From a virus, in IMG/VR virus record IMGVR_UViG_3300026276_000001, positions 1-40,320 of that record: a stretch of DNA of 40,320 bases; one strand, given 5' to 3'. This document shows positions 1 to 40,320 of the stretch, in pieces. Within the stretch, counting starts at the first letter, position 1; each line of letters starts with the position of its first letter. Under the pieces are notes generated by a model. That model saw nothing but the letters and a program-made list of their open reading frames with translations. It was not told the origin of the DNA and did no database searches. A program made the position numbers and the translations under genes.

Positions 1-55
1 GCGGTAAATTTTGCCGAATGCGGGCCGGGCAGCTGCCGGCGGGCGATGATGTATG

Positions 56-61
56 TATAAT
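56..61 (+). promoter_or_regulatory. -10 box of the tRNA-Ser promoter
   Basis: A perfect TATAAT lies 12 bases before the tRNA. The matching -35 position at 33-38 reads CTGCCG, a weak match at 17-bp spacing. Its position fits transcription starting near base 68, just before the mature tRNA end. Confidence 0.6.
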
Positions 62-73
62 GCTGCACACTTA

Positions 74-163
74 GGAAGCGTGGCCGAGTGGTTGAAGGCA
101 CCAGTCTTGAAAACTGGCGACGGGTTACACTGTTCGTGAGTTCGAATCTCACCGCTTCCGCCA
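74..163 (+). tRNA. tRNA-Ser (anticodon UGA), prophage attachment target
   Basis: The acceptor arms GGAAGCG (74-80) and CGCTTCC (153-159) pair. They are followed by the discriminator G and an encoded CCA. The anticodon loop CTTGAAA gives anticodon UGA. A long variable arm is present, as class II serine tRNAs require, and the T arm holds GTTCGAATC. The 3' half from the anticodon loop onward (106-163) is duplicated at 39527-39584, so the gene is rebuilt by the prophage-host junction and should stay functional. Its transcript now ends at the phage-side terminator at 172-202. Confidence 0.95.
106..163. repeat. attL core, 58-bp direct repeat
   Basis: The segment from the anticodon loop to the encoded CCA is identical to 39527-39584. 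Identity stops abruptly on both sides, with CAGT before the left copy against TAGA before the right, and GAAAA after the left against AGAAA after the right. This is the normal footprint of a tyrosine integrase that targets the 3' end of a tRNA gene. Confidence 0.95.
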
Positions 164-171
164 GAAAAACC

Positions 172-202
172 GAAAAAGCCCTTGATAATCAAGGGCTTTT
201 TC
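172..202. terminator. Intrinsic terminator behind tRNA-Ser
   Basis: Perfect 14-bp arms (GAAAAAGCCCTTGA and its complement) flank a TAA loop, with A and T tracts on the two sides, so it can work in both directions. It lies inside the prophage and replaces the host terminator that was displaced to 39586-39626. Confidence 0.9.
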
Positions 203-257
203 ACTTTTTTGGTCCGTCACGAATAGTTCGGCCACCATGTGCATGACACAAATATTT

Positions 258-290
258 GACAACTTGCGGAAACGGTTTCCGCAAGTTGTC
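258..290. repeat. 33-bp perfect palindrome
   Basis: Two 16-bp arms (258-273 and 275-290) meet at a single central G; the inner part reads TTGCGGAAACGGTTTCCGCAA apart from one flanking base each side. No T-run follows, so it is not a typical terminator. It may bind a dimeric protein or be a recombination-related site. Confidence 0.75.
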
Positions 291-465
291 ACGTTTCGCC
301 GCCAGATGAGCATGTAACATCGATCAAATTTCATTTCTATAACTGCAATGTTTTGGTGAATTCTCACCGAATGTATCAAATTTCCCTTGAAAAACCACGC
401 TAAGTGTGTCTGTAAATCCTTTCTAATCCTATCTTTTCGGCAAAGCCAGTGGCATAATTCACCTG

Positions 466-488
466 TTGACAAGCAAAGTACTTGTCAA
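466..488. repeat. Inverted repeat upstream of the Ntn hydrolase gene
   Basis: The arms TTGACAAG (466-473) and CTTGTCAA (481-488) are separated by 7 bases. The repeat lies about 80 bases before the ATG at 569 and contains a -35-like TTGACA. It may be an operator for that gene, but no matching -10 box is clear. Confidence 0.5.
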
Positions 489-568
489 TGCCGGTTTCCT
501 CGCTGCGCAGTGATGTCCGAGATGGGTCGTTCTAAGGCGTGCGCCACAAAATAGAAGAAAAAAATACA

Positions 569-1303
569 ATGACTACAAACGTTTTTGACGTAAATGTTGG
601 GCAGTTAACGAGCGATAGTCGCTGGTCGTTTGAGGAATCAGATTGGTTTGTGTACGTAGACGATACCGGCTATGACAAGATTAGTTTTGATGACGTGCTA
701 GGTTTCGCATTCGCCGGCAATGTTACCAACATCGATGTTTGGAAAAAATGGGTAGCTGGCGGACGTCCAGCTCCGGCCCCGATGGGCCATCTGGACCAGA
801 TGTCACTGATTATCATGAACATGTCGGATGGAAAGTTGGAATTTGCATCTGATTACATGCTCTTTTCCCATGCTGGGAATGCCATCGAGGCCTTGTATGG
901 CGGTAGCGGCGGTCCATTTGCAAAAGACTGCTGGACCTCTAACCGATGCGCCCAGACGGCAATTGAAAGTGCAAAGGTTAAGGACACGTTCAGTGGCGGC
1001 AAGATGAAATTCCTGATGCGCGGCACTAAGAAGAATAATCTTTCCACTAACACTGACGTTGCTGAAATTAGCGAACATTGCAAGCAAAAAGGTGTAATGA
1101 TGAACATGAAAAATCCGGCAAACACGGTACTTGTGAAGGATGCTGCGAACGATCCTTCAAATCAAGTCGCGCAGTCCGTTGCGCAGAAAGTCATGAATGG
1201 AAAGGCAGTGATGAACGCGCCGTTCCCAGGCATGAATCAGCCATGGACATTGGAAAAAAAATCGGAGCTGGCCAGTGTTCTTGATCGCTTCACCGCTAAG
1301 TGA
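569..1303 (+). CDS. HslV/proteasome-beta-like Ntn hydrolase (putative threonine peptidase)
   Basis: The 244-aa product begins Met-Thr-Thr, so removing Met would expose an N-terminal threonine, the nucleophile of HslV and proteasome beta subunits. Other parts match HslV in order: a DSR at 16-18 (HslV Asp17 region), Lys37 (Lys33 region), GFAFAGN at 45-51 (AGFAGG region) and GGSGGPFA at 111-118, very close to the GSGGPYA of HslV. This supports ATG 569 over an upstream GTG at 539; AGAAG at 553-557 is a fair ribosome site. HslV is about 175 aa, so the last ~100 residues are an extension without a recognised domain. No HslU-like ATPase is nearby. The gene sits between attL and the integrase, a usual cargo position, and ends at a terminator shared with the integrase. 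Its target is unknown; protection of the lysogen or proteolysis of a phage or host factor is inference. Confidence 0.75.
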   Translation: MTTNVFDVNVGQLTSDSRWSFEESDWFVYVDDTGYDKISFDDVLGFAFAGNVTNIDVWKKWVAGGRPAPAPMGHLDQMSLIIMNMSDGKLEFASDYMLFSHAGNAIEALYGGSGGPFAKDCWTSNRCAQTAIESAKVKDTFSGGKMKFLMRGTKKNNLSTNTDVAEISEHCKQKGVMMNMKNPANTVLVKDAANDPSNQVAQSVAQKVMNGKAVMNAPFPGMNQPWTLEKKSELASVLDRFTAK

Positions 1304-1323
1304 AAAATGCGCTTCATTGAAGT

Positions 1324-1353
1324 AAAAAAAGCCCGTTAATACGGGCTTTTTTT
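1324..1353. terminator. Bidirectional terminator between convergent genes
   Basis: Perfect 13-bp arms (AAAAAAAGCCCGT and its complement) flank a TAAT loop. It serves the rightward Ntn hydrolase gene and the leftward integrase operon. Confidence 0.9.
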
Positions 1354-1379
1354 GGGCCTATATTCTTTCCGGCCCCATT

Positions 1380-2438
1380 CTATCTGGTCGGTTTTACCAG
1401 CTCCCCCGCGCGCCGGTAGACTCGTTTTGTAATCTCCTTGTTGGTGTGTCCGAGCAACTGGCTTGCCTCGTCAAGGCTGATAATTTCGCTGGCCGCCTTC
1501 GGCCGGATATCGCGGAACTGGAAGGACTTGATGCGGCTGGCCAGTCCGGTCTTGCCTGCTTCCTCTGCCTTCGCGCTCGCCGCCAGCCGGGCTGGGCCGA
1601 ACCTGTCACGCATCATTTTCATGGAGAGCTGGCGGCCGGATTCGGTACAGACCAAAGTGTCGCCGCCGCAGGCGATAGCGCGGGCTTCCAGTCGTTTGAC
1701 GCACTTGCCAAGGTCAGTGAGGCGGTTGCCATCCGATAGGCTGATTCGCAGCAGCTTGCCGCGCTTTCCCTGGCGCACACGCAGCTCGTCGTCGCGCACG
1801 TCCTCCAGTTTCATTTTGAGTACGTCGGCAGGGCGCTGCCCGGTGAGGTAGTTGAGGTCCATCGCGTCCTTGAGCGCGTCAGATGCGAACTCGTAGACTG
1901 CTATCCAGACGTCCTCTTCGGCATAGTAATCGCGCGGCTGCTCCTTATTCTTGCGAACGCCGCGACAGGGGTTCTCGCGCTTGGTATAACCCCATTCTCG
2001 CGCCATATTGAACACATGGGAGAAGAGGGATATCTCGCGGTTCGCGCGCACCTTCGCCGTGCGTGCATCGCGGTAGCTGGCGATAACCTGCGGCGTTATC
2101 GCGTCAATTGGGGCGTTGTCGAACACTGGCCGTAGCTGCCTAAGTGAGTCGCTGTTTTCTACCTGGGTCCCTTTCCCCTTGGAGGGCAGGATATCCCGGA
2201 TGTAGCGGTCAAAAATGAACGTCATGAGGGTCGTATCCTGCGGCGCCTCGACGCTTTCAAGTTCGGCCCATTTGCGCTTCGCTTCGTTCAAGTCCGTGCC
2301 GAGGGGGATTTCCTTGCGCTTGCCGGCATCGTCTCTGCCGTTGTAGTAGTAGCCAATCCAGAATTTTCCGGATGCTAACTGCCGCTTGCGCATCACCATG
2401 CGCGGCGGCAGTTTGATTCCTGTTGATTTAGGCCGCAT
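1380..2438 (-). CDS. int: Tyrosine-recombinase phage integrase
   Basis: This 352-aa protein catalyses site-specific integration and excision at the tRNA-Ser attachment site. The catalytic domain is in the C-terminal half: Arg202 in LTGQRPADVL, a box II region RDIR (309-312), His331 in LLGHTNKEIT and the nucleophile Tyr341 in RVYRR. In most family members the third position from the second arginine is His, but here it is Arg309. The N-terminal 160 residues hold the arm-binding and core-binding regions. The start is preceded on the minus strand by an AAGGTAAGG ribosome site. It is the last gene of the leftward operon, 4 bases after the DUF4224 gene, and ends against the shared terminator, the normal place for int next to attL. 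Confidence 0.95.
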   Translation of the reverse strand: MRPKSTGIKLPPRMVMRKRQLASGKFWIGYYYNGRDDAGKRKEIPLGTDLNEAKRKWAELESVEAPQDTTLMTFIFDRYIRDILPSKGKGTQVENSDSLRQLRPVFDNAPIDAITPQVIASYRDARTAKVRANREISLFSHVFNMAREWGYTKRENPCRGVRKNKEQPRDYYAEEDVWIAVYEFASDALKDAMDLNYLTGQRPADVLKMKLEDVRDDELRVRQGKRGKLLRISLSDGNRLTDLGKCVKRLEARAIACGGDTLVCTESGRQLSMKMMRDRFGPARLAASAKAEEAGKTGLASRIKSFQFRDIRPKAASEIISLDEASQLLGHTNKEITKRVYRRAGELVKPTR

Positions 2439-2442
2439 TGAA

Positions 2443-2703
2443 TTACCTTACCTTCGATATGTCCATGCCCCAGCCGCTGCCAGAGGCGCCGCTCAGAATG
2501 GCTGAGGGGTTGATCCCTGCGAGCTTCATGCGAGCGTACAGGCGGCCGATGATGGGCGCGCCAGCCTTGTTTTTGATGAATACCCAGCCGTTGCGTTGCA
2601 GCCATTCGATTTGGTCGTTTTTTCGGCTACAGCCGGATATGTCGTTGACCTCGTCCGGCGAGAGCATTTCTGACTGGACTGGCAATTCGAATATGGCGCT
2701 CAT
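2443..2703 (-). CDS. DUF4224 domain protein, excisionase-like position
   Basis: This 86-aa protein has the DUF4224 pattern: a helix-turn-helix-like LSPDEVNDISGCSRKNDQIE followed by WLQRNGWVFIKNKAGAPIIGR. Such proteins usually lie directly upstream of phage tyrosine integrases and are thought to act as recombination directionality factors or DNA-binding partners. That role is inferred from position. Its ATG overlaps the stop of the preceding gene (ATGA) and the integrase starts 4 bases after its stop, so the three genes are translationally linked. Confidence 0.8.
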   Translation of the reverse strand: MSAIFELPVQSEMLSPDEVNDISGCSRKNDQIEWLQRNGWVFIKNKAGAPIIGRLYARMKLAGINPSAILSGASGSGWGMDISKVR

Positions 2704-3158
2704 GCGGACACCAATTCTTCAATGAGGGCGAGGTGTTCGGTTACGGAGCGCACAATTGCGTAGCGGATCGCGGTCGCCCGGTCCGGGTGGTCGGCAACCA
2801 TCGCAACGTGCCCGCCGCGCGGCTCTGCGGTTCCTACTAAGGCGAATTCATCCCAATGGACCGAACTAACTGGATACTGTGCCAGCAGGTCGCCGGCAGC
2901 GCACCAGTCGCCGCACCAGTCGGGTACTTTGGCTTGGCCACGGCAGCTCGGTGCGCCGTCGGCTGGTTCACCGAGCAGGCTTCCGCCAAGTTCAATGATG
3001 TTGGTCCAGCCCAGCGCGAGCGCCAGCTCGGCATTGGCGTAGTGGTAGCGCATGGCCTCGTCCTGCGCTTCCAGGCGCGCTTGGCAAAGTCGGCACGAGG
3101 TCGGAAATTTGCGGTCGCACATCGGCGCGTGCGAAAGAGTTGTGTTGCTGCCGTTCAT
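2700..3158 (-). CDS. Phage ABA-sandwich domain protein, function unknown
   Basis: This 152-aa protein starts with a Cys-rich stretch (Cys at residues ~14, 20 and 23). It continues with ALALGWTNIIELGG, VPDWCGDWCAAGDLL and a C-terminal helix with ATAIRYAIVRSVTEHL. The second half fits the phage ABA-sandwich family, which is frequent in temperate-phage early regions and has no established function. The N-terminal cysteines could form a small metal-binding knuckle, which is inference. It overlaps the DUF4224 gene by 4 bases and is part of the leftward operon. Confidence 0.65.
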   Translation of the reverse strand: MNGSNTTLSHAPMCDRKFPTSCRLCQARLEAQDEAMRYHYANAELALALGWTNIIELGGSLLGEPADGAPSCRGQAKVPDWCGDWCAAGDLLAQYPVSSVHWDEFALVGTAEPRGGHVAMVADHPDRATAIRYAIVRSVTEHLALIEELVSA

Positions 3159-3223
3159 ATTGGTTCCTGCGTGTGTGGTTTTGTAGTGCCGGCGGCGATG
3201 CCGCCAGCGCTTTGCGTTGTTGG

Positions 3224-3916
3224 TCAGGCTATGCGCAGCTGGTCCGCTTGCTTGCCGATTCCAGCGTGTACCTGGGCTTTGCTGCCCTGTAGCCAGCCGT
3301 TGGTTGCGTGGCGTTCGGACTGCGCGCTGTTCGCCAGTTCGCGCCTTGTGGTGGTGAGCGCGCCCAGCTCGGGATGGCGCAACGCCACGAAAGCGTTAAC
3401 CGCAGCCTGGCGGTCGACGTCGATGGCGGGGAAGTGGACGTTTCGGCCGACTGCTTGAACCCAGCCTGCGCAGAATTCATCGGCTGCCGCTACCTTGTTT
3501 TTGCGGTAGCGGGCCAGATGGGTTTTCGTATATTCAGCGCGTGCCCGAACCAGCTGGGCGCTAAGTACCGAGTAGGTGTAGGCCGCAACCTCGGCGGCCG
3601 ATCCTGGGGCGATGAATGTGTAGCCGCCGACAAGCGTGCCGCGCTGATACTGGGAGGAGAAAATCAGCTTGCAGCTAAACATCCTGGCCACGATGTTGGC
3701 CAGCTGGACCTCGTATTCTGGTGGGCGCTTTGCGGCGCGACCCTTCGCCCATTGTTCGGCTACGCTTGAGGCCAGCAGCTCGGGATTATCGACATCGAAG
3801 CGGGCCATAAGCGCTTGCGCTTGCGCCATCGCGCGCGCCGCCTCTTCGGGGAAGGTTGAGTGTTTCGCACGCGACAGGCACGCGCGGATTTTTCGGAGTG
3901 CGTCGTCGCGGGTCAT
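3224..3916 (-). CDS. DUF2786 domain protein
   Basis: This 230-aa protein begins DDALRKIRACLSRAKHSTFPEEAARAMAQAQALMARF, the signature of the DUF2786 N-terminal domain. It is followed by a second domain with VGGYTFIAPGSAAEVAAYTYSVLSAQLVRARAEY, as usual in the family. These proteins are common in phages and mobile elements and their biochemical role is unknown. The start overlaps the stop of the ParB-like gene as ATGA, so expression is coupled to it. A 65-base gap without gene signals separates it from the next gene of the leftward operon. Confidence 0.8.
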   Translation of the reverse strand: MTRDDALRKIRACLSRAKHSTFPEEAARAMAQAQALMARFDVDNPELLASSVAEQWAKGRAAKRPPEYEVQLANIVARMFSCKLIFSSQYQRGTLVGGYTFIAPGSAAEVAAYTYSVLSAQLVRARAEYTKTHLARYRKNKVAAADEFCAGWVQAVGRNVHFPAIDVDRQAAVNAFVALRHPELGALTTTRRELANSAQSERHATNGWLQGSKAQVHAGIGKQADQLRIA

Positions 3917-5781
3917 GCTGCGGTCCCTTCTTCTGTGGTAGCAATGCTGAGTGCGCGGTTCTTCTTAATCTTGATGATCGGCTGGCCGTCAGTCTTCTGG
4001 TCGTCCGCTTGTTCGGCCTTTGGCTTCAAGGTGATTTTTGTTCTCGGCGCTTCTTCTGGCGTGGACGCTGGCGGCGTGACGCTGCCGTCGTCGTTGAGGA
4101 CTCCTTCGTGTTTTGCCATGCGCAGCAGCGTTTGATAGCCCTTGAAATTGTCGTCGTCCTGGTCCTCTTCCAGTTCGCCGTCCTCGTCAAGGTGCCAAGG
4201 CTCAACGCCAAGCCAGTCGCCGCAGACCAGGTCAACGATAATCTGTTGCACCTCGGAAGGGCCGGCTTGATCTATGTATGCGCGCACGGCATTATCATCG
4301 CGCGCGGTAAGGGCGTAGGTATCGCTCAGGATGTCGTCGGGCAGCGAATACTCATTGAGCATTTGCTTTGCCACTTCGCGCAGCGTTCCGAGCTTGAAGC
4401 CATTGGCGCCGGCCGCGCGCACTTTCTTGTAGAGGTTGACGCGCTCGGTCGTCAGTTGCTCCGCGCGTTCGGCTTGTGCTGCCTCGGCAGCGATGCGGGC
4501 CTTTTCGGACTCGGTCTGTTTTTTAATGGAAGCGGTCGTGGCGTCGCCGCCGGCAGCGGTGCGTGCCTCGCGCGCGGCTTCGCTTTCGCAGGCGCCTGCG
4601 GCTTCAAGGGCGAGCTGCGTCGCGTCGCGGTCATAGAGTGCTTCCAGCCTGCCGTCGCCGCCTTTGACGTAGGCGACGACAGGCGGGCGCTGTTCCGTCT
4701 TCAAATAATTACGGACATAGCCCGCCATGCCGGTGCCTGGCGTTACGCGGTCGAATGTGTAGATGGGCGTGTCTGTACCGACGAGTGTGCTGCCTCGGCG
4801 ATAGATCACGCCCCACACTTCGCTGGCATCTTGCCCCTCATGCACTGGGATGCCTTGTTTCTTCGCTTGAGCGGCCAGCTTGATATAGTGCGCGGCGGTC
4901 TTCTCTTGGAAGCAGTAGGGATCGGTGCAGGTGTCGGCTTGGATGCCCACGAATACCAGGGGCTGATTGCCTGCGAGTTTAGGGCATGCAATGCATGAGC
5001 CAGCGTCTGGCAGCAGCTTGGCGTCTTTAATCACGAACACGGCCTTTTTCAGGTCCAGCATGTACTTGTCCTGAATCCATTGCTTCGCCCTGCGGAAGGA
5101 CATCGGATCGTCCGTAGGCAATCCGTTCGGGCGCAGGATTTCGCGCACGGCTTGGCTCTGCAAGCTGGCCACCGGGATGCGGGCAATCAGCAGCGCGGTC
5201 GACGCTGGCAGATGCTCTTGGTTGTCCAGGAACTGCTCCCGCACGTCGAGATTCAGCGCGCACAACTTGAGGCGGCCGTAAATGTAGCTGCGACTCTTGT
5301 CCAATTTCTCGGCCAGCTGGTCGGCGTTGTATCCGTGCTTCATCATGAGGCGTTCGTAGCCCTCAGCCTCTTCCAGCGGGTGCGGATCGTCGCGCTGAAG
5401 GTTTTCCAGAATTTGCAGCTCCAGCGCTTCCATGTCGCTGAGGATTCGGCACATGGCCGGAATAACTTGAAGGCCCGCCATAAGGGATGCGCGGAATCTC
5501 CGCTCGCCGGCGACGATTTCATAACCTTGCGGTTCCTCCTCGGTGGCCGTCACTGGTCGAATCAAAATCGGTTGTGCGACACCTTTGGCCTTGATGCTAG
5601 CTGCAAGTTCGTCCAGCTTGGCCGAGTTGAAGCGTTTGCGGTTGGTCTTAGAAATGCGGATGTCCGCCACCGAGTAGTGGCCGAAAGTGCCAGTATTGGC
5701 AGGCACCTCGTCGGCGCCCACTGGCTGGTATGTTATCGCCGACAGTTGCGGCGCCGGGAGGATGGTCAATTCGTTGCTCAT
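3913..5781 (-). CDS. ParB/Spo0J-like DNA-binding protein (orphan, no ParA)
   Basis: This 622-aa protein has a ParB N-terminal domain (residues ~36-130) with IRISKTNRKRF, GERRFRA at 92-98 (the CTP-binding box) and ENLQR at 126-130. A helix-turn-helix follows at about 150-170. Next comes a Cys cluster (CIACP and CTDPYCFQEK), seen in large phage and plasmid ParB-like proteins, then a charged Ala/Glu coiled-coil region and a C-terminal acidic/basic tail. The start chosen is the ATG at 5781, where the family similarity begins; an upstream in-frame start at 5850 would read through the palindrome at 5809-5826. No ParA-type ATPase is in the prophage. With palindromes scattered along the phage DNA, it may bind these as a partition, condensation or regulatory factor. 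That is inference. Confidence 0.88.
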   Translation of the reverse strand: MSNELTILPAPQLSAITYQPVGADEVPANTGTFGHYSVADIRISKTNRKRFNSAKLDELAASIKAKGVAQPILIRPVTATEEEPQGYEIVAGERRFRASLMAGLQVIPAMCRILSDMEALELQILENLQRDDPHPLEEAEGYERLMMKHGYNADQLAEKLDKSRSYIYGRLKLCALNLDVREQFLDNQEHLPASTALLIARIPVASLQSQAVREILRPNGLPTDDPMSFRRAKQWIQDKYMLDLKKAVFVIKDAKLLPDAGSCIACPKLAGNQPLVFVGIQADTCTDPYCFQEKTAAHYIKLAAQAKKQGIPVHEGQDASEVWGVIYRRGSTLVGTDTPIYTFDRVTPGTGMAGYVRNYLKTEQRPPVVAYVKGGDGRLEALYDRDATQLALEAAGACESEAAREARTAAGGDATTASIKKQTESEKARIAAEAAQAERAEQLTTERVNLYKKVRAAGANGFKLGTLREVAKQMLNEYSLPDDILSDTYALTARDDNAVRAYIDQAGPSEVQQIIVDLVCGDWLGVEPWHLDEDGELEEDQDDDNFKGYQTLLRMAKHEGVLNDDGSVTPPASTPEEAPRTKITLKPKAEQADDQKTDGQPIIKIKKNRALSIATTEEGTAA

Positions 5782-5808
5782 GTTTTCTATCTCGTAGATG
5801 GTGTGCGA

Positions 5809-5826
5809 TGTGCAGACGTCTGCACA
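5809..5826. repeat. Palindrome copy 1, upstream of the ParB-like gene
   Basis: This perfect 18-bp palindrome contains the 16-bp unit GTGCAGACGTCTGCAC (5810-5825). It fills most of the 46-base gap between the stop of the upstream gene and the ParB-like ATG, starting 28 bases before that start. The place suggests autoregulation or a ParB-binding centre. Confidence 0.9.
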
Positions 5827-5827
5827 A

Positions 5828-6358
5828 TTAGTCGATGTCGTTTGCGGCAAGCATTCGGTAATCCACCGGGCGGTATCGGGGCCGGCGCGCTCGTGCAGCG
5901 TTGCGTATCAGCAGGCGCAGCGCGGTGTCCTTCATGGCGTCTTCCAGGGGGAGAGCTATTGCCAGACTGCGGTGTGCTGCGACGAGGGCAGCGTGGTCGG
6001 GTTCTGCGGCTTGGCGTGTCTGTTTGACCGGTCCTACCGAGATACCGCACGGGTCGGCACCATACTTTTCGGAGGCATATTCATACGCGCCGTAGCTGGT
6101 CGTGGCGCGGGTTTTGAATTGCGTGGTTTTGGTTTCGGTTTTCACGCGCACGTTGAATTCCCGCAGGATGTGCGCGTGAATTAGCAATGCCGTGCGCAGG
6201 TCGTCGGCGGTGTCGCCGGCAGTCCCGCTTAGGCCGGCAGCCCTGAGAAGTTCTAGCGCATTGTTGGCTGCGGCTTGCAGCTTTTTGCCAGACTGCGTAA
6301 CAGCTGCGGCGAGTTCGCGCATCGTGCTGTTGGCGAGGGTGTGCGGTGCGCGCGCCAT
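5828..6358 (-). CDS. Phage early protein of unknown function
   Basis: The 176-aa product starts at the ATG at 6358, preceded by a strong AAGGAGG ribosome site; an in-frame GTG one codon earlier is not needed. The start overlaps the stop of the upstream gene by one base (TGATG), so the two are coupled. The sequence is helical with repeated Ala/Leu patterns (ELAAAVTQSGKKLQAAANNALELLRAAG), then an Arg/Lys-rich part and a basic C-terminus (RRPRYRPVDYRML). No membrane segment or known motif is visible and no family is recognised. It precedes the ParB-like gene in the leftward operon. Confidence 0.7.
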   Translation of the reverse strand: MARAPHTLANSTMRELAAAVTQSGKKLQAAANNALELLRAAGLSGTAGDTADDLRTALLIHAHILREFNVRVKTETKTTQFKTRATTSYGAYEYASEKYGADPCGISVGPVKQTRQAAEPDHAALVAAHRSLAIALPLEDAMKDTALRLLIRNAARARRPRYRPVDYRMLAANDID

Positions 6359-6558
6359 CACTCCTCCTTGCTAGCTTTGTTGGCGAGTGCAAACGTCTGC
6401 ACACGCTTAACTGGTTGATTGAGATTGCGGGCAGCGATGTAGTCGTGCCCGCGCAAGCCTTGGAGTGAGTCCGGCAAGACGTCTCGAACCCGGAGGCTCT
6501 TTGAGTCCTGCTCGCTCAGTCTTTCAGCACAAGTCCCAGTACTGAGTGCTTTGTTCAT
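6358..6558 (-). CDS. Small phage protein, first gene of the leftward operon
   Basis: This 66-aa, hydrophilic, slightly basic protein has no recognised family. A GGAG ribosome site lies 6 bases before the ATG at 6558. It is the first gene behind the double-operator promoter at 6587-6629. A one-mismatch copy of the repeated palindrome lies inside its coding region (6387-6402). The TGATG junction couples it to the next gene. Confidence 0.65.
   Translation of the reverse strand: MNKALSTGTCAERLSEQDSKSLRVRDVLPDSLQGLRGHDYIAARNLNQPVKRVQTFALANKASKEE
6387..6402. repeat. Palindrome copy 2 (one mismatch)
   Basis: The sequence reads GTGCAAACGTCTGCAC, differing from the unit only at position 6 (A for G). 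It lies inside the first gene of the leftward operon, about 560 bases from copy 1. Confidence 0.7.
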
Positions 6559-6586
6559 GTTTGCTCCGGTCGATGTAACGGAGCAA

Positions 6587-6605
6587 ATTAAACCACGGGT
6601 TTAAT
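6587..6605. promoter_or_regulatory. Operator OL1
   Basis: A perfect inverted repeat ATTAAACC-ACG-GGTTTAAT covers the -10 box of the leftward promoter. The same architecture with a 3-bp spacer recurs at 6611-6629 and 7281-7299. Confidence 0.75.
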
Positions 6606-6616
6606 GTCGAAGTCAA
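6587..6616 (-). promoter_or_regulatory. Leftward early promoter (PL-like)
   Basis: Read on the minus strand, TTGACT (6611-6616) and TTTAAT (6587-6592) are separated by 18 bp. Both hexamers lie in repressor operators, so binding would block RNA polymerase directly. It drives the operon from the gene at 6558 to the integrase. Confidence 0.7.
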
Positions 6617-6629
6617 CCGTAGGTTGAAT
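6611..6629. promoter_or_regulatory. Operator OL2
   Basis: AGTCAACC-GTA-GGTTGAAT is an inverted repeat with one mismatched pair and the same 3-bp spacer as OL1. It covers the -35 hexamer of the leftward promoter. Confidence 0.7.
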
Positions 6630-6708
6630 TTATGGTCGAATTTCAATGACTGCTACGGCAATAGGTTGATATTGCTGTTAAGCTATATAGTTACCGAGGG
6701 GATATATA

Positions 6709-6882
6709 TTGCAAATGAATCAAGTTGAAGAAAAGCTGTTGAGTGACTTTCGGGCAATGGCGCCAAATGCCCAAACGATGATCTTAAAGCAGGCCAGCAG
6801 GTACGTGGAGTTGTTCCCCGCACCTCGCCGCATGCGCCCAGACCTAAGACTTGTCACTATTGGAGCTAAGGCGCGGCTGTGA
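6709..6882 (+). CDS. Small phage protein converging on the repressor gene
   Basis: A short frame encodes 57 aa from TTG 6709, or 55 aa from ATG 6715. GAGGGG at 6696-6701 is 7 bases from the TTG and 13 from the ATG, so the TTG start is better placed. The product includes LLSDFRAMAPNAQTMI, then a helix with ASRYVELFPAPRR and RPDLRLV near the end. This looks like a genuine small phage protein type found beside repressors. It overlaps the 3' end of the repressor gene by 39 bases on the opposite strand. Function unknown. Confidence 0.55.
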   Translation: MQMNQVEEKLLSDFRAMAPNAQTMILKQASRYVELFPAPRRMRPDLRLVTIGAKARL

Positions 6883-7224
6883 CACCTTTGGAGCATCTTC
6901 GGCCGTGGCGATTATAAATGCCCTTCCATCTTGGGCTGACTCCCTATACAGAGTAAGCAGATATAGCTCCTCAGTGTCTACATACACGAGTGCTAGGGAT
7001 TTCGGTTGGTTTGCCGTTTTTGGATTTTCTATTACTAGAAGTTCATCAAGTGAGAGGCCGAGAACCTCGGCTACCAAAACGGCCTTGCTGCGCGAAATTT
7101 TTCCGGTAAGTGTCCATTTTGACACTGCATTAATTGATACACCAGCCTGTTCTGCGAGCCAGCCCTGGGTCTTATTTAAGGCCGCTAGGCGGTTCGCTAT
7201 CGTTTTTCCAATTTTTTGTTCCAT
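6844..7224 (-). CDS. CI-like phage repressor, XRE helix-turn-helix, no peptidase domain
   Basis: This 126-aa protein has an N-terminal XRE/Cro-CI DNA-binding domain (about residues 5-62): IANRLAALNKTQGWLAEQAGVSINAVSKWTLTGKISRSK and VLGLSLDELL. The C-terminal half is short and has no Ser/Lys LexA-type peptidase motif, so RecA-stimulated self-cleavage is not expected. The start at 7224 is where the family similarity begins; a longer frame to 7389 would overrun the cro gene and the operators. The likely promoter puts transcription start at or next to the ATG, making the mRNA leaderless. It should bind GGTTGAA/GGTTTAA half-sites and maintain lysogeny. Confidence 0.85.
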   Translation of the reverse strand: MEQKIGKTIANRLAALNKTQGWLAEQAGVSINAVSKWTLTGKISRSKAVLVAEVLGLSLDELLVIENPKTANQPKSLALVYVDTEELYLLTLYRESAQDGRAFIIATAEDAPKVSQPRLSSNSDKS

Positions 7225-7230
7225 GCCTAC

Positions 7231-7259
7231 ATTCTCAGGTTGAAGGATGCCGTGTTCAA
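7231..7259 (-). promoter_or_regulatory. Repressor gene promoter (PRM-like)
   Basis: On the minus strand TTGAAC (7254-7259) and GAGAAT (7231-7236) are 17 bp apart. The expected start falls on the A of the ATG at 7224, so the message would lack a leader. The -10 match is imperfect. Confidence 0.5.
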
Positions 7260-7288
7260 CCAAGTGCTGGTTGAATTTAAATTCAACC
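7238..7288. promoter_or_regulatory. Half-site array between repressor and cro
   Basis: GGTTGAA or its complement occurs at 7238-7244, 7255-7261, 7269-7275 and 7282-7288. A perfect 20-bp palindrome, GGTTGAATTTAAATTCAACC, spans 7269-7288. The repeated half-site is the likely recognition unit for both switch proteins. Confidence 0.75.
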
Positions 7289-7299
7289 TGTGGTTTAAT
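7271..7299 (+). promoter_or_regulatory. Rightward early promoter (PR-like), leaderless
   Basis: TTGAAT (7271-7276) and TTTAAT (7294-7299) are 17 bp apart. The predicted start at 7306 or 7307 coincides with the cro ATG at 7307, so the mRNA would begin at the start codon. The -10 lies inside the operator at 7281-7299. Confidence 0.65.
7281..7299. promoter_or_regulatory. Operator OR
   Basis: ATTCAACC-TGT-GGTTTAAT is an inverted repeat with a 3-bp spacer, the same design as OL1 and OL2. It covers the -10 box of the rightward promoter. Confidence 0.75.
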
Positions 7300-7306
7300 T
7301 CGCTTC

Positions 7307-7534
7307 ATGGAACTCACCTCAATTACCCCTATTGCAAAGGCTGTGGACGAAGCCGGCGGTGTCGCAGTCATTGCGACCGCATTCGGCATTAGTCCACAAG
7401 CTGTCTATAAATGGATCAGGGCCGGTAAGGCGCCTGGCAATCGATGCGTCCGGTTAGAGCAGTTGTCAAACTTTGTGGTGAGTCGCCATGAACTTTGCCC
7501 AGACACATTTGGCGAAAAGCCAATAGGGCACTGA
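7307..7534 (+). CDS. Cro-like transcriptional regulator
   Basis: This 75-aa protein opens MELTSITPIAKAVDEAGGVA and contains the helix-turn-helix VIATAFGISPQAVYKWIRAGKAPGNRC, typical of the Cro/YdaS family. It is transcribed divergently from the CI-like gene, 82 bases apart. The chosen start, ATG 7307, matches the usual family length; an upstream in-frame ATG at 7247 would run through the operators. No Shine-Dalgarno sequence is present and the promoter places the transcript end at the ATG, so leaderless translation is likely. It should repress the CI promoter and permit lytic growth. Confidence 0.85.
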   Translation: MELTSITPIAKAVDEAGGVAVIATAFGISPQAVYKWIRAGKAPGNRCVRLEQLSNFVVSRHELCPDTFGEKPIGH

Positions 7535-7639
7535 CTCTCCGCGACTACGGCATGTGCTGCTGCTCAGTCACTTGTTGGCGACAGTTAGAAGTCTACGTTA
7601 AGGCACGTAATAAAAAACCACAATTTATAGGGAACTCGT

Positions 7640-8062
7640 ATGGAAATTAGGGCCGCTGTTTTGGCGATGGTCAGCGCTGTGCGAGGTAAGCGAATTCACG
7701 CAGCAGCTATCAACGCAACGATGCACGAGTGCGCTGCTGTTGTAGATGCTCCCAAAGCGGCTACCGGCGATGTGCCGGTGGCAGATTTGAGTGCCTACAC
7801 GGGCGATGCATATTCACGCATCGGCTGCACGCTTGTTGTTCACATTGCGGAGAGTAAATGGTCTCTGCGCGTGTACGCGCCAGGGTACAAGCCATTCGGT
7901 GACGAGGGCTGCATTGAGCACTACTTTCCCCGCCGACATGGATCGACGGGGATCGCGATAGATGCGTTCATTCACGGTAGCGCTGACTTGCGCAGCGTAG
8001 GGCTTGCGATGGTTGCTGCGGAGCGGGCCTATGCCGCGTCGAAGTCGTCGGTCACGTTGTAG
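7640..8062 (+). CDS. Early phage protein of unknown function, CII-like N-terminus
   Basis: This 140-aa protein follows a good AGGGAA ribosome site. Residues 1-16 (MEIRAAVLAMVSAVRG) resemble the first 16 residues of the CII/YmfL-like protein encoded at 8335 (MDVRSAVLKMIGAVNG), but the rest differs. The middle holds a mixed alpha/beta part (IGCTLVVHIAESKWSLRVYAPGY) and several His and Tyr residues. No family is recognised. It is the first early gene after cro, following a 105-base gap with no evident signals. Its 3' end overlaps a minus-strand gene by 34 bases. Confidence 0.7.
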   Translation: MEIRAAVLAMVSAVRGKRIHAAAINATMHECAAVVDAPKAATGDVPVADLSAYTGDAYSRIGCTLVVHIAESKWSLRVYAPGYKPFGDEGCIEHYFPRRHGSTGIAIDAFIHGSADLRSVGLAMVAAERAYAASKSSVTL

Positions 8063-8247
8063 GTCTGGTTGAACTCAATGTTGACTAGGGCAGGGGTTTT
8101 GTCGTCGGCTTTGTATTGCCGAGTCTTCGCGCGGGTAAAGGATAAGTCCCCAGCGCCGAAATAAATTTCGGTTTCATCGGCCAAATTCCAAACCCATTCC
8201 AGTTGTTGCTTTAATTCTCCGAGAGAGATCGTTTTCGGTTTGCTCAT
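8029..8247 (-). CDS. Small phage protein on the opposite strand of the early region
   Basis: The 72-aa product starts at ATG 8247 (MSKPKTISLGELKQQLEWV). It contains LADETEIYFGAGDLSFTRAK and ALVNIEFNQTYNV, a composition and pattern seen in small phage proteins of unknown role. An upstream in-frame ATG at 8295 is less likely. Its ribosome site is weak. It is the only leftward gene among the early rightward ones and overlaps the end of the gene at 7640-8062, so antisense interference is possible. Confidence 0.6.
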   Translation of the reverse strand: MSKPKTISLGELKQQLEWVWNLADETEIYFGAGDLSFTRAKTRQYKADDKTPALVNIEFNQTYNVTDDFDAA

Positions 8248-8334
8248 GAGGGTTTCTTTCGTGTCAGTTGATGTTGAGGGACTGAAATTGTACACGGCTG
8301 AAATCCTCTTTTTTTCAAATGTTTGGAGAGCTTT

Positions 8335-8823
8335 ATGGATGTTCGTAGCGCAGTATTGAAAATGATCGGTGCCGTTAATGGCTCATGGTCTGTCACCGCG
8401 GCCTATCTGGGGATGACGGAAAACTCCCTGCGTAATCGCGCGTATGAAACCAAGGGGCAGGCACTGTCCACCTACGACAAGCTATCGCTTCAACAGCTGT
8501 CCGGGACGACCTTGTTCGCTGAGGCTGTCGCTGCTGAGAGCGGCGGCACATTTATCAAATTGCCGGACATTGGCGAAATCGAGAACGACTCTATCCAGGC
8601 GCTGTTCAATCAGAATTACGCCGAACTAGGCGCAATGTTTGCGACGTTCACGGCGGCTATCGCAGATGGCGAAATCGATGATAAGGAGCGCGCTCAACTG
8701 CAAGGCCAGGGGGAGCAGCTGCATCGAAAGACCGAAATGCTCTTGGCGCTGATGTTTGGCGTGTACTGTCGCCGCACCAATACCGTAAAGCTGGAGACAG
8801 CGCGGAAGGTGGCGAATGTCTAA
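8335..8823 (+). CDS. CII/YmfL-like phage regulatory protein
   Basis: This 162-aa protein begins MDVRSAVLKMIGAVNG. A helix-turn-helix-like region follows (SVTAAYLGMTENSLRNRAYE), then LSTYDKLSLQQLSGTTLFAEAVAAESGG. This is the pattern of the phage CII/YmfL regulatory family, whose members act on early or lysogeny promoters. A C-terminal acidic coiled-coil-like helix (IADGEIDDKERAQLQGQGEQ) may serve oligomerisation. GGAGAG lies 5 bases before ATG 8335; a TTG start four codons earlier is not needed. The stop overlaps the next gene by 8 bases. Confidence 0.75.
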   Translation: MDVRSAVLKMIGAVNGSWSVTAAYLGMTENSLRNRAYETKGQALSTYDKLSLQQLSGTTLFAEAVAAESGGTFIKLPDIGEIENDSIQALFNQNYAELGAMFATFTAAIADGEIDDKERAQLQGQGEQLHRKTEMLLALMFGVYCRRTNTVKLETARKVANV

Positions 8824-9232
8824 CTTCGACTTGCCACGCCGTGGTAGCGCCGCCTATAGCGCGCTGAATGCCTTGAGTAATGTTGGCGGCTTCATGACGG
8901 TCGATGCCTGGTTGCGCTTGCTGGACTGGCGTGGTCCGAAGCGCCTTTTCTTGGCCGATGTTGTTGGTCACTTGCAGCGGGCCAAGTTGGTGTTAATCGA
9001 CGCTGAATCCTGCCGTGTGACGGATAGTGGTCGGCGCTACCTCGGCCAGAAGGTTGAGGAGCGTAGCGAGCCAACCGGCGCGATTGCGGGTCCTAAATAC
9101 ATTCCACCAGCACGCAACCTTAATATCTCCCGTCACTTTCCGCCGCGTGTTGATCGCGCCGGCTCGCTCGATCACTTAGCGATACCGTCGCTGATGGCGA
9201 ACCAGCGCGTTGCATATGCGCCCAAGGCGTGA
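8816..9232 (+). CDS. Conserved-type phage early protein, function unknown
   Basis: The 138-aa protein has an N-terminal part of winged-helix appearance (AYSALNALSNVGGFMTVDAWLRLLDWRG, then LQRAKLVLIDAESCRVTDSGRRYLGQ). A Pro-rich tail ends LDHLAIPSLMANQRVAYAPKA, and tails of this kind occur in early-region proteins of betaproteobacterial prophages. It overlaps the CII-like gene by 8 bases and is presumably coupled to it. DNA binding is inferred only from the fold impression. Confidence 0.6.
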   Translation: MSNFDLPRRGSAAYSALNALSNVGGFMTVDAWLRLLDWRGPKRLFLADVVGHLQRAKLVLIDAESCRVTDSGRRYLGQKVEERSEPTGAIAGPKYIPPARNLNISRHFPPRVDRAGSLDHLAIPSLMANQRVAYAPKA

Positions 9233-9313
9233 GGCAGGTAGTCGCAGCATAACGATAACAACAATGGCCTTGGCGTATCTGTCGGGCCGATTGCAACCAT
9301 ACCGAATCAACCC

Positions 9314-10282
9314 ATGATCTACTACCCGCATTACATCGCTGACTTCAACAGCGCTACACGGCCATGCTCGCGTCTTGAGCGCGGCATATACCGCGACATG
9401 CGGGATATGTACTACGAGACTGAAAAGCCGCTGCCGCTCGATCCGAAGGTGCTTAATCGCCGCCTGCTTGTCCAAACGCCCGAAGAGGTCGAGGCGGTAG
9501 AGCAAGTGCTGGCTGATTTTTTTGAGCGGACAGATGAGGGCTGGTTCAACGCAGAGTGCGCGCTGCGTATTAGCGAGTTCCACGAGCATCAAGAAAAGAG
9601 TAGCGCAGGCGGTAAAGCGAAGGCCGAGAAGGACGCGCGCAGGAAGCAAGCAGAAGCCGAGGCGGCCGCGCGCAAACTCCAAGAAGATAACGAGGCAGCC
9701 GCGCGCAGGCAGCAAGAGGAACTGGATTTTCTGCGCGATAGCAGCGCAAGAGATTCGGGAATTCTGCCCGAAGGCTGCGCGCAGGATGCGGGCAGCTTGC
9801 GCGAAGGTGCCAACCAAAACCAAAATCAAAATCAAAACCAAAATCAAAACCAAAATCAAAACCAGAACAACCCCCCAGCACAGCCAACACTGAGCGAAGA
9901 CCGCGCGGGCGGGGCAACCCCGGTCCAGTTGAGCATCGCTTTCCGAACCCATGGGATCGACTGCCAGCCAGCAAACCCGAATTTGCATGCGCTGTCGGCC
10001 CAAGGTCTGACGCTTGACGTGCTGGACGCCGCTTGTGCCGAAGCCAAGCGCAGCAAGGCCGGCCAGTCGATCAGCCTCGGCTACGTGGTTGGGATTTTGA
10101 AGCGTTGGCGCGGTGAGGCCGAAGCGTTGAGTGTTCAGGGCGCTGTGCCGCCATCACGCGCATCGTCGGCTCATTTCGGCACGTCCAAAGACCAAATTCG
10201 CCGCGACACCATCACCGCATTGACAGGAAGTGTGACCTATGACCACCCAGACATTATCGACATCGTCCCCCAGCTGGCCTGA
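9314..10282 (+). CDS. DUF1376 (YdaU-like) replication initiator, lambda O analogue
   Basis: This 322-aa protein opens with the DUF1376 domain (residues 1-~95): MIYYPHYIADFNSATR, LERGIYRDMRDMYYETEKPL and VLADFFERTDEGWFNAECALRI. These are the standard positions of phage initiator-like proteins. A highly charged Ala/Glu/Lys/Arg helix follows (~98-140). Next is a pure Asn-Gln dipeptide tract encoded at 9811-9868, then a C-terminal helical domain. No clear ribosome site precedes ATG 9314, but it matches the family start. The next gene overlaps by 44 bases, mirroring the lambda O-P order. The repeat tract inside the gene may be the origin. Confidence 0.75.
   Translation: MIYYPHYIADFNSATRPCSRLERGIYRDMRDMYYETEKPLPLDPKVLNRRLLVQTPEEVEAVEQVLADFFERTDEGWFNAECALRISEFHEHQEKSSAGGKAKAEKDARRKQAEAEAAARKLQEDNEAAARRQQEELDFLRDSSARDSGILPEGCAQDAGSLREGANQNQNQNQNQNQNQNQNQNNPPAQPTLSEDRAGGATPVQLSIAFRTHGIDCQPANPNLHALSAQGLTLDVLDAACAEAKRSKAGQSISLGYVVGILKRWRGEAEALSVQGAVPPSRASSAHFGTSKDQIRRDTITALTGSVTYDHPDIIDIVPQLA
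9811..9868. repeat. Hexamer tandem repeat (CAAAAY) in the initiator gene, possible origin
   Basis: Eight exact CAAAAC/CAAAAT units in a row span 9815-9862, with a degenerate unit on each side. They encode alternating Gln and Asn. Phage initiators of the O type often bind iterons within their own gene, so this A-rich tract is a candidate replication origin. Slippage in 6-base units would keep the frame. Confidence 0.7.
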
Positions 10283-10949
10283 CGGCAGATTGCCGGAAAG
10301 ATGGGTAAATGCGTTATTCAACAAAATGGCCTTCGCCTACGGTTCCAAGTTCGCGGATATGTGGAGCGGTGTTGATTCGGCCGGCCTCAAGCAGTATTGG
10401 GCGCAGAAGTTGGGTGTACTCACCCGTGACGATTTGGAGCGCGGCGTGCAAGCGCTGGATAAGCAGAAGTGGCCGCCAACGTTGGGCGAATTCATGCTGT
10501 TGTGTCGCCCGCCAGTTGATCCTGTGGTTGCCTTTCATGAGGCATTGGAGCAAGGCCAGCGGCGAGGCCGTGGCGATGAAGAATCCTGGACTAGCCCGGC
10601 GATCTTCTGGGCTTGGCGAAAAATCGGCAGCTACGACTTTGAGCATCTGCCGTATGCGGTGCTGCGCCAGCGCTGGGAAGCGGCACTAGCGCATGAGCTG
10701 GGCAAGTCGAACATCGAGCCGATACCGCCGCAGGCCGTGGCGTTGCCGGCGCCGGGCAAGACGTTGATGGCGTCGGCAAAAGCCCGTGAGCTGTTGGCAA
10801 GTTTGAAGGTCAAGAGCGTGGGGCAGACGCTAGACCCTACGGTTGACGGAAAGCTATGGGCAAGAGTGATTTTGGAAAAGCGAGAGCGTGGTGAGCCGGT
10901 CGGCATTGCGCAAGTTGAAGCAGCAGAAAAAGCGTTGGGACTGAGGTAA
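10239..10949 (+). CDS. Putative replication protein P-like (helicase-loading position)
   Basis: This 236-aa protein has a helical N-terminal part: WVNALFNKMAFAYGSKFADMW, LKQYWAQKLGVLTRDDLERGVQAL and KWPPTLGEFMLLCRPP. The P-W-P-P-T-L-x-E-F pattern is common in phage P-type replication proteins. The C-terminus has VDGKLWARVILEKRERGEPVG. It overlaps the initiator gene by 44 bases, as O and P genes do. Loading of the host helicase is inferred from this order and the similarity, not from a catalytic motif. Confidence 0.65.
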   Translation: MTTQTLSTSSPSWPDGRLPERWVNALFNKMAFAYGSKFADMWSGVDSAGLKQYWAQKLGVLTRDDLERGVQALDKQKWPPTLGEFMLLCRPPVDPVVAFHEALEQGQRRGRGDEESWTSPAIFWAWRKIGSYDFEHLPYAVLRQRWEAALAHELGKSNIEPIPPQAVALPAPGKTLMASAKARELLASLKVKSVGQTLDPTVDGKLWARVILEKRERGEPVGIAQVEAAEKALGLR

Positions 10950-10953
10950 TACG

Positions 10954-11427
10954 ATGGAATCGGTGATGAGAATTGAGGTTGATGGCAAGGTGTATGTTGA
11001 GGATACGCGCCGGACAAAAGATGTTCACGCGGCGCCTGTCGGGCCTCGCGTTATCCCTGGCGCACGTCGGGAGGAGGTAAGCGCACTGGATTACTGTCTG
11101 GGCGTGTGGGTGCGCTGGCAGCGCCGCGACGATTCGCGCCTTGGTTGGCGCGGTAAGAGCACCATGCTTGAAAGTGACTACACCGAGGACGAAGAAATTG
11201 ATAGCGAAGCGCTCTACAGCAGCATGGACACGCAGGTCGCGGAAGCCGTCGAGGCGATGATGCGCGGCCTGCCGCGATACTTGGATTGGGCCATTCGTCG
11301 TCGCTGCAACATCGCTACGGTATGGCGCTTTCCGTCTCTTGTATTCGCCGACGTATTAACGGAGGCAGAGACTGCTCTTGAGGTGCTTCTCAGAAAAAAT
11401 ATTGCCACGCGCGGTTTCTTTGTTTAG
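10954..11427 (+). CDS. Putative Q-like late-gene antiterminator
   Basis: This 157-aa protein has LDYCLGVWVRWQRRDDSRLGWRGKSTMLES. A long helical region follows (QVAEAVEAMMRGLPRYLDWAIRRRCNIATVW) and the end has VFADVLTEAETALEVLLRK. This resembles the W-G-rich start and sigma-like helical end of phage Q-type regulators. GAGG sits 8 bases before ATG 10954; another ATG at 10966 is less well placed. The gene closes the early operon, and its last codons overlap a strong promoter followed by a leader and terminator. That is exactly the arrangement at which Q proteins load onto RNA polymerase. The context supports the call more than the sequence does. Confidence 0.6.
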   Translation: MESVMRIEVDGKVYVEDTRRTKDVHAAPVGPRVIPGARREEVSALDYCLGVWVRWQRRDDSRLGWRGKSTMLESDYTEDEEIDSEALYSSMDTQVAEAVEAMMRGLPRYLDWAIRRRCNIATVWRFPSLVFADVLTEAETALEVLLRKNIATRGFFV

Positions 11428-11430
11428 AAT
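11402..11430 (+). promoter_or_regulatory. Late promoter (PR'-like)
   Basis: TTGCCA (11402-11407) and TAGAAT (11425-11430) are exactly 17 bp apart. The -10 overlaps the stop codon of the Q-like gene. Transcription would start near 11437 and meet the terminator at 11465-11490 after about 50 bases, leaving a short leader RNA unless antitermination occurs. Confidence 0.75.
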
Positions 11431-11464
11431 CCGCCTCGGGGCAAGTCACGTCCCTACAAAACCT

Positions 11465-11490
11465 AACCTCGCGAATGCGGGGTTTTTTTT
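11465..11490 (+). terminator. Late leader terminator
   Basis: AACCTCGC, a GAAT loop and GCGGGGTT are followed by a run of T. It stands between the late promoter and the first late gene, the expected target of the Q-like antiterminator. Confidence 0.85.
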
Positions 11491-11505
11491 CGTCTGGAGA
11501 TTTGC

Positions 11506-12105
11506 ATGGCCATACCCGTCAACGTAAGCGGCAGTATGGATCGCATCATCTCCGACATCGCCCGCAAGAAGCAGGGCACGCTTGAGAAAGCGATACCGCG
11601 TGCGCTCAACCGCACCGTATCAATGGCGATGACACAGTCGTCGCGCGATCTGCGCGCCGAAGGCTATAACTTCAAAGCCAGCGAGATCAAGGCCGCGATG
11701 CAACAGCAGAAAGCATCGACGGGCAACCTAGTGACGACGCTCAAGATACGCCGCAAGACCAAGAGCCTGATGGAGTTCAGCCCGCGCGAGAGCAAAGCGG
11801 GTGTGACAGTGCGCGTGCGCGGCTCGGCCAGGTTGATTAAGGGCGCGTTCATCGCGCAGCGCCTCAACGGCAAGGCCGGTGTGTTCATCGAGGACAAGAC
11901 CGCAGGCAAGATCGTTCTGCGCCGGCAGAAAGAATACAAGCGCGGCAGTCGCGGCGGCTGGCACAGCTTCCCAGCGCGCAAGCTCTACGGCCCAAGTGTC
12001 GGCGGTGTGTACGCAACCGCAGCAGTGCAGCGAACGATGATCGAGTTCATGGGCGCGAAGTTCCGCGAAAGGTTACTGCATGAGGTCAAGTATCTGTCCC
12101 GTTGA
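11506..12105 (+). CDS. Minor tail protein Z-like (gpZ)
   Basis: The 199-aa protein shows the gpZ family pattern: an N-terminal amphipathic helix (MDRIISDIARKKQGTLEKAIPRALNRTVSMAMTQSSRDL), YNFKASEIKAA, then basic beta-rich segments with FSPRESKAGVTVRVRGSARLIKGAFIAQRLNGKAGVF. The end is typical (RTMIEFMGAKFRERLLHEVKYLSR). gpZ helps complete tails and joins them to heads. It is the first late gene here, ahead of the terminase genes, whereas in lambda Z lies among the tail genes. A GGAG ribosome site is present. Confidence 0.75.
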   Translation: MAIPVNVSGSMDRIISDIARKKQGTLEKAIPRALNRTVSMAMTQSSRDLRAEGYNFKASEIKAAMQQQKASTGNLVTTLKIRRKTKSLMEFSPRESKAGVTVRVRGSARLIKGAFIAQRLNGKAGVFIEDKTAGKIVLRRQKEYKRGSRGGWHSFPARKLYGPSVGGVYATAAVQRTMIEFMGAKFRERLLHEVKYLSR

Positions 12106-12194
12106 AAATCTCCGGGTCCTTACTCGTCTCGGTAAAACGCGGGTGCCACGACCCCGAAAATTCGCTAGTTTCCAAATTCTCTAGGGGGCTATAA
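12106..12194. other. Gap before terminase, candidate cos region
   Basis: This 89-base gene-free gap directly precedes the small terminase gene. It contains short GC-rich inverted segments such as GGGTGCCACGACCC (12141-12154). In lambda-type phages cos lies just ahead of the small terminase gene. No cohesive end can be shown from sequence alone. Confidence 0.3.
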
Positions 12195-12707
12195 ATGCCA
12201 ACCACACAGCAAGAAATAGCTGACCACCTCGATCTTTCCCAAGCTGAGGTCAGCAAGTTTTTGCGCCAGCTCGACATCGATTGGAAGCAGTCGACGCTGG
12301 CCGACGTGCGCGTCGCGTATTTGCGCAAGCTGCGCGCGCAAGCCGCCGGCCATCAAAGCGAAGGGGGTCTCGACTTGGTGCGCGAGCGCGTGCTGTCCGA
12401 GCGCGTCGACCGCGAGCTGAAAATTTTCAACCTGGCGGAAAAGAAGGGCTCGCTGATAAACGTGGCGCAGCTCGAACCGGAGCTGATGCAGATGGTGGGC
12501 GCATTCAAGTCGGAGCTGCTGAACCGCGATGACAAACTCAAGGCCACGCTTGAAGCCGAGTACGGCATCAAGATCGATGTGCATATCCTGAATGACCATA
12601 CCTATGCAGCACTCTCTCACCTCGCTCGATACGACCCTGGGGATACGCCAGCTGTTGTCTCGCCTGGCCACGTCGATAGCGCCACCGGAGAAAATCGGGC
12701 TAACTGA
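12195..12707 (+). CDS. Terminase small subunit
   Basis: The 170-aa protein begins with a winged-helix-type DNA-binding region (TTQQEIADHLDLSQAEVSKFLRQLDID), as in gpNu1-like small terminases. A helical part follows (ERVLSERVDRELKIFNLAEKKGSLINVAQLEPELMQMVGAFKSELLN). The subunit recognises the packaging site and hands DNA to the large subunit. AGGGGG lies 6 bases before the ATG. It overlaps the start of the large subunit gene by 116 bases, a long overlap that is nevertheless consistent with open frames on both sides. Confidence 0.85.
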   Translation: MPTTQQEIADHLDLSQAEVSKFLRQLDIDWKQSTLADVRVAYLRKLRAQAAGHQSEGGLDLVRERVLSERVDRELKIFNLAEKKGSLINVAQLEPELMQMVGAFKSELLNRDDKLKATLEAEYGIKIDVHILNDHTYAALSHLARYDPGDTPAVVSPGHVDSATGENRAN

Positions 12708-14766
12708 TTGGGCACGGCAGCACCGTCGGCTGTCCGCGAAAGCGTCGGCGCTGCCCGGCCGCTACGATCCAGACCTGACGCCGTGGATCAAGTACATGCA
12801 CGAGGCGCTGGACGACCCGACCGTCAGGAAATTGGTTGGGATGAAGTCAGCGCAGATCGCGTGGACCGATGGCGTGCTGCTCAACTACATCGGCAAGAAA
12901 ATCGATGTAGATCCGACGCCGATGATCGTCATGTTCTCGAAGGAGAAAGCGGCCAAGGAATTCAACCAGGAGAAATTCCTGCCGATGGTTGAAGTCTCGC
13001 CGCGTGTCGCGGCCAAGCTGCCCTTCGGCAAGCGGAAGGACAAGGACAACACTTGGGACCATAAGACGTTCCCCGGTGGCTTCCTCAAGCTGGTCGGCTC
13101 GAACTCGCCAAGCTCCGTGAAATCGACTCCATCGCCGGTCGTCATGATCGAAGAACCGGACGACTGTAACGACAACGTGCGCGACCAGGGCGATACGATC
13201 ACGCTGCTGGAGGAGCGGGTTAAGAGCTACGAACGCAGCAAGGTGATCTTCGGCGGCACGCCGACGATTACGGGCATCTCGCGTATCTACGCTGCCTATC
13301 AGGCCAGCGACCGCCGCGTGTTCATGGTCCCGTGCCATGAGTGCGGCGAAAGCCATGTGCTGGCGTGGGAGAACGTCAAGTATCTGGAAGACCCGGAATT
13401 CAACCATGAAGTGTTCGGGCATGTCCGGCCAGAGACGGCCCAATATGCTTGTCCGCATTGCGGCGCGCTGTGGGATGACGCGCAGAAGCGACGCAACGTG
13501 CAGAAGCTGTATCCGGTCGCCACGGCTCCGTTTTACGGCACTGCCGGCTTCTATATCAATGAGCTGTACTCGCCGTTTCCCGGCAGCCGGTTGCAGCTGC
13601 TGCTGGAAAAATACCTCGCCGCGATGCACGCCCTCGGCCAAGGTGACGACACGAAAATGCGTTCCTTCCGCAACAACAGCGAAGGGCTGCCGTACGAGTT
13701 CAAGAGCGACCTGCCGAGGGCCGACACGCTATCCGAGCGTGCCGAGGACTACGAGGAAAAAACCATCCCGTGGGGTGGCATGGTGCTGACCGCAGGCGTC
13801 GACGTTCAACACGACCGACTCGCTATCGTGGTACGCGCCTGGGGCCGTGGTATGGAATCGTGGCTGGTGTATTGGGGCGAGATTCACGGCCAGACGCTGA
13901 TCGAGAACGCCGGCGCCTGGCTCGACCTGGACATGCTGCTGGAGTCCGATTTCGTCCACGCCAGCGGCAACAAGATGACGCTGCGCGCTGTGTCCGTCGA
14001 CTCGTCGGACGGTACGACCACAGATGCCGTCTACGCCTATGTGCGGAAGCGGCAGCATCGCGGCTACATGGCGATCAAGGGCGCGTCGGAGCAGTCGGGC
14101 GCGTCGAAGGAAATTTTCTCGAAGCGCGCGCCCTCGGTCGACATGAACAAGAAGCACAAGCCGCACCCGTCGGGCGTAACGCCGTACATCGTCGGCACGC
14201 AGCGGGCCAAGGACTTGATGATCGATGGCCGCCTGCGCCTGGAAGGCAAAGGCCCTGGTCGCATCCACTTCTACAAGACGGTACGACCGGACTATTGGGA
14301 GCAGATCACCAGTGAGGTCAAGGCGCCGCATAAGAGCGTTAAGAATCGCAAGGTATGGCAGAAGCGGGCCGGCGTGCGCAACGAGGCGCTGGACTGCGAG
14401 GTCTACGCGCTGCACGCCGCTATGTCGCTCAAGCTGCACCTGATGAAGCCGGCCAGTTGGGATGCCATCGAGCTGCATCTACGCCAGCGGCAGATTTTCG
14501 CGGCGCCGAGCATCGAACAACCTGAGCCGGCCACCGACGACATCGGCACTGCGGCGATAGCGTTGCATGACGCGCTGGCGCCGCAGACAGAGGCCGATCA
14601 GGCGCAAGTGCAGACGTCTGCACAAACCGCCCCCGTGCAGACGTCTGCACAGCCGGCCGTCATGCAGCCAGTGCTTCCCGCAATTGCGCCGCCACCGCCC
14701 AAGCCGCAAGCGAGGGCACGAACCCGTAGTCGCGTCTCTAGCGGCTACTCAGCCAAGAATTGGTAA
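12592..14766 (+). CDS. Terminase large subunit, GpA family
   Basis: The 724-aa packaging motor cuts and pumps DNA into the prohead. GpA-family features include LTDWARQHRRLSAKASALPGRYD, the ATPase region VGMKSAQIAWTDGVLLNYIG, MIEEPDDC as the Walker B-like acidic stretch, GTPTITGISRI, and a zinc-type pair CHECGE and CPHCGA (residues ~245-290). The nuclease half has TAGVDVQHDRLAIVVRAWGRG and later SVDSSDG. The C-terminal 60 residues are a low-complexity Pro/Ala/Gln tail with VQTSAQ twice, encoded by two copies of the repeated palindrome. The start could also be ATG 12604. Confidence 0.95.
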   Translation: MTIPMQHSLTSLDTTLGIRQLLSRLATSIAPPEKIGLTDWARQHRRLSAKASALPGRYDPDLTPWIKYMHEALDDPTVRKLVGMKSAQIAWTDGVLLNYIGKKIDVDPTPMIVMFSKEKAAKEFNQEKFLPMVEVSPRVAAKLPFGKRKDKDNTWDHKTFPGGFLKLVGSNSPSSVKSTPSPVVMIEEPDDCNDNVRDQGDTITLLEERVKSYERSKVIFGGTPTITGISRIYAAYQASDRRVFMVPCHECGESHVLAWENVKYLEDPEFNHEVFGHVRPETAQYACPHCGALWDDAQKRRNVQKLYPVATAPFYGTAGFYINELYSPFPGSRLQLLLEKYLAAMHALGQGDDTKMRSFRNNSEGLPYEFKSDLPRADTLSERAEDYEEKTIPWGGMVLTAGVDVQHDRLAIVVRAWGRGMESWLVYWGEIHGQTLIENAGAWLDLDMLLESDFVHASGNKMTLRAVSVDSSDGTTTDAVYAYVRKRQHRGYMAIKGASEQSGASKEIFSKRAPSVDMNKKHKPHPSGVTPYIVGTQRAKDLMIDGRLRLEGKGPGRIHFYKTVRPDYWEQITSEVKAPHKSVKNRKVWQKRAGVRNEALDCEVYALHAAMSLKLHLMKPASWDAIELHLRQRQIFAAPSIEQPEPATDDIGTAAIALHDALAPQTEADQAQVQTSAQTAPVQTSAQPAVMQPVLPAIAPPPPKPQARARTRSRVSSGYSAKNW
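14608..14623. repeat. Palindrome copy 3, in the terminase tail
   Basis: This is an exact GTGCAGACGTCTGCAC in the disordered C-terminal coding tail of the large terminase gene, read there as V-Q-T-S-A. The next copy begins 27 bases further on. Confidence 0.9.
14635..14650. repeat. Palindrome copy 4, in the terminase tail
   Basis: A second exact GTGCAGACGTCTGCAC lies 27 bases (centre to centre) after copy 3, in the same frame. The close pair resembles clustered protein-binding sites. Confidence 0.9.
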
Positions 14767-14769
14767 ACG

Positions 14770-15333
14770 ATGAACATTTTCAAAGTATTGACCGCTGGCG
14801 ATTCCGCCACCTGGTATGACGGCTTTCACGAATACCGGCAGCGTGCCGGCCTGGTGGACTGTACCGGCTTCGAGCTGACCTATCAGCTGCGCGGCCCGTC
14901 TCAGCTTCCGCTGGTTGGTGTCGCGGCAGGCGATGGCTGGCAGACATCCATCACGCCGGAGCAGAGCGCGGCGCTCGCGCCTGGTGAGTACATCGTCGTG
15001 GCGCAGCTTACGGCGCCTGGCGTTCGCCTCACTCTCGGCCGCGACAAGCTCCGAATCCTGGCTGATCCCTCCGCGATGACCGACGCAGTCGATGCGCGCA
15101 GCATGGCCGAAAAGGCGCTGGCCGACTGCAAGGCGGCGCTGGCGGTTTTCACCAGCTCCGGCGGTAAGGTCAAAAGCTACACCATCGGCACGCGCACCAC
15201 CGAGTTCTACGCCCTGGCGGACCTGATGACGCTGCGCGATATGTGGCAGCGCGAAGTTACGCGCGAGCGTGCGCAACGCGCGGCAGCAAATGGCCGCCGC
15301 AATCCCCGTGGTCTGGTAGCGAGGTTCCCATGA
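14770..15333 (+). CDS. gpW-like head-tail joining protein with N-terminal extra domain
   Basis: The last ~75 of 187 residues (GGKVKSYTIGTRTTEFYALADLMTLRDMWQREVTRERA and NPRGLVARFP) match the common small head-joining protein pattern YSI-GR-LADL-LRD-EV-RE-RF found between terminase and portal genes. The first ~100 residues form a beta-rich, immunoglobulin-like part (CTGFELTYQLRGPSQLPLVG, then PGEYIVVAQLTAPGVRLTLG), normally absent from gpW-sized proteins of about 70 aa. So this looks like a fusion. The stop overlaps the portal ATG as ATGA. Confidence 0.6.
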   Translation: MNIFKVLTAGDSATWYDGFHEYRQRAGLVDCTGFELTYQLRGPSQLPLVGVAAGDGWQTSITPEQSAALAPGEYIVVAQLTAPGVRLTLGRDKLRILADPSAMTDAVDARSMAEKALADCKAALAVFTSSGGKVKSYTIGTRTTEFYALADLMTLRDMWQREVTRERAQRAAANGRRNPRGLVARFP

Positions 15334-17000
15334 CGAAGTTCTATAACGAGGCGATGGCGCGACAGCCTGGCTCGGCCGTACTGCGAAAGTGGAACGCTGA
15401 GCGTGATGCCGCGCGCGCCACTTTGGCCACGGCCAACGCGCGCAAGCGGCAGTACGCTGGCGCCGCGTTGGGGCGCAATGGCTCGGACTACACGGCGCTC
15501 AATACGTCGGCAGACAGCGAAATCATCACCAGTCTGCGCGTGCTGCGCGCCCGGTCGCGTGAGCTGTGCCGCGATAACGAGTATGCAAAGGCCGCAGTCC
15601 GCATTATCAAAAACAACGTGATCGGCACCGGCGTCGGCCTGCAAGCGCAGGTCAAGACAGCCGGCGGAAAACTGGTCAGCAAGGTGAACGACCAGATCGA
15701 GGAGGTGTGGAAGGAATGGGCGAACAAAGATACCTGTGATCCTGCCGGCAAGCTGTCGTTTACTGATATGGAGCGGCTAATCTTCGGCTCCATGGTTGAG
15801 AACGGCGAGGTGCTGGTGCGCAAAGTGCGTCAGCCCTTCGGCCGTGGCCGTATCCCCTACGCGCTGGAATTGATCGAGGCGGATCGTCTGGTTGACCAGT
15901 GGAGTACGGCGCGGGCGTCGAACGGCAACACGATCCGCATGGGCGTTGAACAGGACTCTTGGGGCCGACCGGTGGCGTACTGGCTCTACCCGACGCATCC
16001 CGGCGATTACCAGTTCCAGGCATTTGTGGAAAGCGCACTGATCCGCGTGCCGGCCAGCGACATCATCCACCTGTTCATCCCGGAGCGCATCGGGCAGACG
16101 CGCGGCGTGCCGTGGTTCCACGCGATCATCAAGCGCCTGCGCAATATGCAGGGCTACGAGGAGGCCGAGATTGTAGCGGCCCGTGCTGCGGCCTCTATCG
16201 TCGGCATCATCCAGACGCCGGACGAGGGCATGGTGCCGGATGGCGACGACCTGATCGACGGCGCAGAGGAGCGCAGCGGGCCAACGTTGACGATGGAACC
16301 GGGCACGTTCCAGCAGCTCGGGCCGGGCGAGACGTTCACGGGCTTCAATCCGAGTCGGCCGAACCAGGCGATGGACCCCTTTATGCGGTTTATGCTGCGC
16401 GCGTTCGCCACCGGCGTCGGCGTTTCCTATGCCAGCGTGTCGGCCGACTATTCGCAGTCCAACTACAGCGCCTCGCGCCTGGCGCTGCTGGACGAGCGCG
16501 ATTTGTGGCGCGTGATGCAGGGCTGGTTTATTCGCAACTTCCGGCAGGAGATTCACCGCGACTGGATGGAGGCGGCGGTACTGGCCGGCGAGCTGGCCTT
16601 CCCCGACTTCTATACCAAGCAGTCGAAATACTGGGCGGTGCGCTTCAAGCCGCGCGGCTGGTCGTGGATCGACCCGACGAAGGAAGTGATGGCCTACCGC
16701 CTCGCGGTGCGCGCGGGTTTCATGACGGTGTCCGATGTCATCGGCCTGACCTCCGAACACTCGGACGCAGAGGATGTCTTCCTCGGCCGCCGGGAGGAGC
16801 TGGACATGATGGCCGATCTGGACCTGGTGTTCGATACGGACCCAGCGCAGACCGACATGAAGGGCGTCGTTCAGGCAGCCGAGCCGGATGCACCGGTTGC
16901 CGAGGCTGGCACGCCGGAGGCGGAAAACGATCAGCCAGTGAGCGACGACGATCAATCAGCAAACGACAACCAGGAGGAAACAGCAGACGCAGCAGCATAA
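15330..17000 (+). CDS. Portal protein, lambda family
   Basis: The 556-aa protein starts at ATG 15330, overlapping the previous stop (ATGA). Family hallmarks are SLRVLRARSRELCRDNEYAKAAVRIIKNNVIGTG near the N-terminus, LELIEADRLVD, GVEQDSWGRPVAYWLYPTHPGD, IIHLFIPERIGQTRGVPWFHAIIKRL and SYASVSADYSQSNYSASRLALL. It forms the dodecameric ring at the head vertex through which DNA enters and to which the tail binds. The acidic, Glu/Asp/Gln-rich C-terminus is usual in the family. A terminator-like hairpin (17018-17054) follows. Confidence 0.95.
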   Translation: MTKFYNEAMARQPGSAVLRKWNAERDAARATLATANARKRQYAGAALGRNGSDYTALNTSADSEIITSLRVLRARSRELCRDNEYAKAAVRIIKNNVIGTGVGLQAQVKTAGGKLVSKVNDQIEEVWKEWANKDTCDPAGKLSFTDMERLIFGSMVENGEVLVRKVRQPFGRGRIPYALELIEADRLVDQWSTARASNGNTIRMGVEQDSWGRPVAYWLYPTHPGDYQFQAFVESALIRVPASDIIHLFIPERIGQTRGVPWFHAIIKRLRNMQGYEEAEIVAARAAASIVGIIQTPDEGMVPDGDDLIDGAEERSGPTLTMEPGTFQQLGPGETFTGFNPSRPNQAMDPFMRFMLRAFATGVGVSYASVSADYSQSNYSASRLALLDERDLWRVMQGWFIRNFRQEIHRDWMEAAVLAGELAFPDFYTKQSKYWAVRFKPRGWSWIDPTKEVMAYRLAVRAGFMTVSDVIGLTSEHSDAEDVFLGRREELDMMADLDLVFDTDPAQTDMKGVVQAAEPDAPVAEAGTPEAENDQPVSDDDQSANDNQEETADAAA

Positions 17001-17017
17001 CTTTTATCAACCCCATG

Positions 17018-17054
17018 AAGGCCCGCCCGGTTATCCGCGCGGGCCTTTTCTTTT
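17018..17054 (+). terminator. Intrinsic terminator between portal and capsid genes
   Basis: AAGGCCCGC (17018-17026) and GCGGGCCTT (17039-17047) form a 9-bp stem followed by a T-rich run, with the capsid gene ribosome site directly after. It probably limits read-through unless the polymerase is modified. Confidence 0.8.
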
Positions 17055-17063
17055 GGAGAAAAC

Positions 17064-19106
17064 ATGACGGGACACACCAAGCCCGAAACGAGTTTGACCA
17101 GGCTGGGGCCGCTCAAGCGCTATGTGCGTTTGCTTGCTGGTCTTGGCGAGACGCCAGACGTCCAGATCGGTGTCGTGGATGCGGAAAGCCGCACCGTCAC
17201 CATGCCGTTCTCCAGCCAGACGCCATGTCCCGCGCTGATTAACGGCGACATGGTCGACGAGGTGCTGAGTCACCAGCCCGGTGCCGCTGTAATGCAACGC
17301 ATCAATGCCGGCGGCCCGCTGCTCTTTAACCACGACCTGAACGACCTGTTGGGTGTAGTCGAAAAAGCGTGGATCGGCGCCGACCAGCGCGGTTACTGCA
17401 CCGTCCGCTTCGGCAGCGATGAGCGCGGCGACTGGGCCATGAAGCAAGTGCAGGACGGCATCTTGCAGAACGTGTCGTTCCTTTACCGCGTCTATTCCTA
17501 TCAATCCGACCTTGCCGGCGAGGTGTACACGGCGACCCGCTGGGAGCCGCTGGAAATCTCATTCGTCACCGTGCCCGCCGACGCCACCGTCGGCGTCGGC
17601 CGCGCAGCAGCAACAGACCAAGAAATGGACGTCCAAATCGAACGTCCGCAACCAAACCCGGCACCTGCCGACAACCCTGAAAACCCTGAAGGAAACGAGA
17701 TGTTTAAAGTAAAACACGTCATTCAAGATGCCGCCGATGCAACCCGCTCGGCCGGCGGTTCCGCAGCCGCCGTCGTGGTCGACCAGGTCGACCCGGCCGC
17801 AACCGAAGCAGCGCGCGTTACCGAAATCGAAGCCATGTGCAAGCAGCACCAGATCAGCGACAACACGCGCAATCTGATGGTCACGCTGCGTTCGCCAATC
17901 GAGCAAGCGCGCGGCATCGTGCTGAACGAGGTGCTGGCGCGTGGCCGCAGCGAGGCGTCGCTGGGCGGCTCCCATAACCCTGATCTGTCCGAGCGCGAGA
18001 AAGCCCGCTACAGCATGCTGCGCGCGATCAACGCGGCGGTGAAGGAGCGCATGGGCGAAGGCAGCGCCTGGAAAGAAGCCGGCTTCGAGCGTGAGGTGTC
18101 GCTGGAAATCGGTAAGCGTTCCGGTAAGCAGACGGCCGGTATCTTCGTGCCGACCAATCTGCGCTTCGCCGCGCGCTCGGCTGACTATAGCGTCGGCACC
18201 GGCGCCGGCCTGTCCGCAGGTTCCGGCGGCGGCAACCTGGTGCAAACCAACCTGATGGCCGGCAGCATGATCGAGCTGCTGCGCAATAAGGCCCGTGTGT
18301 TCGGCCTGGGCGCGCAGATGCTGTCGGGCTTGGTGGGCAACATCGATATCCCGCGTCAAAAAGCCGCAGGCCAGACCTACTGGATCGGCGAGGGCCAAGT
18401 GTTGAACCAGACCGGCGGCCAGTTCGACAAGGTCAGTCTGACGCCGAAGCACATCGGCGCGCTGTCCGTCATCACCCGCAACATGCTGCAACAGTCCACG
18501 CCGGACGTTGACATGCTGGCCCGCGCCGATCTGCTCGATACCTTGGCGCTGGGCATTGACCTGGCCGCGTTGTCCGGCACTGGCCTGAACAACCAGCCGC
18601 TGGGCATCGCCAACCTGCCTGGCATCAACCAAATCATCGGCGGCGTGAACGGCGGCGCTATCACGCTCGACCAGCTGATCGATATGGAAACGGCCGTTGC
18701 CGACGCGAACGCGGACAGCAACAACATGGCCTACCTGTGCAACGCCCGTTCCGTCGGCGCGTTGAAGAAACTGAAGTCGACCACGGGCGAATACCTGTGG
18801 ACGAACTCGCCGATGGGCCAGCGTAGCGGTACGCCGGGCGAGATCAACGGCTATACCGTTGCCCGCTCCAACCAGGCGCGCAAGAACTTGACCAAGGGCA
18901 CCGGCACCAACTTGTCCGAGCTGTTCTTTGGCGACTGGTCGCAGGTGCTGGTCGGCGAATGGGGCGTCGTGGAAATTCTGCCGAACCCATACGCGCCTGG
19001 CCTCTATGAGCAGGGCGCCATTGAGCTGCGCGTGCTGCAAACGCTCGACATCGCGGTACGCCACCAGGAAGCGTTCTCGATCATGTCCGACGCGATCACG
19101 AACTAA
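17064..19106 (+). CDS. HK97-type prohead protease fused to major capsid protein
   Basis: One 680-aa frame holds two virion proteins. Residues ~20-190 are the prohead protease: INAGGPLLFNHDLNDLLGVV with the catalytic His, and LQNVSFLYRVYSY then WEPLEISFVTVPADATVGVGR, where the serine nucleophile region usually lies. Residues ~213-330 form an Ala/Glu-rich helical scaffold (delta) region. From about 350 onward is the HK97 capsid fold: AGIFVPTNLRF, NLVQTNLMAGSMIELLRNKARVF, TYWIGEGQVLNQTGGQFDKV and LFFGDWSQVLVGEWG. An internal in-frame ATG at 17700 has an AAGGA site and could yield capsid without protease. The SD of the full gene is GGAG. Confidence 0.95.
   Translation: MTGHTKPETSLTRLGPLKRYVRLLAGLGETPDVQIGVVDAESRTVTMPFSSQTPCPALINGDMVDEVLSHQPGAAVMQRINAGGPLLFNHDLNDLLGVVEKAWIGADQRGYCTVRFGSDERGDWAMKQVQDGILQNVSFLYRVYSYQSDLAGEVYTATRWEPLEISFVTVPADATVGVGRAAATDQEMDVQIERPQPNPAPADNPENPEGNEMFKVKHVIQDAADATRSAGGSAAAVVVDQVDPAATEAARVTEIEAMCKQHQISDNTRNLMVTLRSPIEQARGIVLNEVLARGRSEASLGGSHNPDLSEREKARYSMLRAINAAVKERMGEGSAWKEAGFEREVSLEIGKRSGKQTAGIFVPTNLRFAARSADYSVGTGAGLSAGSGGGNLVQTNLMAGSMIELLRNKARVFGLGAQMLSGLVGNIDIPRQKAAGQTYWIGEGQVLNQTGGQFDKVSLTPKHIGALSVITRNMLQQSTPDVDMLARADLLDTLALGIDLAALSGTGLNNQPLGIANLPGINQIIGGVNGGAITLDQLIDMETAVADANADSNNMAYLCNARSVGALKKLKSTTGEYLWTNSPMGQRSGTPGEINGYTVARSNQARKNLTKGTGTNLSELFFGDWSQVLVGEWGVVEILPNPYAPGLYEQGAIELRVLQTLDIAVRHQEAFSIMSDAITN
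17689..17702 (+). promoter_or_regulatory. Internal ribosome site and start for scaffold-capsid product
   Basis: AAGGA at 17689-17693 lies 6 bases before an in-frame ATG (17700-17702) at the junction of the protease and scaffold regions. Starting here gives a 468-aa MFKVKHVIQDA... product. Separate translation would supply excess capsid over protease. Confidence 0.6.
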
Positions 19107-19123
19107 TTTCAATCAACCCGAAG

Positions 19124-19147
19124 CGGCCCCCACTCAGGGGCCGTTTT
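19124..19147 (+). terminator. Intrinsic terminator after the capsid gene
   Basis: CGGCCCC, a 6-base loop and GGGGCCG are followed by TTTT. It lies in the 64-base gap before the next late gene. Confidence 0.7.
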
Positions 19148-19170
19148 CAATTCTAAGAAAAGGCAAGAAC

Positions 19171-19473
19171 ATGGCAAAGCAATACAAAATCCGCACCGGT
19201 TTCTCGTTCATCGGCGCCGATAGCAAAGTGATCGGCGGCGGCCAGATCGTCACGCTGGAGGACGACGTGGCATCGGGCCAGATGCACAAGCTGGAGGAAG
19301 TTCAGCCCGAAGTGGTAGCGGTGCCGAAGAAGCCGGCGCCGAAAGCGAAGGCCGTCGAAGCTGTGGCCGATGTTGTGCAGACGTCTGCACAAGATGGCGC
19401 CGCGACCGAAGACCCGGCCGACAAGCCCGCCGAGACGCAAACCGAGCAGCCGGCCGAAGCGCCCGCCGAATAA
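19171..19473 (+). CDS. Small head protein with disordered acidic tail
   Basis: The 100-aa protein has an N-terminal part KQYKIRTGFSFIGADSKVIGGGQIVTLEDDVASGQMHKLEEV, a pattern common in small proteins coded just after phage capsid genes. The remaining half is low-complexity Pro/Ala/Lys/Glu. An exact palindrome copy within it encodes VQTSAQ. The start is ATG 19171. The role may lie in head completion or connection, by position only. Confidence 0.6.
   Translation: MAKQYKIRTGFSFIGADSKVIGGGQIVTLEDDVASGQMHKLEEVQPEVVAVPKKPAPKAKAVEAVADVVQTSAQDGAATEDPADKPAETQTEQPAEAPAE
19373..19392. repeat. Palindrome copy 5
   Basis: TTGTGCAGACGTCTGCACAA is a perfect 20-bp palindrome containing the exact 16-bp unit. 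It lies in the disordered tail region of the small head gene. Confidence 0.9.
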
Positions 19474-19477
19474 CGGC

Positions 19478-19765
19478 ATGTTCAGCGAAGACCTCGACCT
19501 GTTCCTGGTCGACCACGGCCTGCCGTGCAATGCGGCGGGCAATGACTTCCTGGGCATTCTCGACACGCCCGACGACGGTGTTTCTGTAGGCGGCAAGAAC
19601 ATGACTTCGACCATGTACGCGCTGACGGTCAAGACCTCCGATGTCAGACGTTGTGCGCTCAAGTACAACGCCGCCATCACGGTCAACGGCCTGCCTTACA
19701 CCGTACGCGAGCCGCAGATGCTCGATGACGGCTCGTTCACCCAGCTCAACCTCTCCAAAACATGA
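19478..19765 (+). CDS. Head-tail joining protein, gpFII-like
   Basis: The 95-aa protein, from ATG 19478, contains EDLDLFLVDHGLPCNAAGNDFLGILDTPDD and ALKYNAAITVNGLPYTVREPQMLDDGSFTQLNL. The ...G-Y-VREPQ..DDG.. ending is characteristic of phage head-tail attachment proteins (gpFII type). It starts 5 bases after the preceding stop and overlaps the next gene by 4 bases. Confidence 0.7.
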   Translation: MFSEDLDLFLVDHGLPCNAAGNDFLGILDTPDDGVSVGGKNMTSTMYALTVKTSDVRRCALKYNAAITVNGLPYTVREPQMLDDGSFTQLNLSKT

Positions 19766-20199
19766 CTTCTTCCTCTGTAGTGGGTCAGATCACCGACCGC
19801 ATGGTGGCGCTGCTGATGAACGCCACCGACGCGCAGGACCGTGTATTCGACTCGCGCGCGGCAGCTGTCGCGCGCGACGAGACGCCGTGCATCGCCATCA
19901 CGCCGCCGAAATCCGAGGAAAGCAAAGTCTTCGGCAGCGGCGTGGACGAAAAGACGGTCGTTTTCACCGTCGAAGTGCTGGCGCGCGGCGAGCCGTGGCG
20001 CAAGGTCGCCGACCCCGTCGTGGTCGACATCCATCGGCTACTGATGAGCGACGCGGAACTGCTGGCGATGGTGGTCGACATGCGCTCTAGCGGCCGGGAA
20101 TGGGAGGACGCGGAAGCGGACCAGACCGCCGGCACCGACGCCGTCAGCTACCGGCTGATTTACCAAACGTCGTCCAACGACTTGACGACATCAATTTAA
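19762..20199 (+). CDS. Tail terminator protein, gpU-like
   Basis: The 145-aa protein starts with ATGA overlap and has SVVGQITDRMVALLMNATDAQDRVFDSR, ARDETPCIAITPPKSE, VDEKTVVFTVEVLARG and YRLIYQTS at the end. This is the usual plan of tail terminator proteins of the U type, which cap the tail tube at the head end. Position between the joining protein and the tail tube supports it. Confidence 0.7.
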   Translation: MTSSSVVGQITDRMVALLMNATDAQDRVFDSRAAAVARDETPCIAITPPKSEESKVFGSGVDEKTVVFTVEVLARGEPWRKVADPVVVDIHRLLMSDAELLAMVVDMRSSGREWEDAEADQTAGTDAVSYRLIYQTSSNDLTTSI

Positions 20200-20213
20200 A
20201 TTAAGGACTTTCT

Positions 20214-20966
20214 ATGGCACGCCATTTCGGCTCAGGTGTACTGTGGGCCACGCCCACGCAAGACGCTAACGGCAATTCGCCGATTAGCCCAACGCCGTTT
20301 CAGTTCGGCATCCTGCAAGACATCGGCATCGATGCCTCGTTCGAGGAAAAGCTCCTTTACGGCGCCAACAGCTTCGCTGTCGATGCCGCACGCGGCAAAG
20401 GTAAGATCGGCATCAAGGCGAAATTCGCCAACATCAACATCCTGCCGTTCACCGCTGCATTCTTCGGTCAGTCGGCGGTCACTGGTCTGATTACTTCGGT
20501 CAATGACCAAGTCGGCCAGGCCGCCGCCGCGTCCGTTACCGTCACGCCGCCGACCGGCAATACCTTCTTCGCCAACCTGGGCGTGCGCTCGGATGCGAAC
20601 GGCGCGCCGATGATCCGTGTAGCTTCCGCGCCGACGAGCGGCCAATACACCACCGACGGCAACGGCCAATATGTGTTTGCCGCTGCCGACGTGGGCAAGC
20701 TCGTATTCATCGACTACCAATACATGACATCGACCGCCGGGCAACTGCTGACCATCACGAACATGCCGATGGGCCTCACGCCGACGATCAAGCTCGACAT
20801 GTCGATGCGCCGAGCGGGCAAGGTGCTGACCTTGAGCTGGCCGCGCGTCAGCAGCTCGAAGCTGTCCATGTCGACCAAGCAAGAGGACTACATGATCCCC
20901 GAGCTGGACATGAGCGCCCTGGCCGATGATGCCGGCAATGTCTGGAAGTGGAGTTCGTCTGAATGA
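20214..20966 (+). CDS. Major tail tube protein, gpV-like
   Basis: The 250-aa protein has an N-terminal beta domain (MARHFGSGVLWATPT, PFQFGILQDIGIDASFEEKLLYG, GKGKIGIKAKFANINIL) like siphophage tail tubes. An inserted beta-rich section follows (VTVTPPTGNTFFANLGVRS) and a C-terminal part ends WPRVSSSKLSMSTKQEDYMIPELDMSALADDAGNVW. It builds the tail tube. The start follows an AAGGAC site, and it overlaps the next gene by 4 bases. Confidence 0.75.
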   Translation: MARHFGSGVLWATPTQDANGNSPISPTPFQFGILQDIGIDASFEEKLLYGANSFAVDAARGKGKIGIKAKFANINILPFTAAFFGQSAVTGLITSVNDQVGQAAAASVTVTPPTGNTFFANLGVRSDANGAPMIRVASAPTSGQYTTDGNGQYVFAAADVGKLVFIDYQYMTSTAGQLLTITNMPMGLTPTIKLDMSMRRAGKVLTLSWPRVSSSKLSMSTKQEDYMIPELDMSALADDAGNVWKWSSSE

Positions 20967-21304
20967 ACGCTCCTAAAATTCCTGGCAAGTTGATCGCCCT
21001 CGGTGGCGCCGAGTATGTGCTGGCGCCGCTCAATGCTGCTGCGGTGAAGTTGTACCGCGACCAGATCAAAAACGTGTTCGTCGGCGGCATCCCCGACATC
21101 GAGTTGATCGCCAAGCTGGCCCACGCCAGCCTGGCGCGCAACTATCCCCAAATGACGCAGGCCGACGTCGAAAACATCATCGACTATGAAAACATGTTCG
21201 AGGTGTGGGAAAGCTTGCTCAACCTCTCCGGCCTGGTGGCGCAGGCGGGAAAAATGATGCGGCGGGTTCAGGAGGAGATGGCGACAGCGGGCTTGAAGAC
21301 CTGA
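20963..21304 (+). CDS. Tail assembly chaperone G
   Basis: The 113-aa protein has PGKLIALGGAEYVLAPLNAAAVKLYRDQIKNVF, ARNYPQMTQADVENIIDYENMFEVWESLLNLSGL and ends with a basic helix. It occupies the lambda G position between tail tube and tape measure. A slippery heptamer at 21247-21253 lets a share of ribosomes shift into the T reading frame. G and GT coat the tape measure during tail assembly. Confidence 0.8.
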   Translation: MNAPKIPGKLIALGGAEYVLAPLNAAAVKLYRDQIKNVFVGGIPDIELIAKLAHASLARNYPQMTQADVENIIDYENMFEVWESLLNLSGLVAQAGKMMRRVQEEMATAGLKT

Positions 21305-21519
21305 TAGCGCACATCGTCGCCAGTACCGGCTGCACGCCGCAGCAAGCATGGTCGGAGTGGGATATCCCTTCGATCATCGCTCAAAACAAGTATTGGCGGT
21401 TGCACCCGCCAGTACATTTCTTGATCGCTTGGGAGCTTGGCTATCAGCCGCCTGAAGAGGCCGTGGCTGAAAAACTGACACCCGACGATTTATTGCAGAT
21501 GTTCCCGATGCCTGGCTAA
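20963..21519 (+). CDS. Tail assembly chaperone GT (-1 frameshift product)
   Basis: The first 97 residues are shared with G. At G_GGA_AAA (21247-21253) a -1 shift changes the frame, continuing NDAAGSGGDGDSGLEDL. The T part has STGCTPQQAWSEWDIPSIIAQNKYW, HFLIAWELGY and LTPDDLLQMFPM, and the fusion totals about 185 aa. The T frame is open from before 21205 and has no good ribosome site of its own, which supports expression through frameshifting. Confidence 0.8.
21247..21253 (+). other. -1 ribosomal frameshift heptamer G_GGA_AAA
   Basis: GGGAAAA sits with the right phase for tandem slippage: codons GGA (21248-21250) and AAA (21251-21253) in the G frame, resuming at AAT (21253-21255) in the T frame. 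The lambda site is the close relative G_GGA_AAG. Confidence 0.85.
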
Positions 21520-21536
21520 TCGCCGGGCGTTTTTTT
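21510..21536 (+). terminator. Intrinsic terminator before the tape measure gene
   Basis: GCCTGGC and GCCGGGC (one G-T pair) flank a 5-base loop and are followed by seven T at 21530-21536. It overlaps the end of the T reading frame and stands directly before the tape measure start. Confidence 0.75.
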
Positions 21537-21548
21537 ATGGGTGGCGCA

Positions 21549-24191
21549 ATGGCCGATTCAGATACATCAACTACCTATGCGGTCGGCGCCGATCCTTCCA
21601 ACTTTACGAGTGGGATGGATAAAGTGCAGGCCGCTGCAAAGCAGACGGCACAGAGCATTCAAAGCAGCTTCCAGGCGATTGAGTCCTCGCTAGGGCAAGT
21701 ATCGTCCGCGCTCAAAACAGTAACAAACATGTTCGGCGCGCTGACGGCGGTGGCGGCCGGCGGCTCCGCGTTCAAAGAAGTGATCGGCGCGTCCAACGAG
21801 TGGACCGCCGAGGCGAAAAAACTGGCCGTCCAGATGGGTGTGACGACGGAGCGCGCCAGCGTGATGATGGTGGCGATGCGCCACCTGGGCATCGATTCCG
21901 AGACGGTGACGCTGGCCGCCGGCAAGCTCGCCAAACAGATTTCCACCAACGGCCAGGCGTTCGAGACGCTGGGCGTGAAGGTGAAGGACAGCGCTGGCCA
22001 GTACCGGCCGACGCTCGACATCATGGGCGAAGTCAACGACAAGTTGAAGGCCATCAAAAATCCGATCGAGCAGAACATCGCCGGCACGCAGATTTACGGC
22101 AAGTCGTGGAACGACGTGCGCGCCACGCTGCGGCTGACCAGCGACGAGATCAAGTCGGCCGAGCAGAAAACCAAGGACCTCGGCCTGGTGGTCGGCGACG
22201 AGGGTGTGGCGAACGCCCGTAAGTACAAAGAGGGCATGAACGACATGAAGCTCGTTCTGACTTCCCTCGAAGTGCAGGCCGGCGCCGCGCTGCTGCCGGT
22301 GTTTGTCCAGTTGGGCGCCTGGCTCAGTGGCGTCGGCCCAACCGTCGCCAAGGGCTTCGGCCTGGTGATCGAATACCTGGGCGATGTGATGGGTTCGGTC
22401 GCCGAAGTCGTCGAACAGCTGTGGCGCATGTTCACTGACGGCTTCGGCGCAATCGGCGACATTGTGGCGGAAGTGATGGGCACCAAGGCGCCCGGCGCCA
22501 TGCAGATTTTCGAGAATATCCTCAAGCTCGTCGCCATCGCCTTTGTCGGCCTCAAGGTTGCGGCTCAGGTCGTGATCGAGGCCGTGATGGGTTACATCGA
22601 ATTGTGGGTAGCCAGCATGCTGCGCTTCGCCGCCGTTGCCGAGCGCGCCGTGCATCTGGATTGGGATGGCGCCAAGCAGGCGTGGGCGACTGGCACGTCC
22701 ATCATCGAGGACGTGCAACAGAAGCACATGGACAAGCTGGTGCAGATCGCGCAGGCCGGCAAGGACAAGATTGACGACATCGTGACGCGCGGGCCGAAGC
22801 AAGGCCCGGAAATCAAGGACAAGCAGATTCAAGGCGGCCCGACCTACGATTTCTCGAAGGGCAAGGACGACAAGGAAAAGTCACGCATCCACGAATGGGA
22901 AGCCAAGCTCGAAGCCGATAAGGACGGCTACGCGAAGGAACAGGCGATGCAGGGCACCGCGCTGGAATTCAGCCACGCGATGGAAGTGGACTATTGGAAG
23001 AAGGTGCTGGACACGGCCAACCTTTCTACCGACGAAAAGGCGCAGGTCCAGAAGAAGTATTACACCGCGACCGCGGCTGTTCGCAAGGAAGATTTCGACA
23101 ACGAAATCGCCGGCGAAAAGACCAAGCTGGACGGCTTCAAGAACAATCATATCGAGCGCCTGGCGATCAGCAATCAGATCTATGAGGAGAACGTCGCTCG
23201 ATACGGCGCCGACAGCAAAGAGGCGAAGGCGGCGCTGGCTGACGTGTACAAAGAGCAGCGCGCGTATGCCGACCAGGAACTGGCCATTGGCAAGGTGCTG
23301 TCGGAGGCCAAGCGTAGCGCCGAGCTGGCCGACATCGACGCGGCCGAGCAGCAGGCGCAGCAAGAGCTGGAGACGCGCCAGATTAACCAGGCGCAGCTGC
23401 TGGAGCTGCAACAGGGTTACGAGGCGAAACGCTACCAGATCATGATGCAGGCGCTGCTGGACGAACAGGCGTTGATGCACGGGCCTGACGAAGACCCGGT
23501 GGCGCTGGCCAAGATTCACGCGCAGATCGAAACCCTGGAGCAGCAACACCAGGCCAAGATGACGACCATCAAGCAGAAGGCCATCCTTGAGCAGAACAAG
23601 GATTACCTGTCGGTGGCCAACACGGTCGAGTCGGGCATGGCCAGCGCGATCTCCAGCACGCTCAAGGGCACGACGTCGATAGGCGGCGCTATTTCGGGCC
23701 TGATGTCGAGCGTCACCGGCGCCGTCATCGACATGCTTGCCAAGACGGCCGCTCAGTGGCTGATCGACCTGGCTGTGCGCGAGGCGACCGGCAAAGTCGC
23801 GGCCGTCGGGCAGGTGTCGGCAAATGCCGGCGTTGCCGGCGCCGCCGCGACGGCGTCGGCCGCCGCCATCCCGTTGATTGGCTGGGCGCTGGCGCCGGAA
23901 GCCGGGCTTGCCGCTTCGGCCGCAGCGATGGCGTACATGCCGATGGCTTCGGCCTCCGGTGGCTATGACATTCCGGCCGGCCTCAACCCGATTGTGCAGA
24001 CGCACGCGGAAGAAATGATTCTGCCGGCGAAGCACGCCAACGTTATCCGCCAGATGGCTGACAGCGGTGGCGGCGGGTCCGGTCAAACGATCAACTACCA
24101 CGACCACAGCGGGAAACTCAGCCCTTCGGATATCAAGAAGAACGTCCGGGTGATCGCGGAAGCACTCAAGGACCACGCGAAGAAATCATGA
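21549..24191 (+). CDS. Tape measure protein
   Basis: The 880-aa protein fixes tail length and is ejected with the DNA. It begins MADSDTSTTYAVGADPSNFTSGMDKVQAAAKQTAQSIQSSF, the usual start of such proteins. A hydrophobic helical zone follows (MFGALTAVAAGGSAFKEVIGAS), then ATLRLTSDEIKSAEQKTKDLG, long predicted helices and coiled coil in the middle (AEQQAQQELETRQINQAQLLELQQGYEAKRY), and hydrophobic Ala/Gly-rich C-terminal segments. An ATG at 21537 in frame is another start; 21549 has GGGTGG before it. Confidence 0.88.
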   Translation: MADSDTSTTYAVGADPSNFTSGMDKVQAAAKQTAQSIQSSFQAIESSLGQVSSALKTVTNMFGALTAVAAGGSAFKEVIGASNEWTAEAKKLAVQMGVTTERASVMMVAMRHLGIDSETVTLAAGKLAKQISTNGQAFETLGVKVKDSAGQYRPTLDIMGEVNDKLKAIKNPIEQNIAGTQIYGKSWNDVRATLRLTSDEIKSAEQKTKDLGLVVGDEGVANARKYKEGMNDMKLVLTSLEVQAGAALLPVFVQLGAWLSGVGPTVAKGFGLVIEYLGDVMGSVAEVVEQLWRMFTDGFGAIGDIVAEVMGTKAPGAMQIFENILKLVAIAFVGLKVAAQVVIEAVMGYIELWVASMLRFAAVAERAVHLDWDGAKQAWATGTSIIEDVQQKHMDKLVQIAQAGKDKIDDIVTRGPKQGPEIKDKQIQGGPTYDFSKGKDDKEKSRIHEWEAKLEADKDGYAKEQAMQGTALEFSHAMEVDYWKKVLDTANLSTDEKAQVQKKYYTATAAVRKEDFDNEIAGEKTKLDGFKNNHIERLAISNQIYEENVARYGADSKEAKAALADVYKEQRAYADQELAIGKVLSEAKRSAELADIDAAEQQAQQELETRQINQAQLLELQQGYEAKRYQIMMQALLDEQALMHGPDEDPVALAKIHAQIETLEQQHQAKMTTIKQKAILEQNKDYLSVANTVESGMASAISSTLKGTTSIGGAISGLMSSVTGAVIDMLAKTAAQWLIDLAVREATGKVAAVGQVSANAGVAGAAATASAAAIPLIGWALAPEAGLAASAAAMAYMPMASASGGYDIPAGLNPIVQTHAEEMILPAKHANVIRQMADSGGGGSGQTINYHDHSGKLSPSDIKKNVRVIAEALKDHAKKS

Positions 24192-24787
24192 GCAACGTTA
24201 TGTTCCCGGACCTTCCGGGCTTGGAGTGGGAGGCCGCCTGGTATCCCACATTTCACACCATGATCCAGACAGCGGCCAGCGGCAAGGAATACCGATCCTC
24301 GCTGCAAGCCAATCCGATCTATGTGATCGAGCTGAACTATGAATTTATCCGCCACGGTGCCAAGCAGGAGCTGCGGCAACTGGTGGGCTTCTTCATGGCG
24401 CGGCGCGGCAGCTTCGACAACTTCCTCTATCGCCTGCCTGACGACTGCTCGGTGACAGGGCAGTGGATCGGCAACGGCGATGGCGCTACGCGCTCCTTCC
24501 AATTGGTGCGAGGCTTCGGCGAGTTCGTTGAGCCGGTGCAGAACATCGACCAGGTGCTAAAGGTGCAGATCGGCGGCGTGGATTGCGCGCCGTCGAGCTA
24601 CACCGTATCCAGCACGGGAATGTTGACCTTCGGCGCCGCGCCGGGGCCGCTGCCGATCACATGGAGCGGCAGCTACTTTTATCGCGCGCGATTCACGGCC
24701 GACGTGCAGGAATTCGATCGCTTTATGCAAAACCTGTGGAGCGCGCAAACCGTTTCACTTACCGGAACTTTGGGGACCAGAATATGA
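24188..24787 (+). CDS. DUF2460 tail protein (distal tail, GTA-like)
   Basis: The 199-aa protein fits DUF2460: PGLEWEAAWYPTFHTMIQTAASGKEYR, NPIYVIELNYEFIR, LVGFFMARRGSFDNFLYRLPDDCSVTGQ and FTADVQEFDRFMQNLWSAQTVSLTG. It builds the distal tail ring in phages and gene-transfer-agent relatives. ATGA overlaps link it to the genes on both sides, so the four tail-tip genes form a tightly coupled set. Confidence 0.85.
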   Translation: MSNVMFPDLPGLEWEAAWYPTFHTMIQTAASGKEYRSSLQANPIYVIELNYEFIRHGAKQELRQLVGFFMARRGSFDNFLYRLPDDCSVTGQWIGNGDGATRSFQLVRGFGEFVEPVQNIDQVLKVQIGGVDCAPSSYTVSSTGMLTFGAAPGPLPITWSGSYFYRARFTADVQEFDRFMQNLWSAQTVSLTGTLGTRI

Positions 24788-25635
24788 GAACAGCATCACC
24801 TCGCCTGGTGGCGATGCTCGGCAGCGCCATGTTCGTCAAGTGCAACTTGCTGACGCTGACGCTGTCGACGGGCCTGAGCTACTACATGACCGACGCCGAC
24901 GTCGACATCGTCGTCAATGGCGAGGTCTACAGCAGCAGCGGGCCGTCGTTCCAAGGCGCGAAGTACAGCCTGGTGCGCGGTATGCAGGTCAGTACGCTGG
25001 ACCTGAAAATGCTTGTTTCGCAGGCCGACCGTATTGCCGGCGTGCCGTGGGCACTGGCCGCCCGGTCGGGCGCGCTGCGCAACGCTCAGGTGGTGATCGC
25101 CAAGGCGTTCATGCCGGCATGGGGGCAACCGGCCGAAGCGCTGACGGTCTTCACCGGCTACGTCAACGAGAGCGAGGGCGGCGAGCTGGATGTCACCCTG
25201 AGCGTGGTGTCGGACAGCAACCGGCTGAACACGCCGATCCCGCGCAGCGTCTTCCAGGCGAACTGCATGCGGACGCTGTACGACGCCGGCTGCGGCGTGC
25301 CGCGCGGCCCGTACACGTTTCCCTCGGGCGTGCAGGCGTCGCCGAACCGCTACACCTTCACGTCCGGCCTGGCCGAGCCGGACGACTATTTTTCGATGGG
25401 CGAGCTGATCTTTGAAACCGGCAGCAACGCCGGCGTGCGCCGCTCGGTCAAGTCGTACTTGGGCGGTGTGTTCCAGCTGTCCTATCCCTTGTCGTTCGAC
25501 CTGGCGCCGGGCGACCAGTTCATCGTGCGCGCCGGCTGCGACCGCACGCGCGGCCCGAACGGCTGCGCGAAGTTCAACAACCTGCCCAATTTCAAGGGCA
25601 CGCCGTATATCCCGCCACCTGAGGCGGCCGTATGA
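24784..25635 (+). CDS. DUF2163 tail protein (baseplate hub, GTA-like)
   Basis: The 283-aa protein starts with ATGA overlap at 24784. It has LSTGLSYYMTDADVDIVVNGEVYSSSG, VSTLDLKMLVSQADRIAG, VFTGYVNESEGGELDVTLSVVSD and ANCMRTLYDAGCGVPRG. The tail GDQFIVRAGCDRTRGPNGCAKFNNLPNFKGTPYIPPPEA is the DUF2163 signature, with four conserved Cys. Such hubs connect the distal tail to the tip. Confidence 0.88.
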   Translation: MRTASPRLVAMLGSAMFVKCNLLTLTLSTGLSYYMTDADVDIVVNGEVYSSSGPSFQGAKYSLVRGMQVSTLDLKMLVSQADRIAGVPWALAARSGALRNAQVVIAKAFMPAWGQPAEALTVFTGYVNESEGGELDVTLSVVSDSNRLNTPIPRSVFQANCMRTLYDAGCGVPRGPYTFPSGVQASPNRYTFTSGLAEPDDYFSMGELIFETGSNAGVRRSVKSYLGGVFQLSYPLSFDLAPGDQFIVRAGCDRTRGPNGCAKFNNLPNFKGTPYIPPPEAAV

Positions 25636-26063
25636 CGCCGCAGCAGCGTCAGAACGTCGTGCAGGAGGCGATCAGCTGGCAGCGCACGCCGTACCACCAC
25701 CAAGGCAATTTAAAGGGCATAGGCGTCGATTGCGTGATGTTCATGATCGAGGTCTATCGGCGTTGTGGCCTGCTGCCCGATCTGGTGGACCCGCGCCCCT
25801 ATTCGCACGACTGGCACATGCACCGCAGCGAGGAGGTTTATCTCGGCGGCGTGGAGCAGCTGGCCGACCGCGTCGACGTGCCGCAGCCGGGCGACATCGC
25901 CCTGTTCCAGTTCGGCCGTTGCGTCAGTCATGGCGCCATCGTGATCGAGTGGCCGCTGGTCATCCACTCCTTCATCGAGCATGGCGGCGTGGTGCAGACG
26001 GACATTAGCAAGAGCGCGGCTTTAACCAGCAGGCTGCGCGGGTTTTATTCATTGAGGGCATAG
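25632..26063 (+). CDS. NlpC/P60-type tail peptidase
   Basis: The 143-aa protein has the catalytic Cys in GIGVDCVMFMIEVYR, His in CVSHGAIVIEWP and a second His in IHSFIEHGG. This is the Cys-His-His set of NlpC/P60 enzymes, which cut peptidoglycan stem peptides. In the tail tip it should open the cell wall locally at DNA entry. A four-base overlap follows the hub gene, and the J-like gene begins one base after its stop. Confidence 0.88.
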   Translation: MTPQQRQNVVQEAISWQRTPYHHQGNLKGIGVDCVMFMIEVYRRCGLLPDLVDPRPYSHDWHMHRSEEVYLGGVEQLADRVDVPQPGDIALFQFGRCVSHGAIVIEWPLVIHSFIEHGGVVQTDISKSAALTSRLRGFYSLRA

Positions 26064-26064
26064 C

Positions 26065-29000
26065 ATGAGTGGTTTATTCTCGTCGTCGCACGGCGTCAGC
26101 AGCACGTCGCCGGTCATCGCGGCGATCCAGTTGCAGACGTCTGCATACGGGCGCCCGATCACATGGGTGTTTGGCCAGCAGCGCGTGGCGCCCAACCTGA
26201 TCCAGTACGACGACTTCACGGCCGTGCCGCACACGACGACGCAGCGCACCGGCAAGGGCGGTGGCGGCACATCCTCGACCGACTACACGTACACCGTGGC
26301 CGCGATCATGGCGCTGTCCTCCGGGCCGGTCGACGGCGTCGGCAAGGTGTGGAAGGACAAGGACACGACGACGCTGGGCGACCTGAAACTGGACTTCTAC
26401 AACGGCGACCAGCAACAGGCGGCCTACCCGTATTTCGTGACTACGCATCCAGACCGCGCGCTAGCCTATCGTGGCATCGCCTACGTGGCCAGCGGCGCCT
26501 ACGACCTGGACACGAGCGCGTCGTTTGGCAATCACACGTTCGAGGTGCAGGCGCCCGGCAGCATTGGCGTGCGCCATGCGGGATCGAACGTGCCGGACGC
26601 GGAGGTGGCCGACGTGGTTACGGCGCTGCTGACGGACACGGAGCAGGGCGTCGGCCTCGATCCTTCCGCCCTGGGCGATCTGTCGGCGTTCCGCAGTTTC
26701 TGCCTGGCGAATTCGTTGTGGGTGAGTCCGGCCTACACCGATCAGAAAGGCGCTTACGACTACATCAAGAACCTGCTGACCATCGGCTTTTCCGATTGCC
26801 TGTACTCGGGCGGCGTGTTCAAGATCGTGCCGTACTCGGACGTGGCCGCCGCCGGCACGCTGGCCAACTATGTGCCGACCATCTCGCCGGTGTACGACCT
26901 GGGCGTCGATGACTTCATCACCGACGGCAGCACCGACCCGATCCGCGTCACGCAGAAGTCGGCCGACGAGGCGTACAACGACGTTCAGGTCAAGTTCTCT
27001 GACCGGGCCAACGATTACAACGACAACATCGCGGAAAGCAGCGACGACGCGGATATCGCGCTCAACGGCGTGCGCATGATGCCCGTTGTCGAGCTTCCGG
27101 AAATCGCGGACGGCTCGGTGGCGCAGAAGGTGGCGGACTTCTTGCTGCACCGCTCGTTGTACATCCTGAACACGTATGTCTTCCGCTTGCCCTGGAAGTA
27201 CATCCTGCTCGAACCGATGGATGTGGTCACGCTGACCTATCCCAACATGTTCATGGATCACGTCCCGGTCCTCATTACCGACATCGAGGAGGACGACGAC
27301 GGCCTGCTGACGATCACGGCCGAGGATTACCCGATAGGCTCGAACAGCCATTCGCGCCAGCCGCCGCCAGATACCGGCGGCAGCTCGGCGCCGAACTATG
27401 CGGTTGCACCTGGCAACGCCAATCCGCCGCTGATGTTCGAGCCGCCGCCGAAGCTGACCAATAGCGACTCCCAGCTGTGGATGGCGGTATCGGGCGGCGC
27501 CGACTGGGGCGGCGCCGTGGTGTGGGCGTCGACGGACGACAAGAGCTATCAGCGCATCGGGATGGTGCAGGGCAGGGCGCGGCATGGCGTGCTGTTAGCG
27601 CCGTTGGCGGCCGGAGCTGCGACCGACACGGTGCATACCCTGTCGGTCGACCTGAGCCTGTCGCGCGGCGAGCTGCAAGGCGCAACGCAAGGCAATGCGC
27701 AAGACTTGCTGACGACGTGCTACGTCGACGGCGAGTACATCGCTTACGCCAACGAGGCGCTGACCGGTGCGAACCGGTACAGCTTGTCGTACCTGGTGCG
27801 CGGTGCCTACGGCTCCAGCATCGGCGCGCACGCGGCCGGCGCGGCGTTCGCCTTCCTCGATACCGCGATCTTCCGCTACTCCTATCCGAACGATTGGATA
27901 GGCAAGACGTTGTATATCAAGCTGGCCAGCGTCAACGCGTTTGGCGGCGGCCTGCAAGACTTGTCCGAGGTCACGGCCTACGAATACACGTTGACCGGCA
28001 CGCCTGTGACCGATGCCGAATACCTGAACGCCAGCGGCCGGGTGTTCGGCATTCAGCTTGACTGGGGGTTGCCGGCCGACAGCGCCGACACGCTCCAGTA
28101 CACCGAGCTATGGTCTAGCGTTACGCCAAGCAGGGCCGACGCGACGAAGCTCGACTCGGTGGCCACGCCGCAGAACCAGTACACGGTATCGGGCCTTGCT
28201 GCCGGCGTCACGCTGTACTTCTGGGTACGCCTGGTCGACAAGATGGGTAACGCCAGCGACTTCTACCCGGCCGGTGCCGGCGTGGAAGGGCAGACCAGCA
28301 GCGACGCCACGGATATTCTGAGCTACCTGGGCGGCGAGATCGGCAAGACGCAGCTGGCGCAAGACGTTCTCAGCACCATCCAAGACGCGCAGGACCTCAT
28401 TGGTCCGGTGATGGACCAGATCAACGCTTTGCTGCACGGCGCCCAAGACGACGATCTGGCGGCGACGCAGTTGCTGGGCATGATCAGCGCCGACCAGGCG
28501 CTCAGCGATGCGCGCAACAACCTGACGTCGACCATCGGCAGCGTCGCGGCGGCCGTTACTACTGAAAGTGCCGCGCGCATGACGGCGACCGACGCGCTGG
28601 CCACTCAGATCACAAGCGTGGCGGCGACGACTTCCGGCAACACGGCGCTGATCCTGCAGGAGCAGGTTGCGCGCACGACGGCGGTTAGCGCGGTCGCGTC
28701 GCAATTGACGGTTGTTGCAGCCACCGTCGGCCAGAACACGGCGGCGATCCAGACCGAGCAGACCGCGCGTGCGAGCGCGACCGATGCGCTGGCATCACGG
28801 ATCGATAGCGTGGTGGCCACCACGGGACAGAATACGGCCGCCATCGTGTCCGAACAGACGGCGCGGGCCAATGCCGACGGTGCGCTGTCGACGCGGATCG
28901 ACACGGTACTGGCGACGTCCAACGGCGCCGTGGCCGCGATTCAGAGCGAGACGTCAGCGCGAACGAGCGCGGATGGCGCGCTCAGTTCGCGGATTGATAC

Positions 29001-29730
29001 AGTGACGGCGACCGCCAATGGCGCCAGCGCGACGGCGCAGGCGGCGTCGTCGGCCATTTCCAGCACAAACGGCCAGCTGTCCGCGATGTACACCATCAAA
29101 GCGCAAACGACGGCAAACGGGCATACCTATCTCGCGTCGCTCGGTGTGGGAGTGGATAACAGCAGCGGCGTGGTGGAGTCGCAGATTTTGCTGGCGGCCG
29201 ATAGGTTCGCCGTGATTAGCGAGGCCAATGGCGCGGTGGCGACGCCGTTTGTGGTGCAGGGCGGTCAGGTGTTCATCAACCAGGCGTTCATCGCTACCGC
29301 ATCGATTCAAAACGCCCAGATCGGAAACGCGGCGGTTGACACGCTCAAGATCGGCGCCAACGCGGTGACTGTGCCGGCATTCGTGAATGGCAATGGGAAT
29401 GCGTCGGGTATTGGCACCAGTACCAATGTGCAGATCGCGTCGGTGGTGCTGACGTTTGCCGATACCGTCAATGTGGCGATTATTGCTGATTGGCAGTCGC
29501 GGCTTGGTAGCACCGGTGCGAACGCCTGCATGAGTGTGAGCATCAACGGCTCGGTTGCCGTGAGCTGGTCCGATTCGGGTGTGGCGAACTATACGACGTC
29601 CCATTCGGGCACCGGTAAAACGCGACTCAGCGCTGGCAGCTATACCTTCTCGATCAACGTGTTCAATGATTATGGCGGGACGTGGGATCTACTGAACTGG
29701 GGTGTGCTTATTTTGGGAGTAATGCGATGA
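26065..29730 (+). CDS. Tail tip / host-specificity J-like protein
   Basis: The 1221-aa protein starts MSGLFSSSHGVSSTSPVIAA, close to the conserved opening of this family, with QTSAYGRPITWVFGQQRVAPNLI. It continues with tail-hub domains (YVASGAYDLDTSASFGNHTFEV, SLWVSPAYTDQKGAYDYIKNLL) and fibronectin-type parts. Residues ~840-1000 hold tandem heptad-like repeats of about 31 aa (TEQTARASATDALASRIDSV, SEQTARANADGALSTRIDTV, SETSARTSADGALSSRIDTV). A DUF1983-type segment follows near 1010-1110 (VESQILLAADRFAV and NAQIGNAAVDTLKIGANAVT). It contacts the host receptor. Confidence 0.88.
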   Translation: MSGLFSSSHGVSSTSPVIAAIQLQTSAYGRPITWVFGQQRVAPNLIQYDDFTAVPHTTTQRTGKGGGGTSSTDYTYTVAAIMALSSGPVDGVGKVWKDKDTTTLGDLKLDFYNGDQQQAAYPYFVTTHPDRALAYRGIAYVASGAYDLDTSASFGNHTFEVQAPGSIGVRHAGSNVPDAEVADVVTALLTDTEQGVGLDPSALGDLSAFRSFCLANSLWVSPAYTDQKGAYDYIKNLLTIGFSDCLYSGGVFKIVPYSDVAAAGTLANYVPTISPVYDLGVDDFITDGSTDPIRVTQKSADEAYNDVQVKFSDRANDYNDNIAESSDDADIALNGVRMMPVVELPEIADGSVAQKVADFLLHRSLYILNTYVFRLPWKYILLEPMDVVTLTYPNMFMDHVPVLITDIEEDDDGLLTITAEDYPIGSNSHSRQPPPDTGGSSAPNYAVAPGNANPPLMFEPPPKLTNSDSQLWMAVSGGADWGGAVVWASTDDKSYQRIGMVQGRARHGVLLAPLAAGAATDTVHTLSVDLSLSRGELQGATQGNAQDLLTTCYVDGEYIAYANEALTGANRYSLSYLVRGAYGSSIGAHAAGAAFAFLDTAIFRYSYPNDWIGKTLYIKLASVNAFGGGLQDLSEVTAYEYTLTGTPVTDAEYLNASGRVFGIQLDWGLPADSADTLQYTELWSSVTPSRADATKLDSVATPQNQYTVSGLAAGVTLYFWVRLVDKMGNASDFYPAGAGVEGQTSSDATDILSYLGGEIGKTQLAQDVLSTIQDAQDLIGPVMDQINALLHGAQDDDLAATQLLGMISADQALSDARNNLTSTIGSVAAAVTTESAARMTATDALATQITSVAATTSGNTALILQEQVARTTAVSAVASQLTVVAATVGQNTAAIQTEQTARASATDALASRIDSVVATTGQNTAAIVSEQTARANADGALSTRIDTVLATSNGAVAAIQSETSARTSADGALSSRIDTVTATANGASATAQAASSAISSTNGQLSAMYTIKAQTTANGHTYLASLGVGVDNSSGVVESQILLAADRFAVISEANGAVATPFVVQGGQVFINQAFIATASIQNAQIGNAAVDTLKIGANAVTVPAFVNGNGNASGIGTSTNVQIASVVLTFADTVNVAIIADWQSRLGSTGANACMSVSINGSVAVSWSDSGVANYTTSHSGTGKTRLSAGSYTFSINVFNDYGGTWDLLNWGVLILGVMR
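26132..26145. repeat. Palindrome copy 6 (14-bp core)
   Basis: TGCAGACGTCTGCA lies 68 bases into the J-like coding region and codes for Leu-Gln-Thr-Ser-Ala, in the conserved N-terminal part. The palindrome stops at 14 bp here (T opposite T outside). Confidence 0.85.
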
Positions 29731-30122
29731 ATGGAAAGTTTGCTCAATACGATCCGGTGACCGGGCGCATCGGCTTCGCGGCTGATGTGCCGGACAGCAT
29801 GGTCGAGTTACAGGGCGGTAGCATCTATGTCGGTGACGCCGATCCGAAATATGACTATATCGTCGACGGTCAGTGTGTGCCGCGTCCGCAGTCGCCCGTC
29901 GACGTGCCGCGCACCACGGTGAAGGCGGACGGCACCGACGAGTTGGTGCTGACTGGGGTTCCGGCCGGCGCGCAGCTGCGCGTTACCGGGCCTACGCCGA
30001 TGACGGGCACGGTGGACCAGGCCGGCGATGTCACGCTGACCTTTGCGCTGGCCGGCGAATATCGGCTGGCTGTGGATGCCTTCCCGTTCCTGAGCCTGGA
30101 GGTAGCGATCAATGCGGTTTGA
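29727..30122 (+). CDS. Tail accessory protein of unknown function
   Basis: The 131-aa protein begins MNGKFAQYDPVTGRIGFAADV and has IYVGDADPKYDYIVDGQCVPRP, then a beta-rich part of immunoglobulin-like character (DELVLTGVPAGAQLRVTG, VTLTFALAGEYRLAVDAFPFLSLEV). It starts on the overlapping ATGA after the J-like gene and overlaps the next gene by 11 bases. Probably a tail fibre base or fibre-linked protein, inferred from position. Confidence 0.6.
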   Translation: MNGKFAQYDPVTGRIGFAADVPDSMVELQGGSIYVGDADPKYDYIVDGQCVPRPQSPVDVPRTTVKADGTDELVLTGVPAGAQLRVTGPTPMTGTVDQAGDVTLTFALAGEYRLAVDAFPFLSLEVAINAV

Positions 30123-30549
30123 CGTTCATCCCTTCGCGGACGTTCAGGCTGCGCGCCAATGGGCGCGCGCCGCGATTGACGCTGCGGCCGGTGACGCGCG
30201 CGGGCGTTTCATCACGACGACGGCAGGACAAGACGCTGCCTATCGGGCCAAGTACGACGATGCCTGCCGCTTCATCGTGGCGCGCTACCCGGACGACGTC
30301 GACGGCTTCCCCTGGATCGCGGCCGAGGCCGCGCGCTCCGGCATCGCGCCGCGCGCGGCGGCCGACCGGATCAAGCAGCGTGGCGACGCATGGAGCCTGG
30401 TTGTGGGGCCGGCCATCGAGGGCCACCGCGTAGCGGGCAAGGATGCGCTGGCCGCCCTGACGACTGTTGGCGAAGTTGTGCGTGCCGCGCGCCAGGCCAT
30501 CGACCAGCTGGCGCAACTTCAGGAAGGAGGCCCGCCAGCACCAGTTTGA
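30112..30549 (+). CDS. Putative tail fibre assembly-type protein
   Basis: The 145-aa protein has ARAAIDAAAGDARGRFITTTAGQDAAYRAKYDDACRFI, then FPWIAAEAARSGIAPRAAADRIKQRGDAWSLVVGPAIEGHRVAG. This A-ID-AAG-AR-R-ITT pattern appears in proteins coded between phage tip and fibre genes. It is mostly helical and its activity is not established. A terminator hairpin follows. Confidence 0.55.
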   Translation: MRFDVHPFADVQAARQWARAAIDAAAGDARGRFITTTAGQDAAYRAKYDDACRFIVARYPDDVDGFPWIAAEAARSGIAPRAAADRIKQRGDAWSLVVGPAIEGHRVAGKDALAALTTVGEVVRAARQAIDQLAQLQEGGPPAPV

Positions 30550-30570
30550 CCCGCATCACTTTTCATCATG

Positions 30571-30592
30571 AGCCGCAATCGCGGCTTTTTTT
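30571..30592 (+). terminator. Intrinsic terminator before the Ala-rich fibre gene
   Basis: AGCCGC-AATC-GCGGCT is followed by eight T. The ribosome site of the fibre gene (AAAGGAATT) comes right after it. Confidence 0.85.
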
Positions 30593-30610
30593 CGTCTAAA
30601 GGAATTATCT

Positions 30611-32212
30611 ATGGGTTGGTATAAAACCGGCTCCGTCACGCTGGTGCAGGGCAATGTCCTTGTCGTCGGCGTCGGAACGGACTTCATCACAAACGTCACT
30701 CCCGGCGGCATCTTCGTAGGCCCTGACGGGCGAATCTACGAGGTCGACTATGTGACCAGCACGACAGCGCTGGCGTTGGTCAAAGCATACGCCGGCCCGA
30801 ACGCGGCCGGCGCCGCCTATGCCATCGCGCCGACACAGTCGTACATCGCGAACTTGGCCACGCAAGCCACAAGCCTGCTGAGTACCTTCAGCGGCTTCCG
30901 CGACGACTACCTGGCGGGAAAGCTCGTCGGCGCTGGCCTGGAGCTGAAAGGCGTTCTGACCAGCGCCGCGCAGTTGCCGGCCAGCGGCGCCGACGGCGAC
31001 GCCTACCTGATTGGCGGATCGCTCTACGTGTGGGCGAAAACGCAGTGGCTGTCCAGTTCGATTCAAGGGCCGAAGGGCGACGTAGGCGACGTAAACCCCG
31101 CGAACTTGACGGCCGCCTCGTCGGCGCTCGACTCCATGAACAAGGCTGCGACCAGCGCCGCCGCTGCGCTGGCCAGCCAAGGCGCGGCGGCAACTTCGGC
31201 GACAGCCGCTGCCGGTAGCGCTACGGCCGCGAGCGGTTCGGCGGCTGCTGCCGCTGCGTCGCTGGTCAGTACAAACACATCGCGCGATCAGGCGGCGGCC
31301 AGCGCGACCGGTGCGGCCGGATCGGCAACGACCGCGACCAATGCTGCCGCTTCGGTGACGTCGGCGCTGGCCAGCTTCCGCGCGGTGTTCGTGGGCGAGT
31401 TGGCGGCCGATCCCACCGTCGACGGCAACGGCAAGCCGTTGACGATCGGTGCCGAGTATTTCAACACGGTCGCGCAGCACTTGCGGATTTACACCTCTAC
31501 CGGCTGGACTGACTACGACGCCACCGCGCAGGCGGCGACGCAGAGCGCCGTTCTCAGCGCGTCGAACGCGGCCGGCTCGGCATCCTTCGCGGCGGCCAGT
31601 GCTGTCACCGCAAGCACGGCCGCCAGCGGTGCTGTGACTAGCCAAACCAGCGCTGCTGGTAGCGCGACGACGGCAACGACCGGTGCGACCACGGCCACCG
31701 CGCAGGCTGCGACGGCTACTGCCAAAGCGACGGCTGCGGCACTGAGTGAGACGAATGCCGCCGCCAGCGCGGCCAGTGCAGCCACCAGCGCAACCGCTGC
31801 CGCCGGCGCTGCCACTACGGCGAGCGCGGCCGGCACACTCGCGTCGGCAAAAGCCGACGTCGCCACCACGCAGGCGACGGCCGCCAGCGGCTCGGCCAGC
31901 GCAGCAGCGACGAGCGCTACAGGTGCAGCCGGATTCGCCGGCACGGCCAGCCAGGCGTCGGCGGCGGCCGCCGCTTCGGCGCAGGCTGCGGCCACCTCGC
32001 AGCAGGGCGCGTCGACCGCTGCGGACACGGCTACGAGCAAGGCCGCAGCAGCGGCAGCTTCGGCAACGGCTGCTGCGGCGTCGGCCGCGCAGGTCATTGC
32101 CGGCGGGGCCGTGATCGACGTCGCGGGCAGGCAGGGCCACATCATCTTATCCACCGCTGACCTGGTCGATTACGTCGACCCGGTCGCAATCGCAATCGCA
32201 CTTGGAGACTAG
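30611..32212 (+). CDS. Ala/Ser/Thr-rich tail fibre protein
   Basis: The 533-aa protein begins MGWYKTGSVTLVQGNVLVVGVGTDFITNVTPGGIF, an N-terminal fibre domain that usually attaches to the tail. It continues with GSLYVWAKTQWLSSSIQGPKGDVGD, which contains one collagen-like GPKGD motif. Two long low-complexity Ala/Ser/Thr-Gly regions (~170-255 and ~305-505) form the shaft, interrupted by FVGELAADPTVDGNGKPLTIGAEYFNT. The end (QGHIILSTADLVDYVDP) is a short cap. GC-rich triplet repeats make it prone to recombination. Confidence 0.8.
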   Translation: MGWYKTGSVTLVQGNVLVVGVGTDFITNVTPGGIFVGPDGRIYEVDYVTSTTALALVKAYAGPNAAGAAYAIAPTQSYIANLATQATSLLSTFSGFRDDYLAGKLVGAGLELKGVLTSAAQLPASGADGDAYLIGGSLYVWAKTQWLSSSIQGPKGDVGDVNPANLTAASSALDSMNKAATSAAAALASQGAAATSATAAAGSATAASGSAAAAAASLVSTNTSRDQAAASATGAAGSATTATNAAASVTSALASFRAVFVGELAADPTVDGNGKPLTIGAEYFNTVAQHLRIYTSTGWTDYDATAQAATQSAVLSASNAAGSASFAAASAVTASTAASGAVTSQTSAAGSATTATTGATTATAQAATATAKATAAALSETNAAASAASAATSATAAAGAATTASAAGTLASAKADVATTQATAASGSASAAATSATGAAGFAGTASQASAAAAASAQAAATSQQGASTAADTATSKAAAAAASATAAAASAAQVIAGGAVIDVAGRQGHIILSTADLVDYVDPVAIAIALGD

Positions 32213-32214
32213 CC

Positions 32215-32538
32215 ATGGCTGGAACTTTTAACAAGCAGGCTACACAGGACATCGGCACGCTGTTACTGCCGATCTATCAGGCGACAGTGAAGACTGTTCT
32301 GGTCAGCTGCCTGCTGACGAACAAGCTGCCCGGCTACATGTCGGTCACGCTCTTGTGGCGCAACGCTGCCGGCGTCGACACGCGGCTGCTGCCGAACGCC
32401 TCGGTGCGCGGCGGTGCTGCTGTTGACGGCGCCACGGGGAAAAAGCTGGTACTGCTGCCGGGCGACAAGCTGCTGGCCACCGCGCCAGTTGATGCCGCGT
32501 TTGACGCCGTTGTGTCGCTGCTGGAAGGGGTTGCGTGA
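32215..32538 (+). CDS. Small fibre-associated phage protein
   Basis: The 107-aa protein starts 2 bases after the fibre gene, with TQDIGTLLLPIYQATVKTVLVSCLLTNKLPGYMSVTLLWRNAAG, LLPNASVRGGAAVDGATGKKLVLLPGDKLLATAPVDAAFDAVVSLLEGVA. The beta-rich pattern resembles small proteins found after phage fibre genes. Role unknown. Confidence 0.6.
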   Translation: MAGTFNKQATQDIGTLLLPIYQATVKTVLVSCLLTNKLPGYMSVTLLWRNAAGVDTRLLPNASVRGGAAVDGATGKKLVLLPGDKLLATAPVDAAFDAVVSLLEGVA

Positions 32539-32792
32539 TGGCTGAATTCTACGCAGTCCTTACCGGCTCGACTATTGGCACTGACCTTGCCGACAAGGCG
32601 TTTTACGGCTTTCTGCTCGATCCGAAAAGCGGCGATCTGACGGTCGACGTCATTGCCAACGGCAGCAAGCCCATCGTCTTCCCCGACCCGAACAACCCGC
32701 AAGTTGGCGACTACCGCCAGTTCGTCGTTACCGACCGCACGCTGACCTTCCAAATCGACGCGCGCGGCCACCTCATTCTCAATATCTACTAA
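32538..32792 (+). CDS. Small fibre-associated phage protein
   Basis: The 84-aa protein starts at ATG 32538, overlapping the prior stop by one base (TGATG). It is beta-rich: MAEFYAVLTGSTIGTDLADKAFYGFLLDPKSGDLTVDVIANG and VTDRTLTFQIDARGHLILNIY. No family is recognised. The operon spacing suggests it is made with the fibre proteins. Confidence 0.6.
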   Translation: MAEFYAVLTGSTIGTDLADKAFYGFLLDPKSGDLTVDVIANGSKPIVFPDPNNPQVGDYRQFVVTDRTLTFQIDARGHLILNIY

Positions 32793-32801
32793 GGAAAAAA
32801 T

Positions 32802-34733
32802 ATGAACACTATCGATCTCGGCAAGCTGCGGTTTAACTTCGCCGGCCAGTACCAGGCAGGCGTCACCTACGGCCTTAATGACTGCGTCGCTTATGGCGGT
32901 AACGTCTACGTCTACAGCAACCCGCTGAACGCGGCCGGCAACCTGCCGACCGATGCATCGCACTGGACTTTGATGCTGCAAGGCGTCAACTTCCGTGGCA
33001 CCTGGACGGTTGCCAATGCCTACCGCATCGGCGACCTGGTCGAATACGGCGGCGTGTCGTATCTGTCCAGGGACGACAACACGGGCCAAGCGCCGTCGAG
33101 CGCTTCGCCGCACTGGGCGGTGCTGGCCGAAGGCTTTCGCTGGATGGGCGCATGGGTGGCCACCTCCAACTATGACCGCAACGACATCGTGCAATACGGC
33201 GGCGTGTCTTACATCGCCGGCGCCGATACGCCAGCCAGCGCGGTCACGCCGTCGGCGGGCGGTTCCTGGGCGGTGTTCGCCAACGGCGTCAATCCGACGG
33301 GTGCATGGGCGGGCGCGACGAGCTACAAGAAAAACGACCTGGTGCAGTACGGCGGGGCGACCTACATCGCCTCTGTCGATGTCGCCAGTGGCGGGGCTGT
33401 GCCATCGGCCAATGCTGCGTGGGTCGTCTTCTCGTCCGGCGTGAATTTCACTGGCGTGTGGGCAGCTGCGACCGCCTATAAAAAGGGCGACGCGGCGAGC
33501 TACAACGGATCGAGCTACGTGGCCATGGCGGATGTGCCGGCGAATCAATCGGCGCCGGCATTGAACGGCAACTGGACGATCCTGGCGTCGGGCCTGAATC
33601 CGAACGGCGCCTGGTCTGCTGCTACCGCGTACAAGAAAAACGACGTTGTCACCTATGGCGCTTCGACATATAGCGCCTCGCAGGACATTGCCGCCGCTGG
33701 CGCCTCGCCCTCCGTAAATGCTGCATGGCAGCTGTTCGCTAGCGGCGTGCGCCCATGTGGCCCGTGGTCATCGTCAACTTTCTATCTGAAAAACGACCTT
33801 GTGCAGAACGCCGGTTCGTCTTATGTGGCGATCATGGATCACACGGCATCTTTCTCGTTTAACGCTGATAGTTTCACGAAATGGCAGCTCTTTTCGGCCG
33901 GTGGTGCGCTGACGAACGGCTATGGCTTACCGGCGCAGCCTGCCGCTGGTCAGTTCCAGTTCTACGCGCGCAAGCAGGGCGGCCGGACGTTTGCCGAGGT
34001 AATGGGCGATGACGGCATTGCGTCCAAGCTGATGATGAGCGAACTGGAAAAATCGGTCATCCAGATTCAGCCGAACGTGACGACGACACTGTCCACCTAC
34101 GGCAATACGACGACCAACGTGGGCACATTGGCTACGCCAGCTATCTCGGCTGCGAACTGGCGCCGGCGCACGACCTTCACGGCGTCGGTTTCGGCTGGCA
34201 ACGGCTTCTTCGTCACGCAGGCACCGTTCCTGCGCGGGAATGCTGCTGGCATGGGCGGGCTGTTCTGCTATATGCGTTTCGATGTGCCGACTGCGGCGAG
34301 CAACGGCCAGCCTTTCTTTGCCGGGATCGGCCCGGCGGCGGCGCTGGGCGCGGGGGCTGTATCCGCCGTAGCTAATCTTTTTGGCGTCGGCTTTGATCCT
34401 GGTGACTCTTCTAACGGCGCTTTCAATTTTATTAGCACGAACGGCGCGGGTGCTCAGACGAAGTCCGTCATCTCTGGGATGAACCGTGCGAATTCATCGT
34501 ATATCTACGATCTGTATATCTGGTCACCACCAAGTCCTGACGCGAACGGCGCGCCGCTGTACCTCAAGTTGGTGGAGGTGACGACTGGCCAGATGTTTGC
34601 GGACACGTCGGTGGCCGGTTCTGCCGGCCCGGCGCTGGGCACGCTGTTGACGCCGCGCTTGCAAGGATTTGACGCTGCGGGCTCGAACAACTCGCAGCTG
34701 TCGCTCTACGGCCTCTACGCCGAAGGCCCGTAA
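32802..34733 (+). CDS. Tail fibre with seven carbohydrate-binding-like repeats
   Basis: The 643-aa protein has seven tandem repeats of about 50 aa (residues ~1-370). The common core is G-x-W-x-x-x-x-x-Y-x-x-x-D-x-V-x-Y-G-G-x-x-Y, ending W-x-x-x-x-x-G. The pattern resembles carbohydrate-binding modules of the CBM5/12 type, and the aromatic residues fit sugar contact. A linker (YGLPAQPAAGQFQFYARKQGGRTFAEVMGDDG) leads to a C-terminal beta-rich domain (~430-640) that may be the receptor-binding tip. A GGAAAA ribosome site precedes the ATG. Surface polysaccharide binding is inferred. Confidence 0.75.
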   Translation: MNTIDLGKLRFNFAGQYQAGVTYGLNDCVAYGGNVYVYSNPLNAAGNLPTDASHWTLMLQGVNFRGTWTVANAYRIGDLVEYGGVSYLSRDDNTGQAPSSASPHWAVLAEGFRWMGAWVATSNYDRNDIVQYGGVSYIAGADTPASAVTPSAGGSWAVFANGVNPTGAWAGATSYKKNDLVQYGGATYIASVDVASGGAVPSANAAWVVFSSGVNFTGVWAAATAYKKGDAASYNGSSYVAMADVPANQSAPALNGNWTILASGLNPNGAWSAATAYKKNDVVTYGASTYSASQDIAAAGASPSVNAAWQLFASGVRPCGPWSSSTFYLKNDLVQNAGSSYVAIMDHTASFSFNADSFTKWQLFSAGGALTNGYGLPAQPAAGQFQFYARKQGGRTFAEVMGDDGIASKLMMSELEKSVIQIQPNVTTTLSTYGNTTTNVGTLATPAISAANWRRRTTFTASVSAGNGFFVTQAPFLRGNAAGMGGLFCYMRFDVPTAASNGQPFFAGIGPAAALGAGAVSAVANLFGVGFDPGDSSNGAFNFISTNGAGAQTKSVISGMNRANSSYIYDLYIWSPPSPDANGAPLYLKLVEVTTGQMFADTSVAGSAGPALGTLLTPRLQGFDAAGSNNSQLSLYGLYAEGP

Positions 34734-34739
34734 TTTGGA

Positions 34740-34761
34740 CAAGTGCAGACGTCTGCACTTG
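34740..34761. repeat. Palindrome copy 7 (22 bp, intergenic)
   Basis: The exact 16-bp unit (34743-34758) is extended by CAA and TTG to 22 perfect bases. It lies 6 bases after the fibre stop and 50 bases before the holin-like gene, and is followed at once by the terminator at 34774-34795. Confidence 0.9.
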
Positions 34762-34773
34762 CTTTAGCACTTG

Positions 34774-34795
34774 CCGCCTTCGGGCGGTTTTTTTT
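34774..34795 (+). terminator. Intrinsic terminator after the tail fibre gene
   Basis: CCGCC-TTCG-GGCGG is followed by eight T. It separates the fibre genes from the lysis genes. Confidence 0.85.
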
Positions 34796-34810
34796 AGATC
34801 GAGACAAACT

Positions 34811-35056
34811 ATGCACGACGCAGTACACGCGATCAGCGGCATGGCCAACGCCGCCAGCGACTTGTCGGCGCGCGCCGCGCCGCCAGCTGCTGCCGCAGTA
34901 GTAGGGGCGGATTTCGCCGGCTTCACGGTGCCGGCGCTTATTCAATTTTTCACACTGGTCTGGATCATCCTGGTGGTGGTTCATAAGGCGTGGCACATGT
35001 GGAAGGAATGGAGGTCCGGCAAGGAAAGCGCCGAACCGGAGGACGAGCCGCTATGA
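34811..35056 (+). CDS. Holin-like membrane protein
   Basis: The 81-aa protein has one strong membrane segment (~40-60: VPALIQFFTLVWIILVVV) after a short Ala-rich part, then a basic/charged tail (KAWHMWKEWRSGKESAEPEDEPL). Size, topology and the ATGA overlap with the endolysin gene fit a holin that makes the inner-membrane lesion for lysis. No specific holin family is recognised. The ribosome site is weak. Confidence 0.6.
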   Translation: MHDAVHAISGMANAASDLSARAAPPAAAAVVGADFAGFTVPALIQFFTLVWIILVVVHKAWHMWKEWRSGKESAEPEDEPL

Positions 35057-35508
35057 CGCCTGACGACTTCATTGCGGCCATCGGGCCGGCCGCGCGCGCA
35101 TCGATGTTGAAGACCAAAATTCCGGCCAGCTTCGTCATCGCCGAGGCCGCGCTGGAATCGGGCTGGGGCCGCTCCGAGCTGGCCACGCAGGCGGACAACC
35201 TGTTCGGCGTCAAGGCTAGTAAGCCGTGGCAAGGTGCGACGCTGGCCATGCAGACCGCCGAGGTGCTGCACGGCCAGCGTGTGATCGTGCCGGCGCTGTG
35301 GCGCAAGTATCCAAGCTGGCAGGCGGCCATCGATGACCACGCGGCGTTCTTGCTCCAGGAGCGATACCGGGCAGCGTTCAGCGCGACCGATTCCGACGGC
35401 TTCGCGCGCGCCGTCGCGGCGGCAGGTTACGCGACCGATCCTCAGTATGCCGACAAGATCATCGGCCTGATCCATTCGCGCAACCTGGTCGCATACGACC
35501 ACGCCTGA
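35053..35508 (+). CDS. Endolysin, GH73 glucosaminidase (FlgJ-like)
   Basis: The 151-aa protein starts at ATG 35053, overlapping the holin-like stop. It has KIPASFVIAEAALESGWGRSELATQADNLFGVKAS, with the catalytic Glu in AALESGWG, and WRKYPSWQAAIDDHAAFLLQ, typical of glycoside hydrolase family 73 glucosaminidases. YATDPQYADKIIGLI is the usual C-terminal motif. It lacks a signal peptide, so release needs the holin. It hydrolyses the glycan strand of peptidoglycan during lysis. Confidence 0.9.
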   Translation: MTPDDFIAAIGPAARASMLKTKIPASFVIAEAALESGWGRSELATQADNLFGVKASKPWQGATLAMQTAEVLHGQRVIVPALWRKYPSWQAAIDDHAAFLLQERYRAAFSATDSDGFARAVAAAGYATDPQYADKIIGLIHSRNLVAYDHA

Positions 35509-35530
35509 CCTTCCCATTTTTCCCACCATC

Positions 35531-35555
35531 GAGCTGCCTTAGGGCGGCTCTTTTT
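35531..35555 (+). terminator. Intrinsic terminator after the endolysin gene
   Basis: GAGCTGCC and GGCGGCTC (one T-G pair) flank a TTAG loop and are followed by five T. It is the sixth intergenic terminator in the late region after the leader one. Confidence 0.8.
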
Positions 35556-35569
35556 ATTTCAGGAACACC

Positions 35570-36142
35570 ATGAATATCCCGAGCAATGAACACCTCCACC
35601 GTTCCACGGTGGTCGAACAAAACTTCTATCCGGCGCATGGCCAGCGTGTGGAGTCGCACTACTTCGTGGCCACGAAAGAGCATGGCCACCAGCTGGCGAT
35701 TCCATGCGCGATCAGCGGCCAGACCGTGGGCGTGGAGTACCACCACATTTTTTGCGAGTGGGCCTACACCAACGGCGTCGACTGGAACGTCGTCAAGGGC
35801 GTCGGTACGGGCGCTATCACGCGCCTGCCGGTGCTTGACCTGATGACGGACTTGCCGACCGCTGAGACGTTCGCGGCCGAGCATTCGCTGTTGTGGATGA
35901 TCTGCAAGCTGGTCGAACTGCGCGGTTTTGATTGGCACGCATTCGATCCGGCCGACCCGGCCGGCTTCGTGGACAGCATGTGCAACATGCTTGTGCTGCA
36001 CGCCAAATACCACCGCCACGTCGACCACGGCATCCACGAGGTGACTTTCCCCATCTGGATTTTCCAGGCCATGCCGCGCGTTCCTGGCTTCGTGTTCTCG
36101 CCCGACGAGCTGCCGTCGACGCCGGCGCCGACGCTGCAATAA
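35570..36142 (+). CDS. His/Cys-containing phage protein, HNH-like pattern
   Basis: The 190-aa protein has EYHHIFCEWAYTNGVDWNVV, SLLWMICKLVELRGFDW and then SMCNMLVLHAKYHRHVDHGIHEVTFPIWIFQ. The HH-x-E-W near the front and the LC/LH..K-H-R...GIH-x-x-x-FP end resemble phage HNH-type zinc proteins, though some expected Cys are replaced. It may be a nuclease or a structural zinc fold. It follows a terminator and precedes the membrane/lipoprotein gene. Confidence 0.5.
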   Translation: MNIPSNEHLHRSTVVEQNFYPAHGQRVESHYFVATKEHGHQLAIPCAISGQTVGVEYHHIFCEWAYTNGVDWNVVKGVGTGAITRLPVLDLMTDLPTAETFAAEHSLLWMICKLVELRGFDWHAFDPADPAGFVDSMCNMLVLHAKYHRHVDHGIHEVTFPIWIFQAMPRVPGFVFSPDELPSTPAPTLQ

Positions 36143-36173
36143 CTTCCCATCAAAAACATCAAGGAATACCACT

Positions 36174-36785
36174 ATGTTGCAAACTCTCCCTGTGCTGTTG
36201 TACGCGGGTGCTTACCTGCTGCTGTTCATTACCTGGGCGCTGGTCGTCTGCTTTCATGTACCTGGTGCTGACAACCTAGTGCAATACATTCAGTTGACGC
36301 TCAGCGCGCTGACTGGCCATGTGCTGACGCTGATCGACCCTAACAGCCGTCCGCCCGGTCCTTCGGCGCCGGCCGTCGTCACGCCGCCGCTGAACCCGCA
36401 AGCGGGTTGCGCGATGCCGAGCATGATGCTTACGTTGGTGTGCCTGGTCGCCGTGGCGATGCTTTCCGCGTGTTCGCTGATGCCGGCGAACTTCGGGCAC
36501 GTCGAGGAGGGCGCCGCGCAGGCTGTCGTCCAGTCGTCCGAGCGCGCTATTTGCCGCGACATCCCCATCGGTACGTGGATGCGGCTGTACGGCACGAGCG
36601 CGGATCGCGTCAAGGGCTGGCAGTCGCTGTGCTTCAATCCCGTTACGGCGCCGCTGAACGACGATACTGTGGCCGCGATTTTGAAGGTGTATCCGAAGTT
36701 CCAGCAGGCGGTGGCCGCAGGCACGCCGCTGCCCGCCGCGTCGGTGATTCCGCCGCTGTCGTCTGACGCGAGCGTGCCGAATTGA
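36174..36785 (+). CDS. Membrane protein with embedded lipoprotein signal (possible lysis accessory)
   Basis: The 203-aa frame begins with a membrane segment (LLYAGAYLLLFITWALVVCF, ~8-27), followed by a Pro-rich linker. From residue 81 is a full lipoprotein-type signal, MPSMMLTLVCLVAVAMLSACSLMP, with lipobox LSAC. It then continues with VVQSSERAICRDIPIGTWMRLYGTSADRVKGWQSLCFNP and no further membrane helix. Either an internal start at ATG 36414 yields a separate lipoprotein, or two genes have fused. The place after the endolysin suits spanin-like proteins, but no coiled coil is seen. Confidence 0.55.
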   Translation: MLQTLPVLLYAGAYLLLFITWALVVCFHVPGADNLVQYIQLTLSALTGHVLTLIDPNSRPPGPSAPAVVTPPLNPQAGCAMPSMMLTLVCLVAVAMLSACSLMPANFGHVEEGAAQAVVQSSERAICRDIPIGTWMRLYGTSADRVKGWQSLCFNPVTAPLNDDTVAAILKVYPKFQQAVAAGTPLPAASVIPPLSSDASVPN

Positions 36786-37210
36786 TGGCCGCCCAGTTCT
36801 TGACGCCGCTGCGTGATGAGTGCGTGGACGACCTGGCGTGCGACGGGCGCGGCATCTGGCGCATTCTGTTCGCGCTGAGTTTCTATTCTGCGATCCTGGG
36901 CCGCGTCATCACGGTAGAGCCTGGCTTTCTGACCGACTACGCCAGTGTGCCGCGCTGGCCGCTGACGTACTGGCTGTTCGGCGACACAAGCCACTTGGCG
37001 GCCGTGTTGCATGACTGGCTGTTCCATCATCATGAAGTCTGCGACGAAGCGACCGCCAACAAGGTGCTGATGGAGGCGATGATGGTGGAGGGCATCCCGG
37101 CCTGTCGCCGTGCCGGCATCTATGCAGGCGTCGCCCTGGGCGGTAAGAGTTCTTGGGAGGAAGACGGCAAGGGCAATGGCCACACGATTGTGGATGGCCG
37201 TATCGTGTAA
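36785..37210 (+). CDS. DUF1353 domain phage protein
   Basis: The 141-aa protein starts at ATG 36785, one-base overlap (TGATG) with the previous gene. It has VEPGFLTDYASVPRWPLTYWLFGD and HLAAVLHDWLFHHHEVCDEATANKVLMEAM, the DUF1353 signature with a conserved Asp-Tyr-Ala-Ser and His-Asp-W-L. The family is frequent near phage lysis genes and its function is not established. It is the last gene of the late block. Confidence 0.85.
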   Translation: MAAQFLTPLRDECVDDLACDGRGIWRILFALSFYSAILGRVITVEPGFLTDYASVPRWPLTYWLFGDTSHLAAVLHDWLFHHHEVCDEATANKVLMEAMMVEGIPACRRAGIYAGVALGGKSSWEEDGKGNGHTIVDGRIV

Positions 37211-37253
37211 TAGCGAGCGCCCTGCCTAGTCGTCGTTGTGATCAGGTCGGTCC

Positions 37254-38093
37254 TTAGCTGGCCTGATCGCTGTACAGTTTCTCCCATTGCTCCTCTGTAA
37301 TATACCATCGCGCAAAAAGCTCTTTACTGTGGGGCTCTACATTGAACGCCTGTTTTGCTCTCGGTGACATGTCGGTGAACATGGTGAGGAAGTACATCAT
37401 GATCTGCAGGTTGGTGCCTAAGCAGTAAATTGCCAATTGCCTTTGCGTTTCCAAATTTCGAGCTTGGGTGACCTGCATCGCGCTGATATAGCTCGCATGG
37501 CTATGTCCTGATGCGTGCTTATAGAGGTTCCGAAAATGGAGTCGATGCATCCCCGCTTGCTGCGCAAGCATCGGCATTTTGTTCACCCCATTCCAGTCAC
37601 CTTTTTTGATCAGTCGCTCCCGTTGGGGCTCAGTGTACTCAGTCATAAACAGCGGCGTCGCTTCAATTTCCGCTTTTAATGTTTCGATGTCAGTTAGCTC
37701 CGAAACCATTTGTTCTTTAGACTCTGAGGTGGTAGCGGTGTACTTCTGCCGACCCATCAAGCCACAGCGCTGCCAAATGGCGAATCTGAGCCGGACCAGT
37801 GCCTTGTCTTCTGGACCAAAGATAAATGTAAAAGTAAGGTACGTCTCGACTGCTGATCTGGTGATGGCTTGGACTGTTGAGTGATCCACAATCATGTCTC
37901 CGGTAGTCGGATCGAGGTGAGGTTGGCAAAGTTTCTGCATCGTTGACATGTGCCGAAACAGCTTCAGCGCTAGCGCATGAGCGAAGGAGTAGCATGTATC
38001 CATAGCGACAAAGTCGCTAATACTGGCCTGCACGACGCGGAAAAATACCAAGAGCGCTTTGGCGTGGTCGACCTCTAAATCGAGCTGTTTCAT
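37254..38093 (-). CDS. 279-aa cargo protein of unknown function, AT-richer than neighbours
   Basis: This mostly helical protein has TRSAVETYLTFTFIFGPEDKALVRLRFAIWQRCGLM, ERLIKKGDWNGVNKMPMLAQQAGMHRLHFRNLYKHASGHSHASYISAMQ and TNLQIMMYFLTMFTDMSPRAKQAF. The pattern E-x-Y plus a later Y-x-H-A-S-G-H-S-H-A-S resembles DUF5677-like proteins, but this is tentative. It runs against the late genes, has lower GC and is flanked by terminators, so it looks acquired. An AAGG site precedes ATG 38093, and palindrome copy 8 begins 30 bases upstream. Phage-defence function is possible but unproven. Confidence 0.65.
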   Translation of the reverse strand: MKQLDLEVDHAKALLVFFRVVQASISDFVAMDTCYSFAHALALKLFRHMSTMQKLCQPHLDPTTGDMIVDHSTVQAITRSAVETYLTFTFIFGPEDKALVRLRFAIWQRCGLMGRQKYTATTSESKEQMVSELTDIETLKAEIEATPLFMTEYTEPQRERLIKKGDWNGVNKMPMLAQQAGMHRLHFRNLYKHASGHSHASYISAMQVTQARNLETQRQLAIYCLGTNLQIMMYFLTMFTDMSPRAKQAFNVEPHSKELFARWYITEEQWEKLYSDQAS

Positions 38094-38122
38094 ACGTGGA
38101 CCTTAGATTGAGGTGATGAATA

Positions 38123-38136
38123 TGCAGACGTCTGCA
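38123..38136. repeat. Palindrome copy 8 (14-bp core)
   Basis: TGCAGACGTCTGCA lies 30 bases before the start of the leftward 279-aa gene, about the same spacing as copy 1 from the ParB-like gene (28 bases). Outside the core one side continues CACAAG and the other does not. Confidence 0.85.
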
Positions 38137-38142
38137 CAAGTG

Positions 38143-38166
38143 AAAAGGCCCGCTTCGGCGGGCCTT
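38143..38166 (-). terminator. Terminator of the hicAB operon
   Basis: AAGGCCCGC-TTCG-GCGGGCCTT has 9-bp arms (38145-38153 and 38158-38166). Read on the minus strand it ends in a run of T, just after the hicB stop. Confidence 0.75.
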
Positions 38167-38184
38167 GTAATTAGCTACTCATAG

Positions 38185-38607
38185 TCAAGCAGGTTCTAGG
38201 TGCTTGGATTCCGAGTCAATGAGCTGTAGTGCCGCCCGCGAGAGTAAGCCGCTGCGCGTTTCATGGCGTGCATCCGCATATCGGTCGATTTTACTCAGAA
38301 CAAAGCGAGGCAAGCTGATGTTGATGCGCTCAGGCTTGCTATCCAGCTTGTCGAGGTCGACATCGACCAATGCCCAAATTCCGCTTTTGTACTCAGGGTT
38401 TTCTTGAAGCGCTTCGATTTTGCTTTGAGTGATCTCTACAGGCTCGCCCAGCTCCAGCAGGGTTTCGATGTGGCTGGTAATGGCTTCTCTTACGTTTTTC
38501 AATGCGTCTTCTATGGTGTCGCCCCAAGAGTGGACGCCTTTAATTCCGGGTACGTTCACGCCGTACACACTGTTTTCATCTTTAAAAATTACTACTGGGA
38601 TATCCAT
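38185..38607 (-). CDS. hicB: HicB antitoxin
   Basis: The 140-aa protein has the partly degraded RNase-H-like HicB domain: VVIFKDENSVYGVNVPGIKGVHSWGDTIEDALKNVREAITSHIETLLELGEPV. It ends in a ribbon-helix-helix part (PERINISLPRFVLSKIDRYADARHETRSGLLSRAALQLI) that binds the operator. It neutralises HicA and represses the operon. GGGAGTAAGAG precedes the ATG. It lies downstream of hicA with an unusually long 156-base gap that includes a hairpin. Confidence 0.92.
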   Translation of the reverse strand: MDIPVVIFKDENSVYGVNVPGIKGVHSWGDTIEDALKNVREAITSHIETLLELGEPVEITQSKIEALQENPEYKSGIWALVDVDLDKLDSKPERINISLPRFVLSKIDRYADARHETRSGLLSRAALQLIDSESKHLEPA

Positions 38608-38728
38608 TCTCTTACTCCCTTAACAATGACCGGCGCTAGTGTTGCTCTTTCCGGTCAAATACGATTTCACGGCTTCACGGGTTCACGATTTTCGAGTTGC
38701 ACATTCGGAGTGCGACTTAGCTACAGAT

Positions 38729-38756
38729 TCCCCGGCAGCTTGCCGGATGCCGGGGA
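38729..38756 (-). other. Hairpin between hicA and hicB
   Basis: TCCCCGGC (38729-38736) and GCCGGGGA (38749-38756) can pair across 12 bases. It sits in the 156-base gap and may process or attenuate the hicA-hicB transcript. No T-run follows, so it is not a simple terminator. Confidence 0.5.
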
Positions 38757-38763
38757 GGGCGTT

Positions 38764-38946
38764 CTACTTCAGTCCTGCGTCTTTTAGTATGCTGTTCCAC
38801 GTTCCGATTGGCAGGTCTTTTTTCGGGTGGGGCACCGTTACTAGGCCTGGCTTTTCAGCGTGTTTGAAGTGATGGTGGCTGCCTTTTATCCGTACTTCCT
38901 GCCATCCATCCTCTTCCAGCATTCGGATCAATTTGCTTGAGTTCAT
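38764..38946 (-). CDS. hicA: HicA mRNA interferase toxin
   Basis: The 60-aa protein has the HicA dsRBD-like fold pattern: SKLIRMLEEDGWQEVRIKGSHHHFKHAEKPGLVTVPHPKKDLPIGTWNSILKDAGL. The key His lies in KGSHHHFKH. HicA cleaves mRNAs. GGGAGG precedes the ATG and the operon promoter/operator is directly upstream. HicAB on a prophage can stabilise the element or act in phage exclusion. Confidence 0.93.
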   Translation of the reverse strand: MNSSKLIRMLEEDGWQEVRIKGSHHHFKHAEKPGLVTVPHPKKDLPIGTWNSILKDAGLK

Positions 38947-38965
38947 TTGCCTCCCGAATGTTGAT

Positions 38966-39001
38966 GTGTGTAATTCTACACACGGTATTTGCGTCTGTAA
39001 A
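38966..39001 (-). promoter_or_regulatory. hicAB promoter and HicB operator
   Basis: On the minus strand TTTACA (38996-39001) and TAGAAT (38973-38978) are 17 bp apart. The -10 is inside a perfect 18-bp palindrome, GTGTGTA-ATTC-TACACAC (38966-38983), the likely HicB binding site for autorepression. Confidence 0.8.
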
Positions 39002-39044
39002 TGGCGTTGTGTGTATTTGTGTGTTTTTAGTGGATGGCCTGTAC

Positions 39045-39072
39045 TTGTCAGCAGGTGGTTACTTGATATACT
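39045..39072 (+). promoter_or_regulatory. Promoter of the SOS-controlled gene
   Basis: TTGTCA (39045-39050) and TATACT (39067-39072) are 16 bp apart. The predicted start is inside the LexA box that follows. Confidence 0.65.
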
Positions 39073-39086
39073 GTGTTTTTATACAG
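39071..39086. promoter_or_regulatory. LexA (SOS) box
   Basis: CTGT-GTTTTTAT-ACAG matches the CTGT-N8-ACAG LexA site used in beta- and gammaproteobacteria, with TA and TT flanks like the full consensus. It overlaps the -10 and start of the promoter, so LexA would repress the gene until DNA damage. Confidence 0.8.
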
Positions 39087-39098
39087 TTAAATTCGATC

Positions 39099-39386
39099 AT
39101 GAACCACGAAGGATTCAAGCCACCGTTGACGAGGGAGCAGCTACATGATATCGCTGTACGGCGCGATCCTGCGGACATCCTCCCCTTGCTGTGGGAGATC
39201 AAGCGGCTTCGAGCCATTGTGCTGCGGGCCAATCAGTTGCAGTCCAGTTTGTACGAAGGGATGGGCGGCGCTGGTGGTTTGATATTGCGTTGCTTGCGTG
39301 AGGAGCTGGCCGGGGAGCCGGTCATCGAGGAGCAAGTAAAGCTCGACCTCGACCCTGGTAAGCGGCGCGGTGTCAACAATGCGTGA
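39099..39386 (+). CDS. LexA-controlled 95-aa prophage protein, possible induction factor
   Basis: The protein begins MNHEGFKPPLTREQLHDIA and has ADILPLLWEIKRLRAIVLRANQLQSS, an amphipathic helix, then GGAGGLILRCLREELAGEP. Such small proteins lie near the right ends of betaproteobacterial prophages. ATG 39099 is chosen because the LexA box and promoter end just before it; longer frames would run through them. No helix-turn-helix or catalytic motif is seen. Expression after DNA damage plus the peptidase-less CI suggests an antirepressor-like role, by analogy with LexA-controlled antirepressors of other phages. Confidence 0.65.
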   Translation: MNHEGFKPPLTREQLHDIAVRRDPADILPLLWEIKRLRAIVLRANQLQSSLYEGMGGAGGLILRCLREELAGEPVIEEQVKLDLDPGKRRGVNNA

Positions 39387-39421
39387 GGCTCAAGACATGC
39401 CGCTAAATCTGTTCCGCAACT

Positions 39422-39441
39422 AGCTATTCCGATAGCTTTTT
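39422..39441 (+). terminator. Terminator of the SOS-controlled gene
   Basis: AGCTAT-TCCG-ATAGCT is followed by T's (39437-39441). It ends the transcript about 35 bases after the gene and before attR. Confidence 0.7.
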
Positions 39442-39526
39442 CTGGGGCGCAAAACTCCCCGACTTCCTCAGTATTGCGGAAATGATTTTAACTTAACCTT
39501 TTGATTTTAAAGGAAGTCTTCATAGA

Positions 39527-39584
39527 CTTGAAAACTGGCGACGGGTTACACTGTTCGTGAGTTCGAATCTCACCGCTTCCGCCA
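39527..39584. repeat. attR core, 58-bp direct repeat
   Basis: The segment is identical to 106-163. It carries the tRNA-Ser 3' half from the anticodon loop to CCA but no 5' half, so it is not a functional tRNA. Host sequence follows. Confidence 0.95.
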
Positions 39585-39585
39585 A

Positions 39586-39626
39586 GAAAATGCAAAAACC
39601 GCCCACTGGGCGGTTTTTGCATTTTC
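39586..39626. terminator. Strong bidirectional terminator after attR (original tRNA terminator)
   Basis: Perfect 19-bp arms (outer GAAAATGCAAAAACC on the left) surround an ACT loop, with A- and T-rich ends. It is probably the host's own terminator of the tRNA-Ser gene, now displaced by the prophage. Confidence 0.85.
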
Positions 39627-39970
39627 GGACGGACGCGGTGAGATTCGAAGGGCTGGGCTTGCAAGCCCAGCCCTCTCCGAATCGCCCAACTGCTGCCGCA
39701 GCGCGGCAGCTTCGCGCGCCGAGGGCGCGCTTTTGCAGCGCGGCGGCGGATTTGACACCTGTTTGCGGTTGTTTTGGCGCGCCAAAAATAGCGAATATCA
39801 CGGGATAATTGTCACCGGATTGCCCAGCATACGCCCTCAGTTAGCACCCACGCACAGCCCGCCTACGGCGCCTTTGATAGTGCTACATCAATAACGCATG
39901 AAGCTACAGCCTGTAGCCTTGAATCCCCTAGCGAAGCGCTCCGCATCCGCCACTTTGGAGGTTCACGACC
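39627..39970. other. Gene-free host stretch after attR, rich in inverted repeats
   Basis: No gene is supported here. It holds a 15-base inverted copy of the tRNA T-arm (39635-39649) and a perfect 24-bp palindrome (39650-39673). Further small GC-rich hairpins follow (around 39690-39735), and a CTACAG/CTGTAG repeat lies near 39905. Confidence 0.6.
39650..39673. repeat. 24-bp perfect palindrome in host DNA
   Basis: GGGCTGGGCTTG is followed directly by its complement. An outer pair, GATTCG/CGAATC (39642-39647 and 39678-39683), extends it into a larger cruciform. REP-like elements are one possible explanation. Confidence 0.7.
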
Positions 39971-40320
39971 ATGTCAATAGCTACCGCAAAACTGCTCACT
40001 GCAAAGCCAACACCTAAGCGCGTCGCCGACCAAGGCGACAAGGAACTGAGTGGCGCACAGTGGGAACAGCGATTTAAGGGCAGCGCCAGTACAAAGGACT
40101 TGACTGCAACCTTTCGTAAAGCAGTAGAAGCTTTTATCGATGCAATGACATCGGCCGGTATAGCCGTCCGTATCTCCAACACATTCAGACCTATCCCTAG
40201 GTCGTACTTGATGCACTGGTGCTGGGAAATAGCGGCGAAGAACGTCAAGGCTGAAGATGTGCCAGCCATGAACGGCGTCAACATAAACTGGGTACACCCC
40301 ACCGCCGAGGCATCGATAGC
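39971..40320 (+). CDS. Peptidase M15-like protein, partial (runs off the window)
   Basis: The visible 116 residues start at ATG 39971 after a GGAGG site. They include FKGSASTKDLTATFRKAVEAFIDAMTSAGIAVRISNTFRPIPRSYLMHWCWEIA and MNGVNINWVHPTAEAS. The pattern R-x-x-R-x-Y-L-M-H...W and the later G-x-x-I-x-W-x-H resembles M15-type D-Ala carboxypeptidase-like hydrolases that include phage endolysins and secreted effectors. It lies outside the attR repeat, so it is host or neighbouring-element DNA. The frame is open to the window end. Confidence 0.5.
   Translation, partial: MSIATAKLLTAKPTPKRVADQGDKELSGAQWEQRFKGSASTKDLTATFRKAVEAFIDAMTSAGIAVRISNTFRPIPRSYLMHWCWEIAAKNVKAEDVPAMNGVNINWVHPTAEASI

What the first reader, a model, noticed from the sequence alone, without database searches (positions are those of the whole stretch)
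569..1303. HslV-like threonine peptidase carried as prophage cargo
MTT start, Asp16, Lys37, GFAFAGN and GGSGGPFA follow the order of HslV. A 100-aa C-terminal extension and the lack of a nearby ATPase set it apart. It occupies the cargo site between attL and int. A stand-alone or host-ATPase-dependent peptidase made by a lysogen could be an undescribed exclusion or regulatory device.
Basis: partly seen in the sequence, partly recalled or inferred. Interest (0 to 1): 0.7.

Follow-up and report, generated by a model that had tools for sequence, protein, structure and literature searches.

The report
Prophage-borne stand-alone proteasome-like peptidase
A temperate phage carries, just inside its integration site, a gene for a small proteasome-like protein-cutting enzyme with no partner ATPase; it belongs to a known but uncharacterised family that we find scattered through many unrelated prophages, several times in spots where phages keep anti-phage genes, so it may protect the infected cell against rival phages.

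Summary
Observation confirmed. Window 569-1303 (+) encodes a 244-aa N-terminal-Thr protein. AlphaFold2 (39 relatives) gives pLDDT 94.9, and Foldseek's best solved matches are proteasome beta subunits and HslV. It lies between attL and int of a complete prophage bounded by a 58-bp direct repeat; the record holds no AAA/AAA_2 ATPase.
Correction: it is not HslV. Profile comparison shows no similarity to HslV or Anbu but a collinear match (P 97.7, E 1.8e-12) to the ~140-aa phage proteasome homologs. The active site is proteasome-type (T2, D16, K37, G50, S113, D139, S142). Helix H2 looks absent and a ~90-aa C-terminal domain is added. These features fit 'RPC' of Fuchs et al. 2021 (PMC8665760), uncharacterised; no RPC sequence was available to compare.
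New here: ~72 family loci, overwhelmingly phage-borne and AT-rich (44/44 tested below flanking GC), 36/48 with their own terminator. About 13/50 lie beside a cI-like repressor, several beside int. At least three lie beside the portal of P2-like prophages, the locus of the published P2 defence hotspot.
Most likely an ATPase-independent, substrate-specific Thr hydrolase acting as a lysogenic-conversion (moron) gene, plausibly superinfection exclusion. Function is untested.

The parts
569..1303 (+). gene for the proteasome-like (RPC-type) Thr hydrolase, 244 aa; GC 47.9% versus 60.5% for the rest of the prophage
572..574 (+). Thr2 codon, presumed nucleophile (Thr1 after Met removal)
   Evidence: 69/69 (position was in the search pattern)
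614..616 (+). Asp16, equivalent of proteasome/HslV Asp17
   Evidence: 69/69 (position was in the search pattern)
677..679 (+). Lys37, equivalent of Lys33
   Evidence: 69/69, not in the search pattern
716..718 (+). Gly50, equivalent of the oxyanion glycine (Gly47)
   Evidence: 69/69
905..907 (+). Ser113 in G-[S/T]-G, equivalent of proteasome Ser129
   Evidence: S 52, T 17 of 69
983..994 (+). Asp139-x-x-Ser142 followed by GG; equivalent of proteasome Asp166-x-x-Ser169-GG
   Evidence: D 69/69, S/T 69/69
1034..1300 (+). C-terminal domain (about residues 156-244), conserved in the family, no PDB sequence match
74..163 (+). tRNA-Ser (tga), integration target
106..163 (+). attL copy of the 58-bp direct repeat
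39527..39584 (+). attR copy of the 58-bp direct repeat
1380..2438 (-). tyrosine integrase, convergent to the gene
   Evidence: phrog_1, E 3.1e-39
1324..1353 (.). inverted repeat with flanking A/T runs: likely bidirectional terminator between the gene and int
466..488 (.). TTGACAAG-N7-CTTGTCAA inverted repeat upstream of the gene, possible operator; only copy in the record
257..291 (.). 35-bp palindrome (17-bp perfect arms, 1-nt centre) between attL and the gene; function unknown
6844..7389 (-). prophage repressor-like regulator
   Evidence: phrog_8 E 5e-10, phrog_4 E 1.3e-8

Best explanation
The gene encodes a stand-alone proteasome-like N-terminal-threonine hydrolase of the RPC type: a phage PPH-like core without helix H2, plus a C-terminal domain. 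It is a mobile lysogenic-conversion (moron) cassette. Proposed working: host methionine aminopeptidase removes Met1 and exposes Thr as nucleophile (established for HslV; inferred here). Asp16/Lys37 activate it, Gly50 forms the oxyanion hole, and Ser113/Asp139/Ser142 complete the site (shown as conservation, inferred as chemistry). Without the H2 surface and without an unfoldase it does not work as an HslUV-style degradation machine. It cleaves, or by analogy with connectase religates, a small set of accessible or unfolded substrates chosen by the C-terminal domain (inferred). It is expressed in the lysogen from its own transcription unit and most likely acts on a protein of a superinfecting phage (inferred).
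For: Fold: AF2 pLDDT 94.9, pTM 0.90; Foldseek prob 1.00 to proteasome beta5 and HslV and to phage 'Proteasome subunit beta' CcrBL9, TMt 0.69. Active site complete in 69/69. Profile match to PPH-like phage proteins E 1.8e-12 and to V5-type phage proteins E 3.5e-12, none to HslV or Anbu. Mobile cassette: 44/44 nonredundant members below flank GC; 36/48 with a terminator within 120 bp downstream against 2.2% of random positions; L035 and L117 share an 88%-identical protein and a conserved upstream region but unrelated cI genes. Position: cI-like repressor neighbours; int neighbours; next to the P2 portal gpQ in L067, L060, L044, the locus of the P2 defence hotspot (PMC9122126).
Against: No substrate, activity or phenotype is known. 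cI- and int-adjacent sites also hold morons unrelated to defence. No PADLOC match, and among the +-2 neighbours only scattered PADLOC hits, mostly DNA methyltransferases. About six of 20 members from bacterial genomes show no obvious phage neighbour. Foldseek TM-scores are moderate (0.38-0.5). Whether it is a ring, a monomer or something else could not be tested.
Confidence: 0.45

Rival explanations
1. It regulates its own prophage: a protease that trims the repressor, an antirepressor or integrase and so tunes lysis-lysogeny or prophage stability.
For: About 13 of 50 nonredundant loci lie within about 750 bp of a cI/S24 repressor and others lie beside int; a conserved upstream region in L035, L117 and L065.
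Against: The neighbouring repressors and phages are of many unrelated types (L035 and L117 carry near-identical enzymes beside unrelated cI genes), so a shared regulatory target is unlikely; other members sit beside spanins, tail genes or the portal.
Confidence: 0.17
2. Counter-defence or host takeover: expressed on infection or induction, it degrades a host defence or housekeeping protein, as the related proteins of lytic phages might.
For: Related proteasome-like genes are very common in virulent phages (over 500 records), where they cannot serve lysogeny.
Against: The RPC-like family here was not found in any of 50,697 phage records and sits at lysogeny and cargo loci; what the virulent-phage proteins do is itself unknown.
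Confidence: 0.15
3. A host-fitness gene acting as an HslU-dependent or HslU-independent accessory protease, without a role in phage conflict.
For: All 8 member-carrying genomes tested encode HslU and HslV; some members lie away from obvious phage genes.
Against: The H2 region on the unfoldase-facing side is missing; the genes are rare and patchy (2 of 394, 2 of 298 and 2 of 295 genomes in three families, counts that include the seed genomes).
Confidence: 0.13
4. It is a protein ligase or specific amidase rather than a protease, like the archaeal connectase, which lacks H1/H2 and is monomeric.
For: Loss of H2 and an extra C-terminal domain parallel the departures from ring architecture described for connectase and RPC (PMC8665760).
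Against: No substrate known; helix H1 is retained; no sequence relation to connectase was tested.
Confidence: 0.1

Closest known systems
[quoted passage not shown]
   Same: Proteasome-like core without H2, extra C-terminal domain with no known match, Proteobacteria, relation to PPH, no AAA+ partner.
   Different: Described from bacterial sequences with no phage entry and no informative genomic context; here the family is prophage cargo. Direct sequence comparison was not possible.
[quoted passage not shown] PHROG 1040 'peptidase HslV family'
   Same: Collinear core, same active site, D-x-x-S/T-G-G motif.
   Different: PPH is about 140 aa and mostly in virulent phages; the C-terminal domain is absent.
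HslV (ClpQ)
   Same: MTT start, Thr nucleophile, Asp17/Lys33 equivalents, GSG motif, overall fold.
   Different: No detectable profile similarity, H2 missing, C-terminal domain, no HslU gene in the prophage.
20S proteasome beta subunit
   Same: Best structural matches; D166-x-x-S169-GG motif shared.
   Different: No propeptide or alpha ring; low sequence similarity; H2 missing.
Superinfection-exclusion morons (lambda rex, P2 old/tin) and prophage defence hotspots (PMC9122126)
   Same: Position beside cI or in the P2 gpA-gpQ region; single autonomous AT-rich cassettes.
   Different: Unrelated proteins; no anti-phage activity shown for this family.

Membership tests
Proteasome-like (T1) Ntn-hydrolase family | Thr nucleophile exposed by Met or propeptide removal, with Asp17 and Lys33 equivalents and oxyanion Gly | tested here: met
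   T2, D16, K37, G50 in 69/69; T2 and D16 were in the search pattern, K37 and G50 were not
Proteasome-like (T1) Ntn-hydrolase family | Predicted proteasome beta fold | tested here: met
HslV | Sequence membership in the HslV family | tested here: not met
   hhalign prob 0.5 against nine HslV sequences; no Pfam or NCBIfam hit
HslV | Helix H2 present and short compact C-terminus | tested here: not met
   alignments and AF2 secondary structure
HslV | Dodecamer activated by HslU | not testable with these tools
   host genomes encode HslU, but docking and assembly were not tested
RPC | PPH-related core | tested here: met
   P 97.7, E 1.8e-12 over 144 columns
RPC | H2 absent | tested here: met
   about 27 residues after FAG versus about 44 in HslV; one helix 52-63 then loop
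RPC | C-terminal extra domain without known match | tested here: met
   residues about 156-244; no significant PDB sequence hit
RPC | Restricted to Proteobacteria | tested here: met
   members with a named host are all Proteobacteria, leaving aside L120, which is probably spurious; a few hosts are unnamed
RPC | Clusters with the published RPC sequences (WP_140207863) | not testable with these tools
   the sequence is not held; DPH is a possible alternative assignment
Anbu | Profile similarity to Anbu | tested here: inconclusive
   hhalign prob 0.1 against three Anbu loci, but that alignment also held antisense frames, so the negative result is weak
Known anti-phage system (PADLOC) | Match to a described defence protein | tested here: not met

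The most novel reading that the evidence does not exclude
A proteasome-family Thr hydrolase that works without an unfoldase is a prophage-encoded anti-phage (superinfection exclusion) effector, the first defence system built on a proteasome-like enzyme, exchanged as a cassette among the accessory sites of many unrelated prophages.
Probability: 0.35. Interest if true: 0.82.

Novelty: new member of a known kind. Interest (0 to 1): 0.52.

Why it matters
The RPC proteasome homologs were described in 2021 with no function and no informative context. Placing this family in prophage cargo loci, including a published defence hotspot, turns an orphan enzyme family into a directly testable question: does a proteasome-like enzyme protect lysogens? 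It also bears on how Ntn hydrolases work without AAA+ partners, and adds a candidate class that current defence databases miss.

Tried and rejected
Pfam, NCBIfam and PADLOC scans gave nothing useful. tblastn of three members against phages, and of two against plasmids, found no relative. Single-protein scans of viral and genome contigs failed; relatives were reached through a GSG motif and then an N-terminal DNA signature. Genome-contig pattern hits were mostly chance and were filtered by profile; L120 (48 aa, E 1.4e-6) passed but is probably spurious. A distant DNA search of E. coli genomes with one member found none. A conserved partner gene was sought: apart from cI-like repressors no neighbour family recurs in more than 4 loci. 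The operator-like repeat upstream of the gene occurs nowhere else in the record, so it does not show control by the prophage repressor. The C-terminal domain has no significant PDB sequence match. One phage sequence recalled from memory as a possible probe was not used in any search.

Full report
What is there. ORF 569-1303 (+) encodes 244 aa starting MTT. The record is a virus contig containing a prophage delimited by a 58-bp direct repeat, attL 106-163 at the 3' end of tRNA-Ser and attR 39527-39584. It carries integrase, ParB-like protein, a repressor-like regulator, a CII-like activator, P-like helicase loader, terminase, portal and major head protein. The gene lies between attL and int, is convergent to int with a likely bidirectional terminator between them, and has 47.9% GC against 60.5% for the rest of the prophage. 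No AAA or AAA_2 family member is encoded in the record.

What it is. The single sequence hits only PHROG 1040 'peptidase HslV family' (E 1.7e-7). That PHROG profile also rings in nine of 14 control genomes, among them E. coli and archaea with proteasomes. A GSG motif scan found a full-length relative, and an N-terminal signature then found many more, giving a 39-sequence alignment at 25-43% identity to the window protein. AlphaFold2 on it gives mean pLDDT 94.9 and pTM 0.90. Foldseek places it with proteasome beta5, archaeal beta and HslV (prob 1.00, best E 3e-6, TM 0.38-0.51), and with phage proteins such as CcrBL9 'Proteasome subunit beta' (TMt 0.69).

Which branch. The family profile matches six PPH-like phage proteins collinearly over residues 1-155 (P 97.7, E 1.8e-12) and the V5-type phage proteins (E 3.5e-12), but not nine HslV proteins or three Anbu loci (the Anbu alignment also held antisense frames, so that negative is weak). 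Across 69 members K37, G50, G112, G114 and D139 are invariant, with S/T at 113 and 142. This is the proteasome set Lys33, Gly47, Ser129, Asp166, Ser169; HslV has D-x-C-I/V-Y/F-T-N in the last position. The segment after the first helix is about 17 residues shorter than in HslV, and the model shows only one helix there. Fuchs, Alva and Lupas 2021 (PMC8665760) describe PPH and RPC as the homologs lacking H2, and RPC as PPH-related, with an additional C-terminal domain matching no known structure, only in Proteobacteria, without AAA+ partner and without informative context. The window protein shows each of these features that could be tested, so it is filed as very probably RPC; the published RPC and DPH sequences could not be fetched.

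Selection bias. Most relatives were found with a pattern that includes T2, T3, D16, R18, W19 and S20. Two scans that used only later parts of the protein returned 16 and 8 loci: all were already in the pattern set except one that is truncated at its contig end and still has D16 and RWS. L183, found by profile search without the pattern, also starts MTT with D16.

Genomic behaviour. The 67 callable members fall into 50 clusters at 90% identity. Neighbours: repressor families lead the PHROG tally (phrog_4 in 14 of 149 neighbour proteins) and Peptidase_S24 the Pfam tally (12), followed by HTH domains and then integrases; DNA methyltransferases, spanins and portals recur too. A cI/S24 repressor lies within about 750 bp in about 13 of 50 clusters, nine of them upstream on the same strand; in those nine no intrinsic terminator was found between cI and the gene, so cotranscription is possible. 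Convergent integrases lie 44 and 65 bp downstream in L110 and L013, as in the window; more candidates were judged by eye. In three P2-like prophages (L067, L060, L044) the gene is 471-1377 bp from the portal, and in L044 a gpA-like gene appears to lie upstream. Rousset et al. 2022 define the gpA-gpQ region as a defence hotspot of P2-like phages and report another between cI and int in Vibrionaceae (PMC9122126). All 44 nonredundant members tested are AT-rich against their flanks (mean -7 points, p 1e-13; a length-matched gene control was not run), and 36 of 48 have a terminator within 120 bp downstream (control 2.2% of random positions). L035 and L117 carry 88%-identical enzymes and a conserved upstream region beside unrelated cI genes; L065 shares that region and a related cI but has an enzyme only about 30% identical. 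That upstream sequence occurs in only three loci in the viral collection, all of them family members. Of 20 members from bacterial genomes roughly 13-14 have visible phage neighbours (judged by eye). The family is rare: two hits in each of three bacterial families sampled at 394, 298 and 295 genomes, counts that include the genomes used as centres.

Mechanism. Shown: conserved complete active site, fold, absence of a co-encoded unfoldase, mobile cassette with its own terminator. Inferred: Met removal, hydrolysis, substrate choice by the C-terminal domain, independence of HslU, expression in the lysogen, and a target in superinfecting phages. Exclusion is preferred over self-regulation because the cassette occurs beside unrelated repressors and at non-regulatory cargo sites. 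Confidence in fold, active site and cargo status is about 0.95; in RPC assignment about 0.8; in exclusion or defence about 0.4.

Noticed in passing
window 257-291: 35-bp palindrome TGACAACTTGCGGAAAC-G-GTTTCCGCAAGTTGTCA (17-bp perfect arms, single-base centre) between attL and the gene; no second good copy in the record; possible att-arm, protein-binding or transcription-ending element.
   Followed up: partly
window 466-488: TTGACAAG-N7-CTTGTCAA inverted repeat overlapping a TTGACA hexamer about 80 bp upstream of the gene; unique in the record.
   Followed up: partly
window 3913-5850: Large ParB-like protein encoded on the minus strand in the early region of an otherwise lambda-like integrating prophage.
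   Followed up: no
L045 3152-3493; G980 contig C11 (L184/L185); L060 10073-10498: Members that look frameshifted or truncated, so the gene also decays in some prophages.
   Followed up: no
L089 and L159 (Pseudomonas and a gamma-proteobacterium): Family members near an HTH regulator followed by a conserved 181-aa protein (by eye an ImmA/IrrE-like pair), a different regulatory neighbourhood from the S24 repressors.
   Followed up: no
L113, L137, L145, L146, L150, L082: Members in bacterial contigs with no obvious phage neighbours (for example beside a glutamyl-tRNA synthetase in L137); possibly chromosomal strays or prophage remnants.
   Followed up: no
phages collection (e.g. NC_023693.1, NC_019405.1): Proteasome-like 'peptidase HslV family' genes are found in more than 500 phage records, mostly virulent phages, with no known function.
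   Followed up: partly
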